In this document: positions 1 to 64,000 of the stretch, one piece after another
How the letters are laid out: each line of letters opens with the position of its first letter
Numbering within the stretch: position 1 is the first letter of the stretch
NCBI RefSeq assembly: GCF_000380335.1
Contig: NC_021149.1
Span: 4,020,501-4,084,500, forward strand
Direction: 5' to 3'
DNA: 64,000 nt
DNA from: Azotobacter vinelandii CA
GTDB taxonomy: Bacteria > Pseudomonadota > Gammaproteobacteria > Pseudomonadales > Pseudomonadaceae
Program-made: the position numbers and the translations under genes
The notes under the pieces: generated by a model
The model's database searches: none
What the model saw: only the letters and a program-made list of their open reading frames with translations
What the model was told of the DNA's origin: nothing

Positions 1-73
1 CGCGGGCAGACCGGATCGGCCCTCCGGAGCGACACGAAAGGAACCGGCGAAAAAGGACGGCGAGCCAAAGACA

Positions 74-101
74 CCGCCGACATCCGCAAGGATGCCGGCG
101 G
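74..101 (-). terminator. possible guaA transcription terminator
   Basis: A 12-bp stem with one mismatch (CCGCCGACATCC, loop GCAA, GGATGCCGGCGG) lies about 55 bases beyond the guaA stop. The tract after the stem on the minus strand (TGTCTTTGG) is only weakly T-rich, so it is a modest candidate. Nothing else is seen in bases 1-154. Confidence 0.35.
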
Positions 102-154
102 CGAAAAACAAGACAGGATCGTTCGGGGCAGACACCGGCGCGCGGGCCGATGCC

Positions 155-1735
155 TCACTCCCACTCGATGGTCGCCGGCGGCTTGCTCGACACGTCGTAG
201 GTGACCCGGGAGATGCCGTCGATCTCGTTGATGATACGGTTGGAGACTTTTTCCAGGAGCTCGTAGGGCAGGTGCGCCCAACGGGCGGTCATGAAGTCGA
301 CGGTTTCCACGGCGCGCAGGGCGACCACCCAGGCGTAGCGGCGGCCGTCGCCGACCACGCCGACCGACTTGACCGGCTGGAACACCACGAACGCCTGGCT
401 GACCTTGTGGTACCAGTCGGCCTTGCGCAGTTCCTCGATGAAGATATGGTCGGCGCGGCGAAGCAGGTCGGCGTATTCCTTCTTCACCTCGCCGAGGATG
501 CGCACCCCGAGGCCCGGACCGGGGAACGGGTGGCGATAGACCATGTCGTAGGGCAGGCCCAGTTCCAGGCCGATCTTGCGCACCTCGTCCTTGAACAGTT
601 CGCGCAGCGGCTCGACCAGCTTGAGGTTCATGTCCTCGGGCAGACCGCCGACGTTGTGGTGGGACTTGATCACATGGGCCTTGCCGGTCCTGGCGCCGGC
701 CGATTCGATCACGTCGGGATAGATGGTGCCCTGGGCGAGGAAACGGATGTTCTCCAGCTTCGCCGCCTCGGCATCGAACACTTCGATGAAGGTGCGGCCG
801 ATGATCTTGCGCTTCTGCTCCGGGTCGGACACGCCGGCCAGGTTGGCGAGGAACTGCGCCTCGGCATCGGCGCGGATCACCTTGACGCCCATGTTCTCGG
901 CGAACATGGCCATCACCTGGTCGCCCTCGTGCAGGCGCAGCAGGCCGTTGTCGACGAACACGCAGGTCAGCCGGTCGCCGATGGCGCGATGCAGCAGCGC
1001 GGCGACCACCGAGGAGTCGACGCCGCCGGAAAGGCCGAGCAGCACGTTGGCGCCGCCGACCTGGGCGCGCACCTGGGCGATGGCGTCCTCGACGATGTTG
1101 GATGGCGTCCACAGCGCCTCGCAGCCGCAGATCTCGCGCACGAAGCGGCCGAGGATGCGCAGGCCCTGCTTGGTGTGGGTCACTTCCGGGTGGAACTGCA
1201 CGCCGTAGTAGCGGCGCTTGTCGTCGGCCATGGCGGCGATCGGGCAACTCGGAGTGCTGGCCAGCACATGGAAGCCCTCGGGAATTCCGGTGACCTTGTC
1301 GCCGTGGCTCATCCACACGTCGAGGCCGAGCACGCCGTCGTCGTCCACATGATCCTCGATGCCGTCGAGCAGGCGCGCCTTGCCAACCACATCGACACGG
1401 GCATAGCCGAACTCGCGCAGATCCGAGCCTTGCACCTTGCCGCCGAGTTGCTCGGCCATGGTCTGCATGCCGTAGCAGATGCCGAAAAGCGGCACGCCCA
1501 GATCGAACACCGCTTGCGGCGCGCGCGGACTGTCGGCCTCGTGCACCGACTCCGGCCCGCCGGCGAGGATGATGCCGCGCGGGGCGAAGGCGCGGATCTC
1601 CTCGTTGCTCATGTCGAACGGGTGCAGCTCGCAATAGACGCCGATCTCGCGCACCCGGCGGGCGATCAACTGGGTGTACTGGGAACCGAAATCCAGGATC
1701 AGGATCCGGTGGGCGTGGATGTCTTGGTGGGCCAT
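155..1735 (-). CDS. guaA: GMP synthase (glutamine-hydrolysing)
   Basis: This cytoplasmic enzyme aminates XMP to GMP using glutamine and ATP, the last step of guanine nucleotide synthesis. The 526-residue product has the usual length. The N-terminal class I glutamine amidotransferase domain carries the nucleophile Cys87 in GICYGMQ and the FHPEVTHT motif of the triad. The central ATP pyrophosphatase domain has the loop [10 protein letters not shown], and the C-terminal dimerisation domain ends in PPATIEWE, as in bacterial GuaA. The ATG at 1735 gives the canonical start. guaB lies upstream on the same strand, 224 bases away, and the two probably form the guaBA operon. Confidence 0.98.
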
Positions 1736-1959
1736 GGCCGTCTCTCGTAGCGGAATTCACAAACGACGCGAGGCTGCCCCGTCTCTTCGCAACAGCAGCA
1801 GCCCCGTGTCTTCGATTCGTAAGAACGATCCGCCGCATCGCGAGCGCGGACCAGCCGAGGCGGAAAGAAGCGAGAAAGCGGGGTTCGCCGAAGCGAACGA
1901 GCATTCCGAACCTCTTCCCGCTGCAGCCTGCCCGAGCGCAGCGGCACCGAATCGCTGTT
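1736..1959. other. guaB-guaA spacer
   Basis: This 224-base spacer has no convincing gene. It contains a short perfect hairpin (GTTCGC-CGAA-GCGAAC, 1883-1898). The spacer seems long for an operon junction; an internal promoter or a small repeat insertion is possible but not shown. Confidence 0.4.
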
Positions 1960-3492
<1,533 letters not shown>

Positions 3493-3496
<4 letters not shown>

Positions 3497-5340
3497 TGTG
3501 CGTAGCGGCTCAGCTCGTCCGCGCCCAGCGCCCGGGCGAGCGCGTTGTTGCGATGGAAACTGACCAGCAGTCGCTGCCGCGCCCGGCCGATGCCGATGTG
3601 CAGCAGCCGCACCCGCTCGGGCAGCGAGCTGTCGGCCTCCTCGCCCGGCGCCACGAAGGAAGCGTCGAACAACACCACCGCGGCGAACTCCAGCCCCTTC
3701 GCGGCCTGGATGGGCATGACCGACACCCGCTGCGCATCGGCGCGGTAGCCGCGGCGGGCCTCGTCGTCTTCCAGCCAGGCATGGGGAATGCCGAGCGCGA
3801 CCAGCGCCTCGACCATGGCCTCGCCGGCACCGCCCTGCGGATAGAGCAGCGCCATGTCGCCCCAGGCCAGCCCTTCGGCATACCACTGGCGCAGGCAGCA
3901 GACGGCATGGGCCGTCTCCCCGGACAGGCGCGGGAAACGCCGCAACGCCGGCCGCGGCCCCGGAGCGGCGGCTGCCGGCGGCATGTCGCCCTCGTCGTCG
4001 GCCAGATGCCCACCGGCCAGGCAATGGCCGAAGGCGAGGATTTCCCGGCTGTTGCGGTAATTGCGGCGGAGCATGCCGCCGCTGCCCGGCGTCCGGTCGC
4101 CCGGCTCCCGGAAGCCCGGCGCCCGGAAGCCCACGCTGGCCAGATCGAAGCCCTGCGCCGAACGCCGCCGATGGAGAGCTTGGGCCTCGTCGTAGAGCAG
4201 CAGCAGCGAACCCTCGGCCGGGTCGATCATCCGTGCGAGCAGGCGCAGCCAGTCCGGCTCGAAGTCGTGCCCTTCGTCGATCAGCAGCGCGCCGTACTGG
4301 CCGCCGGGAATCCGCCCGCGCTCCACCCCGGCGATCACCGAGTCGGCGACCCGCCAGTAATGCTCGTCCTCGCCCTCCAGCAACTCGACCTGCCAGGTTT
4401 CGAGCTGCCGCTCGCACCAGTCGTGGAAATGCTCGACCCGTACCCGCTCGTCGATGCCGTGCGCGGCGACGAAGCCGCGCAGCCTGGCCGCCAGGGCGGC
4501 GTTGAAGCACAGCACCTGGATCGGCCGGCGCAGCGTCGCGGCCAGATGCAGGCAACGGTAGCCGAGAATCAGCGTCTTGCCGGAACCGGCGCCCCCCCGG
4601 ACGACCTGCTGCCCCTCGCCGAGGCTGCGGGCGATGTACTCCTGACGCAGGTCCATGACCCGCATGCCGCCCGCCGGCGGCGGAGCGCTCCCGGACAGTG
4701 GCAGACCGTCGTCGCCGATACGCAGCTCGGGAAACAGATGCCAGCGGATGGCATCGATCTGCGTCCGCGTCAGCCGGCCGGAGCCGCCGGGCACGCACAT
4801 CGACTCCAGGCGCCGGCGCAGGGCGCCGGGCTCCAGTTCGTGCAACTCGTCCCGATGGAGTACCTGCCGTTCCGGCAGCAACTGCTCGCGCATCCCGGCG
4901 GGCATGCCCCGCTCCAACTGGCTACGGGCGATGCCGGTGAGGACCAGCCCCCAACCGCAGGGAAAAGGCGGACGCGCCTCCCCGTCCCGGCACAGTCGCG
5001 GATCGCGCAGCAGCTCCTTCAGCAGCCGCTGCATGCCTTGCCGCCCCAGTTCCAGGGGATGCGCCACCTCGCGGCGGCCCTCGACGCTCTCCAGCGTACA
5101 GGTGGCACGGGACATCCGCTTGAGGCTGCCCGCCCGCCAGTCCCGCACCTCGAGAAACAGCAGACCGCGCTCGGGGTGCAGGACGATGAAATTGGGATAG
5201 TGGCGCCCTTCGCCGGGAAAAAGGTCGTACCAGATCAGGCAATCGTCCTCGAGGCCGTCCAGCAACACGCGGGCGACCTGCCGCTCCCCGGCCGTCATGC
5301 GCGAAAGACAGGCGCCAGGCGCCGGGATGAGTTCGGCCAT
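3493..5340 (-). CDS. NERD-domain superfamily I DNA helicase
   Basis: This is a 615-residue UvrD/Rep-like helicase. An N-terminal NERD (nuclease-related) region at roughly residues 35-110 includes the GEGRHYPNFIVLHP and LFLEVRDWR segments. Further motifs are the Walker A VRGGAGSGKT, Walker B-like LLIDEGHDF, the LRRNYRNS motif, QAAKGLEFAAVVLFD, and a C-terminal HIGIGRARQRL motif VI. It likely acts in DNA metabolism or repair; the substrate is unknown. The ATG at 5340 (MAELIPAPG) was chosen over an upstream in-frame Met because conserved sequence begins there. It is divergent from the 2-hydroxyacid dehydrogenase gene. Confidence 0.85.
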
Positions 5341-5527
5341 GCAGCCCCCTGTTCCAGTTGCGACCAGTTCGCCCCACGAGCGGCGACAAAGCACGAATGG
5401 TAGAGGATTTCCAGTACAGGAGTCTCATTTCCGGCAGCGGATCGCCCCGGGCGAAGCGCTCCCGGCTCGTGACGAGGCCCGCCCCTCTCTGCTAGAACTC
5501 GGACCCACCCGCCAAGGAACCACCGCC

Positions 5528-6505
5528 ATGCACATCGTCATCCCCGACGATTACCAGGATGTCATCCGCAGCCTCGACTGCTTCGCCCGGCTGCGCGATT
5601 CCGGCCACAGCGTCGAGCTATTCCACGACGCCGAGAGCGACCCGCAACGCCTCGCCGAACGCTTCGCCAGCGCCGACGCGCTGGTGCTGACCCGCGAACG
5701 CACACGCATCGACGAAGCCCTGCTGGCCCGCCTGCCCAGGCTCAAGCTGATCAGCCAGACCGGCAAGATCGCCGCCCATCTCGATCTCGACGCCTGCACC
5801 CGCCGCGGCGTCGCCGTGGCCGAGGGGCGCGGCTCGCCGATCGCCCCGGCGGAACTGGCCTGGACGCTGATCCTCAACGCCCGCCGCCGGCTGCTGCCGG
5901 CCATCGCCGCCTTCCGCGAGGGCCGCTGGCAGACCAATATCGGCGAGCGCCTGGCCGGGCTGACCCTGGGCATCTGGGGCTACGGCAAGATCGGCCAGCG
6001 CCTGGCCCGCTACGCCCAGGCCTTCGAGATGCCGGTGCTGGTCTGGGGCAGCGAGGCCTCGCGCCAGGCCGCCGTCGCCCACGGCCACCGCGCCGCCGCC
6101 TCCCGTGAAGCCTTCTTCGCCGAAGCCGACGTGCTCACCCTCAACCTGCGCCTGTCGCCGTCCACCCGGCACATCGTCGGCTTCGACGACCTGGCGCGGA
6201 TGAAGCCCGACGCCCTGCTGGTCAACGTCAGCCGCGCCGAACTGATCGCCCCCGGCGCCCTGCTCCGCGCCCTGGACGCCGGCCGCCCCGGATTCGCCGC
6301 TCTCGACGTGTTCGAGCAGGAGCCGATCCTCGACCCCGCCCACCCGCTGCCGAACCACCCGCGGGTGCTCTGCACCCCGCACCTGGGTTACGTCGAGAAG
6401 CACGGCTACGAGTTGTATTTCGGCGATGCCTTCGACAACCTGCTGGCCTTCTTCGCCGGCCAGCCGCTCAACCTGGCCAATCCGCAAGTGCTGGCGGAAC
6501 GCTGA
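5528..6505 (+). CDS. D-2-hydroxyacid dehydrogenase family protein
   Basis: This 325-residue NAD(P)-dependent oxidoreductase belongs to the SerA/LdhA-type superfamily. The nucleotide-binding fold shows LTLGIWGYGKIGQRLARYA, where the glycine motif is GYGKIG. Catalytic positions are the Arg in LLVNVSRAELI, the Glu in LDVFEQEPI and the His in TPHLGYVEKHGYE. The substrate (a 2-ketoacid/2-hydroxyacid pair) cannot be read from sequence. The ATG at 5528 follows a purine-rich AAGGA and starts with the conserved MHIVIPDDYQD. Confidence 0.88.
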   Translation: MHIVIPDDYQDVIRSLDCFARLRDSGHSVELFHDAESDPQRLAERFASADALVLTRERTRIDEALLARLPRLKLISQTGKIAAHLDLDACTRRGVAVAEGRGSPIAPAELAWTLILNARRRLLPAIAAFREGRWQTNIGERLAGLTLGIWGYGKIGQRLARYAQAFEMPVLVWGSEASRQAAVAHGHRAAASREAFFAEADVLTLNLRLSPSTRHIVGFDDLARMKPDALLVNVSRAELIAPGALLRALDAGRPGFAALDVFEQEPILDPAHPLPNHPRVLCTPHLGYVEKHGYELYFGDAFDNLLAFFAGQPLNLANPQVLAER

Positions 6506-6583
6506 TCGCAGGTCCTCCCGGCTTCCCGCGGCGGAGGAAGCCGCGGCCACCGCAGGCCCCACTCCATCGCCGCAGGAACGCCC

Positions 6584-7456
6584 ATGCGCCACCGTTCCGC
6601 CCTGCTCGCCCTGCACCTGGGCGCCCTGTTCTTCGGCCTGTCCGGCATCTTCGGCAAGCTGGCCCTGGCCACGCCGGCGGTGATCGTGTTCGGCCGCGCG
6701 CTGTTCGCCGTGGCCGCCCTGCTGCCCTTCGCCCGCCCGGATACGGACTACCGCTCCCCCGGCTGGCGGCGTCGCCTGGCGCTGGCCGGCGCCGGCCTGC
6801 TGCTGGGCGGGCACTGGTGGAGCTTCTTCGTCGCGGTGAAGGTGTCCGGCGTGGCGCTGGCCACCCTGGGCTTCGCCAGCTTCCCGGCCTTCACCGTGCT
6901 GCTGGAGGGACTGCTGTTCCGCGAACGGGTGCGCGCGGCCGAATGGGGCGTGGTCGCGCTGGTCAGCCTCGGGCTGGTGCTGGTCGGCCCGAATTTCGAC
7001 TTCGCCAGCCAAACCACTCCCGGTCTCGCCTGGGCAGTGCTTTCGGGCCTGCTGTTCGCCCTGCTGTCGGTGTCCAACCGCGCCATCACCCCTGGCGTGA
7101 AACCGGCACAGGCCGCGCTCTGGCAGAACCTCGCCATCCTCGTCTGCGGCCTGCCGCCGGCCTGGCCGCATCTGCCCGCCGCAAGCGCCCTCGACTGGCT
7201 ATGGATCGCCCTGCTCGGCTTGCTCTGCACGGCCCTGGCGCACAGCCTGTTCGTCGCCAGCCTGCGCGTGCTCAACGCGCGCAGCGCCTCGGTGGTGTTC
7301 GCCCTGGAACCGGTCTACGGCATCCTCTTCGCCTGGTGGCTGTTCGACGAACGCCCCGGAGCGCGGATGCTCGCCGGCGGCGCGTTGATCCTGCTGGCCA
7401 CGCTGCTTTCCGCGCGCCTGAGCCGGCATGCCCCGCGGGCCGACGATCGCGAATGA
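6584..7456 (+). CDS. EamA/DMT-family transporter
   Basis: This 290-residue inner-membrane protein shows two EamA repeats and about ten hydrophobic segments, from ALLALHLGALFFGLSGIFGKL at the N terminus to GGALILLATLLSARL near the C terminus. Family members export amino acids or other metabolites; the substrate is unknown here. It starts 78 bases after the dehydrogenase gene on the same strand, so co-transcription is plausible. Confidence 0.88.
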   Translation: MRHRSALLALHLGALFFGLSGIFGKLALATPAVIVFGRALFAVAALLPFARPDTDYRSPGWRRRLALAGAGLLLGGHWWSFFVAVKVSGVALATLGFASFPAFTVLLEGLLFRERVRAAEWGVVALVSLGLVLVGPNFDFASQTTPGLAWAVLSGLLFALLSVSNRAITPGVKPAQAALWQNLAILVCGLPPAWPHLPAASALDWLWIALLGLLCTALAHSLFVASLRVLNARSASVVFALEPVYGILFAWWLFDERPGARMLAGGALILLATLLSARLSRHAPRADDRE

Positions 7457-7544
7457 AACGGCGGCCCGGCAGAGCGAGGTCCCGACCGGTATACAAGCGC
7501 CAACGCGGTTCCCGCCGCCGCCATGGCGGCTTATCATGCCGGCC

Positions 7545-8915
7545 ATGCTCAACGATCCCTTCCAACGCCTCGGCCTCGACCGGGAAATCCTCACCGTCAG
7601 CCAGCTCAACGGCCGCGCCCGCGCGCTGCTGGAGGACGTGTTCGCCCAGGTCTGGGTCGAGGGCGAGATTTCCAACCTCGCCCGCCCGGCCTCCGGCCAC
7701 CTCTATTTCACCCTCAAGGACCGCCAGGCCCAGGTGCGCTGCGCGCTGTTCCGGCAGAACGCCCTGCGCGTGCGCGAGATCCTGCGCGACGGACTGGCGG
7801 TGCGGGTGCGCGGCAGGGTCTCGCTGTACGAGGGGCGCGGCGACTTCCAGTTGATCCTCGATCTGCTCGAACCGGCCGGCGACGGCGCCCTGCGCCTGGC
7901 CTTCGAGGCGCTCAAGGAAAAACTCGCCGCCGAAGGCCTGTTCGCCGCCGAGCGCAAGCGCCCGCTGCCGGCCCATCCGCGGAGCATCGGCATCGTCAGC
8001 TCGCCGACCGGCGCGGTGATCCGCGACATCGTCTCGGTGTTCCGCCGCCGCGCGCCGCAGGTCGAACTGACCCTGGTGCCCACCGCGGTGCAGGGCCGCG
8101 AGGCGGTCGCACAGATCGTCCATGCCCTCGAACTGGCCGATCGCCAGGGCTTCGACGCGCTGATCCTGGCTCGCGGCGGCGGCTCTCTGGAGGATCTCTG
8201 GTGCTTCAACGAAGAAGTCGTGGCGCGCGCCGTCGCCGCCTGCGCGACGCCCGTGGTCAGCGCCGTCGGCCACGAGACCGACGTGACCATCGCCGATTTC
8301 GTCGCCGACCTGCGCGCCCCGACCCCCTCGGCCGCCGCCGAACTGCTGGCCCCCGACAGCAGCGACCTGCAGCGCCGCCTCGACGGTCTGCAGCGCCGCC
8401 TGCAACTGCGCATGCGGCACCTGCTCGCCGCCCGCCGCCTGCAGCTCGACGGCCTGAGCCGGCGCCTGCGACATCCCGGCGAGCGCCTGCAGCAGCAGGC
8501 CCAGCGCCTCGACGACCTGGAGCTGCGCCTCAGGCGCGCCATGCAGCGCCGTCTGCAGGGCGACGCCGAGCGCCTGGCGCGCCTCGACACCCGCCTCGCC
8601 GCCCAGCATCCCGAACGCCTGCTCGGCCTTTTGCGCCAGCGCCTGGAGCATCTCGCCGAGCGCCTGCCGCGCGCCATGCGCAGCACCCTGCGCGAGCGGC
8701 GCCAGCGTCTCGAAGCCACCGCGCAGACCCTGCAGGCGGTCAGCCCGCTGGCGACCCTCGGCCGCGGCTACGCGATTCTCCTCGACGAGCGGGGCCGGGC
8801 GATCCGCGCCGCCGTCCAGGCCCATCCCGGCCAGCGCCTGCACGCGCGTCTCGCCGAAGGCGCACTGGAGTTGCGGGTCGAAGCCGCCTTCCCTTCCCCG
8901 CCACAGCCGGACTGA
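7545..8915 (+). CDS. xseA: exodeoxyribonuclease VII large subunit
   Basis: This is the large subunit of exonuclease VII, which degrades single-stranded DNA with the XseB small subunit. The 456-residue length fits the family. An N-terminal OB-fold (LTVSQLNGRARALLEDVF) precedes the nuclease core with SIGIVSSPTGAVIRDI, LILARGGGSLEDLWCFNE and VSAVGHETDVTIADF. A long arginine-rich coiled coil follows at about residues 270-400. The ATG at 7545 (MLNDPFQRLG) is preferred; an ATG three codons upstream is also possible. Confidence 0.95.
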   Translation: MLNDPFQRLGLDREILTVSQLNGRARALLEDVFAQVWVEGEISNLARPASGHLYFTLKDRQAQVRCALFRQNALRVREILRDGLAVRVRGRVSLYEGRGDFQLILDLLEPAGDGALRLAFEALKEKLAAEGLFAAERKRPLPAHPRSIGIVSSPTGAVIRDIVSVFRRRAPQVELTLVPTAVQGREAVAQIVHALELADRQGFDALILARGGGSLEDLWCFNEEVVARAVAACATPVVSAVGHETDVTIADFVADLRAPTPSAAAELLAPDSSDLQRRLDGLQRRLQLRMRHLLAARRLQLDGLSRRLRHPGERLQQQAQRLDDLELRLRRAMQRRLQGDAERLARLDTRLAAQHPERLLGLLRQRLEHLAERLPRAMRSTLRERRQRLEATAQTLQAVSPLATLGRGYAILLDERGRAIRAAVQAHPGQRLHARLAEGALELRVEAAFPSPPQPD

Positions 8916-8919
8916 ACCG

Positions 8920-9684
8920 ATGCACGAGCCGAACCGGGCGATCCCCGCCTACGCCGAACCCGACTGGGCGCAGGTCGCCCGCATTCCCGTGGCCGAATGC
9001 GGCGAGGCGCTGTGCAGCCTGCGCCTGGCCCCCGCGCTGCGGGTCTACCCGGCCTACCGCCATCTCGGCATCCCCGAGGCGGTCGAGGACTGCCTGGTAC
9101 GTCGGGAGGTCTTCGAGCGCCTGCTGCGCGCCGCCGCGCACCTGCCCGCCGGCCTGGCGCTGGTGGTGCTCGACGGCTGGCGGCCGATCGCCGTGCAGCA
9201 GCACCTGTACCGCACCCTGGAAACGGCCATGGCCCTGCACCATCCGCAGGCCGACGCGGCGACCCTGCAGCGCCTGACCCGCCAGTTCGTCTCGCCGCCC
9301 AGTCGCGATCCGCAGGCGCCGAGCCCGCACCTGACCGGCGGCGCGGTGGACGTGACCCTGTGCGACGTCCAGGGCCGCTGGCTGGACATGGGCTCGCGCT
9401 TCGACGAGGTCGGCCCGCGCTCGTTCAGCGCCCATTACGAAAGCGCGGCCGCCGACGATGCCGCCGCGCTGGCCATCCGCGACCGCCGCCGCCTGCTGCA
9501 CGACGCCATGCTCGAAGCCGGCTTCGCCAACCTGCCGAGCGAGTGGTGGCACTACGACTACGGCGACCAGTTGTGGGCCTGGCATCGCGGCCGGCCGGCG
9601 GCGCTCTACGGCCCGACCGCGCCGCCCAGCCTCGAAGACCTGTGGCGACAGCAACTGGCCGAACGCTTCGCCGACCCCACCTGA
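8920..9684 (+). CDS. D-alanyl-D-alanine dipeptidase (VanX/DdpX family, M15D)
   Basis: This zinc dipeptidase hydrolyses D-Ala-D-Ala and probably serves in peptidoglycan recycling. The 254-residue protein has the M15D signature: the substrate-arginine region LDGWRP, the zinc ligands His and Asp in SPHLTGGAVDVTL, and the catalytic Glu plus third zinc ligand His in SEWWHYDYG. There is no signal peptide, so it acts in the cytoplasm. It starts 4 bases after the xseA stop, so the two are likely translated together. No van-type resistance genes flank it. Confidence 0.92.
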   Translation: MHEPNRAIPAYAEPDWAQVARIPVAECGEALCSLRLAPALRVYPAYRHLGIPEAVEDCLVRREVFERLLRAAAHLPAGLALVVLDGWRPIAVQQHLYRTLETAMALHHPQADAATLQRLTRQFVSPPSRDPQAPSPHLTGGAVDVTLCDVQGRWLDMGSRFDEVGPRSFSAHYESAAADDAAALAIRDRRRLLHDAMLEAGFANLPSEWWHYDYGDQLWAWHRGRPAALYGPTAPPSLEDLWRQQLAERFADPT

Positions 9685-9705
9685 CCCCATCTGCCGGAAG
9701 CCGCC

Positions 9706-10530
9706 ATGTCACGCCTGCTCGCCGCCTGCTGCGCCCTGCTCCTCGCCCTGCCCGCCCACGCCGACGGTTTCATCTCCCGCCTGCTGGACAAGCCGGTGCC
9801 CGGCGGCGTGGCGGTGATCGACCTGGGCGACGGCCCTGCGGCGCCCAGGGTGCGCTACCAGGACAAGCCGGTGCTGACGGTGCGCGAGGACGGCAGGCGC
9901 TGGATCGCCATCGTCGGCATCCCGCTGTCGGTCAAGCCGGGCGAGCAGCGGATCGAGACGGACGGCCGCAGCCTGGCCTTCCGGGTCGAGCCCCGTCATT
10001 ACCGCGAGCAGCGCATCACCCTGAAGAACCAGCGCCAGGTCAGTCCCGACCCGGCCGACCTCAAGCGCATCGAGCGCGAACTGGCCGAACAGACCGACGC
10101 CTACCGGCGTTTCGACCCGCGCCAGCCGAGCAACCTGCTGTTCGACAAACCGGTCGCCGGCCCGCTCTCCAGCCCCTTCGGCCTGCGCCGCTTCTTCAAC
10201 GGCGAGGAACGCAACCCGCATTCCGGGCTGGACTTCGCCGTGCCGGCCGGCACTCCGGTCAAGGCGCCGGCCGCCGGCCGGGTGACCCTGGTCGGCGACT
10301 ACTTCTTCAACGGCCGGACGGTGTTCGTCGACCACGGCCAGGGACTGGTGAGCATGTTCTGCCACCTGTCCAAGGTAGAGGTGAAGGTCGGCGACGAACT
10401 GCCCCGCGGCGCCGTGCTCGGCCGGGTCGGCGCCACCGGCCGGGCCACCGGGCCGCACCTGCACTGGAACGTCAGCCTCAACGACGCGCGGATCGACCCG
10501 ACGATCTTCATCGGCGCCTTCAGCAAGTAA
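9706..10530 (+). CDS. M23-family (LytM) peptidoglycan endopeptidase
   Basis: This is a 274-residue secreted or periplasmic protein. A cleavable signal peptide (MSRLLAACCALLLALPAHA) is followed by an Ig-like N-terminal domain and a C-terminal LytM/M23 domain. Zinc and catalytic positions are visible as HSGLDFAVPAGTPV and HLHWNVSL. It probably cleaves peptide cross-links in murein or is a degenerate activator; the metal-site residues look intact, so active enzyme is more likely. It lies 21 bases downstream of the dipeptidase gene, forming a small cell-wall group. Confidence 0.9.
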   Translation: MSRLLAACCALLLALPAHADGFISRLLDKPVPGGVAVIDLGDGPAAPRVRYQDKPVLTVREDGRRWIAIVGIPLSVKPGEQRIETDGRSLAFRVEPRHYREQRITLKNQRQVSPDPADLKRIERELAEQTDAYRRFDPRQPSNLLFDKPVAGPLSSPFGLRRFFNGEERNPHSGLDFAVPAGTPVKAPAAGRVTLVGDYFFNGRTVFVDHGQGLVSMFCHLSKVEVKVGDELPRGAVLGRVGATGRATGPHLHWNVSLNDARIDPTIFIGAFSK

Positions 10531-10604
10531 CGGCAAGCGGACCGGGGCATCGGCCCCACGGGCCAGTGTCGCGCGGCAGGCCCGAGCCGCGGGTCAGGCG
10601 AAAT

Positions 10605-11377
<773 letters not shown>

Positions 11378-11416
11378 GACGGAACCTCCTGCGAGCGCTG
11401 CAGCATGGCAACCGGT

Positions 11417-11431
11417 AATGACGTTGTCATT
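11417..11431 (-). promoter_or_regulatory. operator palindrome of the toxin-antitoxin operon
   Basis: A perfect inverted repeat AATGAC-GTT-GTCATT is centred 47 bases upstream of the antitoxin start. Ribbon-helix-helix antitoxins of this family bind short palindromes at such positions, so this is the likely autoregulatory site. Confidence 0.6.
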
Positions 11432-11569
11432 GCGCAGCCCGACCTACCGACCGCTCCGGCTCTGGACTCCGGCGGCCCCCGCGTCCGCAGGCTCGTCGGC
11501 GCGAACGACCCCATCCCGCCCCGGCCCGCTACAATGTTCCATCCCTCCGCGCCACACAGGACCCTCCGC

Positions 11570-13015
11570 ATGTTCGAATCCGCCTCCGAGCTGTCGCGCC
11601 GGTTCGCCGCCCTGCGCAGCGGCGCCGATTTCTGGTCGCTGCGGCACGTCCGGGAAACCGGCGAGCACTACCGGGTGCGCCGCGATGTCGCCCTGCCGCC
11701 CGCCTTCGGCGAGGACTGCGGCGCCATGCTGACCGCGCGCGTCGCCGGCGTCGAAGCCTACGCGGCCACCAGCGATCTCAGCCAGGCCGGGCTGCAGGCG
11801 GCCCTGGAACGGGCCGAGCGCATGGCCCGCGCCCTGGCCGGACATGCGCTACTGGAGACACGGGACTTGCCGCTGCCGGGCGGCGTGGAGGACGACGTGG
11901 CGCCCGGCTACGAACGGCCGCTGGCCGGCCCGGCGCACTGGTTCGAAGTGCTGGGCGCCGAATCGGCGCGGGTGCCCCGGGATGCGCGGCTGGTGGACTG
12001 GAGCGTCGGACTCGCCGTCACCTGCGTGGAACAGATCCAGCTCGACAGCGCCGGCGCCTGCCTGCGCCGGGCCCAGCGCTTCGTCTACCCGTCCCTGAGC
12101 GTGACCGCCAGCGACGGCCACGACAGCCAGACCCGCAGCCTCGGCGGCTTCAACTTCGGCCAGCAGGGCGGCGCCGAGGTGATCGAGCGGCTCGGCCTGA
12201 TCGGCGCGGCGCCACGCATCGCCGACGAGGCGCTGCAACTGCTGCTCGCCCCCAATACCCCCGGCGGGCCCCGCGACCTGCTGCTGATGCCCGACCAGAT
12301 GATGTTGCAGATCCACGAGTCCATCGGTCATCCGCTGGAGCTGGACCGCATCCTCGGCGACGAGCGCAACTATGCCGGCACCAGCTTCGTCCGCCTGGAG
12401 GACTTCGGTCATTACCGGTACGGCTCGCCGCTGCTCGACGTCACCTTCGACCCCGGCCGCGCCGGGGAACTGGCCAGCTATCGCCACGACGACGACGGCA
12501 CGCCGGCGCGGCGCGAATACCTGATCCGGGGCGGCATCCTGCAACGGCCGCTGGGCGGCGCCCTGTCGCAATCGCGCAGCGGCCTGCCGGGGGTGGCCTG
12601 CAGCCGCGCCTGCAGTTGGAACCGCGCGCCCATCGACCGCATGGCCAACCTCAACGTCGAACCGGGCGAGCGGAGCCTGGCGCAACTGATCGGCGGTATC
12701 GAGCGCGGCATCCTGATGAGCACCAATCGCTCCTGGTCCATCGACGATGCCCGCAACAAGTTCCAGTTCGGCTGCGAATGGGGCCGGCTGATCGAGAACG
12801 GCGAACTCCGGGGCGTGGTGAAGAACCCCAACTACCGCGGGATTTCCGCGCACTTCTGGCGCAACCTCGCCGCGGTGGGCGACGCCTCCACCGTCGAGGT
12901 GCTCGGCACCCCCTGCTGCGGCAAGGGCGAGCCGAACCAGGCGGTGCGCGTCGGCCATGCCTCGCCGGCCTGCGTATTCAGGAACATCGACGTATTCGGA
13001 GGGGCCGCCCGATGA
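11570..13015 (+). CDS. TldD-like metallopeptidase
   Basis: This 481-residue TldD/PmbA-family protease has the zinc motif HESIGH (residues 249-254) and the C-terminal cysteine ligand region VLGTPCCGKGEP. TldD/TldE pairs degrade unfolded or modified peptides and mature some RiPPs. The ATG at 11570 is preceded by AGGA; a Met 12 codons upstream is less likely. The stop overlaps the start of the PmbA-like partner by ATGA, so the two are made together. This is probably an accessory pair, distinct from the housekeeping tldD and pmbA usually found elsewhere in pseudomonads (inference). Confidence 0.88.
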   Translation: MFESASELSRRFAALRSGADFWSLRHVRETGEHYRVRRDVALPPAFGEDCGAMLTARVAGVEAYAATSDLSQAGLQAALERAERMARALAGHALLETRDLPLPGGVEDDVAPGYERPLAGPAHWFEVLGAESARVPRDARLVDWSVGLAVTCVEQIQLDSAGACLRRAQRFVYPSLSVTASDGHDSQTRSLGGFNFGQQGGAEVIERLGLIGAAPRIADEALQLLLAPNTPGGPRDLLLMPDQMMLQIHESIGHPLELDRILGDERNYAGTSFVRLEDFGHYRYGSPLLDVTFDPGRAGELASYRHDDDGTPARREYLIRGGILQRPLGGALSQSRSGLPGVACSRACSWNRAPIDRMANLNVEPGERSLAQLIGGIERGILMSTNRSWSIDDARNKFQFGCEWGRLIENGELRGVVKNPNYRGISAHFWRNLAAVGDASTVEVLGTPCCGKGEPNQAVRVGHASPACVFRNIDVFGGAAR

Positions 13016-14331
13016 ACGCCCGCGAGCATTTCCACGACCTGCTCGACAGCCTGCGGCCGCTGCTGCGCGGCGACGAAGGCTTCACCCTGGACTACCGCGC
13101 CGAAGACTCGGAATTCGTGCGCTTCAACCGGGCGCGGGTACGCCAGGCCGGGCAGGTGCGGCAGATCCACGCCACCCTCGCCCTCTACCTCGGCGAACGC
13201 CATGCCCGCTTCGAGCTGAGCCTGAGCGGTACGATCGAGGAAGACCGCCCCCGCCTGCGCCACGCCCTGGAGCGGCTGCGCGCGCTGGTGCCGGCACTGG
13301 CCCCCGATCCCTACCTGCGCCTCGAGCGCGAGCCCTGGCGCAGCGAGAGCAGCGAGGCGGGAGCGCCGCCGGAGGTCGCCACGGCGGTCGGGCAGATCCT
13401 CGACGCCGCCGCCGGCCTCGATCTGGTCGGCATCCATGCCGCCGGCCCGCAATACCAGGGCTTCGCCAGTTCCTGGGGGGCTTTCGGCTGGCACGCGGCG
13501 AGCAGCTTCAACTTCGACTGGAGCCTGTTCCACGCCAACGGCCAGGCGGTCAAGAGCGCCTATGCCGGCCAGCGCTGGGATGCCGGAACCTTCGCCCGGC
13601 GCATGGCCTCGGCGCGCGAACGACTGGAATACCTCGGCCGCCCGGCGCTGACCCTGGCGCCGGGCGACTACCGGGCCTACCTGGCCCCGGCGGCGCTGGA
13701 CGAAATCCTCGACATGCTCGGCGGCGGCTTCTCGGCCCAGGCCCTGGCCAGCGGCGCCAGTCCCCTGCAGCGCCTGTTCGCCGGTTCGGCCCGGCTCAGT
13801 CCGCTCGTGACCCTCGACGAGCGCGTCGCCGGCGGCCTGGCTCCGGCCTTCACCGGCGAAGGACCGCGCCGCGACCTGCGCCTGCTCGCCGCCGGCCTGC
13901 CCGGCGAACGGCTGATCGGCTCGCGCAGCGCCGCCGAATACGGCCTGACCGCCAACGGCGCGGGGGACCACGAACACCCGCTGTCGCTGGCGATGGCCGG
14001 CGGCGAGCTGGACGAGCGCGACATCCTGGCCCGCCTGGACACCGGCCTGTACATCGGCAACCTCTGGTACCTCAACTTCTCCGACCGCCCGGCCGGCCGC
14101 CTGACCGGCATGACCCGCTTCGCCACCTTCTGGGTGGAGAACGGCCGCATCCAGGCCCCGGTCGGGACCATGCGCTTCGACGACTCGGTGTTCGACTTCC
14201 TCGGCCCGCACCTGGAAGCCCTCACCCGCGAGCCCGAGACCATCCTGCCGGCGGGCACCTACGGCGCGCGGCAGAGCGGCTCCCGGACGCTGCCGGGGGC
14301 ATTGCTCGGGCGCTTCACCCTGACGCTTTGA
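13012..14331 (+). CDS. PmbA/TldE-like partner protease subunit
   Basis: This 439-residue member of the TldD/PmbA family lacks the HExxxH motif, as TldE/PmbA subunits do. Recognisable features are the central GPQYQGFASSWGAFGWH region, GERLIGSRSAAEYGLTANG and the C-terminal LDTGLYIGNLWYLNFSDRP. It overlaps the TldD-like gene by 4 bases (ATGA), supporting an obligate heteromer. The natural peptide substrate is unknown and no obvious precursor peptide is adjacent. Confidence 0.85.
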   Translation: MNAREHFHDLLDSLRPLLRGDEGFTLDYRAEDSEFVRFNRARVRQAGQVRQIHATLALYLGERHARFELSLSGTIEEDRPRLRHALERLRALVPALAPDPYLRLEREPWRSESSEAGAPPEVATAVGQILDAAAGLDLVGIHAAGPQYQGFASSWGAFGWHAASSFNFDWSLFHANGQAVKSAYAGQRWDAGTFARRMASARERLEYLGRPALTLAPGDYRAYLAPAALDEILDMLGGGFSAQALASGASPLQRLFAGSARLSPLVTLDERVAGGLAPAFTGEGPRRDLRLLAAGLPGERLIGSRSAAEYGLTANGAGDHEHPLSLAMAGGELDERDILARLDTGLYIGNLWYLNFSDRPAGRLTGMTRFATFWVENGRIQAPVGTMRFDDSVFDFLGPHLEALTREPETILPAGTYGARQSGSRTLPGALLGRFTLTL

Positions 14332-14369
14332 AGACCGGCGGCTCCTTCAGGGGCCGTCGTTCGCGTCCC

Positions 14370-14915
14370 CTATTGCGCGATATCCGGCGAGTCGGGCGGC
14401 CGGGAGTCCCGGGCGGCGCGCCGCTCCTTCGCCGCTTTCCATTTCGAATAGAAATAGGCTCCGCCCGAGAGCGCGCCCGTCACGGCAGCGGCGGCGCCGA
14501 CGATGGGCGCGGCGGTCACGATCAGCGGCGCGCTACTCAGGCCGAGGGCGACGCTCAGCGCGCTCAACCCGGTCGGGGCGGCGAGTACCGCACCGGCGCT
14601 CACCACGCCGGAAGTGATGCCCAGCCCCATCGAGACCGTGTCTATCCTGTCGGCCACTTCCTTGTGGTTCGCATCCATTTCCCTGACCTTGGCCACGACC
14701 TTACCGGGAATCTTCCTTGTCCCGCTCGCCGCGACCGCCGTGAGCGTCTTCGCCTTGCCGAGGGCGGCTCTGGCGTAGCCGTTGGCGGCGCTCTCGCGGG
14801 CAGCGGACACGCCCGGGGCATCCTCGACCCGCTCACGGACGGATGGCTGGCCGTCATCCTCCGGTGCCGATGTTGCGGAAGCCGGCTCCCCTGGTTTCCC
14901 GATCCGTTTTTTCAT
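14370..14915 (-). CDS. hypothetical glycine/alanine-rich membrane protein
   Basis: This 181-residue protein is not recognised. Residues 1-80 are polar. A long hydrophobic small-residue stretch then forms probably two or three membrane segments (around VSMGLGITSGVVSAGAVLAA and LIVTAAPIVGAAAAVTGALSG). A short basic tail (KWKAAKERRAARDSR) follows. The glycine spacing resembles glycine-zipper membrane proteins. The ATG at 14915 was chosen because GAGG sits 9 bases upstream; two in-frame Met codons further upstream lack such a site. It is convergent with the PmbA-like gene. Confidence 0.6.
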   Translation of the reverse strand: MKKRIGKPGEPASATSAPEDDGQPSVRERVEDAPGVSAARESAANGYARAALGKAKTLTAVAASGTRKIPGKVVAKVREMDANHKEVADRIDTVSMGLGITSGVVSAGAVLAAPTGLSALSVALGLSSAPLIVTAAPIVGAAAAVTGALSGGAYFYSKWKAAKERRAARDSRPPDSPDIAQ

Positions 14916-15256
14916 GCTCGTCGCCTCATTCGAGTTTTCCATAAACCGAATCAGTGGATTCTTCGTAGCCAGATGCAGACACGTGGCAACCATACGAAAA
15001 ACCGCCTGCGATTACACCCCGTTCGACGAGCGGCGACGACCCCTCTTCGTTTCCACAAGATCGGGCGATTTCCTGGCTGGAGTGGCCGGCGGCGGCCGGC
15101 CCCCCCGCGACGTGCCGGCCCCTATGGGAAAACCACGATAACCATTGCGGCATTTCCCCGGGCATGCGAGTTTCCCCGCCGTACGCTCCGCTCCACGGCC
15201 TCGTGAACGCCGGGAGCCGACCTCCTTTCAGCGGACAACCGGGCAAGGACCACGCC
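14916..15256. other. divergent intergenic region
   Basis: These 341 bases separate the membrane-protein gene (minus) from the methyltransferase gene (plus). The half nearest the minus gene is less GC-rich and may hold its promoter. A GC-rich palindromic stretch lies around 15085-15110. No further gene is seen. Confidence 0.4.
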
Positions 15257-15982
15257 ATGACCACAGCCGAGATGCGCATTCAAGCCCCCGAAGCGGTAGA
15301 GACGATCGACGAGGCCGAGCTTTACCTGAAGCTGCTGCCGCTGGCCTGCGCGCGTATCGTCGAACTCGGCTGCGGCGCGGCGAAGCACACCCGGACCATC
15401 GCCGAGCAAGGACGGCCGGCCTCCATCCTGGCCTGCGAGGTGGACAGCATCCAGCACGAAAAGAACCTGGCCGTCGACGACCTGCCCGGGGTGACCTTCC
15501 TGCATGCCGGCGCCCAGGCCATCCCCGTGGAAGACGGCGGCGCCGATATCGTGCTGATGTTCAAGTCGCTCCATCACGTGCCGGTGGGCGACATGGACGA
15601 GGCGCTGCGGGAAATCCGCCGGGTGCTGCGTCCGGGCGGCCTGGCCTACGTTTCCGAGCCGGTCTTCGCCGGCGAGTTCAACGAGGTGGTGCGCCTGTTC
15701 CACGACGAGCGGGCGGTCCGCGAGGCCGCCTTCGCCGCCGTGCGCCGGGCGGTCGAGCAGGACGTGCTGGAACTGGCCGGACAGTATTTCTTCAACACCC
15801 GCAACGATTTCCAGGACTTCGCCGAGTTCGAACGGCGCATCGTCGGCGCCACCCATACCCGGCACGAACTGAGCCCGGAACTGCGGGAGCGCGTGCGCGA
15901 GCAGTTCGAGCGATCCATGAGCGCGGACGGCGCGCACTTCGTCATGCCGATGCGGGTCGACCTGCTGCGCCGCCCGGCCTAG
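15257..15982 (+). CDS. class I SAM-dependent methyltransferase
   Basis: This 241-residue methyltransferase has motif I VELGCGAAKH at about residues 35-44, an acidic residue ending beta-2 (ACEVDS), and motif post-II around ADIVLMFKSLHHV, as in the UbiE/Methyltransf_11 group. The substrate is unknown. The ATG at 15257 has AAGGA upstream. It stands alone, with repeat DNA downstream. Confidence 0.8.
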   Translation: MTTAEMRIQAPEAVETIDEAELYLKLLPLACARIVELGCGAAKHTRTIAEQGRPASILACEVDSIQHEKNLAVDDLPGVTFLHAGAQAIPVEDGGADIVLMFKSLHHVPVGDMDEALREIRRVLRPGGLAYVSEPVFAGEFNEVVRLFHDERAVREAAFAAVRRAVEQDVLELAGQYFFNTRNDFQDFAEFERRIVGATHTRHELSPELRERVREQFERSMSADGAHFVMPMRVDLLRRPA

Positions 15983-16050
15983 AGCGACCACTGCGAACGA
16001 TTTTGCCGGGGAGCACGGGGCATCGACGCCACTCCTTGGCCGCCTGCCTG

Positions 16051-16270
16051 GTGCAGGAGCGGACTCATCCGCGACCGACCCAACCGCCGAGTCGCCGCGC
16101 CCTTGGCGCGGGTCGCGAATAAATTCGCTCCCACAGGGAGGAACACGACGGTCCGGCGCGATGGCCGCTTTTCGTGGAGCGGATTCATCCGCGACCTGCC
16201 GCGAGGCGACGGCCGTAGGGTGGATGGACGAAGCCATCCACCACGCTATCGCCAGCAAGCCGGCTCCTAC
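16051..16270. repeat. cluster of REP-like palindromic repeats
   Basis: The gap after the methyltransferase holds several Pseudomonas-type REP units. One in direct orientation is at 16051-16077 (GGAGCGGACTCATCCGCGACC), an inverted one at 16111-16135 and another direct one at 16174-16200. A 9-bp hairpin (GGTGGATGG/CCATCCACC) lies near 16219-16242, and 16251-16270 ends in GCCGGCTCCTAC. Such BIME-like clusters mark intergenic sites of RAYT-related REPs. They also separate this gene from the converging NifD-like operon. Confidence 0.75.
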
Positions 16271-17661
16271 GGATCATTCGGCCCCGCCGGGCGCGAGCCG
16301 GACTCGCCCCAGGGAGGAATGCACTTGCGCAGCGGGCTGTCGAACAGCCGCTGCAGCAACCGCGCCAGGCGTTCCGTGCCGGCGAAGCCGATGGCGGTGC
16401 GATTCAGTTCGGCGCGCGCCTGGTCGTCCAGCACGGCATATCCCCGCCGGCGCCAGAGAGGGCCGTCCTGGCCCAGGCCGTCGAGCAGGTCCGGGCGGGC
16501 CCGCGCCAGCAGCGCGTCCACCTGTTCGGGAGACATTTCCTGGTAGCGCAGCGGCCGTTCCGGCAACCGCCAGCGCCCGTCGGCCTCCGGCCAGCCCTGC
16601 AGCGCGCTGCCGACGCGGATGCCCGCCTCGGCGAACGCCTGCGCGTCCCGTGGCCGCACGGGTGCCAGCGACAGGTAGAGCCTGCCGGCCAGTCGCTCGC
16701 GGCAGGCGTCCAGGCGCGCCCGCGCCTCCCCGGCCTGGCTGGCGATCAGGGCTTCGGCGGCCGCCCTCACCCCGTCGTCGAAATGCGCGGCGATGGCCCG
16801 CAGGCTGGCGGCGCTGGCGCCGGGGCCGAGAAAGTCCGCTTCGAGCCAGGGCTGGCCGGTTCGCCGGCACAGCAGTTTGACCCAGTACTCCATGTCGATG
16901 CCGACGACCAGCCGGCTGTCGCCGAGCCGGGCGATGCTTCGCCGGCTGCCGCCGCCCGGCCAGCGGGCGACCACGTCGAGACCGATGCTTTCCAGCAGGC
17001 GGACGATACCGCGCCAGGCGCCGTCCATTTCCCGGCAGAACAGAGTCACCGCGCGGGCAGCGGGAGCGGCCGACGGCCTCGCCCAGTCCCGCCAAGTGTC
17101 GGCGATGGTCGCGTGGGTGTCGCCGATCCCCTCGCCACGGCGAAAGCCGGCGCAGTGCACGGCCACCACCGGCGTGCCGAGCCGCTCCTGCTGCCGGCGG
17201 GCGACGCTGCCGATATCGTCGCCGATCAGCGCGACGGGACAGGTGGACAGCAGCGTCATGCCGCGCTGCAGGGGAAACAGCCGCGCCGCCTCGCGAATGG
17301 CCAGAGCCAGCTTGGGCTCGCCGCCGAACACCACGTCCCGCTCCAGGAAATCGGTGCACAGATTGAGGCCGGAAAACCGCCCGAGCCCTTCGGGCCCCGG
17401 CGTCGCGGGGCGATTGGCCTGGGCGTAGACCCCGCAACCGACCGGCCCGTGGGTGATGTGCAGCAGATCGCGCACGGGCGCCCAGAGGGTCGCGGTCTGG
17501 CCGCCGTAGAGACAGTGGCCGATGGCCTGGCGGCCGGTCTGCATCCGGTTCAGGCCGCGGTTCCAGGGCGGCAGGTCGAAGGGCGGGCAGCCCGCCGCCA
17601 GGGGCGGATAGCGGGTGCCCTGGCGGTGCAGTTTTTCCTTGGGCGGCAGGGTGTCGTTCAT
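16267..17661 (-). CDS. orphan NifD-like protein (nitrogenase component 1 family)
   Basis: This 464-residue protein aligns by eye with nitrogenase alpha subunits through most of its length. Landmarks are HITHGPVGCG (70-77), FLERDVVFGG, STCPVALIGDDIGSV, HCAGFR, FLGPGASAASLRAIAAHFD and the terminal CIPPW. The three P-cluster cysteine positions are kept (Cys50, Cys76, Cys141), as are the residues matching alpha-Arg96 (Arg84) and alpha-His195 (His183). The FeMo-cofactor ligands are gone: alpha-Cys275 aligns with Val253/Gly254 and no His matches alpha-His442 (around 411-416). No nifK or nifH lies nearby. It is the last gene of a three-gene operon, starting 1 base after the binding-protein stop. A metal-cluster protein that handles an imported metal chelate is the best guess; dinitrogen reduction is very unlikely. 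Confidence 0.85.
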   Translation of the reverse strand: MNDTLPPKEKLHRQGTRYPPLAAGCPPFDLPPWNRGLNRMQTGRQAIGHCLYGGQTATLWAPVRDLLHITHGPVGCGVYAQANRPATPGPEGLGRFSGLNLCTDFLERDVVFGGEPKLALAIREAARLFPLQRGMTLLSTCPVALIGDDIGSVARRQQERLGTPVVAVHCAGFRRGEGIGDTHATIADTWRDWARPSAAPAARAVTLFCREMDGAWRGIVRLLESIGLDVVARWPGGGSRRSIARLGDSRLVVGIDMEYWVKLLCRRTGQPWLEADFLGPGASAASLRAIAAHFDDGVRAAAEALIASQAGEARARLDACRERLAGRLYLSLAPVRPRDAQAFAEAGIRVGSALQGWPEADGRWRLPERPLRYQEMSPEQVDALLARARPDLLDGLGQDGPLWRRRGYAVLDDQARAELNRTAIGFAGTERLARLLQRLFDSPLRKCIPPWGESGSRPAGPNDP

Positions 17662-17662
17662 C

Positions 17663-18736
17663 TCAGTTGTTCATGTCGTTGTGGCGCCGGCCGTCGGGTC
17701 CCTTGCCTTGCAGCATGAGGTCCAGTTCCCGGTCGGAGAGCGCGTAGCGGTAGAAGCGCCGGTAGTAGTCGCGGATTTCCCGGCGCAGGTCGAGATCGGC
17801 GAACAGTTGCGGGTAGAGCTCCTTGGCCAGGTAGAGCATCAGCAGCACGCCTTCGCTGGAGCCGTCCCAGTAGAAGACCCCTTCCGGCAACTCGCGGACC
17901 CGGCCGTTGCGCACGGCCGCGATCCGGCTCCAGCGCGGGTCCTCGGTGACCAGACGCGCGGAATACTGGCGACCGATGTTGACGACCTGCGGATTCCATT
18001 CCAGCAGCGCCTCCAGCGACACCCCGCCGCGGCCCGCCAGCGGGGTGCGGCCGATCACCATGTCGGCGCCGGCGATCACTCCGTACCAGTAGGTGTTGGA
18101 GGTGGTTCCCTGGGTATCGGTGGCCGCCGGGCCGCGCACGTGGAACAGCCTGATCCGCTCGGCGGCGGGAATCCGCGCGGTGCGCTCACGGACCATGGCC
18201 ACCATCCGCAGGTGATAGGCGCACCACTCCTCGGCCCGCGCCGCGTAGTCCGGCCCCAGCACCTGGCCGTAGAGGCGCAGCATGCGGTTGCGCGACTCGA
18301 CGAAAGCCTCGACGCTGTCGATGGGCCCCACCGGCTGCGACACCAGCGTCGGAATCCCCATGTCGGCCAGGCGCTTGATCTTGCCCGGCGCCGGATAGCC
18401 GTAGGTATGGAACGCCACGTCCACGTGCCGGCGCAGCAGCTCCTCGGTATCCGGGTCGGAACCCAGTTGCTGGATGCGCGCGACGGCGGGGTTGGTCTGC
18501 AGCATCCAGGGGGCGTTGGTGCGGATCATCATGGCGATCCGCTCGCTGGCCCCCAGCAGGAACAGCCGCTCGTAGCAGAGCACCTCCAGGCAGGCGATGG
18601 ACTCGACGCGTTCGGCGACCGGCACGCTGCGGCCGGCCATGTCCGTCACCTGCCGGCGCCCGTCCGGCACGGGCGCCGCCGGCTCGTCGCAGGCGCAGAG
18701 CAGCAGGGTCGCGGTCAGCAGGGCTATGACCTTCAT
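17663..18736 (-). CDS. periplasmic metal-chelate-binding lipoprotein (TroA/FecB/MolA-type fold)
   Basis: This 357-residue protein has a lipoprotein signal (MKVIALLTATLLLCAC) and the class III periplasmic binding protein pattern: RQVTDMAGRSVPVAERVESIA at the N terminus, a central helix region and SLEALLEWNPQVVNIG near the second lobe. Relatives bind ferric siderophores, cobalamin, heme or molybdate. It starts 5 bases after the TonB-receptor stop and ends just before the NifD-like start, so the three are co-transcribed. No permease or ATPase gene is present here, so import across the inner membrane must rely on another locus or on a different mechanism. Confidence 0.85.
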   Translation of the reverse strand: MKVIALLTATLLLCACDEPAAPVPDGRRQVTDMAGRSVPVAERVESIACLEVLCYERLFLLGASERIAMMIRTNAPWMLQTNPAVARIQQLGSDPDTEELLRRHVDVAFHTYGYPAPGKIKRLADMGIPTLVSQPVGPIDSVEAFVESRNRMLRLYGQVLGPDYAARAEEWCAYHLRMVAMVRERTARIPAAERIRLFHVRGPAATDTQGTTSNTYWYGVIAGADMVIGRTPLAGRGGVSLEALLEWNPQVVNIGRQYSARLVTEDPRWSRIAAVRNGRVRELPEGVFYWDGSSEGVLLMLYLAKELYPQLFADLDLRREIRDYYRRFYRYALSDRELDLMLQGKGPDGRRHNDMNN

Positions 18737-18741
18737 GCGCG

Positions 18742-20904
18742 TCACCAGTCCAGCTTGGCGGTCAGCGAGGTCATCCGCGGCGCCCCCAGCAGCAGGCCGT
18801 CGCCGGAGCGGTAGTAGCTCCAGTAGTCCTTGTCGAACAGGTTGTTGACGAACAGGTTGAGCGTCAGTTTGTGGCCGGCGAGTTCCGGCTCGTAGCGCAG
18901 GCCGAGGTCGTAGGTGGTGGCGCCGTGCAGGTAGTCGGTGTTGGCCGCGTCCACCGGCCGCCGGCCGGAGTAGTTGGCCGCGCCGCTCAGGGTCACGTCG
19001 GGCAGGCGCAGGCGGCTCAGGTTGTATTCCATGTAGAGGCGCCCCTGGCGTTCCGGGACGTTGACCGGGATGTTGCCTTCCAGGGACTTGTTGTTTCTGG
19101 ACTCGGTGACTTCCGCGGTCATGAAGGTGTAGCCGCCGACCAGGGTCAGGTTGTCGGTGAGCTTGCCGGTGGCGGTGAGCTCGACGCCCTTGTGGACTTC
19201 CCGGCCGTCCTGCTTGTAGGTGTTGTCCGACGGATCGGTGTACTCGTTGACCTTGTCGATGTGGAACAGCGCCAGCGCCAGGTCCATGCGCCCCAGGGTG
19301 GCCTTGGCGCCGAGCTCCCACTGCCGGCTGACGCTCGGCGAGAGGATCTCGTAGGCGTTGGCGGCGGTCGCCGGCGCCGAGCCGCCGTTGGTCAGGCCCT
19401 CCATGTAGGTCAGGTAGGTGGTGACCTCCCGTGCGGGCTTGTAGATCAGCGAATAGCTCGGCGTGGTCTTGCGCTGGGTGTAGCTGGCGGTGCCCAGGCT
19501 GGTGCCGCCGCCGGAAACGTTCTGGCGGATTTCCGCGCGGTTGAAGCCGATCACCGCCGACCAGGCATCGTTGAATTCGATGCGGTCGCCGATCACCCAG
19601 TTGCGGTAGAACTGGTGGTAATAGACGTTGGTCTGGCCGATGGTCTGGCTGGGACGGGCATAGTCGGTCGGCGAATCGATGTTGGAGGTGCCCAGCAGCG
19701 TGGTCACGTCGTTGCCGCGGGTATAGCGGTATTTGTGACCGGTGAAGCCCATGGTCAGCTTGTGCCGGATGGCGCCGGTGGCGAAGTTGGCGTCCAGCAG
19801 GGCGAAGCCCGAATAGGTGCGCTCGGTCTGCCGGGTGCTGCCCCGCGCCGATTCGCTGTAGTTGCCCTCATTGTCGGTCAGGGTGGCCGTCGTGTACTGG
19901 TAGGAACGCCACATGTTGCCGTAGCGGAAGGACGAGCGCAGGGTGAAGACGTCGTTCAGCGACGACTCGAAACCGACCCCCACCTGGCTCTTGTGCGACT
20001 TGTTGTAGGTCCAGTCCTGGCCGTACTGGGTTTCCGCGTCGAAGTGCCGGGCCGAAGGCACATTGACGCCGGACGCGGGGTTCACGTTGATGTAGGTCTG
20101 CAGGCCGCGCATGTCCAGGTCCTGGTACCAGCCGTCGGCGAACAGACGGGTATCCGGCGTCAACCGGTAGGTCAGCACGGCGGACATCAGGCTGCGCTCC
20201 TGATGACTGCCCTCGACGTAGGTGCTGCCGCTCTCGTCGTAGAGGTTGACCCGATAGGCCAGGCGGCCTTCGGGGTCGACGGGGCCGCCCAGGTCGGCGT
20301 GCTGGTAGTCCATCCCGCCGCCGTAGCGGCCCAGCGCCAGGCTGGCCTGGCGCGTGGCGGTCGGCTGCTTGCTGACGTAGTTGAGCGAGCCGCCCAGCGA
20401 CGAGAAACCGTAGAGGAAGCTGGACAGGCCGTTGAGCACCTCGATGCGCTCGACGTTCTCCAGCGGCACGAAGGTGAAGCTGCGATCCACCACGCCATCG
20501 CGGAAATCGCCCTGGTCGCCGGCGGTGAAACCGCGCACCATCACCCGCGACAGGCCGCTGTAGGTGTTGGACTCCATCAGGGTGGCCACGGTCGGGTTGG
20601 TCTTCAGGGCCTGCGAGACCGTGTGGGCGCCGCGGTTCTCGAACAACTCGCCCGAGGTGACGTTCAGCGAATAAGGAGTATCCCTGAGCGGCACCTTGCC
20701 CAGCGGGCCGACCCGCGCGGCCTCGTGGCGATAGCCGCTTTCCGCGCTGCCCTCGCTTTCTTCCTGCCAGTCCTCGACCTGCAGCGTGCCCAACTCCACT
20801 TCCGAGCCCTGCTCTTCCTCGCCCACCTCGGCATGCGCCAGCGGCAGGACGAGGCTGACGATCACCAACGGAACCCACCGACCCGGATGCGTGACTCTCG
20901 GCAT
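18742..20904 (-). CDS. TonB-dependent outer-membrane receptor
   Basis: This 720-residue receptor has a signal peptide (to about residue 25, VLPLAHA), a plug domain (RDTPYSLNVTSGELFENRG, RVMVRGFTAGDQ, ERIEVLNGLSSFLYG) and a 22-strand barrel ending in the aromatic C terminus TAKLDW. It resembles siderophore receptors of the FhuA/FpvA type but has no N-terminal signalling (STN) domain, so it is not coupled to a FecR/FecI pair. The ATG at 20904 has GAGGGG upstream. As first gene of the operon, it likely imports the chelate used by the next two products. No Fur box is visible upstream, unlike the locus at 56 kb. Confidence 0.9.
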   Translation of the reverse strand: MPRVTHPGRWVPLVIVSLVLPLAHAEVGEEEQGSEVELGTLQVEDWQEESEGSAESGYRHEAARVGPLGKVPLRDTPYSLNVTSGELFENRGAHTVSQALKTNPTVATLMESNTYSGLSRVMVRGFTAGDQGDFRDGVVDRSFTFVPLENVERIEVLNGLSSFLYGFSSLGGSLNYVSKQPTATRQASLALGRYGGGMDYQHADLGGPVDPEGRLAYRVNLYDESGSTYVEGSHQERSLMSAVLTYRLTPDTRLFADGWYQDLDMRGLQTYINVNPASGVNVPSARHFDAETQYGQDWTYNKSHKSQVGVGFESSLNDVFTLRSSFRYGNMWRSYQYTTATLTDNEGNYSESARGSTRQTERTYSGFALLDANFATGAIRHKLTMGFTGHKYRYTRGNDVTTLLGTSNIDSPTDYARPSQTIGQTNVYYHQFYRNWVIGDRIEFNDAWSAVIGFNRAEIRQNVSGGGTSLGTASYTQRKTTPSYSLIYKPAREVTTYLTYMEGLTNGGSAPATAANAYEILSPSVSRQWELGAKATLGRMDLALALFHIDKVNEYTDPSDNTYKQDGREVHKGVELTATGKLTDNLTLVGGYTFMTAEVTESRNNKSLEGNIPVNVPERQGRLYMEYNLSRLRLPDVTLSGAANYSGRRPVDAANTDYLHGATTYDLGLRYEPELAGHKLTLNLFVNNLFDKDYWSYYRSGDGLLLGAPRMTSLTAKLDW

Positions 20905-21213
20905 CTGGTACTTCCCCTCACTGCGTACACGGATGCTCCGGAGCGGGGCATCCCACGCAGGGCAAGGAGCAAGCGCCATACCAGCGACTTTTTGCGCACC
21001 GGCGGGTGCAAACGAATTCCTTGTTACTTTTTTGTAAAAAATTTCCGCTTATCCGACGAGCACGCCGTACCAAAAAGTAAGGGTTCTCAATGGCTGTGTT
21101 CCAGGAGGTACTCGGCCGGGTGGACGGCAGGACAGGCGCATCGAGCGGCGAAAAAGTCGGGCCCGGACCGGTGGGATCGGGCGGGCGGCGGCATGCCTGC
21201 CGGTCCTCGGCCT
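20905..21213. promoter_or_regulatory. control region of the receptor/NifD-like operon
   Basis: This 309-base intergenic region is AT-rich in the middle. The heptamer ACTTTTT occurs four times: 20987-20993 and 21026-21032 on the plus strand, 21072-21078 and 21151-21157 on the minus strand. The second copy lies within TTAC-N6-GTAA (21024-21037). This arrangement suggests binding sites for a regulator, not a known Fur or ModE box. No gene is seen here. Confidence 0.45.
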
Positions 21214-22125
21214 TCACGCATTTCCCGGCTCGTCCACGGCCTCCCCCTGCGGCCCGCGCAGATGCGCGGCGAGGTAGTCGATGCAGGCGCGCACGCGCGG
21301 CGCCACATGGTGCTTGTGCGGGTAGATCGCATGCAGCGGCGCGGCCGGGATGCGGTGCCCGGCGAGGACCTGCCGCAACCGGCCGCTTCTCAGGTCGTCC
21401 GCCACGTCCCAGATGGACTTGAGCGCGATGCCGTGGCCATCCAGGGCCCACTGGTGAACCACCTCGCCATCGCTCGCCACGAGGCGCGCCGAGATGCGCA
21501 CCGTCACCTCCTCGAAACGCCAGTCCGCCTGGGACTGCTGGCCGATGAGCAGGCAATGGTGGTGCGCCAGGTCGGCGGGGCTGCGCGGCTCTCCGTGACG
21601 GCGAATGTACTCCGGCGAAGCGCACAGGACGCGATGGTTGGGCGCCAGCGGCCGGGAGATGTACGAGGAATCCTCCAGCCCGCCGAAACGCACGGCGAAA
21701 TCCATGCCGGATGCGACCAGGTCGAGCACGCTGTCGCTCAGCTCGATCTGCACCTGCAGTTCCGGGTGCAGGGCGCAGAACTCCGCCAGCAGGGGCGCGA
21801 TGCGCCGCCGCCCCAGCGATATCGGCGTGGTCACCCTCAACTGACCCGAGACGACGGCGCTCTTGCGCAGCAGTTGCTGCTCGACCTGCTCCAGGTCCGC
21901 CAGCACCTGGACGGCCCGCCGGTAGAGCAGTTCCCCCTCTTCGGTGAGCGATTGCCGCCGGGTGGTCCTCTGCAGCAGGCGAACGCCCAGGGACTCTTCC
22001 AGTTGGCGAAGTTTCCGGCTGGCCGCCGGCAGGGTGATGTGCTGGGCACGCGCCGCCGAGGACAGGGAACCCGATTCGACCACGGCCACGAACAGGCGAA
22101 GCAGACTGATGTCGTTGAGAGCCAT
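21214..22125 (-). CDS. LysR-family transcriptional regulator
   Basis: This 303-residue regulator has an N-terminal winged helix-turn-helix (LRLFVAVVESGSLSSAARAQH, then PAASRKLRQLEESLG) and a C-terminal substrate-binding domain. It is divergent from the amidohydrolase cluster, with 109 bases to the start of the aldo/keto reductase stub, so it probably controls that cluster. Relatives in this position often regulate oxidoreductase genes. The ATG at 22125 (MALNDISLLRLF) gives the normal N terminus. Confidence 0.9.
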   Translation of the reverse strand: MALNDISLLRLFVAVVESGSLSSAARAQHITLPAASRKLRQLEESLGVRLLQRTTRRQSLTEEGELLYRRAVQVLADLEQVEQQLLRKSAVVSGQLRVTTPISLGRRRIAPLLAEFCALHPELQVQIELSDSVLDLVASGMDFAVRFGGLEDSSYISRPLAPNHRVLCASPEYIRRHGEPRSPADLAHHHCLLIGQQSQADWRFEEVTVRISARLVASDGEVVHQWALDGHGIALKSIWDVADDLRSGRLRQVLAGHRIPAAPLHAIYPHKHHVAPRVRACIDYLAAHLRGPQGEAVDEPGNA

Positions 22126-22234
22126 TATTGACGAAATCTGCAAGAGTACATTAAGAATTACCATAATTTATTGATTCGGCGAATAAAATTAAACTCCGAA
22201 AAGTCACTTTCGCAGCAGAAAGAGCTTTTCGCCG

Positions 22235-22438
22235 ATGCCTCGACGCGGCTTCCTCTCCAGGCTTGCAGCGATTACCGCGGGTTTCGCCCATGCCCGCCCC
22301 GCTTTCGCGCAGTCGCTGGCATCCGGCCCGCTCGGGGCCCGCGTCATCCCGTCGACCGGCAGGCGCTCGCCGGCGATTGGCACGGGCGGTTCCGGGCGTC
22401 TCGAGCGGGAGCGCGGCCAGGCTTCGCCGCCGAAAGCC
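22235..22438 (+). pseudogene. 5' remnant of a Tat-exported aldo/keto reductase
   Basis: Codons 1-27 encode a twin-arginine-type signal (MPRRGFLSRLAAITAG, then HARPAFAQ). Codons 34-50 resemble the start of exported aldo/keto reductases, which typically read R-x-I-P-S-x-G-x-x-L-P-x-I-G-x-G-T; here it is ARVIPSTGRRSPAIGTGG. The rest of that enzyme is missing and the frame runs on, without a stop, into the amidohydrolase. The likely history is a deletion of a reductase gene once controlled by the divergent LysR gene. A fused protein starting at 22235 cannot be excluded. Confidence 0.5.
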
Positions 22439-23797
22439 ATGAGGCGCCTGCTGTCCCTCCTGCTGACCGCCTGCCTGCCCTGGCAGGCAGAAGCCGCGAC
22501 CGAGGCCGAGGCGCTGCTCGTACACGGCGGCTACGTGATGACGATGGACCCGACACTGGGCGACATCGACGGCGGCGAGGTACTGATCCGCGACGGCCGC
22601 ATCGTCGCCGTCGGCCGCGGCCTGGACGCCGGCGACGCCCACCGCATCGACGCGCGCGGGCAGGTCGTGCTGCCGGGCTTCGTCGACACGCATTCGCACC
22701 TGTACGTGACCACGATGCGCGGGCAGTTCCGCAACCGCGACGGGCAGTTCTTCCCGGTGAGTTCGCGCCTGGCCGCGGCCATGACGCCGGAGGACACCCG
22801 TACCGCCATGCAGCTCGGCGCCCTGGAACTGCTGCAGGGCGGCATCACCACCACCGCCGACTTCTTCGACAACATCCTCACCCCGGCGCACGGCGAGGCC
22901 GGAGTGCAGGCGCTGGAGGCGTCCGGCATCCGCGCGGTGATGTACTACGGCGGTCCGGACAAGACCACCCGCCATCCCATCGACCTCGCGCAGTTGCGCG
23001 CCCTGGCCGAACGCCGGGGCAAGGACGCGCGGGTACGAATCGGCCTGGCCTGGCGCTTGCCGCGCGATCGCGGGGATGCGGACAACTGGGCGATGCGCCA
23101 GCGCGAATACGACACCGCGCGCGGCCTCGGCCTGCCGATCCAGGTGCACGTCAGCGGCGAGCCCGCCCCGATGTTCGAGGCGCTGATCCAGCGCGATTAC
23201 CTGTTTCCCGGCCTGACCGTCGTGCATGCCACCGATGCCGGCCAGGAGCGGCTGCAGGCACTCGAACGGGCCGGCGGCGGCCTGGCGCTGACACCGCCGA
23301 GCGAGCAGCGCGTCGGCTACGGGCTGACCCGGCTGGACCACTTCGCCACGGTGACCCGGCAGGGCCTGGGCATCGACGGCAATTCGCTGGCCGGCAGCGC
23401 CGACATGTTCGCCACGCTGCGACTGGCGGCGCTGACCTGGAGCGGCGGCGCGCGGGACGAGCGGGCGCCCGCTCCGCGCGCGCTGCTGGAACTGGCCACC
23501 CGCCGTGGCGCCGAGGCCGTGGGCCTGGGCGACGAGGTCGGTACGCTGGCGCCGGGCAAGCGCGCCGACCTGCAGGTCATCGATCCGGCTGCGCTGAATC
23601 TGGGCGGCTTCGGCGGCGGCGACCCGGCCGCGCTGCTGGTCTATTCGGCGCGCCCGGACAACGTCCGCACGGTGCTGGTCGACGGCCGCCTCGTCAAGCG
23701 GGACGGTCAACCGGTCGGCGTGGACGCGGCGGACCTGCTGGAGCGCGCCCGGCGCTCCGCCCGGGACCTGCTTGACCGCAGCCGATCCTCTCCCTGA
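22439..23797 (+). CDS. secreted amidohydrolase-superfamily protein
   Basis: This 452-residue metal-dependent hydrolase belongs to the cytosine deaminase/TrzN-like amidohydrolase group. A signal peptide (MRRLLSLLLTACLPWQAEA) suggests periplasmic location. The metal motif is VDTHSHLYV, with further ligands likely in IQVHVSGEP, VVHATDAG and the Asp of GIDGNSLAG. A C-terminal TLAPGKRADLQVID closes the composite beta-sandwich. The substrate is unknown. The ATG at 22439 begins the conventional signal peptide, although the frame is open upstream through the reductase remnant. It leads a cluster of five same-strand genes. Confidence 0.8.
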   Translation: MRRLLSLLLTACLPWQAEAATEAEALLVHGGYVMTMDPTLGDIDGGEVLIRDGRIVAVGRGLDAGDAHRIDARGQVVLPGFVDTHSHLYVTTMRGQFRNRDGQFFPVSSRLAAAMTPEDTRTAMQLGALELLQGGITTTADFFDNILTPAHGEAGVQALEASGIRAVMYYGGPDKTTRHPIDLAQLRALAERRGKDARVRIGLAWRLPRDRGDADNWAMRQREYDTARGLGLPIQVHVSGEPAPMFEALIQRDYLFPGLTVVHATDAGQERLQALERAGGGLALTPPSEQRVGYGLTRLDHFATVTRQGLGIDGNSLAGSADMFATLRLAALTWSGGARDERAPAPRALLELATRRGAEAVGLGDEVGTLAPGKRADLQVIDPAALNLGGFGGGDPAALLVYSARPDNVRTVLVDGRLVKRDGQPVGVDAADLLERARRSARDLLDRSRSSP

Positions 23798-24010
23798 GCG
23801 ATTTCCACACCATGTCCGCGAACCATCCATCGAGCCCCGAGCGCTCGCCCCGCGCCGGCACGCCGCCAGCCATCCGGGCGCTGGCCAGGCTGGCCTCGTT
23901 GCCGCCGCGGATGAACGTCAAGCGGCCGGAGGTAGCGACGACCCAGTCGTTCGCCCGCCTGGAAACCACACCGAACGATACCCGGGAAGCCCCGATGAGC
24001 GAGAAGAAGA
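23798..24010. other. spacer with doubtful small ORF
   Basis: This 213-base gap is within an otherwise compact gene set. An open frame at 23812-24018 could encode 68 residues (MSANHPSSPERSP..., ending MSEKKND) and overlaps the next start. Its low-complexity, proline-rich content and lack of a ribosome site make it doubtful. It may be debris of a lost gene. Confidence 0.3.
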
Positions 24011-25063
24011 ATGACTGAGAAAAAGAAGGCCCTGGTGGCCGGCGGCCTGGGAGTGATCGGCCGCAACCTGGTCGAGCATCTGGCGACTCTGGACGACTGG
24101 GAAACGATCGGCCTGTCGCGTCGCCCGCCGCCCGGCGACGCGGCCGCCCGCTACATTTCCGTCGATCTGCTCGATGCCCGCGACATCCGGGCCAGGCTCG
24201 GCGCGCTGGACGATGTCACCCACATCTTCCATGCCGCCTACCAGGAACATGCGACGCCGCAGGCGCTGATCGATGCCAACCTGGGCATGTTGCGCAACCT
24301 GGTCGAGACCGTCTCGGCCGCCTCGCCGAAACTGCGGCGTGTCGTGCTCTACGAAGGCGCCAAGTACTACGGCGCCCACCTGGGAGCGTTCGAGACGCCG
24401 GCGCGGGAGGACGATCCGCGCCACATGCCGCCGAACTTCTACTACGACATGCAGGACTGGCTGCTGGCCTTCGCCGCGGGCCGGCCGTGGGATGCGGTGG
24501 TGCTGCGCCCGGACGTGGTCTGCGGCTTCGCCGTCGGCAACCCGATGAACCTGGCGATGGTCATCGCGGTGTACGCCAGCATCAGCAAGGCGCTCGGCCT
24601 GCCGCTGCGCTTTCCCGGCAGCGCCGCCTGCTACGGCAAGCTCGCCCAGGTCACCGATGCGGCGCAATTGGCGCGCGGCTCGGCGTGGGCCGCCACCTTG
24701 GCCAGAGGCGGCGAGGCCTACAACCTGACCAACGGCGACGTGTTCCGCTGGCGGCAGGTCTGGGAGGCGGTCGCGCACTGGTTCGACATGGAGGTGGGCG
24801 AGCCGCAGACGATCCCGCTGGCGGCGTACATGGCCGACAAGGGGCCGCTGTGGCAGGCGCTGACGGAGCGGCACGGGCTGCGCCCGATCCCCTACGAACA
24901 GCTCGCGGCCTGGGCCTTCGGCGACTTCATCTTCCGCTGCGACTGGGACGTGATCTCCAGCACCACCAAGATCCGCCAGGCCGGCTTCCACGATGTCGTC
25001 GACAGCACCGAGATGTTCCTGCGCCTGTTCGAGCAATTGCGCGCACGCCGGATCATTCCCTGA
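24011..25063 (+). CDS. PRISE-type short-chain dehydrogenase/reductase
   Basis: This 350-residue extended SDR resembles progesterone-5-beta-reductase/iridoid synthase-like (PRISE) enzymes, which reduce activated C=C bonds of enones with NADPH. The nucleotide motif is AGGLGVIGRNL (10-20). The catalytic pair of the family is seen as Lys118 in EGAKYYGAHLG and a Tyr in PNFYYDMQDW (144-145). There is no signal peptide, so it is cytoplasmic. It sits third in the cluster (counting the stub). The natural substrate is unknown; detoxification of enones or steps in aromatic/terpenoid metabolism would fit. Confidence 0.85.
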   Translation: MTEKKKALVAGGLGVIGRNLVEHLATLDDWETIGLSRRPPPGDAAARYISVDLLDARDIRARLGALDDVTHIFHAAYQEHATPQALIDANLGMLRNLVETVSAASPKLRRVVLYEGAKYYGAHLGAFETPAREDDPRHMPPNFYYDMQDWLLAFAAGRPWDAVVLRPDVVCGFAVGNPMNLAMVIAVYASISKALGLPLRFPGSAACYGKLAQVTDAAQLARGSAWAATLARGGEAYNLTNGDVFRWRQVWEAVAHWFDMEVGEPQTIPLAAYMADKGPLWQALTERHGLRPIPYEQLAAWAFGDFIFRCDWDVISSTTKIRQAGFHDVVDSTEMFLRLFEQLRARRIIP

Positions 25064-25089
25064 CCACGACCCAGTTTCCGGAGCGATCC

Positions 25090-26238
25090 ATGCAACGACG
25101 TGTTCTCCTGCAAGCCGCCGCCGGTGCCGCGACGGCGCTCTGGCTGGCGTCCCGGCCCGCGGCGCATGCCGCCGACGCGGATGCCGGCCCCTGGTCCGCC
25201 TGGACCGCCGAAGCGCTGCGCGCGCATGCGGACGCGCGGGTGCGCGCGCTCGCCCATGCCATCCTCGCCCCCAATCCGCAGAACTTGCAGCCCTGGCGGG
25301 TCGAGTTCGCCGACGCGGCGCGCATCCTCGTCCGCTGCGCGCCCGACCGCCGCCTTTCCGTTTCGGACCTGCCGGACCGGCAGCTCACCGTGGGTTTCGG
25401 CGCCTTCGTCGAACTCTACGTGCTGGCCCTGCAGGCCGAAGGCCATGCGGTACGGGTGGAAGCCTTCCCGGAGGGCGAGGCCTGGCCGCTGCTCGACGGC
25501 CGGCCGCTGGCGCTGCTCCACCTGTCGCCGGCCACGCCCGTGCGCGACCCGCTGCTGGATGCCGTCCTGCAGCGCCATACCAACCGCACCCCGTTCGACC
25601 GCGCCGGGACGCCCGGCCCCGAGCGGCTGCGCGAACTGGTCGCCGTCGCGCGCCGGCCCGAACGGGTGTTCTGGAACCTGGAGCCGGAGCGCGCCGCGCG
25701 CATCCGCGACATCACCCTGCGCGCCTGGGATGCGGAAATGCAGGAGTTCGCCCCGACCCGCGACGAAGTGGCGCGCTATACCCGCATCGGCGATGCCGCC
25801 ATCGCCGCGGCCCCCTGGGGTCCGGCCATGCCCGACGCCGTGTTGGCGAAAGCGCCGGGGCCGGTGAGCGAAGCCAGCCTGTCCGATCCCGCCAGCGCCG
25901 TCTTCCAGGCCAACCGGCGCAACTACCGCGCCGCGGTGGAAAGCGGCGACGCGCATCTGTGGATCGCTTCCGCGCAATACGATCGCATCGGCATGTTCGA
26001 CGCCGGGCGCGACTGGGTCCGCCTGCACCTGCAGGCCACCCGCATGGGCCTCGCCATGCAGCCGCACAGCCAGGCGCTGCACGACTTCGCCGCGATCCTC
26101 CCCTACGTGCGCGAGCTGCATGCGGCGCTCGGCGTGCCCGAGCCGGCCCACGTGCAGATGCTCGGCCGGGTCGGCGTGGCGGCGCAGGTCAATCCTTCGC
26201 CGCGCGAGCCGGCGCAATCCCATCTGGAGCGAGCATGA
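25090..26238 (+). CDS. Tat-exported nitroreductase-like flavoprotein (Acg family)
   Basis: This 382-residue protein begins with a twin-arginine signal (MQRRVLLQAAAGAATALWLA, then AHAAD). Nitroreductase-like segments follow, such as AHAILAPNPQNLQPW, where FMN contacts are expected, and LHLQATRMGLAMQPHSQ near the C terminus. The Acg group binds FMN and may sequester it or reduce quinones/nitro compounds. Tat export implies that the cofactor is loaded before transport. Its stop overlaps the transporter start by ATGA. Confidence 0.82.
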   Translation: MQRRVLLQAAAGAATALWLASRPAAHAADADAGPWSAWTAEALRAHADARVRALAHAILAPNPQNLQPWRVEFADAARILVRCAPDRRLSVSDLPDRQLTVGFGAFVELYVLALQAEGHAVRVEAFPEGEAWPLLDGRPLALLHLSPATPVRDPLLDAVLQRHTNRTPFDRAGTPGPERLRELVAVARRPERVFWNLEPERAARIRDITLRAWDAEMQEFAPTRDEVARYTRIGDAAIAAAPWGPAMPDAVLAKAPGPVSEASLSDPASAVFQANRRNYRAAVESGDAHLWIASAQYDRIGMFDAGRDWVRLHLQATRMGLAMQPHSQALHDFAAILPYVRELHAALGVPEPAHVQMLGRVGVAAQVNPSPREPAQSHLERA

Positions 26239-27638
26239 TGACCGTGACCCGGTTCGACCGTCGTACCGCCATCGCACTGCTGGCGGCCGTGGTGTTCTTC
26301 ATGGAGAACCTGGACGCCACCGTGATCGCCACCTCGCTGCCGGCGATGGCGCTGGATTTCGGCACGGCGCCGGCGCACCTGTCGGTCGGCGTGTCGGCCT
26401 ACCTGGTGGCGCTGACGGTGTTCATCCCGGCCGGCGGCTGGGCGGCGGACCGCTTCGGCGCCCGCCGGGTCTTCGCCCTGGCCATCGTGGGGTTCACCGT
26501 CGCCTCGCTGCTCTGCGCGGCCAGCCGGAACCTGCCGGAGTTCACCGCCGCCCGCATCCTGCAGGGTTTCGGCGGGGCCATGATGGTGCCGGTGGGAAGG
26601 CTGATCGTGCTGCGCGGCACGCCCAGGGAAGACATGGTGCGCACCATCGCCATCCTCACCTGGCCGGCGCTGCTGGCGCCGGTGCTGGGGCCGCCGCTGG
26701 GCGGCTGGATCAGCACCCACTGGAGCTGGCACTGGATCTTCCTGCTCAACCTGCCGCTGGGCGCGCTGGCCCTGCTGGCGGCGCTGCTGCTGGTGCGCGA
26801 CGGCCCGCGGCCGGTCGGGCGCTTCGACGGCACGGGCTTCGCGCTCAGCGCGCTGGGCTTCGCGCTGTTCATGGCCGGTATCGAGCTGGCCAGCCGGCCG
26901 GCCTGGCCGCTCGCCGGCTGGCTCGCGACGCTGGCCGCCGGGCTCGCGCTGCTGGGCCTGGCTCTGCGCCACCTGCGCCGCATCGAACACCCGCTGTTCG
27001 GACTCGCGCCCCTGGCGATCCCGACCTTTCGCATCACCGCGGTCGGCGGCTCGCTGTTTCGCACCGCCATCGGTTCCGCGCCCTTCCTGCTGCCCCTGAT
27101 GTTCCAGCTCGGCTTCGGCTGGAGCGCGGTCGAGGCGGGCACGCTCCTGCTCTGGCTGTTCGCCGGCAACCTGTGCATGAAGCCGGCCACCACCTGGATC
27201 ATGAACCGTTTCGGCTTCCGCCGGGTGCTGCTCGGCAACGGCCTACTGGTGGCCGCCGGCTTCGCCGCCTGCGCGCTGCTCGAACCGACCACCCCGACGG
27301 GCTGGGTGGCGGCGCTGCTGTTCGTCTGCGGCATGACCCGCTCGATGCAGTTCACCGCCCTCAACGCCATCGGCTTCGCCGATGTACCGCCGGAGCAGAT
27401 GCGCGATGCCACCACCCTGTTCTCCGTGCTGCAGCAGATGAACGCGGGCATGGGCATCGCCTTTGGCGCCCTGGCGCTGACCCTGGCCGAGCTTATCCGC
27501 GGAACCGATCCGGCACTGGCGGCCACCGGCGATTTCCATCTGGCGCTGTGGCTGATCGCGGGCCTGGCCCTGCTGGCGGTCGTCGACAGCCTGTCCCTGC
27601 CGGCCGAGGCCGGCCGGCACATTCTCGCCGCGCGCTGA
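26235..27638 (+). CDS. MFS drug:H+ antiporter (DHA2/EmrB-like)
   Basis: This 467-residue inner-membrane protein has about 14 hydrophobic segments. The antiporter motif A variant is GGWAADRFGARRVF and the motif C region is ALLAPVLGPPLGGWI. Family members expel lipophilic drugs or metabolites. Translation is coupled to the nitroreductase gene (ATGA overlap; a second ATG lies 3 bases on). It probably exports the product or substrate handled by the neighbouring enzymes. Confidence 0.88.
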   Translation: MMTVTRFDRRTAIALLAAVVFFMENLDATVIATSLPAMALDFGTAPAHLSVGVSAYLVALTVFIPAGGWAADRFGARRVFALAIVGFTVASLLCAASRNLPEFTAARILQGFGGAMMVPVGRLIVLRGTPREDMVRTIAILTWPALLAPVLGPPLGGWISTHWSWHWIFLLNLPLGALALLAALLLVRDGPRPVGRFDGTGFALSALGFALFMAGIELASRPAWPLAGWLATLAAGLALLGLALRHLRRIEHPLFGLAPLAIPTFRITAVGGSLFRTAIGSAPFLLPLMFQLGFGWSAVEAGTLLLWLFAGNLCMKPATTWIMNRFGFRRVLLGNGLLVAAGFAACALLEPTTPTGWVAALLFVCGMTRSMQFTALNAIGFADVPPEQMRDATTLFSVLQQMNAGMGIAFGALALTLAELIRGTDPALAATGDFHLALWLIAGLALLAVVDSLSLPAEAGRHILAAR

Positions 27639-27671
27639 TCCGATTTTTCCCATCGCCCAAGGAGTTCGACG

Positions 27672-28436
27672 ATGAAAACCTTCGCCTTCCCGCAACGACT
27701 GCTGCAGGCCGCCACTTTCGTCACCGCCGTTTCCGGCGCGGCGGACAGCGTCTTCGCGCAGACGACCGACGGCAGCCCGGCCGGCGCCGGCGACAAGCCG
27801 GTGACGCTGTTCAACATCCTTCCCCTCAAGCCGGAGGCGTTCCCGGCTTTCCTGCCGGTGATGCAGGCCAACGCGAGCGCCTCGCGCCGGGAACAGGGCA
27901 ATTTCTCGTTCGATGTGTTCCAGCCGGAGGACGGCGCTCCCAGGCTCTATCTGTTCGAGCGCTGGGCCGGCCAGGCCGTCCTCGACAAGCACATGACCCA
28001 GCCCAACCTCAAGGCGGTCCTGCAACGCGCCGACAGCGATCTCGCCGGCGAAGCCAGCAGCCTGCGCCTGAGCGCGGTGCCCGGCCTCGGGGCCGACGCC
28101 CGCAAGCCGTTCGCCACGGCTGCCGCCGCCGGATCGCGCAACGTGATCGTGCTGCTCAGCGTCAAGCCGGAACGGGAACAGACCTTCCTCGAAGCCCTGG
28201 CCGAAGTGACGCCGCATGCGCGGCGGGCGCCCGGCAACCACGCCTTCGAACTGTACGCCGTCGAATCGCAGCCACGGACCTATCTGCTGTTCGAGCGCTG
28301 GGACAACGCGGCCTCGCACGAGGCGCACCTGGCCCAGGACTACTCCAAGCGACTGGACGCGGTGTTGCCCGGCACGCTGGCCGCTCCCGTCGGCGCGGCC
28401 AATCGCTTCCTGGTCAAGGATGTCGCGACCGACTGA
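27672..28436 (+). CDS. secreted tandem ABM-domain protein (putative quinol monooxygenase)
   Basis: This 254-residue protein has a probable signal peptide (to about residue 30, SVFAQ) followed by two antibiotic-biosynthesis-monooxygenase-like repeats. The first contains VTLFNILPLKPEAFPAFLP and LYLFERWAGQAVLDKHM. The second contains NVIVLLSVKPEREQTFLEAL and YLLFERWDNAASHEAHL. Single-domain relatives (YgiN-type) oxidise quinols without cofactors. The exported tandem form is unusual. It ends the LysR-linked cluster and lies 33 bases after the transporter. Confidence 0.72.
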   Translation: MKTFAFPQRLLQAATFVTAVSGAADSVFAQTTDGSPAGAGDKPVTLFNILPLKPEAFPAFLPVMQANASASRREQGNFSFDVFQPEDGAPRLYLFERWAGQAVLDKHMTQPNLKAVLQRADSDLAGEASSLRLSAVPGLGADARKPFATAAAAGSRNVIVLLSVKPEREQTFLEALAEVTPHARRAPGNHAFELYAVESQPRTYLLFERWDNAASHEAHLAQDYSKRLDAVLPGTLAAPVGAANRFLVKDVATD

Positions 28437-28442
28437 GAGGCT

Positions 28443-28478
28443 GCCGGCGCCCCGGCGCAAGTCGCGGCCGGCGCCGGC
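28443..28478. terminator. GC-rich hairpin between convergent genes
   Basis: A 9-bp perfect stem GCCGGCGCC/GGCGCCGGC with an 18-base loop fills the gap between the ABM gene and the MalT-like gene, whose 3' ends face each other. There is no T tract, so termination activity is uncertain. Confidence 0.35.
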
Positions 28479-31181
28479 TCATTCCAGCAGGCTCAACTCC
28501 CGCGCCCGGCTCATCGCCCGTGTGCGGCTGGTGACCTGAAGCTTCCCGTAAAGATTCTTCAGGTGCCATTTCACCGTTTCCACGGAGATGTCCAGGGTAC
28601 GAGCGATTTCCTTGTTCGACTGGCCGGCGGCGACCAGGCGCAGGGTCTGGCTTTCCCGTTCGCTGAGGCTGAACGGCGGCTCGGCGCAGTCGTCGCCGCC
28701 GAGGCGTTCGCGCAGGATGGCGAGGTAACCCGCCAGTTCGCCGCTGCCCGCCTCCGCGCTGGCGCAGCGGCTCAACAACGGCAGCAGGGCGCGGCCGGCG
28801 TCGGTCAGGCTGCATAGCAGGTTTTCCCGTTGGCCCAGTTGCAGCGCCGGCAGCAGGGTCGCGACGGCGGCGTCGCGCTCGTCGCCCTGCCACAGGGCGA
28901 TGGCCCAGAGCGGACGCAGGCGCGCGGCTTCGAGCAATTGGCCGCGCGCCTCGAATTCGGCCACCACCCCGGCCAGACAGTCGGCCGCCGCCAGTCCCAG
29001 CCCCTGGGCCAGCAGCAGCCGGGCGCGGGCGATGCGCGCGTAGTGGCGACAGCCGGGGATGGTGCCTTCGTCGCTCTTCAGCATTTCGATGCGCCGCAGC
29101 ATGTGCTCGGCGCCGGCCAGGTCGTCGCGCTGCAATTGCAGGCGCACCTGCTCGGCGAGCAGCGCCGCCTGCAGGCGGTTCCAGCGGCGCTGGGCGGCGA
29201 TTTCCTGGCCGTGCTGGAGCAACAGGCGCGCCTGTACCCCGTCGTCCTCGGCCAGCGCCCGCCGGCTCAGCGCGCGGTAGACCGACAGCACGCCGTCGAG
29301 CGGCGCCACGCGGTCGATCTGCAGGCCGCGCTGGCGCACCAGCGCGTCCAGGCGCTCCCAGTCGCCGTGCTCGTAGGCCAGCTCGGCCAGCGAGGCGGCC
29401 AGGGTGGCGCTGCCGCTGGACTGCGGCCCGGTGAGCCGGTCGGCGGACTCCATCGCCTGCAGGAAGCAGGCCTCGGCGGTGCGCAGGTCGCCCTGGCGCA
29501 GGTGGCTCTGGCCGAGGATGAAGGCGCGATGGACGGTGACGAAGAGGTTCTCGGTGGGCGCGCCCGGATACAGGGTGTGGCGCTGCACGGCCTGCGCCTC
29601 CTCGTGCTGGCCGAGGACCAGGTGGCAGTAGCTGAGGACGTTGCAGACCAGGCCGTCGACCCAACTGTCGCCGCAGGGGATCTGCGCCAGCAGCGGCTCG
29701 GCCAGGGCGATGCCGGTCTGCACGTTCTCGGCGAAGGCCTCGCAGATGGCCGCCACCGCGTCCAGCTTGACGCGCAGGTCGCGGCGCGCCGGGTGCACGG
29801 CGAACCAGCGGCGCAGTTCGCCGAGCAGACGCCGCGACTCGTCGAAGCGGAAGCGGTGGGCCAGCGCCCAGGCCAGGTTGAGCTGCAGGCTGATGCGGTG
29901 CTCGTCGGCGGTGATCGGCAGTTGCTGCAGCCAGCCCAGCAGGGTGTCGATGTCGCCGCGCTCGGCCAGCGACTGGGCGCCCAGCCCGGCGCGCCCCGGC
30001 GCGCTCTCCACCTTGCCGGCGGCCAGCGCGTGGCGGGTCGCCTCGGCCCACAGGCTCTGCCCGGCGAACCAGTTGCCGGCGCGCTCGTGCAGCGCGGCGA
30101 TGTCCAGGTCGGTGCGCCGGCGCAGGCGGGCCTGCAGGGTCTCGGCGAACAGGTGGTGGTAGCGGAACCACTGGCCATGGTCGTCCAGCGCGGCGACGAA
30201 CAGGTTGTGCCGCTCGATCCAGTCGAGCATGGCGTGGCCGTCGTGGCGCCCGGTGACCGCGTCGCACAGCTCGGCGCAGAAGCGGTCGAGGATCGAGGTG
30301 CGCATCAGGAAGTCGTCGACCGCCGCCGGCAGCGGCTCGAACACCACGTCCTCCAGGTAGCGGCCGACCAGCCGGCCGCCATGGCTCAGGCTGTCGATGG
30401 CCTGCGCCGGGTTGTCCTTGATCGACGGCGACAGGGTGGCCATCTGCATGCCGGTGATCCAGCCCTCGGTCAGCTCCAGCAGGCGCTGGGTCTGCGCGTT
30501 GCTCAGGGTCAGGGCGGCGGAGTCGGCGAAGTAGTGGCGCGCCTCGCAGAGGTTGAAGCGCAGGTCGTTGGTGTCGACCTCGATCAACTGGTTGCGCGAG
30601 CGCAGACGGCTCAGCGGCAGCGTCGGCAGGCTGCGGCTGCCGAGCAGCACGTGGAAGTTGGCCGGGGCGTGTTCGAGCAGGTAGGCGAAGGCGCGGTGGA
30701 TCGCCGGATTGCGGATCGCGTGGTAGTCGTCGACGATCAGGTAGAGCGGCGCCTCCACCGCCTGCACCGCGTTGATCAGGTGGCCGAACACCAGGTCGAT
30801 GGACGGCAGCCCGGCGGCGAGAAAGCCCAGCCGCCAGCCGAGACCGGGGTGCAGCGGCAACAGGGCGTCGAGCAGGTAGTGGCAGAAATACTCGGGCACG
30901 TCGTCGCCCTCGTCCAGGCTCAGCCAGGCGACGGCCTGGCCGTGCTCCTGCAACTGGCCGCGCCACTGGGCGAGCAGCGTGGTCTTGCCGAAGCCGGCGC
31001 CGGCGCAGACCAGCGCCAGGCTGCGCTCGGCCAGCGGTTCGAGACGCGCCATCAGGCGCGGGCGGACCAGCAGCAGGCCGGGCGAACGCGGCGGAACGAA
31101 CTTGGTGGCGATCAGCGGCAGGCCGCAGGTGCCCTGGCTGTAGACGGGAGCGAAGCGGCGCTCGGAGTGACGTCGATCCAT
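28479..31181 (-). CDS. MalT-like LuxR-family (LAL) transcriptional activator
   Basis: This 900-residue regulator has an N-terminal STAND ATPase (Walker [13 protein letters not shown], about 59-70, and an acidic LYLIVDDYH), a long TPR-like helical sensor region and a C-terminal LuxR helix-turn-helix ([20 protein letters not shown], then [12 protein letters not shown]). LAL regulators such as MalT, AlkS and AcoK bind an inducer plus ATP and activate catabolic genes. It is divergent from the glycerol-dehydrogenase-like gene and near two porin genes, which are its likely targets. The leader carries an A-rich Crc/Hfq-like motif. Confidence 0.88.
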
Positions 31182-31422
31182 CCTCTGTACCTCGAAACCG
31201 GTCTGTCCGACCTGTTCTTGTTGTCTCCGACGCGGCCCGCACGGCAGAGCGCGTCGTCCGGCAAGAATAATGCCCTATCCCACACGTCCGCGCCCCCCAT
31301 CCGGGTAGTTATTCCGACTCCCGGCCTTTTCCTACCGTAGCCCCGGCCACCCACGGCCCCGGGAATGCCTTTCCCGGCCCGCGACCCGACGCCTACAAGA
31401 TCCGACAACAGGGCCATCCATC
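31182..31422. promoter_or_regulatory. divergent control region of the MalT-like and dehydrogenase genes
   Basis: Three elements are read toward the regulator gene (minus strand). A sigma-54-like core GGGCAT-TATTC-TTGC is at 31261-31275 (GG and GC dinucleotides kept). An upstream box ACTACCC-N3-TGGGGGG is at 31293-31309. A leader motif AACAAGAA is at 31215-31222, matching the AAnAAnAA Crc/Hfq pattern. The core, the box and their spacing recur upstream of the second porin (41144-41193), which supports a functional role. The sigma factor assignment is inference. Confidence 0.5.
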
Positions 31423-32562
31423 ATGATGCCGAACGGTGCAATCTCCATCCGACCTCCGGGCAAGTTCTTCATCGGCAAGGGACTCCTGGCCGAGCTGGGC
31501 AGTTACGCGCAGGCCTTCGGCAACCGCGCCTACGTCATCTGCGACAAGTTCATCCTCGAACGGGCGATCGCCGAGGCCGGCCCCTCGTTCGGGGAACGCG
31601 GCTCGGCGGTGTTCGGCAAGTTCCGCCACGAATGCACGCGCATCGAGATCAACCGCAACCGCGAGATGGCGCGCAGCGTCAAGGCCGAGCTGATCGTCGG
31701 CATCGGCGGCGGCAAGACCCTGGACACGGCCAAGGCGGTCGCCTGCCACGAACGGCTGCCGGTGCTGACCGTGCCGACCACCGCCTCCAGCGACGCGGCC
31801 TGCACCGCTCGCGCGCTCATCTATACCCTGAGCAGCGAATTCGACCGCTGCATGCTCCTGCCGAGCGCCCCGGACCTGGTCCTGGCCGACACCGAGATCC
31901 TCGCCGCGGCGCCGGCGCGGCTGTTCGTCGCCGGCATCGGCAAGGCCCTGGCGACCTACTTCGAGGTGCGCGCCTGCTACCGGGCGCAGGCCGAACGCCG
32001 GGTGCCGCCGCGCGCCGCGCGCACCGCCCTGGCCAGTGCCCGCCTGTGCCTGGACAGCCTGCTGGAAAACGCTGTCCAGGCCCGCCTCGACGTGGAGCGC
32101 CAGCGTTCGAGCCGGGCACTGGAGGCAGTGCTGGAAGCGACCGTGTACCTCAGCGGGGTGAGCGCCGACGGCGGCGGCCGCGCCGCGGCCCACGCCATCC
32201 ACAACGGCATGCTCGCCGTGCCCGCCCTGCAGCAGGCCCGCCATGGCGAGAAGATGGCCTTCGCCCTGCTCGCGCAACTGGTGCTGGAGCGGGCGCCGCA
32301 GGAGGAAATCGCCACGCTGCTCGACTTCAGCCGGGCCGTCGGCCTGCCGCTGGGCCTGCGCGAACTCGGCGTCAGGACCTTCGCCGAGGCGCAGTGGCGG
32401 CGAGTGGCGGAACGCGCCTGCGAAAAACGCGAGAGCATGGGCAACATGCCCTTCGCGGTCGCGCCGGACGACGTCTACCGGGCCATCCGCGAGGCCGATG
32501 CCCTGGCCGACGAGCACCGGACGGCCAGCGAGCGTCCGCCCCTGGCGGTGGCCGGCGGCTGA
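31423..32562 (+). CDS. glycerol dehydrogenase-like iron/zinc alcohol dehydrogenase
   Basis: This 379-residue protein matches GldA-type NAD-dependent glycerol dehydrogenases throughout: GIGGGKTLDTAKA, VPTTASSDA, ADTEILAAAPARLF, AAAHAIHNG and RHGEKMAFALLAQLVLE. Two metal-binding histidines are present (His257, His274). The metal-binding Asp of the family's G-I-G-D-A motif is Lys174 here (GIGKAL). Either catalysis is altered or lost, or a lysine replaces the metal charge. Its divergence from the MalT-like gene suggests induction by an alcohol or polyol. Confidence 0.85.
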   Translation: MMPNGAISIRPPGKFFIGKGLLAELGSYAQAFGNRAYVICDKFILERAIAEAGPSFGERGSAVFGKFRHECTRIEINRNREMARSVKAELIVGIGGGKTLDTAKAVACHERLPVLTVPTTASSDAACTARALIYTLSSEFDRCMLLPSAPDLVLADTEILAAAPARLFVAGIGKALATYFEVRACYRAQAERRVPPRAARTALASARLCLDSLLENAVQARLDVERQRSSRALEAVLEATVYLSGVSADGGGRAAAHAIHNGMLAVPALQQARHGEKMAFALLAQLVLERAPQEEIATLLDFSRAVGLPLGLRELGVRTFAEAQWRRVAERACEKRESMGNMPFAVAPDDVYRAIREADALADEHRTASERPPLAVAGG

Positions 32563-32583
32563 GCCGGATGCCGGCGTCGATGG

Positions 32584-32610
32584 GGCGCGGCTGCCGAAGG
32601 CAGCCGCGCC
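32584..32610 (+). terminator. stem-loop after the dehydrogenase gene
   Basis: A perfect 12-bp stem GGCGCGGCTGCC/GGCAGCCGCGCC with loop GAA lies 21 bases after the stop codon. The sequence that follows on the plus strand is A-rich and not T-rich, so it may act mainly as an mRNA 3' end stabiliser. Confidence 0.5.
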
Positions 32611-32614
32611 GGAA

Positions 32615-32654
32615 TAAAAAAGCCCCTGCAGGAGACGGTCGGTTCCGCAGAGGC
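32615..32654 (-). terminator. intrinsic terminator of porin 1
   Basis: On the minus strand GCCTCTGC pairs with GCAGGGGC (one G-U pair) and is followed by TTTTTTATT. The sequence resembles the stronger terminator of the paralogous porin at 39445-39480. Confidence 0.65.
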
Positions 32655-32663
32655 AACGCCTGC

Positions 32664-34022
32664 TCAGAACATGCGCAGGTCGAGAGGAAACTCGAGAATC
32701 AACCGCAGCTCGTCGATGTCGGCCTCGGCGGTATGGTCGCCGTTCACCCGGTGGGTGGCCTGCATGACCCGGAAGCTCAGGTCCTTGGCCGGCCCGCTCT
32801 GCACCACGTAGCTGAGCCAGAAGTTGCGCTCCCAGTGGCGTCCGTCGCGCACCTTCTGGTAGGCGGCGTAGGCCGGCCCGACGTCGCGCCCGTCGATGTC
32901 GGTGCCGCGCACGTAACGGGCGATCAGCGTCAGTCCGGGAATGCCGAGGGCGGCGAAGTCGTAGTCGTAGCGAAACAGCCAGACGCGCTCGTTGGGGTTG
33001 TTGAAGTCGGAGACCTGGGAGTTGGTGTTCAGGAAGAAGTCCCAGGTGTGCCAGACGTAATCGAAGGGCGAGTCGTCGTCGATGCGCGTGTGGGCGATGC
33101 TGAAGGCATGCGCGCCGACGCCGATGCCGGCCTGCAGGCTCCAGGAATCGTTGTCCAGGTCGCCGAGCAGCGACTTGCCGGTGTCGCGGGTGCGGTAATA
33201 GCGGAAGGCGGCGTTGAAGCTCAGGCCCTCCCCCAGCGGCTGCCGCCAGTCGGCATAGAAGGCCGACTGGTTCCAGACGTCGTCGAGCCGGCCGTGGTGC
33301 AGGCGCAGCAGCAGGCGGTCGTCGAGGTTGTAGTCGATGCCGCCGTAGACGAAGTCGTCGGCCTCCTCGAAGCGCCCGCCGTAGGCGGTGCCCAGCGGGC
33401 CGTTGTGGGCGGTGGCGGTGCGGTCGCTGCTCGACTCCAGCTTGCCGCCCTGCAGGGTCAGGCCCTTGACCGAGGTGTTCTTGACCAGCGTGCCGCGAAA
33501 GCTCTGCGGCAGCAGGCGGATGTCGCTGGTGTTGAGCACCGGGCTGAGGGGACGGACGTCGCCGTAGCGCAGCTCGGTGTCCTCGAACAGGCGCAGCTTG
33601 AGTTCGACGTCGACCTTGCCGAATTGGTCCTTGGGCCTGCCGTCGAAGTCGTGACCGTGCCGCGGGATCAGGCCGGGACCGCCGATGCCGTCGCCGACCC
33701 GGCCGTCGCCGCCGTCCAGCTTGATGCCGTACAGGCCGCGCACGTCCAGGCCGAAGCCGAGCGGACCGGGGGTGAAGCCGGACTCGAAGGTGGCGATCAG
33801 GCCGTGCGCCCAGTCGGCGCGAAAGTGCTTGCTCTCGCCGGTCTGCGCGTTGCGGAAGCGATCGCCGTTGCGAAAGTCCTGGCTGAAGTAGAAGTTGCGG
33901 TTGAGCAACGTGAAGCTGGAGCCTTCGAAAAAACCCTCCTCGCCCAGGGCGGCGATCGGCAGGGCCAGAAGAACGGACAGGGACAGGATACGGGCTGGAT
34001 TCTTGTTGTTGTCGAAACGCAT
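32664..34022 (-). CDS. OprD-family outer-membrane porin 1
   Basis: This 452-residue porin has a signal peptide (to about residue 26, LPIAALG) and an OprD-type 18-strand barrel with FYFSQDFRNGD, TFESGFTPGPLGFGLDVRG, QSFRGTLVKNTSVKGLTLQ and a C-terminal Phe (LEFPLDLRMF). It likely admits a small hydrophilic nutrient. The porin at 39.5 kb is a close paralogue. Codons 4-8 form an A-rich AACAACAAGAA stretch fitting a Crc/Hfq site. A sigma-54 promoter with enhancer palindromes lies 320-475 bases upstream, so the gene is probably nitrogen- or inducer-controlled and subject to catabolite repression. Confidence 0.88.
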   Translation of the reverse strand: MRFDNNKNPARILSLSVLLALPIAALGEEGFFEGSSFTLLNRNFYFSQDFRNGDRFRNAQTGESKHFRADWAHGLIATFESGFTPGPLGFGLDVRGLYGIKLDGGDGRVGDGIGGPGLIPRHGHDFDGRPKDQFGKVDVELKLRLFEDTELRYGDVRPLSPVLNTSDIRLLPQSFRGTLVKNTSVKGLTLQGGKLESSSDRTATAHNGPLGTAYGGRFEEADDFVYGGIDYNLDDRLLLRLHHGRLDDVWNQSAFYADWRQPLGEGLSFNAAFRYYRTRDTGKSLLGDLDNDSWSLQAGIGVGAHAFSIAHTRIDDDSPFDYVWHTWDFFLNTNSQVSDFNNPNERVWLFRYDYDFAALGIPGLTLIARYVRGTDIDGRDVGPAYAAYQKVRDGRHWERNFWLSYVVQSGPAKDLSFRVMQATHRVNGDHTAEADIDELRLILEFPLDLRMF

Positions 34023-34190
34023 GGGTTCATTTCCTGTTGCTGGAGCATGACGACCATCCCTGGCGTCGGCCCGGAAGTCATGGGCAAAGCGCTGCCGTCT
34101 CCCGCAGTGGCTGCACGGCAGGGAGTGATCTCGATCTGGAACGGCCCGGCCGGTCGGGACGACTGGCCGTCCGCGACTGGCCGTCCGCGG

Positions 34191-34283
34191 CTAACGCATG
34201 GCGCCGCCGCTGCCGGACCCGCCGCCGGCATCGCGGGCGGAACTGGCGGACAGGAAGGATCGGGGAAGGAATGGCTCGGACAT
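34191..34283 (-). CDS. possible 30-residue leader peptide
   Basis: Reading from the sigma-54 promoter, the first ATG with a good ribosome site (AGAGGT, 6 bases upstream) starts a 30-codon frame: MSEPFLPRSFLSASSARDAG, then a Gly/Ser-rich end and a TAG stop. An A-rich Crc/Hfq-like motif AATAACAACAA (34297-34307) sits immediately before the ribosome site. It may be a real small protein, a leader peptide controlling porin 1, or the truncated start of a lost gene. No relative is recognised. Confidence 0.35.
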   Translation of the reverse strand: MSEPFLPRSFLSASSARDAGGGSGSGGAMR

Positions 34284-34344
34284 CTCGCACCTCTGCTTGT
34301 TGTTATTGGCTGGTGAGGCCTGCTGCTTCACGCCATTGACCGGA

Positions 34345-34359
34345 GCAAGGTCGGTGCCA
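34345..34359 (-). promoter_or_regulatory. sigma-54 (RpoN) promoter upstream of porin 1
   Basis: The minus strand reads TGGCAC-CGACC-TTGC followed by T, an almost exact match to the consensus TGGCAC-N5-TTGCW. Transcription would begin near 34333, giving a leader of about 310 nt before porin 1 that contains the small ORF at 34191-34283. Confidence 0.75.
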
Positions 34360-34436
34360 GAGTTCTAGAGACGGGCGCGAAGGTCCGTGGCAGAGGGATC
34401 TTCCGGGAGATTCGGGCGGTCCGGGGAAGGGTCCGG

Positions 34437-34497
34437 CGAGACGCTGCGTCTCGTTTGGACGGATCGGCGGGGACGGCTCTGAGACGCCCTGTCTCAG
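34437..34497 (-). promoter_or_regulatory. twin palindromic enhancer sites for the sigma-54 promoter
   Basis: Two palindromes share GAGACGC-N3-GTCTC: CGAGACGC-T-GCGTCTCG (34437-34453) and CTGAGAC-GCCCT-GTCTCAG (34479-34497). Their centres are 43 bp apart, about four helical turns, and lie about 100 and 143 bp upstream of the -12 element. This is the classic layout for a bacterial enhancer-binding protein. No gene is seen in 34360-34673. Confidence 0.65.
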
Positions 34498-34673
34498 GCC
34501 CGCCGCCCCCATTTCGCGGCCAACCCGGCGTGGCGCGCGGGATCAGCGGGCCATGGCCGAGCCGCCCAGCCATGGTGGGCGCGAAGGGACCGGACCCGCC
34601 GACTCGCTTTCATACGCCATGCGAGACGCGCAGGCCGGTTTTCATACGCCGATCCTGGAAAAGGATGCGCGCC

Positions 34674-36005
34674 TCAGCGCATCTCGAACAGTTCCTGATG
34701 GAAGTCCGCCGCCGGCAGGCCGCTGCCGGTCAGGCTCGCGCGCAGCGAGCGGCCGAAACCGGCCGGGCCGCAGAACCAGACATCGGCGCCGCGCCAGTCG
34801 GGCACCCGCTCGCGCAGGCGCTCGCCGGTCAGGCGCTCGTCGTGGCCGCTGACCAGCACGTGCAGGCGCACCCCGGCCCGCTCGGCGAGTGTCCGCAGAC
34901 GTTCGATGAAGGCCTGGTCCGGCGCCGCGGTGCTGTAGAACAGGTCGACGCCGCGACCGTCCGGCCGTTTCGCCAGGGCCTGCAGCCGGGCGATGAAGGG
35001 CGTGATGCCGATGCCGCCGGCGACCCAGATCTGCCGCGCCTTGCCGCCCGCGAAGTCGAAGCGTCCGTAGGGACCCTCCACGCCGACCGGATCGCCGACC
35101 TCGAGCATCCGCGGCAGGGTCGCGGTGTAGTCGCCGATGCCCTTGACGTGGAAGCGCAGACGCCCGTCGTCGTGCCAGGCGGAGGAAATGGTGAAGGGAT
35201 GCGGTCCTTCGGCCGGGTCGAAGGTGACGAAGGCGAACTGCCCGGCCCGGTGGCCCGGCCAGCGGTCTTGCAGGCGGATGTCGATGCCGAGCACCCGGTT
35301 GTCGCGGTGCAGCTCCAGCGCCTCGATATGGCCGAGCGCGCGTCGGCTGCCGCCGATCCGGCGCAGCAGGGAGACGCCGGCGGCCGTGCTGCCGGCGAGC
35401 AGCAGCGCGGCCATGGCGACGCCGAGCGGCGAGATCCAGTAGGCGCTGTCCATCAGCACCACCGTATGGAACACCAGCACCAGGTAGACGATCGCCAGCA
35501 GGCGGTGGGTCTTGAAGAAATGGCGGTAGGGAAAGCGCTTGAACAGCGCCAACAGGATCAGCACGACGACGGCATAGAAAGCCCACTCGCCGAGCTGCTC
35601 GGCCAGCCCGCGCTGGCTGCGCAGAAAGCCGAGCAGCGCCCCGACCTCCTCGCCGCCGGACGCCTTGCGCGCCGGGCGCTCCAGCCAGCCCCAGCCGACC
35701 ATCCATTTCGGCGCCTTGACCCATAGCCAGTGGACGATGGCCATCACCAGCGCCGAGATGCCGAGCCACTTGTGCAGCCGGTAGCCCTTGTCCAGGCCGC
35801 CCAGGAAAGATTCGAGGAAGGCCGGACGGGTCGCCAGGAAGACGCCGAGACTCATCGCGCCCACGGCCAGGATGCCGGTGAGGTTCACCAGCGAACGGCG
35901 CAGGGCGAAGAATTCGTAGGGCGCGCCCAGCCGCTCGTCGGCCAGCAGCCAGAGCAGGCCGAGCCCGACGAACAGAACAAGATAGGCGATGCGGATGTTC
36001 TTCAT
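34674..36005 (-). CDS. ferric-reductase-like transmembrane flavocytochrome
   Basis: This 443-residue protein has six N-terminal membrane segments with paired histidines suited to heme b (LHKWLGISALVMAIVHW; HRLLAIVYLVLVFH). A cytoplasmic ferredoxin-NADP reductase module follows: FAD motif HPFTISSA, NAD(P) motif WVAGGIGITPF and the terminal FCGPAGFGRSL. It transfers electrons from NAD(P)H through FAD to membrane heme, and on to an external acceptor such as ferric iron, a quinone or oxygen. The acceptor is unknown. It lies between the two porins on the same strand. Confidence 0.85.
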   Translation of the reverse strand: MKNIRIAYLVLFVGLGLLWLLADERLGAPYEFFALRRSLVNLTGILAVGAMSLGVFLATRPAFLESFLGGLDKGYRLHKWLGISALVMAIVHWLWVKAPKWMVGWGWLERPARKASGGEEVGALLGFLRSQRGLAEQLGEWAFYAVVVLILLALFKRFPYRHFFKTHRLLAIVYLVLVFHTVVLMDSAYWISPLGVAMAALLLAGSTAAGVSLLRRIGGSRRALGHIEALELHRDNRVLGIDIRLQDRWPGHRAGQFAFVTFDPAEGPHPFTISSAWHDDGRLRFHVKGIGDYTATLPRMLEVGDPVGVEGPYGRFDFAGGKARQIWVAGGIGITPFIARLQALAKRPDGRGVDLFYSTAAPDQAFIERLRTLAERAGVRLHVLVSGHDERLTGERLRERVPDWRGADVWFCGPAGFGRSLRASLTGSGLPAADFHQELFEMR

Positions 36006-36195
36006 GACGACCGACCTCGGCGCGGAATACGCTATCGAGGCCTCATGATACGGCGGGCGGGCAGCCGCCGGGCCGTGCGGCCGATTGCCTCAAGCGCAGC
36101 CAGCCGCCGCTTGCCGACACCGGCAGGAGCGTCGGCGCCGGCGGGGCGCCATACCTTCGGGCACCGTGGCGGCATGCGGATCGACCAAGTACGGA

Positions 36196-36453
36196 CTACA
36201 GCGCATCCCGCATGTCCAGGATTTCGCACTGCATCCGCTCGGCGTCGCCCACGTCGACCAGCTTCTTGTCCGCCAGGGCGACGATGTAGCCGTACAGCCA
36301 CAGGACGGAATCCCGGCGCATCTGCCGCAGAAGCGCGGGCCGTTCGTCCATCCCTATCCGCAGCCTCTCCCAGTCCGGCTCCCAGGAACCCTGCAGGCTG
36401 CGCAGACGCATGTCGAAACTCGCGGAGCGAGCGGCCAAGTCTTTGAGCGTCAT
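36196..36453 (-). CDS. hypothetical 85-residue protein
   Basis: No family is recognised. The sequence is mainly alpha-helical and charged (MTLKDLAARSASFDMRLRSL at the start, LVDVGDAERMQCEILDMRDA at the end) with one mildly hydrophobic stretch (VLWLYGYIVALA). A strong ribosome site GGGAGA lies 8-9 bases before the ATG, and codon usage matches neighbouring genes, so it is probably real. It lies between the flavocytochrome and glucose dehydrogenase genes, on the same strand as both. Confidence 0.55.
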   Translation of the reverse strand: MTLKDLAARSASFDMRLRSLQGSWEPDWERLRIGMDERPALLRQMRRDSVLWLYGYIVALADKKLVDVGDAERMQCEILDMRDAL

Positions 36454-36570
36454 TGCTTTTTCTCCCTTTCAGTCCGCCAGAGATGCAGCGAAACGCCTTG
36501 AGAAAGGGTAGACGACAGCGCCCATGGCTGCGTCCGCCGGACGCTCGGGCAAACCAGATACCCATACAGC

Positions 36571-36597
36571 AGGAAGGCCGCATTTCGCGGCCTTCCT
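36571..36597. terminator. perfect hairpin after the acidic microprotein
   Basis: An 11-bp stem AGGAAGGCCGC/GCGGCCTTCCT with loop ATTTC starts 3 bases past the stop of the small acidic ORF. There is no T tract on either strand, so it may be a weak terminator or an mRNA end-protecting structure. Confidence 0.5.
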
Positions 36598-36599
36598 GT

Positions 36600-36740
36600 T
36601 CAGTTATCGCTGAGTTTCGCTACATGGTCGAGGTCGGGATAGAAAAGCTCCTCCTCTTCCTCCTCTTCTTCCTCCTCGATCTGAAATCCATAGTCTTCGC
36701 CAGAAATCACTTTGCTTCCGACCTGATAAAAGTCACCCAC
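36600..36740 (-). CDS. small highly acidic protein (46 residues, GTG start)
   Basis: A GTG-initiated frame encodes MGDFYQVGSKVISGEDYGFQ, then Ile, ten consecutive Glu, and LFYPDLDHVAKLSDN. A ribosome site GGGAG lies about 10 bases upstream of the GTG, and an in-frame stop lies just upstream of it. The local base composition is clearly lower in GC than its surroundings. It is downstream of glucose dehydrogenase on the same strand and is followed at once by a perfect hairpin. No relative is recognised; an inhibitor, chaperone or metal-binding role is conceivable but unproven. Confidence 0.5.
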   Translation of the reverse strand: MGDFYQVGSKVISGEDYGFQIEEEEEEEEEELFYPDLDHVAKLSDN

Positions 36741-36878
36741 TGCTTAGATCTCCCTATCCGTTTTTCGCTCTATCCGGGGCGCTTTCGCATCATGCGCGGC
36801 CCCTCTTTCAACGTAGCCCGGAAAACCGGAATTGGCCAAATGCGACGATGTCGCCATCAGCGATTCCAGCGGCGGGCT

Positions 36879-39284
36879 TCAGCGCTCCGTCTCGTCCTCC
36901 AGTGTCCAGGCGACCAGCGAGTCGCCGATCCGGGTGCCGAACGAGCTGTGCCCGCCGGCCATCACCACGACGAACTGCTTGCCGGTCTTTTCCGACAGGT
37001 AGGTGATCGGCGTCGCCTGGCCACCCGCGGGCAGGCGCCCCTTCCACAGTTCCTCGCCGTTGCGCAGATCGTAGGCGCGCAGGTAGTAATCCAGCGTGCC
37101 GCTGAGAAAGGCCACGCCGCCGGCGGTGACCAGGGGCCCGCCCAGCGCGGGCACGCCCACGGCGAACGGGATGAACGGCGCGTTGTCGCGGCTGGTGCCG
37201 TTCTTGTGCATCCACACCGGCTGCATGCTGCGCAGATCCACCGCCGTGACGTAGCCCCAGGGGGGCGACTGGCAGGGCAGGCCCAGCGGGGAGACGAACG
37301 GTCCCAGGTGCACCAGGTAGGGAGCACCGAGATTGGGCTGCAGGCCGAGTTCGCCGCCGCCTTCGCGGCGTTCCCCGGCCTCGACCTCGCCGCGCTCGAC
37401 CAGCCGCGAGACGAAGGCCAGGTAGTTGGGCGCGGCGAACAGCAGTTGCCGCTGCGGATCGACCGCCAGCGATGGCCAGTTGAAGGTGCCGACATTGCCG
37501 GGGTAGATCAGCGAGCCCTGCTCGCTCGGCGGCGTGAAGTCCCCCTCGTAGCGCAACTGGCGGAAGCGGATGCGGCACAGCAGTTGATCGAACGGCGTGG
37601 CGCCCCACATGTCGCGCTCGCGCAGCGGCTCCTGCGGGGCGTAGCTGAGATCGGAGGCCGGCTGGGTCGGTGCGGTGAAATCGCCCGTGACCGCGCCCTG
37701 CGGCACGGGCCGCTCGCGCACTGGCACCACGGGCTGGCCGGTGCGCCGGTCCAGCACGAACAGATCGCCGCCCTTGGTCGCCTGGATGATCGCCGGCACC
37801 TTGCCCTGCGGGCCGTCGAGATCGACCTGGGTCGGTTGCGAAGGCAGGTCGCGGTCCCACAGGTCGTGGTGCACGGCCTGGAATTCCCAGCGCACCTTGC
37901 CGCTGGCCAGATCGAGCGCCACCAGGGCCGCGGTGAAACGCTCGGCCTGCGGCGAGCGCCGCGCTCCCCACTGGTCCGGGGTCTGGTTGCCGGTGGGGAT
38001 GAAGACCAGCCCCAACCCTTCGTCGGCCACGGCGATGGTCCAGGAGTTCGGCGTGCTGCGCACGTAGGTCCCGCCCGCCGGCAGGGGCTCGGTGGCTTCC
38101 GGGTTGCCCGGGTCCCAGTTCCACACCAGCGCGCCGCTGCGCACGTCGTAGGCGCGGATCACCCCGCCGGGGGAGTCCACCGAGCCGTTGTCGGTCACCG
38201 AGCCGCCGACGATCAGCAGCTTCTCGGTCACCACCGGCGGCGAGGTCGGCAGGTACACCCCCAGGGCCTGGTCGCCCAGGCCCACCTTCAGGTCGATCAT
38301 GCCGCCCGTGCCGAAGTCCTCGCACGGCTTGCCGTCGCCGGGGTCCAGCGCGTACAGCGTGGCGTCGTTGGTCGGCAGGAACAGCCTGCGGCTGCAGCGC
38401 GCGGGAACGCCGGCGGCGGCCTCGCCGCCGGCGCCGGGGTAGGCCGCCGCATCGTGATAGGCCAGGCCGCGGCAGGTCATGTGCTGGTAGTACTTGGCCT
38501 CGCGGTTGATGTTCGGATCGAAGCGCCACAGTTCCTCGCCGCTGTCCGCGTCCAGGGCGATGGCGATGCTGTGGGGGGTGCAGATGAACAGGCTGTCGCC
38601 GATCTTCAGCGGCGTGACCTGGTTGGTGAATTCGGCCGGGTCGCCTTCGCGGGGCCAGTCGCCGGTATGGTATTCCCAGGCCTTCTTCAGCCGTCCGACG
38701 TTTCCGGGGGTGATCAGGTCGGCCGCCGAGTAGCGGTCGCCGCGCGCCGAGCCGCCGTATGCCGGCCACTCGCTCGCCGAGCGGTCGGCCGCTCCCGCCG
38801 GGCTTGCGCCGGCCATGCGCTCGGCACCGAACTCGCCGGCGATGCGCGAATGGTCCCGGGTCAGCGCGTAACCGGCCAGCAGTGCGCCGAGCAGCAGAGC
38901 GATGCCGAGCAGGCCGCTGGCGCCGTCCCGCCAGCGCGCCGGGACGCCGATATGGCGGTTGACGAAGGGCAGCAGCAGCCAGAGCCCCAGCACCCACCAC
39001 AGGTCGATGCGCGCCGCCAGCCGCCACCAGTCGGAGCCGGCCTCGTGAATCGTCCAGGCCAGGGTGGCGAGCAGCAGCACGGCATACAGCCAGATCGCCA
39101 GCCGCCGTCTCGCCAGGATCAGGATGCCCACGGCCAGCAGCCCGAGGCCGGCGAGCAGGTAGTACCAGGAGCCGCCCAGGACCGCCAGATAGGCGCCGCC
39201 GAGCGCCAACAGGGCGCCCATCAGCAGCGCCAGTATCCCGGTCAGCGTGATGCGCAGCGGCTGCGCCGCCCTTGTCGTGACCAT
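36879..39284 (-). CDS. gcd: membrane-bound PQQ-dependent glucose dehydrogenase
   Basis: This 801-residue enzyme oxidises glucose and other aldoses to gluconolactone in the periplasm and passes electrons to ubiquinone. Five N-terminal membrane segments (residues 1-140) precede an eight-bladed PQQ propeller with SEWPAYGGSARGDRYS, LWRFDPNINRE, HHDLWDRDLPSQP, TKGGDLFVLDRRTGQPVVPV and HSSFGTRIGDSLVAW. The length equals that of E. coli Gcd (about 796). The ATG at 39284 follows the family start. PQQ must come from pqq genes elsewhere. Its place beside sugar/alcohol porins supports an oxidative carbohydrate role. Confidence 0.95.
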   Translation of the reverse strand: MVTTRAAQPLRITLTGILALLMGALLALGGAYLAVLGGSWYYLLAGLGLLAVGILILARRRLAIWLYAVLLLATLAWTIHEAGSDWWRLAARIDLWWVLGLWLLLPFVNRHIGVPARWRDGASGLLGIALLLGALLAGYALTRDHSRIAGEFGAERMAGASPAGAADRSASEWPAYGGSARGDRYSAADLITPGNVGRLKKAWEYHTGDWPREGDPAEFTNQVTPLKIGDSLFICTPHSIAIALDADSGEELWRFDPNINREAKYYQHMTCRGLAYHDAAAYPGAGGEAAAGVPARCSRRLFLPTNDATLYALDPGDGKPCEDFGTGGMIDLKVGLGDQALGVYLPTSPPVVTEKLLIVGGSVTDNGSVDSPGGVIRAYDVRSGALVWNWDPGNPEATEPLPAGGTYVRSTPNSWTIAVADEGLGLVFIPTGNQTPDQWGARRSPQAERFTAALVALDLASGKVRWEFQAVHHDLWDRDLPSQPTQVDLDGPQGKVPAIIQATKGGDLFVLDRRTGQPVVPVRERPVPQGAVTGDFTAPTQPASDLSYAPQEPLRERDMWGATPFDQLLCRIRFRQLRYEGDFTPPSEQGSLIYPGNVGTFNWPSLAVDPQRQLLFAAPNYLAFVSRLVERGEVEAGERREGGGELGLQPNLGAPYLVHLGPFVSPLGLPCQSPPWGYVTAVDLRSMQPVWMHKNGTSRDNAPFIPFAVGVPALGGPLVTAGGVAFLSGTLDYYLRAYDLRNGEELWKGRLPAGGQATPITYLSEKTGKQFVVVMAGGHSSFGTRIGDSLVAWTLEDETER

Positions 39285-39444
39285 TCGTGCCTCCCCTACC
39301 CGCGTCTGTCGCGTAGCGGAAAACACCGGCCGCATAGCGGACGGGAACGTGTCCGACCCGGGCCGGCAGCTTGGTTATCGAACAAGAGTAGTGCGAAAGA
39401 CGGAGGCAGGAGCCCCGATTGGCCGCAACCGCGGCCGCGAAACG

Positions 39445-39480
39445 AAAAAAGCCCCTGCGGGAGATGCTCCCGCAGGGGCA
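39445..39480 (-). terminator. intrinsic terminator of porin 2
   Basis: On the minus strand GCCCCTGCGGGAG-CAT-CTCCCGCAGGGGC forms a perfect 13-bp stem and is followed by TTTTTT. This is a textbook rho-independent terminator directly after the porin 2 stop. Confidence 0.93.
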
Positions 39481-39489
39481 AGGGCCTGT

Positions 39490-40854
39490 TCAGAACAGAC
39501 GGAAGTCAAGCGGGTATTCGAAGATCAGACGCAGTTCGTCGAGGTTGGCCTCGGCGGTGTGGTCGCCGTAGACGCGGTGGGTGGCGTGCCAGATGCGGAA
39601 GGTCATGTCCTTGGCCGGACCGCTCTGCACCACGTAGCCGAGCCAGACGTCGTTCTCCCAGTGGCGACCGTCGCGGATGTTCTGGTAGGCGGCGTAGTGC
39701 GGCCCGGCCTTAGTGCCGTCGATGTCGGTGCCGCGCATGTAGCGGGTGGTGAAGCTCAGGCCGGGGATGCCGATACCGGCGAAGTCGTAGTCGTAGCGCG
39801 CCATCCACACCCGTTCGTTGGGGTTGTTGAAGTCGGAGGACTGGGAGAAGGTGTCCAGGTAGAAGTCCCAGGTGTTCCACACATAGTCGAACGGTGTGTC
39901 GCCGTCGATGTGAGTGCGCGCCACGGTGAAGCTGTGGGCGCCGACGTCGAGGCCGACATGGGCGCTCCAGGAATCGTTGTTGATATCGCCCATCAGCGAC
40001 TTGCCGGTGTCGCGGGTGCGGTAGTACTTGCCGCCGGCCCGGAGCTTCAGGCCCTCGCGCAGCGGCTGGTTCCACTCGACGCCGAGGAACGCCTGGTTCC
40101 ACACGTCGTCGAGCCGGCCGTGGTGCAGGCGCAGGAGCAGGCGATCGTTGACCTGGTAGTCGGCGCCGAAGTAGACGAAGTCGTCGGACTCCTTGAAGCG
40201 CCCGCCGTAGGCGGTACCGAGGTCGCCGTTGTGGGCGGTGGCGGTACGGTCGGCGTTGGATTCCAGCTTGCCGGCCTGCAGGGTCAGGCCCTCGATCGAG
40301 GTGTTCATCACGGTGCCGCCGCGAAAGCTCTGCGGCAGCAGGCGGATGTCACTGGTGTTGACCACCGGGGTGAGCGGGCGGACATCGCCGTAGCGCAGTT
40401 CGGTGTCGTCGAACAGGCGCATCTTCAGCGCCACGTCGAGCCGGCCGAATTCGTCCTTGGGGCTGCCGTCGAAATTGTAGCCGCGCCGCGGGACGATACC
40501 GTTGCCCGCCATGCCGTTACCGACCAGACCGTCGCCGCCGTCCAGCTTGATCCCGAACTGGCCGCGCACGTCCAGGCCGAAGCCGATCGGGCCGGGGGTG
40601 AAGCCGGACTCGAAGGTGGCGATCACGCCGTGCGCCCACTCGCTGCGGCGGGTCTTCTTCTCGCCGGTCTGCGGGTTGAGGGCGCTGTCGCCGTTGCGAA
40701 AGTCCTGGCTGAAGTAGATGTTGCGGTTCAGTACCTTGAAGCGGGAGCCCTCGAGAAAGCCCTCGTCGTCGTCGGCGGCGACGGCGGCCGTCGAAATGCC
40801 CAGGGCGAGAGTCAAGGACGCGGCACAGGCTGGATTCTTCTTGTTGAAACGCAT
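39490..40854 (-). CDS. OprD-family outer-membrane porin 2
   Basis: This 454-residue paralogue of the porin at 32.7-34.0 kb shows near-identical motifs: NRNIYFSQDFRNGD, TFESGFTPGPIGFGLDVRGQ, GRLDDVWNQ, NNPNERVW and terminal LIFEYPLDFRLF. The signal peptide ends near STAAVAADD. Codons 4-7 (AACAAGAAGAAT) again fit a Crc/Hfq A-rich motif. Upstream homology with porin 1 continues for about 100 bases, then differs: here it joins a vestige of the MalT-like gene's promoter and start. The duplicate may have a different substrate or inducer. Confidence 0.88.
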   Translation of the reverse strand: MRFNKKNPACAASLTLALGISTAAVAADDDEGFLEGSRFKVLNRNIYFSQDFRNGDSALNPQTGEKKTRRSEWAHGVIATFESGFTPGPIGFGLDVRGQFGIKLDGGDGLVGNGMAGNGIVPRRGYNFDGSPKDEFGRLDVALKMRLFDDTELRYGDVRPLTPVVNTSDIRLLPQSFRGGTVMNTSIEGLTLQAGKLESNADRTATAHNGDLGTAYGGRFKESDDFVYFGADYQVNDRLLLRLHHGRLDDVWNQAFLGVEWNQPLREGLKLRAGGKYYRTRDTGKSLMGDINNDSWSAHVGLDVGAHSFTVARTHIDGDTPFDYVWNTWDFYLDTFSQSSDFNNPNERVWMARYDYDFAGIGIPGLSFTTRYMRGTDIDGTKAGPHYAAYQNIRDGRHWENDVWLGYVVQSGPAKDMTFRIWHATHRVYGDHTAEANLDELRLIFEYPLDFRLF

Positions 40855-41003
40855 GGATTCATTCCTGTTGCTGGAGCATGACGCGGACGGGCCGGGTTCC
40901 GCGACCCGGCAAGACGGTGCCGCGTCCCGCGGCGGTGGCACGGCGGGTCGTACGTCGGTTTCGTTGGATTGGGCGGACTGGCGCTTGCCAGGGGCGTTGC
41001 GGA

Positions 41004-41048
41004 TCAGCCGGGGTGGCTGCAAGCCGGTGGTCGGTATCGTCGATCCAT
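41004..41048 (-). pseudogene. vestigial start of a MalT-like regulator gene
   Basis: A 14-codon frame begins MDRRYRPPACSHPG and stops. Its first four residues, the preceding CGAGGTA leader and the upstream promoter match the MalT-like gene at 31181 (MDRRHSERR). The body of that gene is absent and porin 2 follows. It is best explained as the stub left when a duplicated regulator gene was deleted. Confidence 0.5.
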
Positions 41049-41089
41049 CTTTCTACCTCGGGCCGGTCGTGCCGGCTTTCCTCTCGATC

Positions 41090-41193
41090 TTGTTTTTGTT
41101 CTGCGCGCGGTTCCGCAGGCGGGACGAAGCGGTGACCGTCACGACAAGAATACTGCCCCTCCCCCCCCAGGTATTCCCCCCCAGGTGGGTAGT
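41090..41193 (-). promoter_or_regulatory. duplicated regulator-type promoter now upstream of porin 2
   Basis: The core GGGCAG-TATTC-TTGT (41144-41158) matches 13 of 15 bases of the core before the MalT-like gene. Eighteen bases upstream of it lies ACTACCC-N3-TGGGGGG (41177-41193), as at 31293-31309. A leader motif AACAAAAACAA (41090-41100) fits Crc/Hfq binding. The TTGT variation weakens a sigma-54 reading. Bases 41194-41448 hold nothing recognisable. Confidence 0.5.
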
Positions 41194-41448
41194 CGCGGCA
41201 TGCTGGCAAGATGGATGGCGTGGCCTTCCGGCCGGAAAGCCTGCGAAGGCGCCACGGGACCCGGCGTCGGGCCGGGCGAGGACGAGCGACTGCCGCCGGG
41301 AGAAAACGCCCGGCGCTCTTCGTTCCACGACAGGTTCATAGGAGTCGGGAAGTGCGGGCGGCTCGAGGAGAGCGGCATGCGCCGGCGAGCGCGGCGCATG
41401 CGCGGGAGGAACGGCCGGCTCGGGGAAGAAGACGGCCGCGTCGAGGAA

Positions 41449-42411
41449 CTATTGCGGTGCCTTCCAGACGATCTCCCCGACTTTCACCGACCTGGGGATC
41501 AGCTTCTGCTCATGAAAGGTATCGGCGACCTTCTGTTGCACCGCGACGATCTCCGCCGACAGGGGTTGCACGCCATAGCGGGCGCGTTTCTGCCAAAGGG
41601 TCAGGACATCCTCGGGCAACCCCAGTTGCGGGGCGAGCAGGCGCGCCACCTCCCCGGGGTTGTCGTTGGCCCAGGCACCGGCCTTGGCCAGCTCGCCCAG
41701 GAGCGCCTGGAGCAGCTTCGGATTGGTCTCGGCGAAACGGCGCGACGCCTCGTAGAAGGCGTTGGTCTGCGACAGCCCCTCGTAGTTGCCCAGCACCCTG
41801 ACCGATGCGCCCTTCTCGATGGCCGCCAGGTAAGGGTCCCATACCGACCAGGCATCGACGCTGCGGTTCTCGAAGGCCGCCCTGGCATCGGCCGGCGGCA
41901 GGTAGACCGGCTGGATGTCGGCGAAACTCAGGCCGGCCTTGGCCAGCGAAGCCACCAGCAGGTAGTTGGCGCTGGAGCCTTTCTGCACCGCCACTTTCTT
42001 GCCCTTGAGCCCAGCGATGTCGGCGATCGGCGAATCCTTGTGGGTGACGATCGCCTCGGTCCTCGGCGCGTGGGGTTCGGCACCGACATAGACCAGATCG
42101 ATACCGGCCGCCTGGGCGAAGATCGGCGGCGGCGCCCCGGTGTAGCCGAAATCGACGCTGCCGGCGTTCAGCGCTTCGAGTAGTTGCGGGCCGGCCTGGA
42201 ATTCGTGCCAGGTCACCCGGTAGCCCTGTTCCCCCAGGGATTTCTCCAGGACGCCCTGGGACTTCAGCACCGCCAGCAGGCCGCCGCCCTTCTGGAAGCC
42301 GATCTTCAGGGCCTGCTGCTCGGCGCTGGCGACACCGGGCAACCCGAGCGCCAGGCCGGCGACGAGCGTCAGGGCCCCCAGCAGGCGCCGATGGAAGGTT
42401 ATGGAACGCAT
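41449..42411 (-). CDS. aliphatic sulfonate-type ABC substrate-binding protein
   Basis: This 320-residue periplasmic protein has a signal peptide (to about residue 29, LPGVASA) and the SsuA/TauA-like NMT1 fold: LKIGFQKGGGLLAVLKSQG, FQAGPQLLEALNAGSVDFGY, PPPIFAQAAGIDLVYVG and KVAVQKGSSANYLL. The family delivers sulfonates, taurine or nitrate-like solutes to an ABC transporter under sulfur limitation. No permease or ATPase gene is adjacent, so it is an orphan binding protein or serves a transporter elsewhere. Confidence 0.88.
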   Translation of the reverse strand: MRSITFHRRLLGALTLVAGLALGLPGVASAEQQALKIGFQKGGGLLAVLKSQGVLEKSLGEQGYRVTWHEFQAGPQLLEALNAGSVDFGYTGAPPPIFAQAAGIDLVYVGAEPHAPRTEAIVTHKDSPIADIAGLKGKKVAVQKGSSANYLLVASLAKAGLSFADIQPVYLPPADARAAFENRSVDAWSVWDPYLAAIEKGASVRVLGNYEGLSQTNAFYEASRRFAETNPKLLQALLGELAKAGAWANDNPGEVARLLAPQLGLPEDVLTLWQKRARYGVQPLSAEIVAVQQKVADTFHEQKLIPRSVKVGEIVWKAPQ

Positions 42412-42688
42412 TTTCTGACTCCCTCTGCTTGGACCGGCCCGCGCGCCCGCGCAAGCCACTGAGAAGCTGGGGAGCCTAAATCTTTTATCCGATTTCGATC
42501 TAATAAATTATTAAACTAATAACCTTTTAATATTTTCTAACCGAAAGGCCAGCACGCCGCAGTGACACGCCCCAAACGGTGCGATGAACGACCGGAGCGC
42601 GGGAGCTGACCCACCGGCGATGGCGGCGCCGAAAGCCGGAAGCATCGCGAACGGGTTCGCTCCCTCGGGGTGGCGACACCCCCGGCCG
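42412..42688. other. intergenic region between binding protein and copper receptor
   Basis: A 277-base region with an AT-rich patch (about 42477-42540, many TAATAAA-like runs) that probably carries the promoter of the sulfonate-type binding protein gene. No gene or clear operator is recognised. Confidence 0.4.
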
Positions 42689-44869
42689 TCAGAAGCTCAG
42701 GTCCACCCGCGCCCACAAGGTCCGCCCCGGCTCGTTGATCCGCGTGTCGCCCGGATAGTCGAAGCCGGCGTTGCCCGCCAGGTTGAGGTGTTCGCTGTAG
42801 CGCTTGTCCAGCAGGTTGTCGACGCCGGCGCTGAGCTTGAGGTGCCGGTTGAAGCGGTGCGCGCCGTTGAAGGAGAGCACGCCGAAGCCGGCGCTCTTGC
42901 CGAAATCCTGCCCCACCACGTTGCCCTGGCCTTCCGCCACCCGCGTCTGCCTGGCCACCAGCCGCCACAGGCCGGAGGCGCTCCAGTCGCCCTGCTCGTA
43001 GGTCAGGCTGAAACGCCCTTCCAGCGGCGGGATCTGCGGCAGCGCGCGGCCGTCCGAGCTGTTCTTGCCCCAGGCGTAGGCCAGGCTGGCGTCGGTCTTC
43101 CAATGCTGGCTCAAGCGGTAGGACAGACCCGCCTCGCCGCCGAAGATGCGTGCGTCGATGTTGCGCGCCGAGGACGAACCCATGCCCGACATGCCGCTGG
43201 CGTAGTCGAACAGGATGAAATCCCGCACCCAGCCGAGGTAGCCGGAGGCCCAGGCTTCCAGCGGCCCCCGCGCGTACTGGATGCCGAAGTCGAGCTGGGT
43301 GGTCTTCTCCGGGTGGATGGAATCGAAGGCGCTGGTCCGGCCCATGCTGTTGGTGGAGGAAAACAGTTCCCAGTAGTCCGGGAAACGCTGGGTGTGCCCC
43401 AGGCCGACATAGGCCGTCGCCGGAATGCCGGCGAGGCCGTGTTCGTAGCGGACGAAGCCGCTGGGCAGGGTGTCGCCGCGCTCCTTGCCGGCGGTGGGAT
43501 TGTTCCAGCTCGACATGCCCATGCTGCCGCTCAGCGTATCGCGGTGATCCTCGGCGTAACTGCGATCCAGCCGCGCGCCGAGGACGAGCCGCGAGGCGTC
43601 GCCCAGGTGCCGGGTCAGTTCGCCGAACAGGCCGAAGTTGTGGAAATCGGCGTCCTTGTTCCAGGGATAGTCGTCGGCGTCGACGAACGAGGCGCTGGTC
43701 ATGACGTGATGACCCATGGACATGCCGTGGCTCGCACTCGTGTAGGTGGAGGAGCGCTCGCGGTGCTCGCTGGTCTGGTAGTCGAGGCCGGCGACCAGTT
43801 GGTAGTGCTCCCAGCGCCAGGTGCCGGTCAGGCGTCCGCCCAGGGTGCGGCGGTCGACGTTGCTGGCCATCGGCATCGGCATGCTGGAATCCGCATCCGG
43901 GCTGCGCAGGCGGAAGTTGTCCATCACGTGGTCGGCGTAGTTGTAGTAGAGCCGCGCCTCGACCTTCTGGAAAACCTCGCCGATGTTCTCCAGCTCGAAG
44001 CGCAGCCCCAGGCTCTCGCGGTCGAACCGGGTGCCGTCCATGCCGCGCCCGGCGTAGCGGGACTCGCCGTCGCCGATGCCGTAGGTGAGTTCCAGCAGGC
44101 TGTCGGCGGTCGGCGTCCAGCCGGCGACGAATTCGCTGGTCCACTTGTCCCAGCGCGAGGGCACGGTGTCGCCGTCGCCATCCTCGTAGTCGTCCGCGTC
44201 GGAGCGGTTGGCGAGCAGGCGGAAATAACCCTGCTCGGCGCCGGCGGCAGCATCGATGCGGCGGTCGAAGCGACCGTTGGAGCCGGCCAGGAAGCTCATG
44301 TCGACACGCCCGCCCGGCGCGTCGAAACGTTCCGGGTTGCGTTCGAAGAGGACGGTGGCGGCCGAGGCGCCGGGGCCATGCAGCACACTCTGCGGGCCCT
44401 TGATGACGGTCAGTTCGTCGAAGGTTTCCGGCGCGATGTAGGAACTGGGCGAATCCATCCGCGCCGGGCAGGCGCCGATCATCTCGCCGCCGTTGGTCAA
44501 CAGCTTGAGCCGCGAGCCGAACATGCCGCGGAACACCGGGTCGCCGTTCACCCCGCCGCTGCGGATCGCGGAAAAGCCGGGAATGGTCTTCAGGTAGTCG
44601 GCGCCGTCGCTGGCCGGCACCGGCTGGCGGGGGATGCGCGGGTCGGTCACCACGGTCAGCGGCGCATCCAGGGCCACGCCGGTGATCACCAGCGGCGACA
44701 TTTGCAGGGAGTCGCTGTCGTCTTCCGGCTCGGCGGCCGGCAGGCTGCCGCTGGCCAGTAGGCCGAGCAGCGCGGCATGCGCCGGTGCCCGGCGCCAGTG
44801 CGGCAGGAGGCGGGAAAAGGTCTTGGGCAGGTGCGGGCGCGCCGCACGGCGAAACTTGTCGCGGTTCAT
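42689..44869 (-). CDS. oprC: copper TonB-dependent receptor (OprC/NosA-like)
   Basis: This 726-residue outer-membrane receptor resembles OprC of P. aeruginosa (723 residues). The plug has LKTIPGFSAIRSGGVNGDP and EMIGACPARMDSP, the latter giving a CxxxM copper site. A methionine/histidine-rich extracellular segment (SASHGMSMGHHVM) supplies an HxM-type partner. The barrel ends WARVDLSF. It imports copper, possibly for cuproenzymes such as N2O reductase. The DUF2946 gene lies upstream on the same strand, the same pairing seen next to leuA in Pseudomonas. Confidence 0.9.
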   Translation of the reverse strand: MNRDKFRRAARPHLPKTFSRLLPHWRRAPAHAALLGLLASGSLPAAEPEDDSDSLQMSPLVITGVALDAPLTVVTDPRIPRQPVPASDGADYLKTIPGFSAIRSGGVNGDPVFRGMFGSRLKLLTNGGEMIGACPARMDSPSSYIAPETFDELTVIKGPQSVLHGPGASAATVLFERNPERFDAPGGRVDMSFLAGSNGRFDRRIDAAAGAEQGYFRLLANRSDADDYEDGDGDTVPSRWDKWTSEFVAGWTPTADSLLELTYGIGDGESRYAGRGMDGTRFDRESLGLRFELENIGEVFQKVEARLYYNYADHVMDNFRLRSPDADSSMPMPMASNVDRRTLGGRLTGTWRWEHYQLVAGLDYQTSEHRERSSTYTSASHGMSMGHHVMTSASFVDADDYPWNKDADFHNFGLFGELTRHLGDASRLVLGARLDRSYAEDHRDTLSGSMGMSSWNNPTAGKERGDTLPSGFVRYEHGLAGIPATAYVGLGHTQRFPDYWELFSSTNSMGRTSAFDSIHPEKTTQLDFGIQYARGPLEAWASGYLGWVRDFILFDYASGMSGMGSSSARNIDARIFGGEAGLSYRLSQHWKTDASLAYAWGKNSSDGRALPQIPPLEGRFSLTYEQGDWSASGLWRLVARQTRVAEGQGNVVGQDFGKSAGFGVLSFNGAHRFNRHLKLSAGVDNLLDKRYSEHLNLAGNAGFDYPGDTRINEPGRTLWARVDLSF

Positions 44870-45006
44870 CGGATTTCCACGTCGTCGGATTTCGGAAAGG
44901 CGCACCGGATCGTCCGCACGGGCGCAGATCGGACCCGGCGAGCGAACGAAGCGCTGCCGGCGCGCGATGCGACGCGAGCGGACGATGAAGGTGGCCGGGA
45001 AGCCGG

Positions 45007-45408
45007 TCAGGCGTGGAAGACGGGGGGCGCGCGCGGATGCCCGACGCCGCGGCGGGGCGCGACCGGCAGCGGTTTCTCCGGCAACGGCAGGATGAAGGCC
45101 GGCGCGTAGTACGGCAGGCTGAGGTCGAGGGACAGGGCCAGCGGCGGATTGAGCGTCAGCAGTTCGCAATAGCCGCACAGCTCCAGGGCCGCCAGCCAGG
45201 CGAGTTCGCCATCGGCCGCCGGCGCATGGTGGTGGACGGCGGGCTCGGGTGCCTCGCCGCAGAAGGCGGAATCGCCCGCCACCGGCGACTGGACGACTTC
45301 CTGCGCCGGCAGGACGCGCAGGGCGGAATACAGGGGGCCGGCATGGATCATCAGCATGGCGAACAGGCCAAGCCAGATTCCTGCTGTCGTCCTGCCCTTG
45401 CGTGTCAC
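45007..45408 (-). CDS. DUF2946 family protein
   Basis: This 133-residue protein has one N-terminal membrane or signal segment (IWLGLFAMLMIHAG), a paired-cysteine region (LCGYCELL), a His cluster (VHHHAP) and a C-terminal basic tail. DUF2946 proteins accompany copper-handling genes and probably bind copper in the periplasm. The GTG at 45408 was chosen because AGGG lies about 8 bases upstream and the length then fits the family; an upstream ATG at 45543 would add an implausible N terminus. It probably shares a transcript with the copper receptor. Confidence 0.72.
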   Translation of the reverse strand: MTRKGRTTAGIWLGLFAMLMIHAGPLYSALRVLPAQEVVQSPVAGDSAFCGEAPEPAVHHHAPAADGELAWLAALELCGYCELLTLNPPLALSLDLSLPYYAPAFILPLPEKPLPVAPRRGVGHPRAPPVFHA

Positions 45409-45704
45409 CGGGATACCCTGCCGTACCGCCGGCCCCTCCGGCGTGGGAGGGGATGTTCGCACGAGCCGAGCATGACCGACCAGCGACAATACAGCGCAAG
45501 AGCGCGAAACAAACAACCCCAAGAACACGGGATTTTTACGCAATAAATACCCATTGATATCGATAAAAATAAATCAAATAACCAATTTTCAGACAAAGCT
45601 TGCAATCCATAAGATCAAGACTCTAGCGTACGCTCCACGAACGCTGCCCGGCCCCGCTTTTCCGGCCGGCCAATCAGAGCCGAGAACAGATTCAGGAAGT
45701 CGCC
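45409..45704. other. divergent intergenic region upstream of leuA
   Basis: These 296 bases separate the DUF2946/oprC genes (minus) from leuA (plus). Bases 45535-45620 are strongly AT-rich and must hold both promoters. No clear Fur box, leader peptide or attenuator is seen. Confidence 0.45.
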
Positions 45705-47378
45705 ATGCCCATGCTCAAAGATCCGTCGCAGAAATACCGCCCCTTCGCGCCGATCGCCCTGCGCGACCGCACCTGGCCGGACCGGGTGATCGACAAGGCG
45801 CCGCTCTGGCTGAGTACCGATTTGCGCGACGGCAACCAGTCGCTGATCGAGCCGATGGATGCCGCGAAGAAGATGCGCTTCTTCAAGACCCTGGTGCAGG
45901 TCGGCCTGAAAGAGATCGAGGTGGGCTTCCCGTCCGCCTCGCAGACCGATTTCGACTTCGTCCGCGAACTGATCGAGGGCGGCCACATCCCCGACGACGT
46001 AACCATCCAGGTGCTGACCCAGGCCCGCGACGACCTCATCGAGCGGACCTTCGAATCGCTGAAGGGTGCGAAGAAGGCCATCGTCCACTACTACAACGCC
46101 TGCGCGCCGAGCTTCCGGCGCATCGTGTTCGACCAGGACAAGGAAGGCGTCAAGCGGATCGCCGTCGCCGCCGGCCGGACCATCAAGCGCCTGGCCGCCG
46201 CCGCGCCGGAAACCCGGTGGGGCTTCGAGTATTCCCCCGAGGTGTTCAGCTCCACCGAGAGCGATTTCGCCGTCGAGGTGTGCAACGCGGTGGTCGAGGT
46301 GTTCCAGCCGACCCCGGCCAACCGCCTGATCCTCAACCTGCCGGCCACCATCGAATGCGCCACGCCGAACCACTACGCCGACCAGATCGAGTGGTTCTGC
46401 CGGCATGTCGACAGGCGCGACAGCGTCATCGTCAGTCTGCACACCCACAACGACCGCGGCACCGGCGTGGCCGCCAGCGAGCTGGGCCTGATGGCCGGCG
46501 CCGACCGCGTCGAGGGCTGCCTGTTCGGCAACGGCGAGCGTACCGGCAACGTCGACCTGGTGACCCTGGCGCTGAACCTCTACACCCAGGGCGTCGACCC
46601 CGGGCTGGACTTCTCCGACATCGACGCGGTGCGCAAGGTGGTCGAGGAATGCAACCAGTTGCCGGTACACCCGCGCCATCCCTACGTCGGCGACCTGGTG
46701 CACACCGCCTTCTCCGGCTCGCACCAGGACGCGATCCGCAAGGGCTTCGCCCAGCAGGACCCGGAGGGCGTCTGGGAGGTGCCCTATCTGCCGATCGACC
46801 CGGCCGACATCGGCCGCAGCTACGAGGCGGTGATCCGCGTCAACAGCCAGTCGGGCAAGGGCGGCATCGCCTACCTGCTCGAACAGGAGTACGGCATCAG
46901 CCTGCCGCGGCGCATGCAGATCGAGTTCAGCCAGGTGGTGCAGAAGGAGACCGATCGCCTCGGCCTGGAGATGAGCGCCGCGCAGATCCACGCGCTGCTC
47001 GAAGCCGAGTACCTGCGCGCCGAGACGCCCTACGCCTTGAAGGGCCATCGCCTGCAGGAGGAGAACGGTACCTGCGCGCTGGACGTGGAAGTCTTCGACA
47101 AGGGCGAGAGCCGCCATTGGCGCGGCATCGGCAAGGGCCCGCTGGAGGCGCTGGTCGCCTGCCTGCCGGTCCGCGTGGAGATCATGGACTACCACGAGCA
47201 CGCCATCGGCGCCGGCAGCCATGCCAGGGCCGCGGCCTACATCGAGCTGCGCCTCGACGGCCAGCGTTCGCTGCACGGCCTGGGCATCGACGAGAACCTG
47301 ACCACGGCGAGCATCCGCGCCCTGTTCAGTGCCCTCAACCGCGCCCTCGGCCAGCAGGCGTCGATCCGCGCGGCCTGA
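45705..47378 (+). CDS. leuA: 2-isopropylmalate synthase
   Basis: This enzyme condenses acetyl-CoA with 2-ketoisovalerate, the first committed step of leucine synthesis. The 557-residue form is the longer type typical of Pseudomonas. The TIM-barrel has [10 protein letters not shown] (39-47) with the catalytic Arg and metal Asp, and the metal histidines in [10 protein letters not shown]. The C-terminal LeuA dimer/regulatory domain (about 430-557) confers leucine feedback inhibition. AGGAAG lies upstream of the ATG. It stands alone, without leuB/C/D. Confidence 0.97.
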
Positions 47379-47391
47379 GTCTCCGCTGCCC

Positions 47392-47414
47392 CTCTCCCCG
47401 CCGGCCGGGGAGAG
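47392..47414 (+). terminator. probable leuA terminator
   Basis: The stem CTCTCCCC/GGGGAGAG with a GC-rich inner pairing lies 14 bases after the leuA stop. T-rich sequence follows only about 25 bases later, so confidence is moderate. Confidence 0.5.
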
Positions 47415-47568
47415 AGTCGGGTTACCCGCTCTTCCCCCGTTTTCTGCTTTCTTCGAGTTATACCGAACGCTTCTAACCAATCCGTGGTCGCCTGGATTTC
47501 TTTCCATAACCGGGTAACATTCGGCGCACCGGCATGGACGCTCGTACCAAATCAACCACGAGAGTCCC

Positions 47569-48264
47569 ATGCGCCGTTTCGTTCTTCCCCTGCTGCTGTT
47601 GCCCTTCACCTTCGTCCAGGCCGACGCCCCGCGCACCTTCCGCGAGGCGAAGAAGATCGCCTGGAAGATCTACGCCGAGCGCCCGGTGGACTTCTATTGC
47701 CAGTGCGCCTACCAGGGCAACCGCATCGACCAGAAAAGCTGCGGCTACCGGCCGCGCAAGGACGCCAACCGCGCCGGGCGCGTCGAGTGGGAGCACATAG
47801 TCCCGGCCTGGGTGATCGGCCACCAGCGCCAGTGCTGGCAGGACGGCGGACGCAAGAACTGCACGGAGAACGACCCGCTGTTCAGCCAGGCCGAGGCCGA
47901 CCTGCACAACCTGGTGCCGGTGGTCGGCGAGGTCAACGGCGACCGCAGCAACTTCGGCTTCGGCATGCTCACCGAGAAGCCCACCCAGTACGGCGCCTGT
48001 CCCTTCGTGGTCGACTTCAAGCAGCGCACCGCCATGCCGCCGGAATACACCCGCGGCGTCATCGCCCGCACCTACCTGTACATGAGCCAGCGCTACCGGC
48101 TGCGCCTGTCCCGGCAGGACCAGCGCCTCTACGACATCTGGAACCGTCAGTATCCGGTGAGCGAATGGGAACGCTGGCGCAACCAGCGCATCGCCTGCGC
48201 GCAGGGCAACGCCAACCCGTTGGTGGGCGAGGTCGACCTGCGCGCTTGCGCGAAGAAGAAGTAG
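47569..48264 (+). CDS. endA: endonuclease I
   Basis: This 231-residue periplasmic or secreted DNase has a signal peptide (MRRFVLPLLLLPFTFVQA). The EndA/NucM core includes the conserved cysteine region FYCQCAYQG, the beta-beta-alpha-metal motif VEWEHIVPAW and LHNLVPVVGEVNGDRSN, where Asn and metal contacts occur. It cuts double-stranded DNA nonspecifically. The length and cysteine pattern match the family. Confidence 0.95.
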   Translation: MRRFVLPLLLLPFTFVQADAPRTFREAKKIAWKIYAERPVDFYCQCAYQGNRIDQKSCGYRPRKDANRAGRVEWEHIVPAWVIGHQRQCWQDGGRKNCTENDPLFSQAEADLHNLVPVVGEVNGDRSNFGFGMLTEKPTQYGACPFVVDFKQRTAMPPEYTRGVIARTYLYMSQRYRLRLSRQDQRLYDIWNRQYPVSEWERWRNQRIACAQGNANPLVGEVDLRACAKKK

Positions 48265-48338
48265 CCGGCCGGCCCCTTGCCAGAGACGCGGCGGAATGCT
48301 AACTGTCGCGCTCCCCGACGACCCTGGCGAGGAGCGCC

Positions 48339-48974
48339 ATGCAACGGAACCGACTTCTTGCGATCCTCGGCCTGACCGTCCTGGCCGCCCTGCTCATCTC
48401 CGCCATCGCGCCCTACGACCGGGCCACCTGGCTGCTGGAAGTCGCCCCCGTGCTGATCGCCGCACCGCTGCTGGCCTGCACCCGCGAGCGCTTTCCGCTG
48501 ACCACCCTGCTCTACCTGCTGATCGCCGTCCACGCCCTGGTGCTGATCCTCGGCGGCGCCTATACCTACGCGCGGGTGCCGCCGGGCTTCTGGGTGCAGG
48601 AGCTGTTCGGCCTGAGCCGCAATCCCTACGACAAGCTCGGCCATTTCATGCAGGGCCTGGTGCCGGCGCTGCTGGCCCGCGAGATCCTGCTGCGCGGGCG
48701 CTTCCTGGCCAACGGGCGGATGCTGGCCTTCCTCAGCCTGTGCGTGGCGCTGGCGGTCAGCGCCTTCTACGAATTGATCGAATGGTGGGTGGCGCTGCTC
48801 GCCGGCCAGGGCGCGGTGGAATTCCTCGGCACCCAGGGCGATCCCTGGGACACCCAGTCGGACATCTTCCTCGCGCTGATCGGCGCCGGCACCGCCCTGC
48901 TCGGCCTCGGCCGCCTGCAGGACCGGCAGATCGACGAGCTGGAGCGCTCAGCGCATGGCCGAGGGCAGGCTTAG
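48339..48974 (+). CDS. DUF2238 (YjdF-like) membrane protein
   Basis: This 211-residue inner-membrane protein has about six hydrophobic segments and the family signature NPYDKLGHFMQG followed by SAFYELIEWW and GDPWDTQSDIFLALIGA. The function is unknown. The signature resembles membrane enzymes with His/Glu/Asp sites. Its 3' end overlaps the convergent flavin reductase gene by 27 bases. Confidence 0.88.
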   Translation: MQRNRLLAILGLTVLAALLISAIAPYDRATWLLEVAPVLIAAPLLACTRERFPLTTLLYLLIAVHALVLILGGAYTYARVPPGFWVQELFGLSRNPYDKLGHFMQGLVPALLAREILLRGRFLANGRMLAFLSLCVALAVSAFYELIEWWVALLAGQGAVEFLGTQGDPWDTQSDIFLALIGAGTALLGLGRLQDRQIDELERSAHGRGQA

Positions 48975-49481
48975 CTCCTCGCCGGCCACCATGAACTTGC
49001 CGAAGCCGCGGTGATGCAGGGTGCGCGGCGCGCTCACCGCGGGGTTGTGCCAGGCTTCCACCACTTCGAGGATGAAGAAGTTGTAGCCGCCGACCAGTTG
49101 GCGGTCGGTCACCCGGCATTCCAGATTGGCGTAGCACTCGGCCACCAGCGGCGCCGACACCTGCTTGGCCGGCCGCGCGGTCAGGCCGAAACGGGCGAAC
49201 TTGTCCAGTTCGCGCCCGGAGCAGTTGCCGCAGCCGACCACCTGTTCCGCCAGTTCTACCGTCGGGACGTTGAGCACGCACTGGCCGGTCTCGCTCAGCG
49301 CGGCGAAGGTGAAGTTCGCCGCGCTGACCACGCAGCCCACCAGCGGCGGTTCGAACTCCAGCATGCAGTGCCAGGACATCGGCATCAGATTGCCGCGCCC
49401 GGCGTGGCTGGTGCTGAGCAGCAGCACCGGCCCGGGCTCGAGGACGGCATAGACCTCGGCGAGGGGAAGCTGGACTTTCAT
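48948..49481 (-). CDS. flavin reductase-like FMN-binding protein
   Basis: This 177-residue protein has the flavin reductase-like split-barrel fold: PVLLLSTSHAGRGNLMPMSW, FEPPLVGCVVS and CVLNVPTVELAEQV. Such proteins bind FMN and reduce it or act as small oxidoreductases. The partner is unknown. It is convergent with and slightly overlaps the DUF2238 gene. Confidence 0.88.
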   Translation of the reverse strand: MKVQLPLAEVYAVLEPGPVLLLSTSHAGRGNLMPMSWHCMLEFEPPLVGCVVSAANFTFAALSETGQCVLNVPTVELAEQVVGCGNCSGRELDKFARFGLTARPAKQVSAPLVAECYANLECRVTDRQLVGGYNFFILEVVEAWHNPAVSAPRTLHHRGFGKFMVAGEELSLPSAMR

Positions 49482-49569
49482 GAAACTACTCCCGGACAGG
49501 AACGAATGGCGTCCCCATCAACCATAGTCCCATCCGGGAGCGTGCGAGAGCCCTCTCTTGAACGACACC

Positions 49570-49761
49570 ATGGCGGCACGGGACGAAACGCGCTGGCTTC
49601 TCTACCGTATCGACGACAACGGCAACGAAGTGGCGATGCGCCGCTTCGCCGAACGCGCCGAGGCCGAGGCGCTGATGCGCGAGTACGAACGGCGCGGCCA
49701 CAAGCAGGCCTATCTGGTGCGCGAGGAACGCCTGGCGCCCGGCGAGGCGCGGGAAGCCTGA
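49570..49761 (+). CDS. small conserved hypothetical protein
   Basis: This 63-residue protein reads MAARDETRWLLYRIDDNGNE, then a charged helix rich in Glu/Arg and RRGHKQAYLVREERL. The pattern resembles short SPOR-like hypothetical proteins common in Pseudomonas. A TTG four codons upstream (49558) is an alternative start. The function is unknown. Confidence 0.65.
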   Translation: MAARDETRWLLYRIDDNGNEVAMRRFAERAEAEALMREYERRGHKQAYLVREERLAPGEAREA

Positions 49762-49769
49762 CGCACGGC

Positions 49770-50564
49770 TCAGCCCTTCAGTTCGAAGTCGTCCGCGTCG
49801 CGCCAGGCCGGGAAACGCGCGCGGAATTTGGCCAGGGCCTGGGCCGGGAGCGTGACCCGGAACACGCCGTCGTCCTCGCCCGCGGCCAGCAGCGGTTCGC
49901 CCTGGAAGTCGAGCACCTGGCTGTCGCCGGCGTGCGGATAGCCATTACCGTCGGCGCCGACGCGGTTGACCGCCGCGACGAAGCACAGGTTTTCGATGGC
50001 GCGCGCCGGTAGCAGGCGGTTCCAGGCGTTGCGCCGGGCCGCCGGCCAACTGGCGATGTAGAGCAAGAGGTCGGTGTCGTGGGGATCGCGGCTCCACACC
50101 GGGAAGCGCAGGTCGTAGCAGACCAGCGGACGCACGTGCCAACCCTTGAGTTCGAGCAGCACGCGCTCCTGTCCAGCGGCGTAGTGCTCGTGCTCGCCGG
50201 CCATGCGGAACAGGTGGCGCTTGTCGTAGTGGGCGCAACTGCCATCGGGGCGCGCCCAGTACAGACGGTTGCGGTAGCTGCCGTCGCCGGCGCGGGTGAT
50301 GACGCTGCCGACCACCACCGCGCTCAAGCGCGCGGCCTGCGCCAGCAGCCAGGCGCGGCTCGGGCCGTCCTCTTCCTCGGCCAGCGCCGCGGCGTCCATG
50401 GAGAAGCCGGTGCTGAACATCTCCGGCAGGATCACCAGATCGGCGCCGGCGGCCCGCTCCAGCAGCGCGCCAAAGTGGGCGTGGTTGGCGGCGGGGTCCT
50501 GCCAGACCGGGGCGGTTTGCACCAGGGCCAGCGTCAGGTCGGGCAAGGCGGTCAGGTCACGCAT
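49770..50564 (-). CDS. carbon-nitrogen hydrolase (omega-amidase, YafV-like)
   Basis: This 264-residue nitrilase-superfamily enzyme has the complete triad: Glu in LVILPEMFSTGF, Lys in HYDKRHLF and Cys in PLVCYDLRFPVW. YafV/Nit2-type omega-amidases hydrolyse 2-oxosuccinamate or alpha-ketoglutaramate and alpha-keto-gamma-methylthiobutyrate-linked intermediates of glutamine transaminase K pathways. The neighbouring methionine aminotransferase supports a role in that methionine-salvage-related cycle. The ATG at 50564 gives MRDLTALPDLTLALVQTAP. Confidence 0.9.
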   Translation of the reverse strand: MRDLTALPDLTLALVQTAPVWQDPAANHAHFGALLERAAGADLVILPEMFSTGFSMDAAALAEEEDGPSRAWLLAQAARLSAVVVGSVITRAGDGSYRNRLYWARPDGSCAHYDKRHLFRMAGEHEHYAAGQERVLLELKGWHVRPLVCYDLRFPVWSRDPHDTDLLLYIASWPAARRNAWNRLLPARAIENLCFVAAVNRVGADGNGYPHAGDSQVLDFQGEPLLAAGEDDGVFRVTLPAQALAKFRARFPAWRDADDFELKG

Positions 50565-50700
50565 GGGAAGCCTCCACAAATCCTTGGTCGTCGGACAGAC
50601 GTGGGGTGGATGGCCACCCCGTGGAAAACGCGCGCGGCGATTGCTCGCCAGGGGGCTCGACGGTGGATGACGCTGCGCGGTCATCCATCCTGCGGGCCGT

Positions 50701-51000
50701 TAGGGCGTGTCATCAATTGTTTCCCCGGTTGCGTTGCTGCCGGAAATGGGGCCAGGCCGGGCCGCGTTCGGCAAGGCGCAGCCTGTAGGCAATGGTCATT
50801 CCCTTGCCAAAGGCTGCAACGCCGCATGGCCCCATTTCCGGCGCAACCTAGGCGGCCCCACCCGCAGGGACGGGCCTGTTTTGGCACAGCGCGGCGTTGC
50901 TCGTCGTTCGTTTGGAATGACCAAACTTCCCTCCTCGCGCCTTGCCCTGTGCCAAAACAGGCTCCGTCGCAACGCGGGAAACAATTGATGACACGCCCTA
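50701..51000. mobile_element. 300-bp MITE-like element with perfect 25-bp terminal inverted repeats
   Basis: The ends are TAGGGCGTGTCATCAATTG (plus TTTCCC) at 50701-50725 and its exact complement at 50976-51000. The outermost TA on both sides fits TA target duplication, as for IS630/mariner-type transposons. Inside are nested palindromes: GGAAATGGGGCCA with TGGCCCCATTTCC, and GCAGCC with GGCTGC. There is no transposase frame. The right end supplies the TAG stop of the aminotransferase gene. The core resembles the element at 58104-58289. Confidence 0.85.
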
Positions 51001-52146
51001 GACCCGGCACAGCCTCTCGGCGGCCTGGCGCAGGGTCTCCTCGCGCTTGGCGAAGCAGAAGCGCACCAGGCGCAGGCCGGCCGGCGGGCTCTGGTAGAAC
51101 ACCGACACCGGGATGGTCGCCACGCCATGCTCGCGGGTCAGCCACAGGGACATCTCGACGTCGTCGAGGTCGTCGCGGATCGCCGAGTAGTCGGCGAGCT
51201 GGAAATAGGTACCGGGCGCGCGGGTGAAGGTGAAGCGCGAGCCGGCCAGCAGGTCGCAGAACAGGTCGCGCTTGGCCTGGTAGAAGATCGGCAGTTCGTC
51301 GACGTGTTCCGGACAGGCGGCCATGTAGTCGGCCAGCGCCCACTGCAGCGGGCTGACGCCGCAGAAGGTGATGAACTGGTGGACCTTGCGCAACTCGGCG
51401 CTCAACGCCGGCGGCGCCACCACGTAGCCGGTCTTCCAACCGGTGACGTGGTAGGTCTTGCCGAAGGAACTGACCACGAAAGCGCGCGCATAGAGTTCCT
51501 CGTGGGCCAGCACGCTGGCATGGCGCACGCCGTCGTAGATCAGGTGCTCGTAGACCTCGTCGCTGACCAGATAGATGTCGAAGCCGCGGATCAGCCGGGC
51601 CAACTGCTCCAGTTCGTCGCGGGAGAGCAGCGCGCCGCTGGGGTTGTGCGGGCTGTTGAGGATGATCAGCCGGGTGCGCGGGCTGAGGGCGTCGGCCAGG
51701 CGCTGCCAGTCGATGGAGAAATCCGGCAGGGCCAGCGGCACGTGCACGCAGCGCCCGCCGGCCAGTTCCACCGAGGGCTCGTAGCTGTCGTAGCAGGGGT
51801 CGAGGACTATCACCTCGTCGCCCGGCCGGACCAGCGCCTGCACCGCGCAGAAAATCGCCTCGGTGGCGCCGGGGGTGATGGTGATTTCCTCGTCCATGTC
51901 CACCTGGCGGCCGTAGCTGCGGGCGATCTTCCGCGCGACCTGTTCGCGCAGCGCCGGCAGGCCGGTCATCGGCGCATACTGGTTGTGCCCGGCCATCACA
52001 TGGTGGCCGACCGCCTCGCGCAGCGCCTGCGGGCCGTCGAAATCCGGAAAGCCCTGGGACAGGTTGATGGCGCCGGTCTGCGCGGCGAGCTGGGACATGG
52101 TGGTGAAGATGGTGGTGCCGACGTTGGGCAGTTTGCTTTGGATCAT
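50998..52146 (-). CDS. methionine aminotransferase (YbdL-like, PLP fold type I)
   Basis: This 382-residue aminotransferase is closest in style to YbdL-type enzymes acting on methionine and other neutral or aromatic amino acids. The PLP-lysine motif is VVSSFGKTYHVTGWKTGY. The Asn/Asp contacts are NSPHNPSGALLSRDEL and SDEVYEHLIYDG, and a C-terminal RLVRFCFAKREETL carries the carboxylate Arg. The stop codon TAG overlaps the terminal TA of the MITE-like element, so the original 3' end may have been trimmed or reset by insertion. It pairs functionally with the omega-amidase upstream in coordinates. Confidence 0.92.
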   Translation of the reverse strand: MIQSKLPNVGTTIFTTMSQLAAQTGAINLSQGFPDFDGPQALREAVGHHVMAGHNQYAPMTGLPALREQVARKIARSYGRQVDMDEEITITPGATEAIFCAVQALVRPGDEVIVLDPCYDSYEPSVELAGGRCVHVPLALPDFSIDWQRLADALSPRTRLIILNSPHNPSGALLSRDELEQLARLIRGFDIYLVSDEVYEHLIYDGVRHASVLAHEELYARAFVVSSFGKTYHVTGWKTGYVVAPPALSAELRKVHQFITFCGVSPLQWALADYMAACPEHVDELPIFYQAKRDLFCDLLAGSRFTFTRAPGTYFQLADYSAIRDDLDDVEMSLWLTREHGVATIPVSVFYQSPPAGLRLVRFCFAKREETLRQAAERLCRV

Positions 52147-52256
52147 GGCCTGGGATTCACGGGCAAGCGACGGGCGAAGTCGCGAGCATAGCCGATGAGT
52201 CCGCCTCCCAGAAAGCGAACGTCAGGCCCCATGGCAGCGGATTTCCGATGCTCCCC

Positions 52257-52339
52257 CGTAGGAGCGGACTCGTTCGCGACCGGAGTGGATATGGGGCTTC
52301 GGGCGTGACCCCGGTCGCGGATGAATCCGCTCCTGCACA
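52257..52339. repeat. inverted REP pair (BIME-like)
   Basis: Two REP units face each other: GTAGGAGCGGACTCGTTCG at 52258-52276 and the inverted CGGATGAATCCGCTCCTGC at 52318-52336, with a GGGGCTTCGGGCGTGACCCC-type central hairpin between. They match the units at 16.1 kb. Confidence 0.8.
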
Positions 52340-52360
52340 AGCCGTCCCTGGCTCGCGGCC

Positions 52361-54760
52361 TCAGAAGTCCCAGCGGGTGGTCAGCATCATGTTGCGCGGT
52401 TCGCCATAGGCCTTGGTGCTGTAGAAACCGATGTTGGTGTAGTAGTACTTGTCGAACAGATTGTTGATGTTGAGGGTGGTGGAAAGGTTTTCGGTCACCT
52501 GGTAACGGCCCATGAGATTCACCAGCCAGTAGGCTTCCTGGTGGTACTGTTCCGCCGCGTAGTCCTTGGCCGGGTTGCTGACCTCCATCCAGGTGGTGCC
52601 CTGGTAGGTGGCCCCACCGCCGACGGTGAACTGGTTCAGCCGGCCGGGCAGCCGGTAGGTGGTGTAGACCTTGAACAGGTGTTCCGGCTCCTCGGTGGTG
52701 ATCTTCTTGTTGTCGTCGTCCCGGCGGATGGTCTTGTAGGTGTAGCCGGCCTGGATGTTCCAGCCCGGCGCCAGTTCGCCGGAAATCTCCGCCTCGATGC
52801 CCTTGGTCTTGGCCTTCAGGCCCTCGTAGACGTCCTGGTTGGTTTCGTAGTCGTAGCCGGCCCATTCGGGGCGGTCGTCCTCGCGGATCTCGAAGTAGGC
52901 CAGGCTGGCGTTGAGGCGCCCCTTGAACCATTCGCCCTTGATCCCGGCCTCGTAGCTGTCGCCCTCGTCGGGTTCGAGCAGGCTGCCGCTGCTGTCCTTG
53001 TAGCTGTTCGGCAGGAAGATGCTGGTGTAGCTGGCATAGAGCGACCAGGTGTCGTTCAGGTCGTAGGTGATGCCGGCGAAGGGCACCACCTTGCCGGAGT
53101 CGCGGGCGTGGCTGTCGCGGCTGAGGTGGTAGTCGGTGACGCGGCCGCCGAGGATCAGGGCGAGATCGTCGGTCGGCCTGAAGCGTGCGGTGAAATAGAG
53201 CGCCCGCTGGTTGGTGAGTTCGTCCTGGCGGGCGCTGATCGCGCCCCAGTCCGGCTCGGGAATGTTGCCGTCGGCCCTGTAGAAGTTTTCGACCAGACCG
53301 CCGTTCTCGGCGCTGTAGCCGTAGTAGGACTTGCCTTTCCAGTGGGTCCGGTAGGCGCTGGCGCCGACCACCAGTTCGTGTTCGCGCCCCAGCCACTGGA
53401 AGGGGCCGCTGGCATAGACCTCGATGGCGTGGTTGACGGTGTCGCCCCGGTACTGGCCGGCGGTCAGCGAGGTCCGGTAGCCGTTGTCCACGTCCGGGCT
53501 GCTCAGCATGGAGCCGAGCTTGGCGTCGTAGCCGTTGACCTGATAGTTGTACTGGCCCCGGCCCACCCAGCCGTTGGAGAAATTGTGCTCCAACTGGGTG
53601 AAGAAGGTCCGCGTGTACTGCTCCCAGCGGCTCCAGTCCGCCCCCGGATTGAACGAGCGGGAAACGCTGACTTCGTCGCCCTTGCTGTCGAAGATGGGCA
53701 CGCCGCCCCAACTGGAGCCCTTCGGCTTGTTGTCCTGGTAGTCGAAGCCGAGCGTCAGCAGAGTTTCCGACGTCAGGTCCATTTCCAGGATGCCGTAATA
53801 CACGCTGGTGTTGCGGTCGTAGTGGTCCTGGAAGGATTTCTTGTCCTGGTAGGCGGCCACCGCACGGCCGCGGACGCTGCCGCTGGCGTTGAGCGAGCCG
53901 CTCACGTCCCACTCGGTGCGGTAGTTGTCCCAGGAGCCGGCCTCGCCGGTGATGTGGGCCTGGAACTCGTAGGTCGGTTTCTTGCGCACGAAGTTCAGCG
54001 TCGCGCCGGCTCCGCCGGCGCCGGTGACCAGACCCGTGGCGCCCTTGAGCACCTCGATGCGGTCGTAGATCGCCATGTCGCTCAAGGTGTTGCCCGAGGA
54101 ATAGGCGGCGTTGCGCATCATCGGGATGCCGTCGTACTGAAAGTTGGTGATCGGAAAACCCCGCGAGTAGTACTGCGACCGCTCGCTGTCGAGACCGCCC
54201 ACGGTGACGCCCGGCGCGTGCTGCAGCACCTCGTCGATGTTGGTGAGGTTGAAGTCGTCCATGTGCTGGCGGGTCACCACGGTGACGGTCTGCGGCGTTT
54301 CGCGCGGGCTCAGTACCAGGCGGGTGGCGGTGGCGATGGTGCCGGGGGTGTAGGATTTCGACGTCTCGGTGATGGTGCCGAGCTGGTTGTCGACCACGGT
54401 CATGACATCCAGCCCCATTGCCTCCCCGGCGGCCTGGGCAAAAACCACGTAACTGCCGTCATCCGTTTTGCGCATCGCCAGGTTCGAGCCGCCGAGCAGG
54501 CGCTGCAGGGCCTGTTCGACGGTCAGCGACCCATGCAGCGCCGGAGCGCTGTGGCCTTCGGCGATATCGGTGGCGAACAGGATGCGCCGGCCGGTCTGTC
54601 CCGCCAGGGCGTTGAGCGCCTGGTCGAGCGCCTGGGCCGGGATGTCGAGCGTGTACGCCACTTCTTGCGCATACACGGCGGAAGCCAGCAACAGGCTGGC
54701 GGTGAGCAGGCTCAGGCGCCCCTGTTGTCGTGGATGTCGTTGCGATAGCGCCTTGCCCAT
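52361..54760 (-). CDS. FpvA/FecA-type TonB-dependent siderophore receptor with signalling domain
   Basis: This 799-residue receptor has a signal peptide (to about residue 32, ASAVYAQ) and an N-terminal STN signalling domain (YTLDIPAQALDQALNALAGQ). A plug (PRETPQTVTVVTRQHMDDFN, YSRGFPITNFQYDGIP, DRIEVLKGATGLVTG) and a barrel ending LTTRWDF follow. It imports a ferric siderophore and signals to the anti-sigma FecR-like protein encoded just upstream. The ATG at 54760 has GGGGGA 5-6 bases before it. A Fur box lies about 80 bases upstream. Confidence 0.93.
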   Translation of the reverse strand: MGKALSQRHPRQQGRLSLLTASLLLASAVYAQEVAYTLDIPAQALDQALNALAGQTGRRILFATDIAEGHSAPALHGSLTVEQALQRLLGGSNLAMRKTDDGSYVVFAQAAGEAMGLDVMTVVDNQLGTITETSKSYTPGTIATATRLVLSPRETPQTVTVVTRQHMDDFNLTNIDEVLQHAPGVTVGGLDSERSQYYSRGFPITNFQYDGIPMMRNAAYSSGNTLSDMAIYDRIEVLKGATGLVTGAGGAGATLNFVRKKPTYEFQAHITGEAGSWDNYRTEWDVSGSLNASGSVRGRAVAAYQDKKSFQDHYDRNTSVYYGILEMDLTSETLLTLGFDYQDNKPKGSSWGGVPIFDSKGDEVSVSRSFNPGADWSRWEQYTRTFFTQLEHNFSNGWVGRGQYNYQVNGYDAKLGSMLSSPDVDNGYRTSLTAGQYRGDTVNHAIEVYASGPFQWLGREHELVVGASAYRTHWKGKSYYGYSAENGGLVENFYRADGNIPEPDWGAISARQDELTNQRALYFTARFRPTDDLALILGGRVTDYHLSRDSHARDSGKVVPFAGITYDLNDTWSLYASYTSIFLPNSYKDSSGSLLEPDEGDSYEAGIKGEWFKGRLNASLAYFEIREDDRPEWAGYDYETNQDVYEGLKAKTKGIEAEISGELAPGWNIQAGYTYKTIRRDDDNKKITTEEPEHLFKVYTTYRLPGRLNQFTVGGGATYQGTTWMEVSNPAKDYAAEQYHQEAYWLVNLMGRYQVTENLSTTLNINNLFDKYYYTNIGFYSTKAYGEPRNMMLTTRWDF

Positions 54761-54840
54761 GCATTCCCCCAATCGAACGGTGAGTGAAAGGTGTTCACTG
54801 GGGTTGGCGTTTCAGCCGGAGATGATGTTGATGTGCGCTC

Positions 54841-54856
54841 GAGAAAAATTCTCATT
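54841..54856 (-). promoter_or_regulatory. Fur box upstream of the siderophore receptor
   Basis: The minus strand reads AATGAGAATTTTTCTC, a good match to Pseudomonas Fur boxes of the form AATGAGAAT-N-ATTCTC. It lies about 81 bases before the receptor start, suggesting direct iron repression in addition to control by the upstream sigma factor. Confidence 0.6.
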
Positions 54857-54964
54857 TCCTCGAGCGATCGCCGGGAAATCGCCTGGAGGCCGGCCGATAC
54901 GGGGCTCCGTACCGGCCTCCCGCGGCCTCGACGAGTTCCGAAGTCCAGAGCGGGCCGGACATGC

Positions 54965-55840
54965 CTAACGCACACCGAAAATCACGACCGTTCCATCGCC
55001 TCCGCGAACGAGGCTGACGGGCAGGATCGCGGGCAACAGGTCGATCAGGGATTCGATGGCGTCGGTGTCGTATTCGCCGGAGAGGCGCAGGCTGGCGAGC
55101 CGGGCCTCGCCGAGGCGGACCGGCGCCTGGCGGTAGCGCTGGATATCGACGATCGCCTCGCCCAAGGGAGTGCCGTCGAAACGCAGCTTGCCCCGCTGCC
55201 AGGCCGTGACCGCGTCCGGGTCGATGCGGCGGGTCGCGCCGATGCCTTCGCGGCCGGCCCGTACCTGCTGACCGGTTTCGAGCCGGCGCACCGGCGTTTG
55301 CCGGCCGCTTACCTCGACAGTCCCCTCGACCACGCTGACGAGGACGCCACGGCCGTCGCTACGCACAGTGAACACGGTACCGATGTCGCGCACCTCCACG
55401 CCCTGGCTGCGCACGATGAACGGCTTGGAGGCGTGCGCCACGCTGAAGCCGGCCTCGCCCCGCACCAGTTCCAGCCGCCGGCTGCGCAGGCGGCTTTCGA
55501 CGCGCAGGTGGCTGCCGGTATTGAGGATCGCCTCGCTGCCGTCGGCCAGCCGGATCGTGCCGCGCTCACCGACGGCGGTGCGGATGTCCTCGGTACGCCA
55601 GGCGGGGTCGAGCATCCAGACGGCACCGGCCAGCAGCAGCATCGACAGTCCTCCGGCGGCCAGCCTGGCGCGCTGGCGGGCGCTCTGCGCCTTGGCTTCG
55701 GCCAGCAGGGCGTCGCGCGAAGGGACGCGCTCCCGCAAGGCCTCGGCGAACGGCGCCAGCGCATCGTCCCGCCCGGGCGAGGACGGCGCGCGGCGTCGGG
55801 CTCGTTCGCTGGGGGGCTGCGGAGCGTCGGGAGTGGACAC
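54965..55840 (-). CDS. FecR-like anti-sigma/sigma regulator
   Basis: This 291-residue inner-membrane protein senses the receptor's STN domain in the periplasm and controls the partner sigma factor. One membrane segment (LSMLLLAGAVWML, about residue 65-77) is followed by the FecR domain (GTIRLADGSEAILNTGSHLR, RDIGTVFTVR). The cytoplasmic part, about 63 residues, lacks the usual tryptophan-rich anti-sigma signature of FecR proteins and is Arg/Pro-rich. The GTG at 55840 starts 2 bases after the sigma factor stop; an upstream overlapping start is possible. Confidence 0.85.
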   Translation of the reverse strand: MSTPDAPQPPSERARRRAPSSPGRDDALAPFAEALRERVPSRDALLAEAKAQSARQRARLAAGGLSMLLLAGAVWMLDPAWRTEDIRTAVGERGTIRLADGSEAILNTGSHLRVESRLRSRRLELVRGEAGFSVAHASKPFIVRSQGVEVRDIGTVFTVRSDGRGVLVSVVEGTVEVSGRQTPVRRLETGQQVRAGREGIGATRRIDPDAVTAWQRGKLRFDGTPLGEAIVDIQRYRQAPVRLGEARLASLRLSGEYDTDAIESLIDLLPAILPVSLVRGGDGTVVIFGVR

Positions 55841-55842
55841 GA

Positions 55843-56382
55843 TCAGCAGTGCCCGGGCAGCACGGCGCGGCGCGCCGGCTCCCAATCGCGGACGATGGTG
55901 CGCATGGCGCGACCGAAATGCCGGGTCACCATATTGAGCGAGATCCCCAGTTCATCCGCGATTTCCCGCTGCGGCATGCCATGGATGCGGTGCAGCAGGA
56001 AGATCTGCTGCGGGCGCGCTGGCAGGGCGTCGATAATGGCCAGCAGCGCCTTCAGTTGCTGTTCGAAATCGAGCGCCATGGCGCCATCGCAATCGTCGCC
56101 GAGGGTGTCGGGCAACTCCGCCATGCCCTCGAAGCGGGCGCTGCGCGCGCAGTCCGAACGGTTGCGGTCGATGGCCCGGTTGAAGGATACCCGGCGCAGG
56201 AAGGCGAACGGCTGGGCGACGGGCCGTTGCGGCGGCTTCTCCAGCAGTTGGACGCAGACATCGTGCACCACGTCGTGGGCGAACTGGCGGCAACTGAAGC
56301 GGCGCCGGATGTATTCGACCAGGTCGTGATAATGCAGCGCCAGGGTATCCATCAGGTCATCGGGAGGTGGGGAGCTCGACAT
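55843..56382 (-). CDS. FecI-like ECF sigma factor
   Basis: This 179-residue iron-starvation sigma factor has region 2 (LVEYIRRRFSCRQFAHDVVH, AFLRRVSFNRAIDRNR) and region 4 (ALPARPQQIFLLHRIHGMPQ, REIADELGISLNMVTRH). With the FecR-like protein and the STN-type receptor it forms a cell-surface signalling system in which outer-membrane siderophore binding activates receptor transcription. A Fur box lies directly upstream. Confidence 0.94.
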   Translation of the reverse strand: MSSSPPPDDLMDTLALHYHDLVEYIRRRFSCRQFAHDVVHDVCVQLLEKPPQRPVAQPFAFLRRVSFNRAIDRNRSDCARSARFEGMAELPDTLGDDCDGAMALDFEQQLKALLAIIDALPARPQQIFLLHRIHGMPQREIADELGISLNMVTRHFGRAMRTIVRDWEPARRAVLPGHC

Positions 56383-56405
56383 GGGAGGACAGCCGGACCG
56401 TACTT

Positions 56406-56424
56406 GATAATAATTCGCATTATA
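56406..56424 (-). promoter_or_regulatory. Fur box upstream of the FecI-like sigma gene
   Basis: GATAATAATTCGCATTATA matches 14 of 19 positions of the Fur consensus GATAATGATAATCATTATC and lies 24 bases before the sigma factor start, where it would block transcription when iron is plentiful. Confidence 0.8.
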
Positions 56425-56541
56425 CCAGCCGGATCGGGGATTCTCACCCTGTGGCGTATCGGCCCGGCGTGACCGGAGACGGCGAACGCCGCCTCTGGAC
56501 TCACCGCCGCCATGACCGCGACAACCCGAAGACCGACGGGC

Positions 56542-58017
56542 TCAGCGCTTCTTGTCCCTGCGCTTCTTCTCGGCCTTCTTGTGGTGACTCATCAGGCGGC
56601 GCTTCTTGTTCACCTGCCGCTCGGTGAGGCTGTTCTTCTTGCCCTCGTAGGGGTTGTCGCCGCCCTTGTATTCGATGCGGATCGGCGTGCCGACCAGCTT
56701 GAGCACGCGGCGGTAGGTGTTCTCCAGATAGCGCGTGTAGGCCTTGGGCACCGCCTCCACCTGGTTGCCGTGGATCACGATCAACGGCGGGTTGGCGCCG
56801 CCCAGGTGGGCGTAGCGCAGCTTGATGCGCCGGCCGTTGACCAGCGGCGGCTGGTGCTCCTGCACCGCGTCCTCGAGGATGCGGGTCAGGCGGCTGGTCG
56901 GCCAGCGGGTCACCGCCGACTGGAAGGCGGCCTGCACCGACTTGTAGAGGTGGCCGACGCCGGTGCCGTGCAGGGCGGAGATAAAGTGGATGTCGGCGAA
57001 GTCGGCGAACATCAACCGGCGCTCCAGTTCGATCTTCACGTAGTCGCGCTGGCCCGGCTCCATGCCGTCCCACTTGTTCAGCGCGATGACCAGGGCGCGG
57101 CCGGTTTCCAGCACGAAGCCGAGCAGATTGAGATCGTGCTCGACCACCCCTTCGCGGGCGTCCATCACGAAGATCACCACGTTGGCGTCCTGGATGGCCT
57201 GCAGGGTCTTGACCACCGAGAACTTCTCCACCGCCTCGAAGATCTTGCCGCGGCGACGCACGCCGGCGGTGTCGATCAGGGTGTACTTATCCTCGTCGCG
57301 CTCGAAGGGGATGTAGATGCTGTCGCGGGTGGTGCCGGCCTGGTCGTAGACGATCACCCGCTCCTCGCCGAGCATGCGGTTGACCAGGGTCGACTTGCCG
57401 ACGTTGGGCCGGCCGATGATGGCGATCTTGATGCCGTCCTTCTCGCTGGGACCGGGCACCCGCTTGGGCTCCTCGCCCTCGGCGACGACCTCCGCCTCGC
57501 CTTCCCCTTCCTCGCCTTCGTCGTCGCGGGGAAAGATGCCGAGGGCGGCCTCGAGCATGGCGTTGATGCCGCGCCCGTGGGCGGCGGCGATCGGCAGGGC
57601 GTCGCCCAGGCCCAGCGGGCTGAACTCGGCGCGGGCGATGTCCGGGTCGACGGTGTCGACCTTGTTCGCCACCAGGAAACTGCGCTTGTTGCGCTTGCGC
57701 AGGTGTTCGGCGATCAGTTGGTCGGCGGCGGTCATCCCGGCGCGGGAGTCGACCATGAACAGCACGGCGTCGGCCTCTTCGATGGCCTGCAGCGACTGCT
57801 CGGCCATCTTCGCATCGATGCCCTCCTCGTCGCCGGAGATGCCCCCGGTGTCGATGACGATGTATGTGCGGCCCTGCCACTTGGCCTCGCCGTACTGGCG
57901 GTCGCGGGTCAGTCCGGCGTATTCGGCGACGATGGCGTCGCGGGTCTTGGTCAGACGGTTGAACAGCGTCGACTTGCCGACGTTCGGGCGGCCCACCAGG
58001 GCGATTACGGGAACCAT
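56542..58017 (-). CDS. der: ribosome-associated double GTPase Der (EngA)
   Basis: This essential GTPase is needed for 50S ribosomal subunit maturation. The 491-residue protein has two tandem G domains, each with GRPNVGKST, the G3 motifs DTGG and DTAG, and G4 NKVD and NKWD. A Glu-rich linker ([17 protein letters not shown], about 175-190) joins them, followed by a KH-like domain and a lysine-rich tail ([12 protein letters not shown]). The ATG at 58017 (MVPVIALVG) has AGGTGAGAG upstream. It is the distal gene of the conserved operon, with a repeat element between it and bamB. Confidence 0.97.
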
Positions 58018-58103
58018 AAGGCTCTCACCTGCAATGTTCGGAAAATACAACGGCCGCTGCGCGGGGCAGCGGCCGGATGAGAAGGTCGGTCCGTGCCGAC
58101 CAT

Positions 58104-58289
58104 GGACCTGTCGACACCGGCCTCCGCGAGCCGCGTTGCCGCGGCGAATGGCGCCAGGCCGGGCCGCGTACGGCTAGGCGCGAGCGCAGGGAATGGCACT
58201 CCCTCGCCAAGTCCCGCAACGACGCATGGCGCCATTTGCCACGTAAAAACAGGCTCCGCCGCGGTCGCGTGCAGTAGTGTCAACAGACC
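58104..58289. mobile_element. second palindromic repeat element related to the 50.7-kb MITE
   Basis: The ends are imperfect inverted repeats (GGACCTGTCGACAC at 58104-58117; GTGTCAACAGACC at 58277-58289). The core from about 58150 to 58240 matches that of the 300-bp element, both sharing GCCAGGCCGGGCCGCGT, AGGCGC, AATGG and CCGCAACG/TGCAACGCC-type blocks and a closing AAAACAGGCTCCG. It has different termini and a shorter length, and lies between bamB and der inside an operon. There is no coding frame. Confidence 0.7.
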
Positions 58290-58294
58290 CGCAT

Positions 58295-59449
58295 TCAGCG
58301 AATGGTCAGCGCGACCAGATTGCCGCCGTTGCCATAGGCGTACAGCCAGTCGCCCACCACCAGCGGACGGGCGCGCAGACCCTCGCTGTCGATGCGGATG
58401 CGCCCGACGAAGCGACCGTCCACCTGGCTGAGCAGGTGCAGATAGCCCTCCAGGTCGCCGACCGCGACATAGCTGGAGAACACCGCCGGCGACGACAACT
58501 GGCGGCGGGCCAGCCCGTCGTTCTTCCACAGCGCCGAGGCGCTGCCTTCGTCGATACCCTCGACCGCGCCCTCGGCCAGACTCACGTAGACGCTGCCATA
58601 GCCCAGCGCCACACTGCCGTTGCTGGAGGCCTGGCGCTGCCAGCGGGGACGTCCGGTCTGCAGGTCGAGCGCGGCGATACTGCCCTGGAAAGTCGCGACG
58701 TACAGGGTGCCGCCGGACATCTCCAGGCCGCCGTCGATATCCACCACCCGCTCCAGCTCGGAACGCCCGGAGGGCACCGCCACCCGCTGCTCCCAGATCG
58801 GCAGGCCACGCTGGGTTTCCAGAGCGAGCACCTTGCCGCTGGACAGGCCGGCGATCGCCAACTGGTTGGTGACCAGCGGCGCACCGGTTCCGCGCAGGGT
58901 GAGTACGGCTGGGGTGCTCTCGTAGGTCCAGCGCTGGCTGCCGCTGCTCGCCTCGAGGGCGATCAGGCGGTCTTCCTGGGTCTGCACCACCACCACATCG
59001 CCGTTGCTCACCGGAGGAGCCAGCACCTCGCTGCTGACGCGGCTGCGCCAGAGCACCTCGCCACTGCCCGAGTCCAGCGCGATCACCTCGCCCTGCAGGG
59101 TGCCGAGCAGGACCTGGCCATAGCCGGCGCCCACACCGCCGGATACCGGAACATCCAGATTCTTGCGCCAGATGACCTTGCCGCTGAAGCGGTCGAGGGC
59201 CATCACCTGGCCGCCGACATCGGCGACGAACAGGGTGTCCCCCTCCACCGCCGGCACCAGCAGATTGTAGGTCTTGCCCTGTCCCTCGCCGATGCTGCGG
59301 CTCCACTCCTCGTGCAGACGGACCTCCTCCTTGAACTTCTGCAACGGGGCCGGCGGCTGCTCCTTGGAACTGTTGAACCAGTTGGCGATACTGCAGCCGG
59401 CGAGCGTCGCGGCCATCGCCAGCACCGTGGCGTGTTTCCAGGGCTTCAC
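58295..59449 (-). CDS. bamB: outer-membrane assembly lipoprotein BamB
   Basis: This component of the BAM complex folds outer-membrane proteins with BamA. The 384-residue lipoprotein has a lipobox LAGC after a short signal and an eight-bladed PQQ-like propeller with repeats such as GQVMALDRFSGKVIWRKNL, GEVIALDSGSGEVLWRSRV and AIAGLSSGKVLALETQRG. Translation starts at GTG, 1 base after the yfgM stop, so the two are coupled. Confidence 0.95.
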   Translation of the reverse strand: MKPWKHATVLAMAATLAGCSIANWFNSSKEQPPAPLQKFKEEVRLHEEWSRSIGEGQGKTYNLLVPAVEGDTLFVADVGGQVMALDRFSGKVIWRKNLDVPVSGGVGAGYGQVLLGTLQGEVIALDSGSGEVLWRSRVSSEVLAPPVSNGDVVVVQTQEDRLIALEASSGSQRWTYESTPAVLTLRGTGAPLVTNQLAIAGLSSGKVLALETQRGLPIWEQRVAVPSGRSELERVVDIDGGLEMSGGTLYVATFQGSIAALDLQTGRPRWQRQASSNGSVALGYGSVYVSLAEGAVEGIDEGSASALWKNDGLARRQLSSPAVFSSYVAVGDLEGYLHLLSQVDGRFVGRIRIDSEGLRARPLVVGDWLYAYGNGGNLVALTIR

Positions 59450-59450
59450 G

Positions 59451-60095
59451 TCAGGCGTCTCCCTTGGCCAACTCGTCGAGCTTCAGTTGCAGGGGCCCCG
59501 GACCGGCATCGGCAGGCTGGGCGCTCCTGGCCTTCTCGTAGGCGGCCCGCGCCTCGTCGAGGCGGCCGAGCCGCACCAGCAGATCGCCGCGGACTTCCTC
59601 GCGGGCGGCCTGGAAGGCCGGATCGGCCTCGCCGGCGAGCAGGGCGAGTCCCTCCTCGGCCTTGTCCTGGGCCGCCAGAACCCGTGCCAGGCGCTGACGC
59701 GCCACTTCGCCGAGCGTGGCGTCGGCCGGCTTGTCGAGAATCGCCCGCAGCGCGGCGGCGGCCTCGTCGAGCCGGCCCTCCTCCACCGCCACCTTGGTGA
59801 CCAGCAGGCTGCCGTACTGGGCGTAATGGGTGCCGCCGAAATCACTCTGCAACTGCCCGTAGAGTTCGGCGATCCGGGCCGTGTCCGGTTTCCCGGACGG
59901 CCTCAGGCTGGCATCCAGCAATTGCTGGTAGAGTGCCGAAGCCCCGTGCGCCCGTCCGGTCTGGTACTTCTGCCAGCCCTGCCAGGCGAGCACCAGCGCC
60001 AAGGCCAGGACACCACCGCTGAGCAGGGGCCTGCCGCTGCGCTTCCACCAGTCCTTGATCTGCGCCAGCTCTTCATTTTCGGTATGCGAGGTCAC
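59451..60095 (-). CDS. yfgM: YfgM-like TPR protein associated with the Sec translocon
   Basis: This 214-residue protein has one N-terminal membrane anchor (PLLSGGVLALALVLAWQGW, about residues 23-41) and periplasmic TPR-like helices, and the conserved start EELAQIKDWWKRSGRPLL. YfgM links the SecYEG translocon with periplasmic chaperones such as PpiD and, in enterics, affects stress regulation. GTG start. It is located between hisS and bamB, as in other gammaproteobacteria. Confidence 0.92.
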   Translation of the reverse strand: MTSHTENEELAQIKDWWKRSGRPLLSGGVLALALVLAWQGWQKYQTGRAHGASALYQQLLDASLRPSGKPDTARIAELYGQLQSDFGGTHYAQYGSLLVTKVAVEEGRLDEAAAALRAILDKPADATLGEVARQRLARVLAAQDKAEEGLALLAGEADPAFQAAREEVRGDLLVRLGRLDEARAAYEKARSAQPADAGPGPLQLKLDELAKGDA

Positions 60096-60119
60096 CCCGA
60101 TAACTCCTCAATCCAGTGT

Positions 60120-61406
<1,287 letters not shown>

Positions 61407-61415
61407 GCGGATTCC

Positions 61416-62528
61416 TTAGCTGCGGACGATCAGGCTGGCATCGGCCGCGGCCTTTTCCGCGGCCTTGCGGCGGATCAGCCGCTCCAGCTCGTCCACCAGA
61501 TTCTCGTTGCCCAGCTTCTGCGCCGGCTTGCCGTCGATGTAGACCAGGTTGTTCGGGGTGCCGCCGGTCAGGCCGACGTGCGCCTCCTTGGCCTCGCCCG
61601 GGCCGTTCACCACGCAGCCGATCACCGCCACGTCGAGCGGCACCAGCAGGTCCTCGAGGCGGGTTTCCAGCTCGTTCATGGTCTTCACCACGTCGAAGTT
61701 CTGCCGCGAACAGCTCGGGCAGGCGATGAAATTGATGCCGCGCGAGCGCAGGTGCAGCGACTTGAGGATGTCGAAGCCGACCTTGATCTCCTCCACCGGA
61801 TCGGCGGCCAGCGAGACGCGGATGGTGTCGCCGATGCCCTCGGCGAGCAGCATGCCGAGGCCCACCGCGGACTTCACGGTGCCGGAGCGCAGCCCGCCGG
61901 CCTCGGTGATGCCCAGGTGCAGCGGCTGCTCGATCTGCCCGGCCAGCAGGCGATAGGCGGCCACCGCCATGAACACGTCGGACGCTTTGACGCTGACCTT
62001 GAAGTTCTGGAAATCCAGGCGGTCGAGGTGCTCGACGTGACGCAGGGCGGACTCCACCAGCGCCTGCGGGGTCGGCTCGCCGTACTTCTTCTGCAGGTCC
62101 TTCTCCAGGGAGCCGGCGTTGACACCGATACGGATCGGGATACCCCGGTCGCGCGCGGCATCCACCACGGCGCGGACCCGGTCCTCGCGGCCGATGTTGC
62201 CCGGATTGATGCGCAGGCAGTCGACACCCAGCTCGGCCACGCGCAGGGCGATCTGGTAGTCGAAGTGGATGTCGGCGACCAGCGGCAGCTGTACCTGCTG
62301 CTTGATCCGGCCGAAGGCCTCGGCGGCATCCATGTCCGGCACCGAGACGCGGACGATGTCGGCGCCGGCCGCCTCCAGGCGGCGGATCTGCGCCACGGTG
62401 GCCTCGACATCGTGGGTGTCGGTGTTGGTCATGCTTTGCACCGAGATCGGTGCATCGCCGCCGACCGCCACCGGGCCGACCCAGATCTTGCGCGACGGGC
62501 GGCGCTGGATGGGGGATTCGCTATGCAT
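61416..62528 (-). CDS. ispG: 4-hydroxy-3-methylbut-2-en-1-yl diphosphate synthase (flavodoxin)
   Basis: This [4Fe-4S] enzyme of the MEP isoprenoid pathway converts methylerythritol cyclodiphosphate to HMBPP. The 370-residue protein has the TIM-barrel start [20 protein letters not shown], the INPGNIG motif and the cluster cysteines in [14 protein letters not shown] and [11 protein letters not shown]. The length and motifs are standard. It is co-transcribed with rodZ and hisS. Confidence 0.97.
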
Positions 62529-62533
62529 GGCGG

Positions 62534-63562
62534 TTAATTCCCAAGTTTCAGGCGGGCGGTCGCACCACGCGCGGTGTGGGGGGCCAGATCGACCGGCTGG
62601 CCATCGAAGCTGACTTCGGCGCCGTGGGCGAAGCCGAGGCGCACGTCCAGCGGCTTCTGACCGCGCAGTTCGAGCGTATCGCCGGCACGCTTCAGGCCGC
62701 GCAGCAGCACCTTGCCGCGCGCATCGATGACCTGCGCCCAGCAATCGGCCGTGAAGCGGATGTTCAGCAGTCCTTCGCCGGCGGCCGGCTCGACCGGCGG
62801 CGAAGCGGGAGCGGCTTCCGGCGGAACGGCGGCCTCCGGAGCGGAGGCGACGGCAGGGGCGGAAGTGGCCGGTGCCACGGGCGCGGGCGCCGACTCGACC
62901 AGCGGTCTGTCCGTACCGCGTGCGAGCGGCGCCGGAGACGGTGGCGTGGTTCCGGCCGCCGGCGGGCCGTTCGGAGCGACGGCGGCGCCGGTCAGCGGAG
63001 CCGGCCGGGATTGCTGCTCGGCGGGCTGGAGCGCCTGGGCCACGGCCTGATCCTCGGGCTCGTCGAGCGGATGGATCTGGGTGGTGCCATCGGCGCTGTC
63101 GACTTCGACATGGGCCAGGTTGAGCGCGTTCCGGACCCCTTGGTACGCGGAACGCTCCTGCCACCAGAACAGGCCGGAACCGACCAGCAGAAGGATCAGG
63201 ACGAGACCGACCAGGCGCAGGATGCCCTGGGAAAGACGCACCGGCTGCTCGATATTCCCCAGGCTGTGCACTTCGCTGCCCTTGGCGTCGGTGCCCGTGT
63301 AGCGGTCGAAGGCCTCGACCAGGCGGGCCTGATCCATTCCCAGCAGCTTGGCGTAGGAGCGCACGTAGCCACGCGCGAAGGTATGTCCCGGCAGCCGCTC
63401 GAACTCGCCGGCCTCCAGCAGGGCCAGGGTGCGGGTGGGGAGATGCAGATGGCCGGCCACCTGGGCCAGCGACCAGTCGTTGGCCTCGCGGCCCTTGCGC
63501 AGGATCTCGCCCGGGTTGACGGAGGCCGCGGCCGTGCTCTCGGTTTGCGACGCGTTCATCAT
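62534..63562 (-). CDS. rodZ: RodZ-like cytoskeletal/cell-shape protein
   Basis: This 342-residue protein has an N-terminal helix-turn-helix ([20 protein letters not shown], then [18 protein letters not shown]) that binds MreB, a single membrane segment ([21 protein letters not shown], about residues 113-132), a Pro/Ala-rich periplasmic linker and a C-terminal DUF4115 domain ([16 protein letters not shown]). It anchors MreB to the envelope to keep rod shape. The start overlaps the pilF stop, and a second ATG follows at once. Confidence 0.93.
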
Positions 63563-64000
63563 TGCTCCGACAGATATTGCTGATATTCCGGCGTGCCCGG
63601 GTAAAGACGCTTCAGTTGCAGGCCGAAGGTGGCAGCCTGGTCGCGGTCATCGAAGACCTTCGCCAGGCGGGTCCCCAGCAACAGACTGCGGGCGCTCTGC
63701 TCGCCCATGCGGCTGAAACTGGAGTAATAGGAACGCGCCGCCACGTAGTCGCGCGTCTCGAAATTCAGTGTGGCCATCTCCAGCAGCGTCAGCGGCTGCT
63801 GGGAGTTGATCCGCAGGGATTTTTCCAGATGGGCCTTGGCGAGATCCTGCCGGCCGAGCCCGATAGCGGCCAGCCCGAGGTTGAGGTAGACCCGCGCGCG
63901 CTCGGGGTACAGGGTATCGGCCGCGGCCTGCTGGAAACGCTCGTAGGCATCCTGGTAGCGACGCTGCTCGAACAGGAAGCTGCCGTAGTTGTTCAGGATA
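63559..64000 (-). CDS. pilF: type IV pilus lipoprotein PilF (C-terminal part)
   Basis: Only the C-terminal 146 or so codons lie in the window; the start is beyond base 64000. The visible part is TPR repeats, for example [40 protein letters not shown] and [17 protein letters not shown], typical of PilF/PilW. It pilots the secretin PilQ to the outer membrane for type IV pili. It overlaps the rodZ start by a few bases. Confidence 0.9.

Follow-up and report, generated by a model that had tools for sequence, protein, structure and literature searches.

The closest system described so far is an operon of Azotobacter vinelandii, Avin_39890 to Avin_39870, which was reported in 2022 to be sigma-54 driven, dependent on VnfA1, VnfA3 and VnfZ (class B), and strongly expressed only without Mo and V (PMC9542535). 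The sections of that paper used here treat regulation and term its NifD-like gene a curiosity; homologues, residues and function of the encoded protein are absent from them. They also cite Setubal 2009 for Mo-dependent diazotrophy being unaffected by loss of this gene, which is uninformative because the operon is off under those conditions. The idea of metal transport coupled to the assembly of metal cofactors had already been stated (Dos Santos 2012; PMC3464626), but the nitrogenase-like proteins beside ABC transporters in the relevant section of that paper belong to Firmicutes and Archaea, one set being NifEN-like with NifH, and TonB receptors go unmentioned in it. Finally, in the isethionate system, according to the portion of PMC11423573 used here, a nitrogenase-like protein likewise works with a radical SAM enzyme, although that system includes nflHDK and serves the assimilation of a sulfonate.

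We take the operon analysed here to be the published Avin_39890–Avin_39870, judging from gene content and order: the TonB receptor comes first and the NifD-like gene last, and sigma-54 and VnfA control are common to both descriptions. While the operon and its metal control had been published in 2022, the clade to which the NifD-like protein belongs, its alphaproteobacterial members and its linkage to uptake genes are new relative to the sections of PMC9542535 used here.

A three-gene operon with a class B promoter

The preliminary description had claimed a three-gene operon with gaps of 5 and 1 bases on the minus strand of the window (the whole 64-kb stretch of A. vinelandii DNA that was analysed), and coordinates and domain matches confirm it. 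The genes and promoter elements are as follows:

18742..20904, minus strand: TonB-dependent siderophore receptor; frame open to 20979, start at 20904 preferred
17663..18736, minus strand: class III substrate-binding lipoprotein, 357 aa (PF01497), with lipobox Cys16 read from the sequence
16267..17661, minus strand: orphan NifD-like protein, 464 aa (PF00148), equated with Avin_39870 by content and order
20968..20983, minus strand: sigma-54 -24/-12 element TGGTATGGCGCTTGCT; 2 matches in the window versus 0.06 expected
21098..21111, plus strand: VnfA-type site GTTC-N6-GTAC (motif from the sections of PMC9542535 used here), 114 bp upstream of the sigma-54 element

The receptor start at 20904 is likelier than that at 20979, because the sigma-54 element would put the transcript start inside the longer frame. 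The three genes recur in Azomonas macrocytogenes in the same order and with identical gaps, in a different neighbourhood, so the spacing is not a matter of chance. Counterparts of both promoter elements lie in the Azomonas stretch (L099), the sigma-54 element at 6672-6687, detected when the pattern was widened slightly, and the VnfA-type site at 6545-6558, 113 bp upstream of it. The VnfA motif is weak when taken alone, with 2 matches in the window versus 0.57 expected (the other copy is inside the receptor gene) and 3 versus 0.30 in the Azomonas stretch. The operon has both promoter features of the VnfA class B regulon, a sigma-54 element and the VnfA motif, and the response to metal supply that had been proposed is borne out by the published expression data (PMC9542535, in part). 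This promoter type is not common to M. parvus, since its stretch has no sigma-54 match and its one VnfA motif match lies within a gene. Two other candidates were discarded: the NifA-type site TGT-N10-ACA has zero matches in the window, and a 14-base VnfA footprint has two, with three mismatches each and neither close to the operon.

The A. vinelandii genome contains 11 matches to PF00148. Ten are clustered, in what we interpret as the nif, vnf (two) and anf clusters, and the NifD-like gene is the sole one elsewhere.

The receptor and the lipoprotein

The receptor carries PF07715 and PF00593 and scores 297.6 bits against the TonB-dependent siderophore receptor model TIGR01783, over its cut-off of 223.5, versus only 57 and 53 bits against the B12 and hemin models. 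Its nearest solved structures are FemA, BauA, CntO and FoxA. The lipoprotein passes the PF01497 cut-off, and its two closest solved relatives are HI_1472, which we take to be MolA of Haemophilus influenzae, and 4ovk (HI_1472 at E 8.6e-18 with the single sequence and 2.8e-18 with a profile, where it comes second to 4ovk). The MolA-type kinship first proposed therefore stands for this protein, as a distant relationship. It is not general across the clade loci, because the M. parvus binding protein matches 4ovk first and HI_1472 only at E 4.9e-4. Moreover, MolA works with MolBC, whereas FecCD has no match in either the window or the Azomonas stretch.

A clade of NifD-like proteins linked to metal uptake genes

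We found 13 loci carrying NifD-like proteins of this kind, two in Azotobacter and Azomonas and 11 in Alphaproteobacteria, where the carriers are two named methanotrophs and their relatives. Methylosinus trichosporium OB3b has three loci and, like A. vinelandii, is a tractable organism in the laboratory. At all 13, the TonB receptor, the class III binding protein and the NifD-like gene lie in one same-strand run, so that the suggested association of the three families extends well beyond this strain. Beside the other PF00148 loci, in short flanks, a receptor, binding-protein or FecCD match was seen at 0 of 151. In the 13 stretches, no NifH or NifK homologue was found at E 1e-3, a difference from NifD, the alpha subunit of Mo nitrogenase, in that no K or H partner gene is nearby.

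The members form one clade (support 100/99) that groups with Mo-NifD, in a tree redone with larger membership, which still flagged long branches meeting; the first tree had joined four very long branches. By sequence, tree and fold, NifD is nearest to the clade from outside. A first count of residues shared between the two orphan groups (14/48) was rejected as a strong sign, as controls were also in excess (Azotobacter type with NifE 16/72, VnfD/AnfD with NifE 12/44, versus 18/58 for the two orphan groups). A stricter count gave 14/40 for the orphan groups versus 3/19, 6/37, 2/10, 5/36 and 6/26 in five controls.

In all, 1,999 genome searches (counting repeats) and one contig pattern scan tuned to the Azotobacter type were covered. 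The Methylosinus protein found matches of only up to 172 bits in 337 genomes, read as NifD, and a profile search of the 297 genomes from the order that contains G691 scored 286 bits at best, which is in the range of NifD. The alphaproteobacterial type hardly shows up when class and phylum are searched with single proteins, since the higher scores go to ordinary NifD.

An altered cofactor site

The NifD-like protein scores 150.7 bits against PF00148 (gathering cut-off 28.6) and 216.4 bits against the nifD model TIGR01282, below the curated cut-off of 653.55; it is 71% identical to its Azomonas counterpart. Its fold model (mean pLDDT 70.9) finds NifD chains as best Foldseek matches (E 4.7e-27), although it is weak in the P-cluster part, with pLDDT below 50 at 18-61 and 76-98. 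It is a relative of NifD and probably a descendant. Taking Cys62, Cys88 and Cys154 of NifD as P-cluster ligands and Cys275 and His442 as FeMo-co ligands, we aligned the following positions:

17512..17514, minus strand: Cys50, at NifD Cys62
17434..17436, minus strand: Cys76, at NifD Cys88; invariant in 13/13 members
17239..17241, minus strand: Cys141, at NifD Cys154; replaced by Asp or Glu in all 11 members from Alphaproteobacteria
16591..16593, minus strand: Trp357, replacing NifD Phe381; invariant in 13/13 members

The clade departs from NifD in lacking the FeMo-co anchor Cys275, a gap or another residue in every member, and in having much of the pocket replaced. At His442 the alignment is unstable, with Gln in A. 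vinelandii and His in Azomonas in one version and Ala in both in another. The pocket is not wholly rebuilt, since Arg96 and His195 are still present in these two proteins, which also retain Cys62, Cys88, Cys154, Phe125, Leu158, Ile159, Asp161 and Asp162, that is, the P-cluster cysteines and the Fe-protein face. Among the P-cluster cysteines of the 11 alphaproteobacterial members only Cys88 aligns, and in eight of them a Cys precedes the place of Cys62 by a few columns. Because these members have neither Phe125 nor Asp161 nor Cys154, normal electron delivery by the Fe protein is unlikely as a shared mechanism.

Proposed function and alternatives

Starting from the observed gene order, its conservation, the clade and the residue changes, we propose, with a probability of roughly 0.4, that the operon encodes an uptake unit for metal chelates, in which the NifD-like protein binds the incoming chelate and processes it, by reduction in Azotobacter. 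We infer the ligand, the permease, the cytoplasmic location, the chelate binding and the chemistry. The unit would be produced upon exhaustion of Mo and V; the TonB receptor would carry a siderophore-type metal complex over the outer membrane, the lipoprotein would capture it on the periplasmic side, and a permease of the FecCD type, presumably encoded elsewhere, would move it inward. In the cytoplasm, the NifD-like protein, with its FeMo-co site altered, may use the old cofactor cavity to bind the complex or the metal it carries, and aid its release or processing. Electrons would in Azotobacter probably come from a nitrogenase Fe protein via the retained P-cluster cysteines, a supply that a radical SAM partner may replace in the alphaproteobacterial version.

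A different chemistry is suggested by the neighbourhood in Alphaproteobacteria, where eight of the 11 loci (eight of all 13) have a radical SAM-type neighbour, each with CxxxCxxC. The NifD-like protein, there with the radical SAM enzyme, could modify an organic ligand, either imported or made by the cell and perhaps a tetrapyrrole, instead of freeing a metal. NirJ is the top named model for two of the three radical SAM proteins tested and AhbC ranks lower, all far below cut-off. Reduction of tetrapyrroles or sulfur compounds is known from other relatives of nitrogenase. The portion of PMC11423573 used here describes a sulfonate case. However, the receptor is of the siderophore type rather than the B12 or hemin type, and neither the window nor the Azomonas stretch has a match to the Methylosinus radical SAM query at E 1e-6; we consider such tailoring of a metallophore or cofactor unlikely.

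Slightly less probable still is a protein that, without catalysis, holds Mo, V or an Fe-S precursor for the assembly of cofactors, or signals metal supply to VnfA regulators. Membership in a regulon under vnf control, the action of VnfA paralogues at anfH as well, and the intact P-cluster cysteines of the Azotobacter type agree with it, but VnfZ has already been proposed to convey V status. Furthermore, the alphaproteobacterial uptake loci retain the gene although VnfD exceeds its model cut-off in 0 of seven carriers (one genome being only 78% complete). Across the 28 genomes in which it was sought, VnfD was over the cut-off in Azomonas and in two of 20 genomes of the alphaproteobacterial families without the orphan (taken from 44 such). 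A vanadium link is therefore not general. The initial view of a metal-siderophore system serving nitrogenase thus holds in part: linkage, metal response and kinship to HI_1472 favour it, whereas these VnfD counts and, in the alphaproteobacterial members, the loss of docking residues and the Asp or Glu in place of a P-cluster cysteine argue against a purely Mo/V role.

It is improbable that the protein serves the Fe-only or V nitrogenase as an alpha subunit, whether as a substitute or in an accessory role. Expression under Fe-only conditions (PMC9542535, in part) and the docking face and P-cluster side kept in A. vinelandii and Azomonas would fit, but the Cys275 anchor is gone, three other genomes of the same genus gave other PF00148-type matches and no ortholog, and this role is hardly possible for the alphaproteobacterial members. 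Finally, the gene evolves faster than its operon partners and than NifD (pN/pS 0.41 versus 0.28 and 0.23, and 0.10), as a hitchhiking NifD relic with no uptake role might, yet 0.41 indicates purifying selection and, with the constant linkage and open frames in two classes of bacteria, makes a relic the least probable explanation.

We return to the chelate-uptake unit as our preferred reading. A broader version of it, possible but doubtful, is that a separate branch of the nitrogenase superfamily has become a chelate-processing enzyme that uses the former FeMo-co cavity to strip or reduce metal complexes after their TonB-driven import. Electrons would come from the Fe protein in Azotobacter, and in the methanotrophs and their relatives a radical SAM partner would take part. 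Our results suggest that the nitrogenase fold has been reused for handling imported metal complexes in two distant bacterial groups. If this is true, the fold would serve metal acquisition, and the operon would help to explain how scarce metals are scavenged by A. vinelandii once it has to rely on its Fe-only nitrogenase.

Linkage of orphan NifD-like genes to uptake genes

The preliminary description had reported three consecutive minus-strand genes in A. vinelandii; their arrangement is confirmed and the domain assignments hold:

18742-20904, minus strand, TonB receptor
17663-18736, minus strand, class III binding lipoprotein
16267-17661, minus strand, NifD-like gene

The A. vinelandii genome (5,366,370 bases) contains 11 PF00148 matches, and the one in this operon is the sole match outside the nif, vnf and anf clusters, as we named these from their gene content. 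Among 298 genomes of the family, the NifD-like gene is found in two, A. vinelandii and Azomonas macrocytogenes (NZ_JACHXI010000005); it is absent from three further genomes in the genus of A. vinelandii, where the lipoprotein's closest match reaches 31% identity. When 84,980 species genomes were scanned with a pattern tuned to the pair, the Azomonas record was the sole hit. The Azomonas cassette (NifD-like 71%, lipoprotein 81% and receptor 83% identical to A. vinelandii) lies in different surroundings. Between the two species its three genes have diverged at synonymous sites (dS 0.63-0.69) almost as much as NifD (0.71), and the cassette therefore seems about as old as the species split. The pN/pS values are 0.41 for the NifD-like gene, 0.28 for the lipoprotein and 0.23 for the receptor, versus 0.10 for NifD.

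On two methanotroph plasmids, pOB3b3 (Methylosinus trichosporium) and pMpar-1 (Methylocystis parvus), a NifD-like gene also lies beside a TonB receptor, a binding protein and a FecCD transporter. A profile of the four NifD-like proteins was run on 239 genomes, all from the family of one that has two PF02461 (pmoA-type) genes. Ten places, spread over seven genomes, scored 364-858 bits; the remaining matches, read as NifD, scored at most 277 bits, and one partial match (224 bits, genome G1628) was left unclassified. With pOB3b3, which is among the ten, counted once, this gives 13 loci: two of Azotobacter type and 11 alphaproteobacterial, two of the latter (G1655 and G1761) being near copies. The receptor is the next gene downstream of the NifD-like gene, on the same strand, at 11 of 11 alphaproteobacterial loci, followed by the class III binding protein directly or after an intervening radical SAM gene; at both Azotobacter-type loci the NifD-like gene comes last, preceded by receptor and then binding protein. 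Conserved co-occurrence of the three families is borne out at all 13 loci, in two classes. Within reach of the retrieved stretches, a radical SAM-type protein occurs at eight of the 13 and FecCD at nine; no NifH or NifK homologue was detected in any at E 1e-3. As a control, we queried 162 short loci around PF00148-type matches: the 11 that were orphan-type (nine different places) all had a receptor match, and the other 151, some overlapping, gave no receptor, binding-protein or FecCD match with the same queries. No account of this wider family appears among the papers listed by the literature searches or in the available parts of three methanotroph papers (PMC12811070, PMC9601215, PMC12482762).

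Genome G1720, which we take for that of M. trichosporium OB3b, carries three separate NifD-like/TonB loci (L202, L208, L210), and PMC12811070 reports a crochelin-like siderophore cluster on pOB3b3. The M. parvus receptor (L101, 13426-15710) may be broken or misread, since it is annotated as two consecutive CDS.

Descent and residue changes

In a tree of 12 orphans (G1761 omitted) and 17 other proteins, the orphans form one clade (support 100/99), divided into the Azotobacter pair and an alphaproteobacterial group. This clade joins Mo-NifD, with VnfD, AnfD and NifE falling outside (99/98). It may have arisen either within or beside NifD; its stem is long, and the tree program warned of joined long branches. 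A stricter residue count, limited to the four members found first, is in line with common descent: the same exclusive residue is shared in 14 of 40 doubly derived columns versus 14-23% in five controls. Shared ancestry is likely, though not certain.

An AlphaFold2 model of the A. vinelandii protein (mean pLDDT 70.9, N-terminal part poor) matched nitrogenase MoFe-protein chains in all 50 PDB matches listed. We compared pocket and docking residues in NifD numbering. The Azotobacter pair retains Cys62, Cys88 and Cys154, also Arg96 and His195, and Phe125, Leu158, Ile159, Asp161 and Asp162; it lacks Cys275 and differs at 191, 229, 356, 357, 380 and 381. In all 11 alphaproteobacterial members Cys88 and Arg96 are conserved, position 154 is Asp or Glu, position 125 is Asp or Ser, and Asp161 is missing; Cys62 is unaligned, with a nearby Cys in eight. 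Position 381 is Trp in all 13 members, which also share a GWx4GxxRxP stretch.

Regulation and partner proteins

Because the genome has only one orphan PF00148 gene, we take the operon to be that of PMC9542535, the only open-licence paper retrieved for Avin_39870 and, again, for NifD-like, TonB and siderophore combined. In the available text of that paper, class B promoters are bound by VnfA1, strongly active in Fe-only conditions and weakly with V (transcripts below 20% of the level in Fe-only medium), and class B expression requires VnfA3 and VnfZ, not AnfA. Candidate elements lie upstream of both cassettes:

20968-20983, sigma-54 element (2 pattern matches in the window versus 0.06 expected)
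21098-21111, VnfA-type site GTTC-N6-GTAC
Azomonas stretch L099, 6672-6687, sigma-54 element (pattern slightly widened)
L099, 6545-6558, GTTC-N6-GTAC site

With 0.57 matches expected per window, the GTTC-N6-GTAC site is weak evidence alone; its distance to the sigma-54 element is 113 bases in Azomonas versus 114 in A. vinelandii. The second sigma-54 match (34344-34359, minus strand) is upstream of ORF 32664-34022, which looks like an outer-membrane porin. At L099, about 6600-6619, upstream of the receptor, a stretch resembles the Fur-box consensus; by eye none is evident in A. vinelandii. A LysR-type regulator (21214-22164, minus strand) lies directly upstream of the operon on the same strand, a LysR-like ORF, read by eye, upstream of the Azomonas cassette (L099, 5553-6518), and a LysR gene downstream of the M. 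parvus cluster (L101, 20945-21913).

Four further lipoprotein matches in A. vinelandii (26-34% identical) each have a VnfA-type motif in their 10-14 kb stretch, within the ORF as called at L131, and two of the four also a sigma-54 pattern; by order of tags their positions would fit other class B operons. One, L129, has receptor and binding protein, with no FecCD match within its stretch. The A. vinelandii locus L130, which has a VnfA-type motif, carries a methyltransferase gene between receptor and transporter genes (4303-5100, identified from its motif), as does Paracoccus ferrooxidans (L102, 3300-4124, annotated). FecCD had no match in the 64-kb window or the 21-kb Azomonas stretch; five matches over cut-off, two within one open frame, lie elsewhere in the A. 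vinelandii genome.

The nearest solved relatives of the lipoprotein are HI_1472 (E 8.6e-18), which we take to be MolA, and 4ovk (4.8e-17); a two-sequence profile instead ranks 4ovk first. The available text of PMC4031551 describes low-affinity binding of molybdate and tungstate by MolA and names HI1471 molB. Among solved structures, those nearest to the receptor are FemA, BauA, CntO and FoxA; another TonB receptor in the window (52361-54772, minus strand) has an N-terminal STN domain. CxxxCxxC is present in all eight radical SAM-type proteins compared (L202-L205, L207-L210), encoded in the same cluster as the NifD-like and receptor genes. Against Pfam, one of five exceeded the PF04055 cut-off, three matched with lower scores and the fifth gave no hit at 1e-3; named radical SAM models matched weakly, far under cut-off.

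Possible function

The operon itself had been described before. The observation is confirmed, and the proposed import of a metal-siderophore, with capture, reduction, release or sensing of the metal by the NifD-like protein, is partly supported: conserved linkage to uptake genes and published metal-dependent control favour it, and the part given to the NifD-like protein is conjectural. That the gene is linked to uptake genes in two classes suggests that its product acts once the chelate has been imported, and the missing FeMo-co anchor, together with the altered pocket, suggests that a new ligand would occupy this site. The Azotobacter type could still accept electrons from an Fe protein, which is improbable by the usual route for the alphaproteobacterial type; Fe-protein reduction would therefore account for at most half of the picture. 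Tailoring of the ligand by the NifD-like protein is a serious rival, as is a role as carrier or sensor. Our main reading, to which we give a probability of roughly 0.4, is that the NifD-like protein would bind and process the imported chelate, reductively in Azotobacter.
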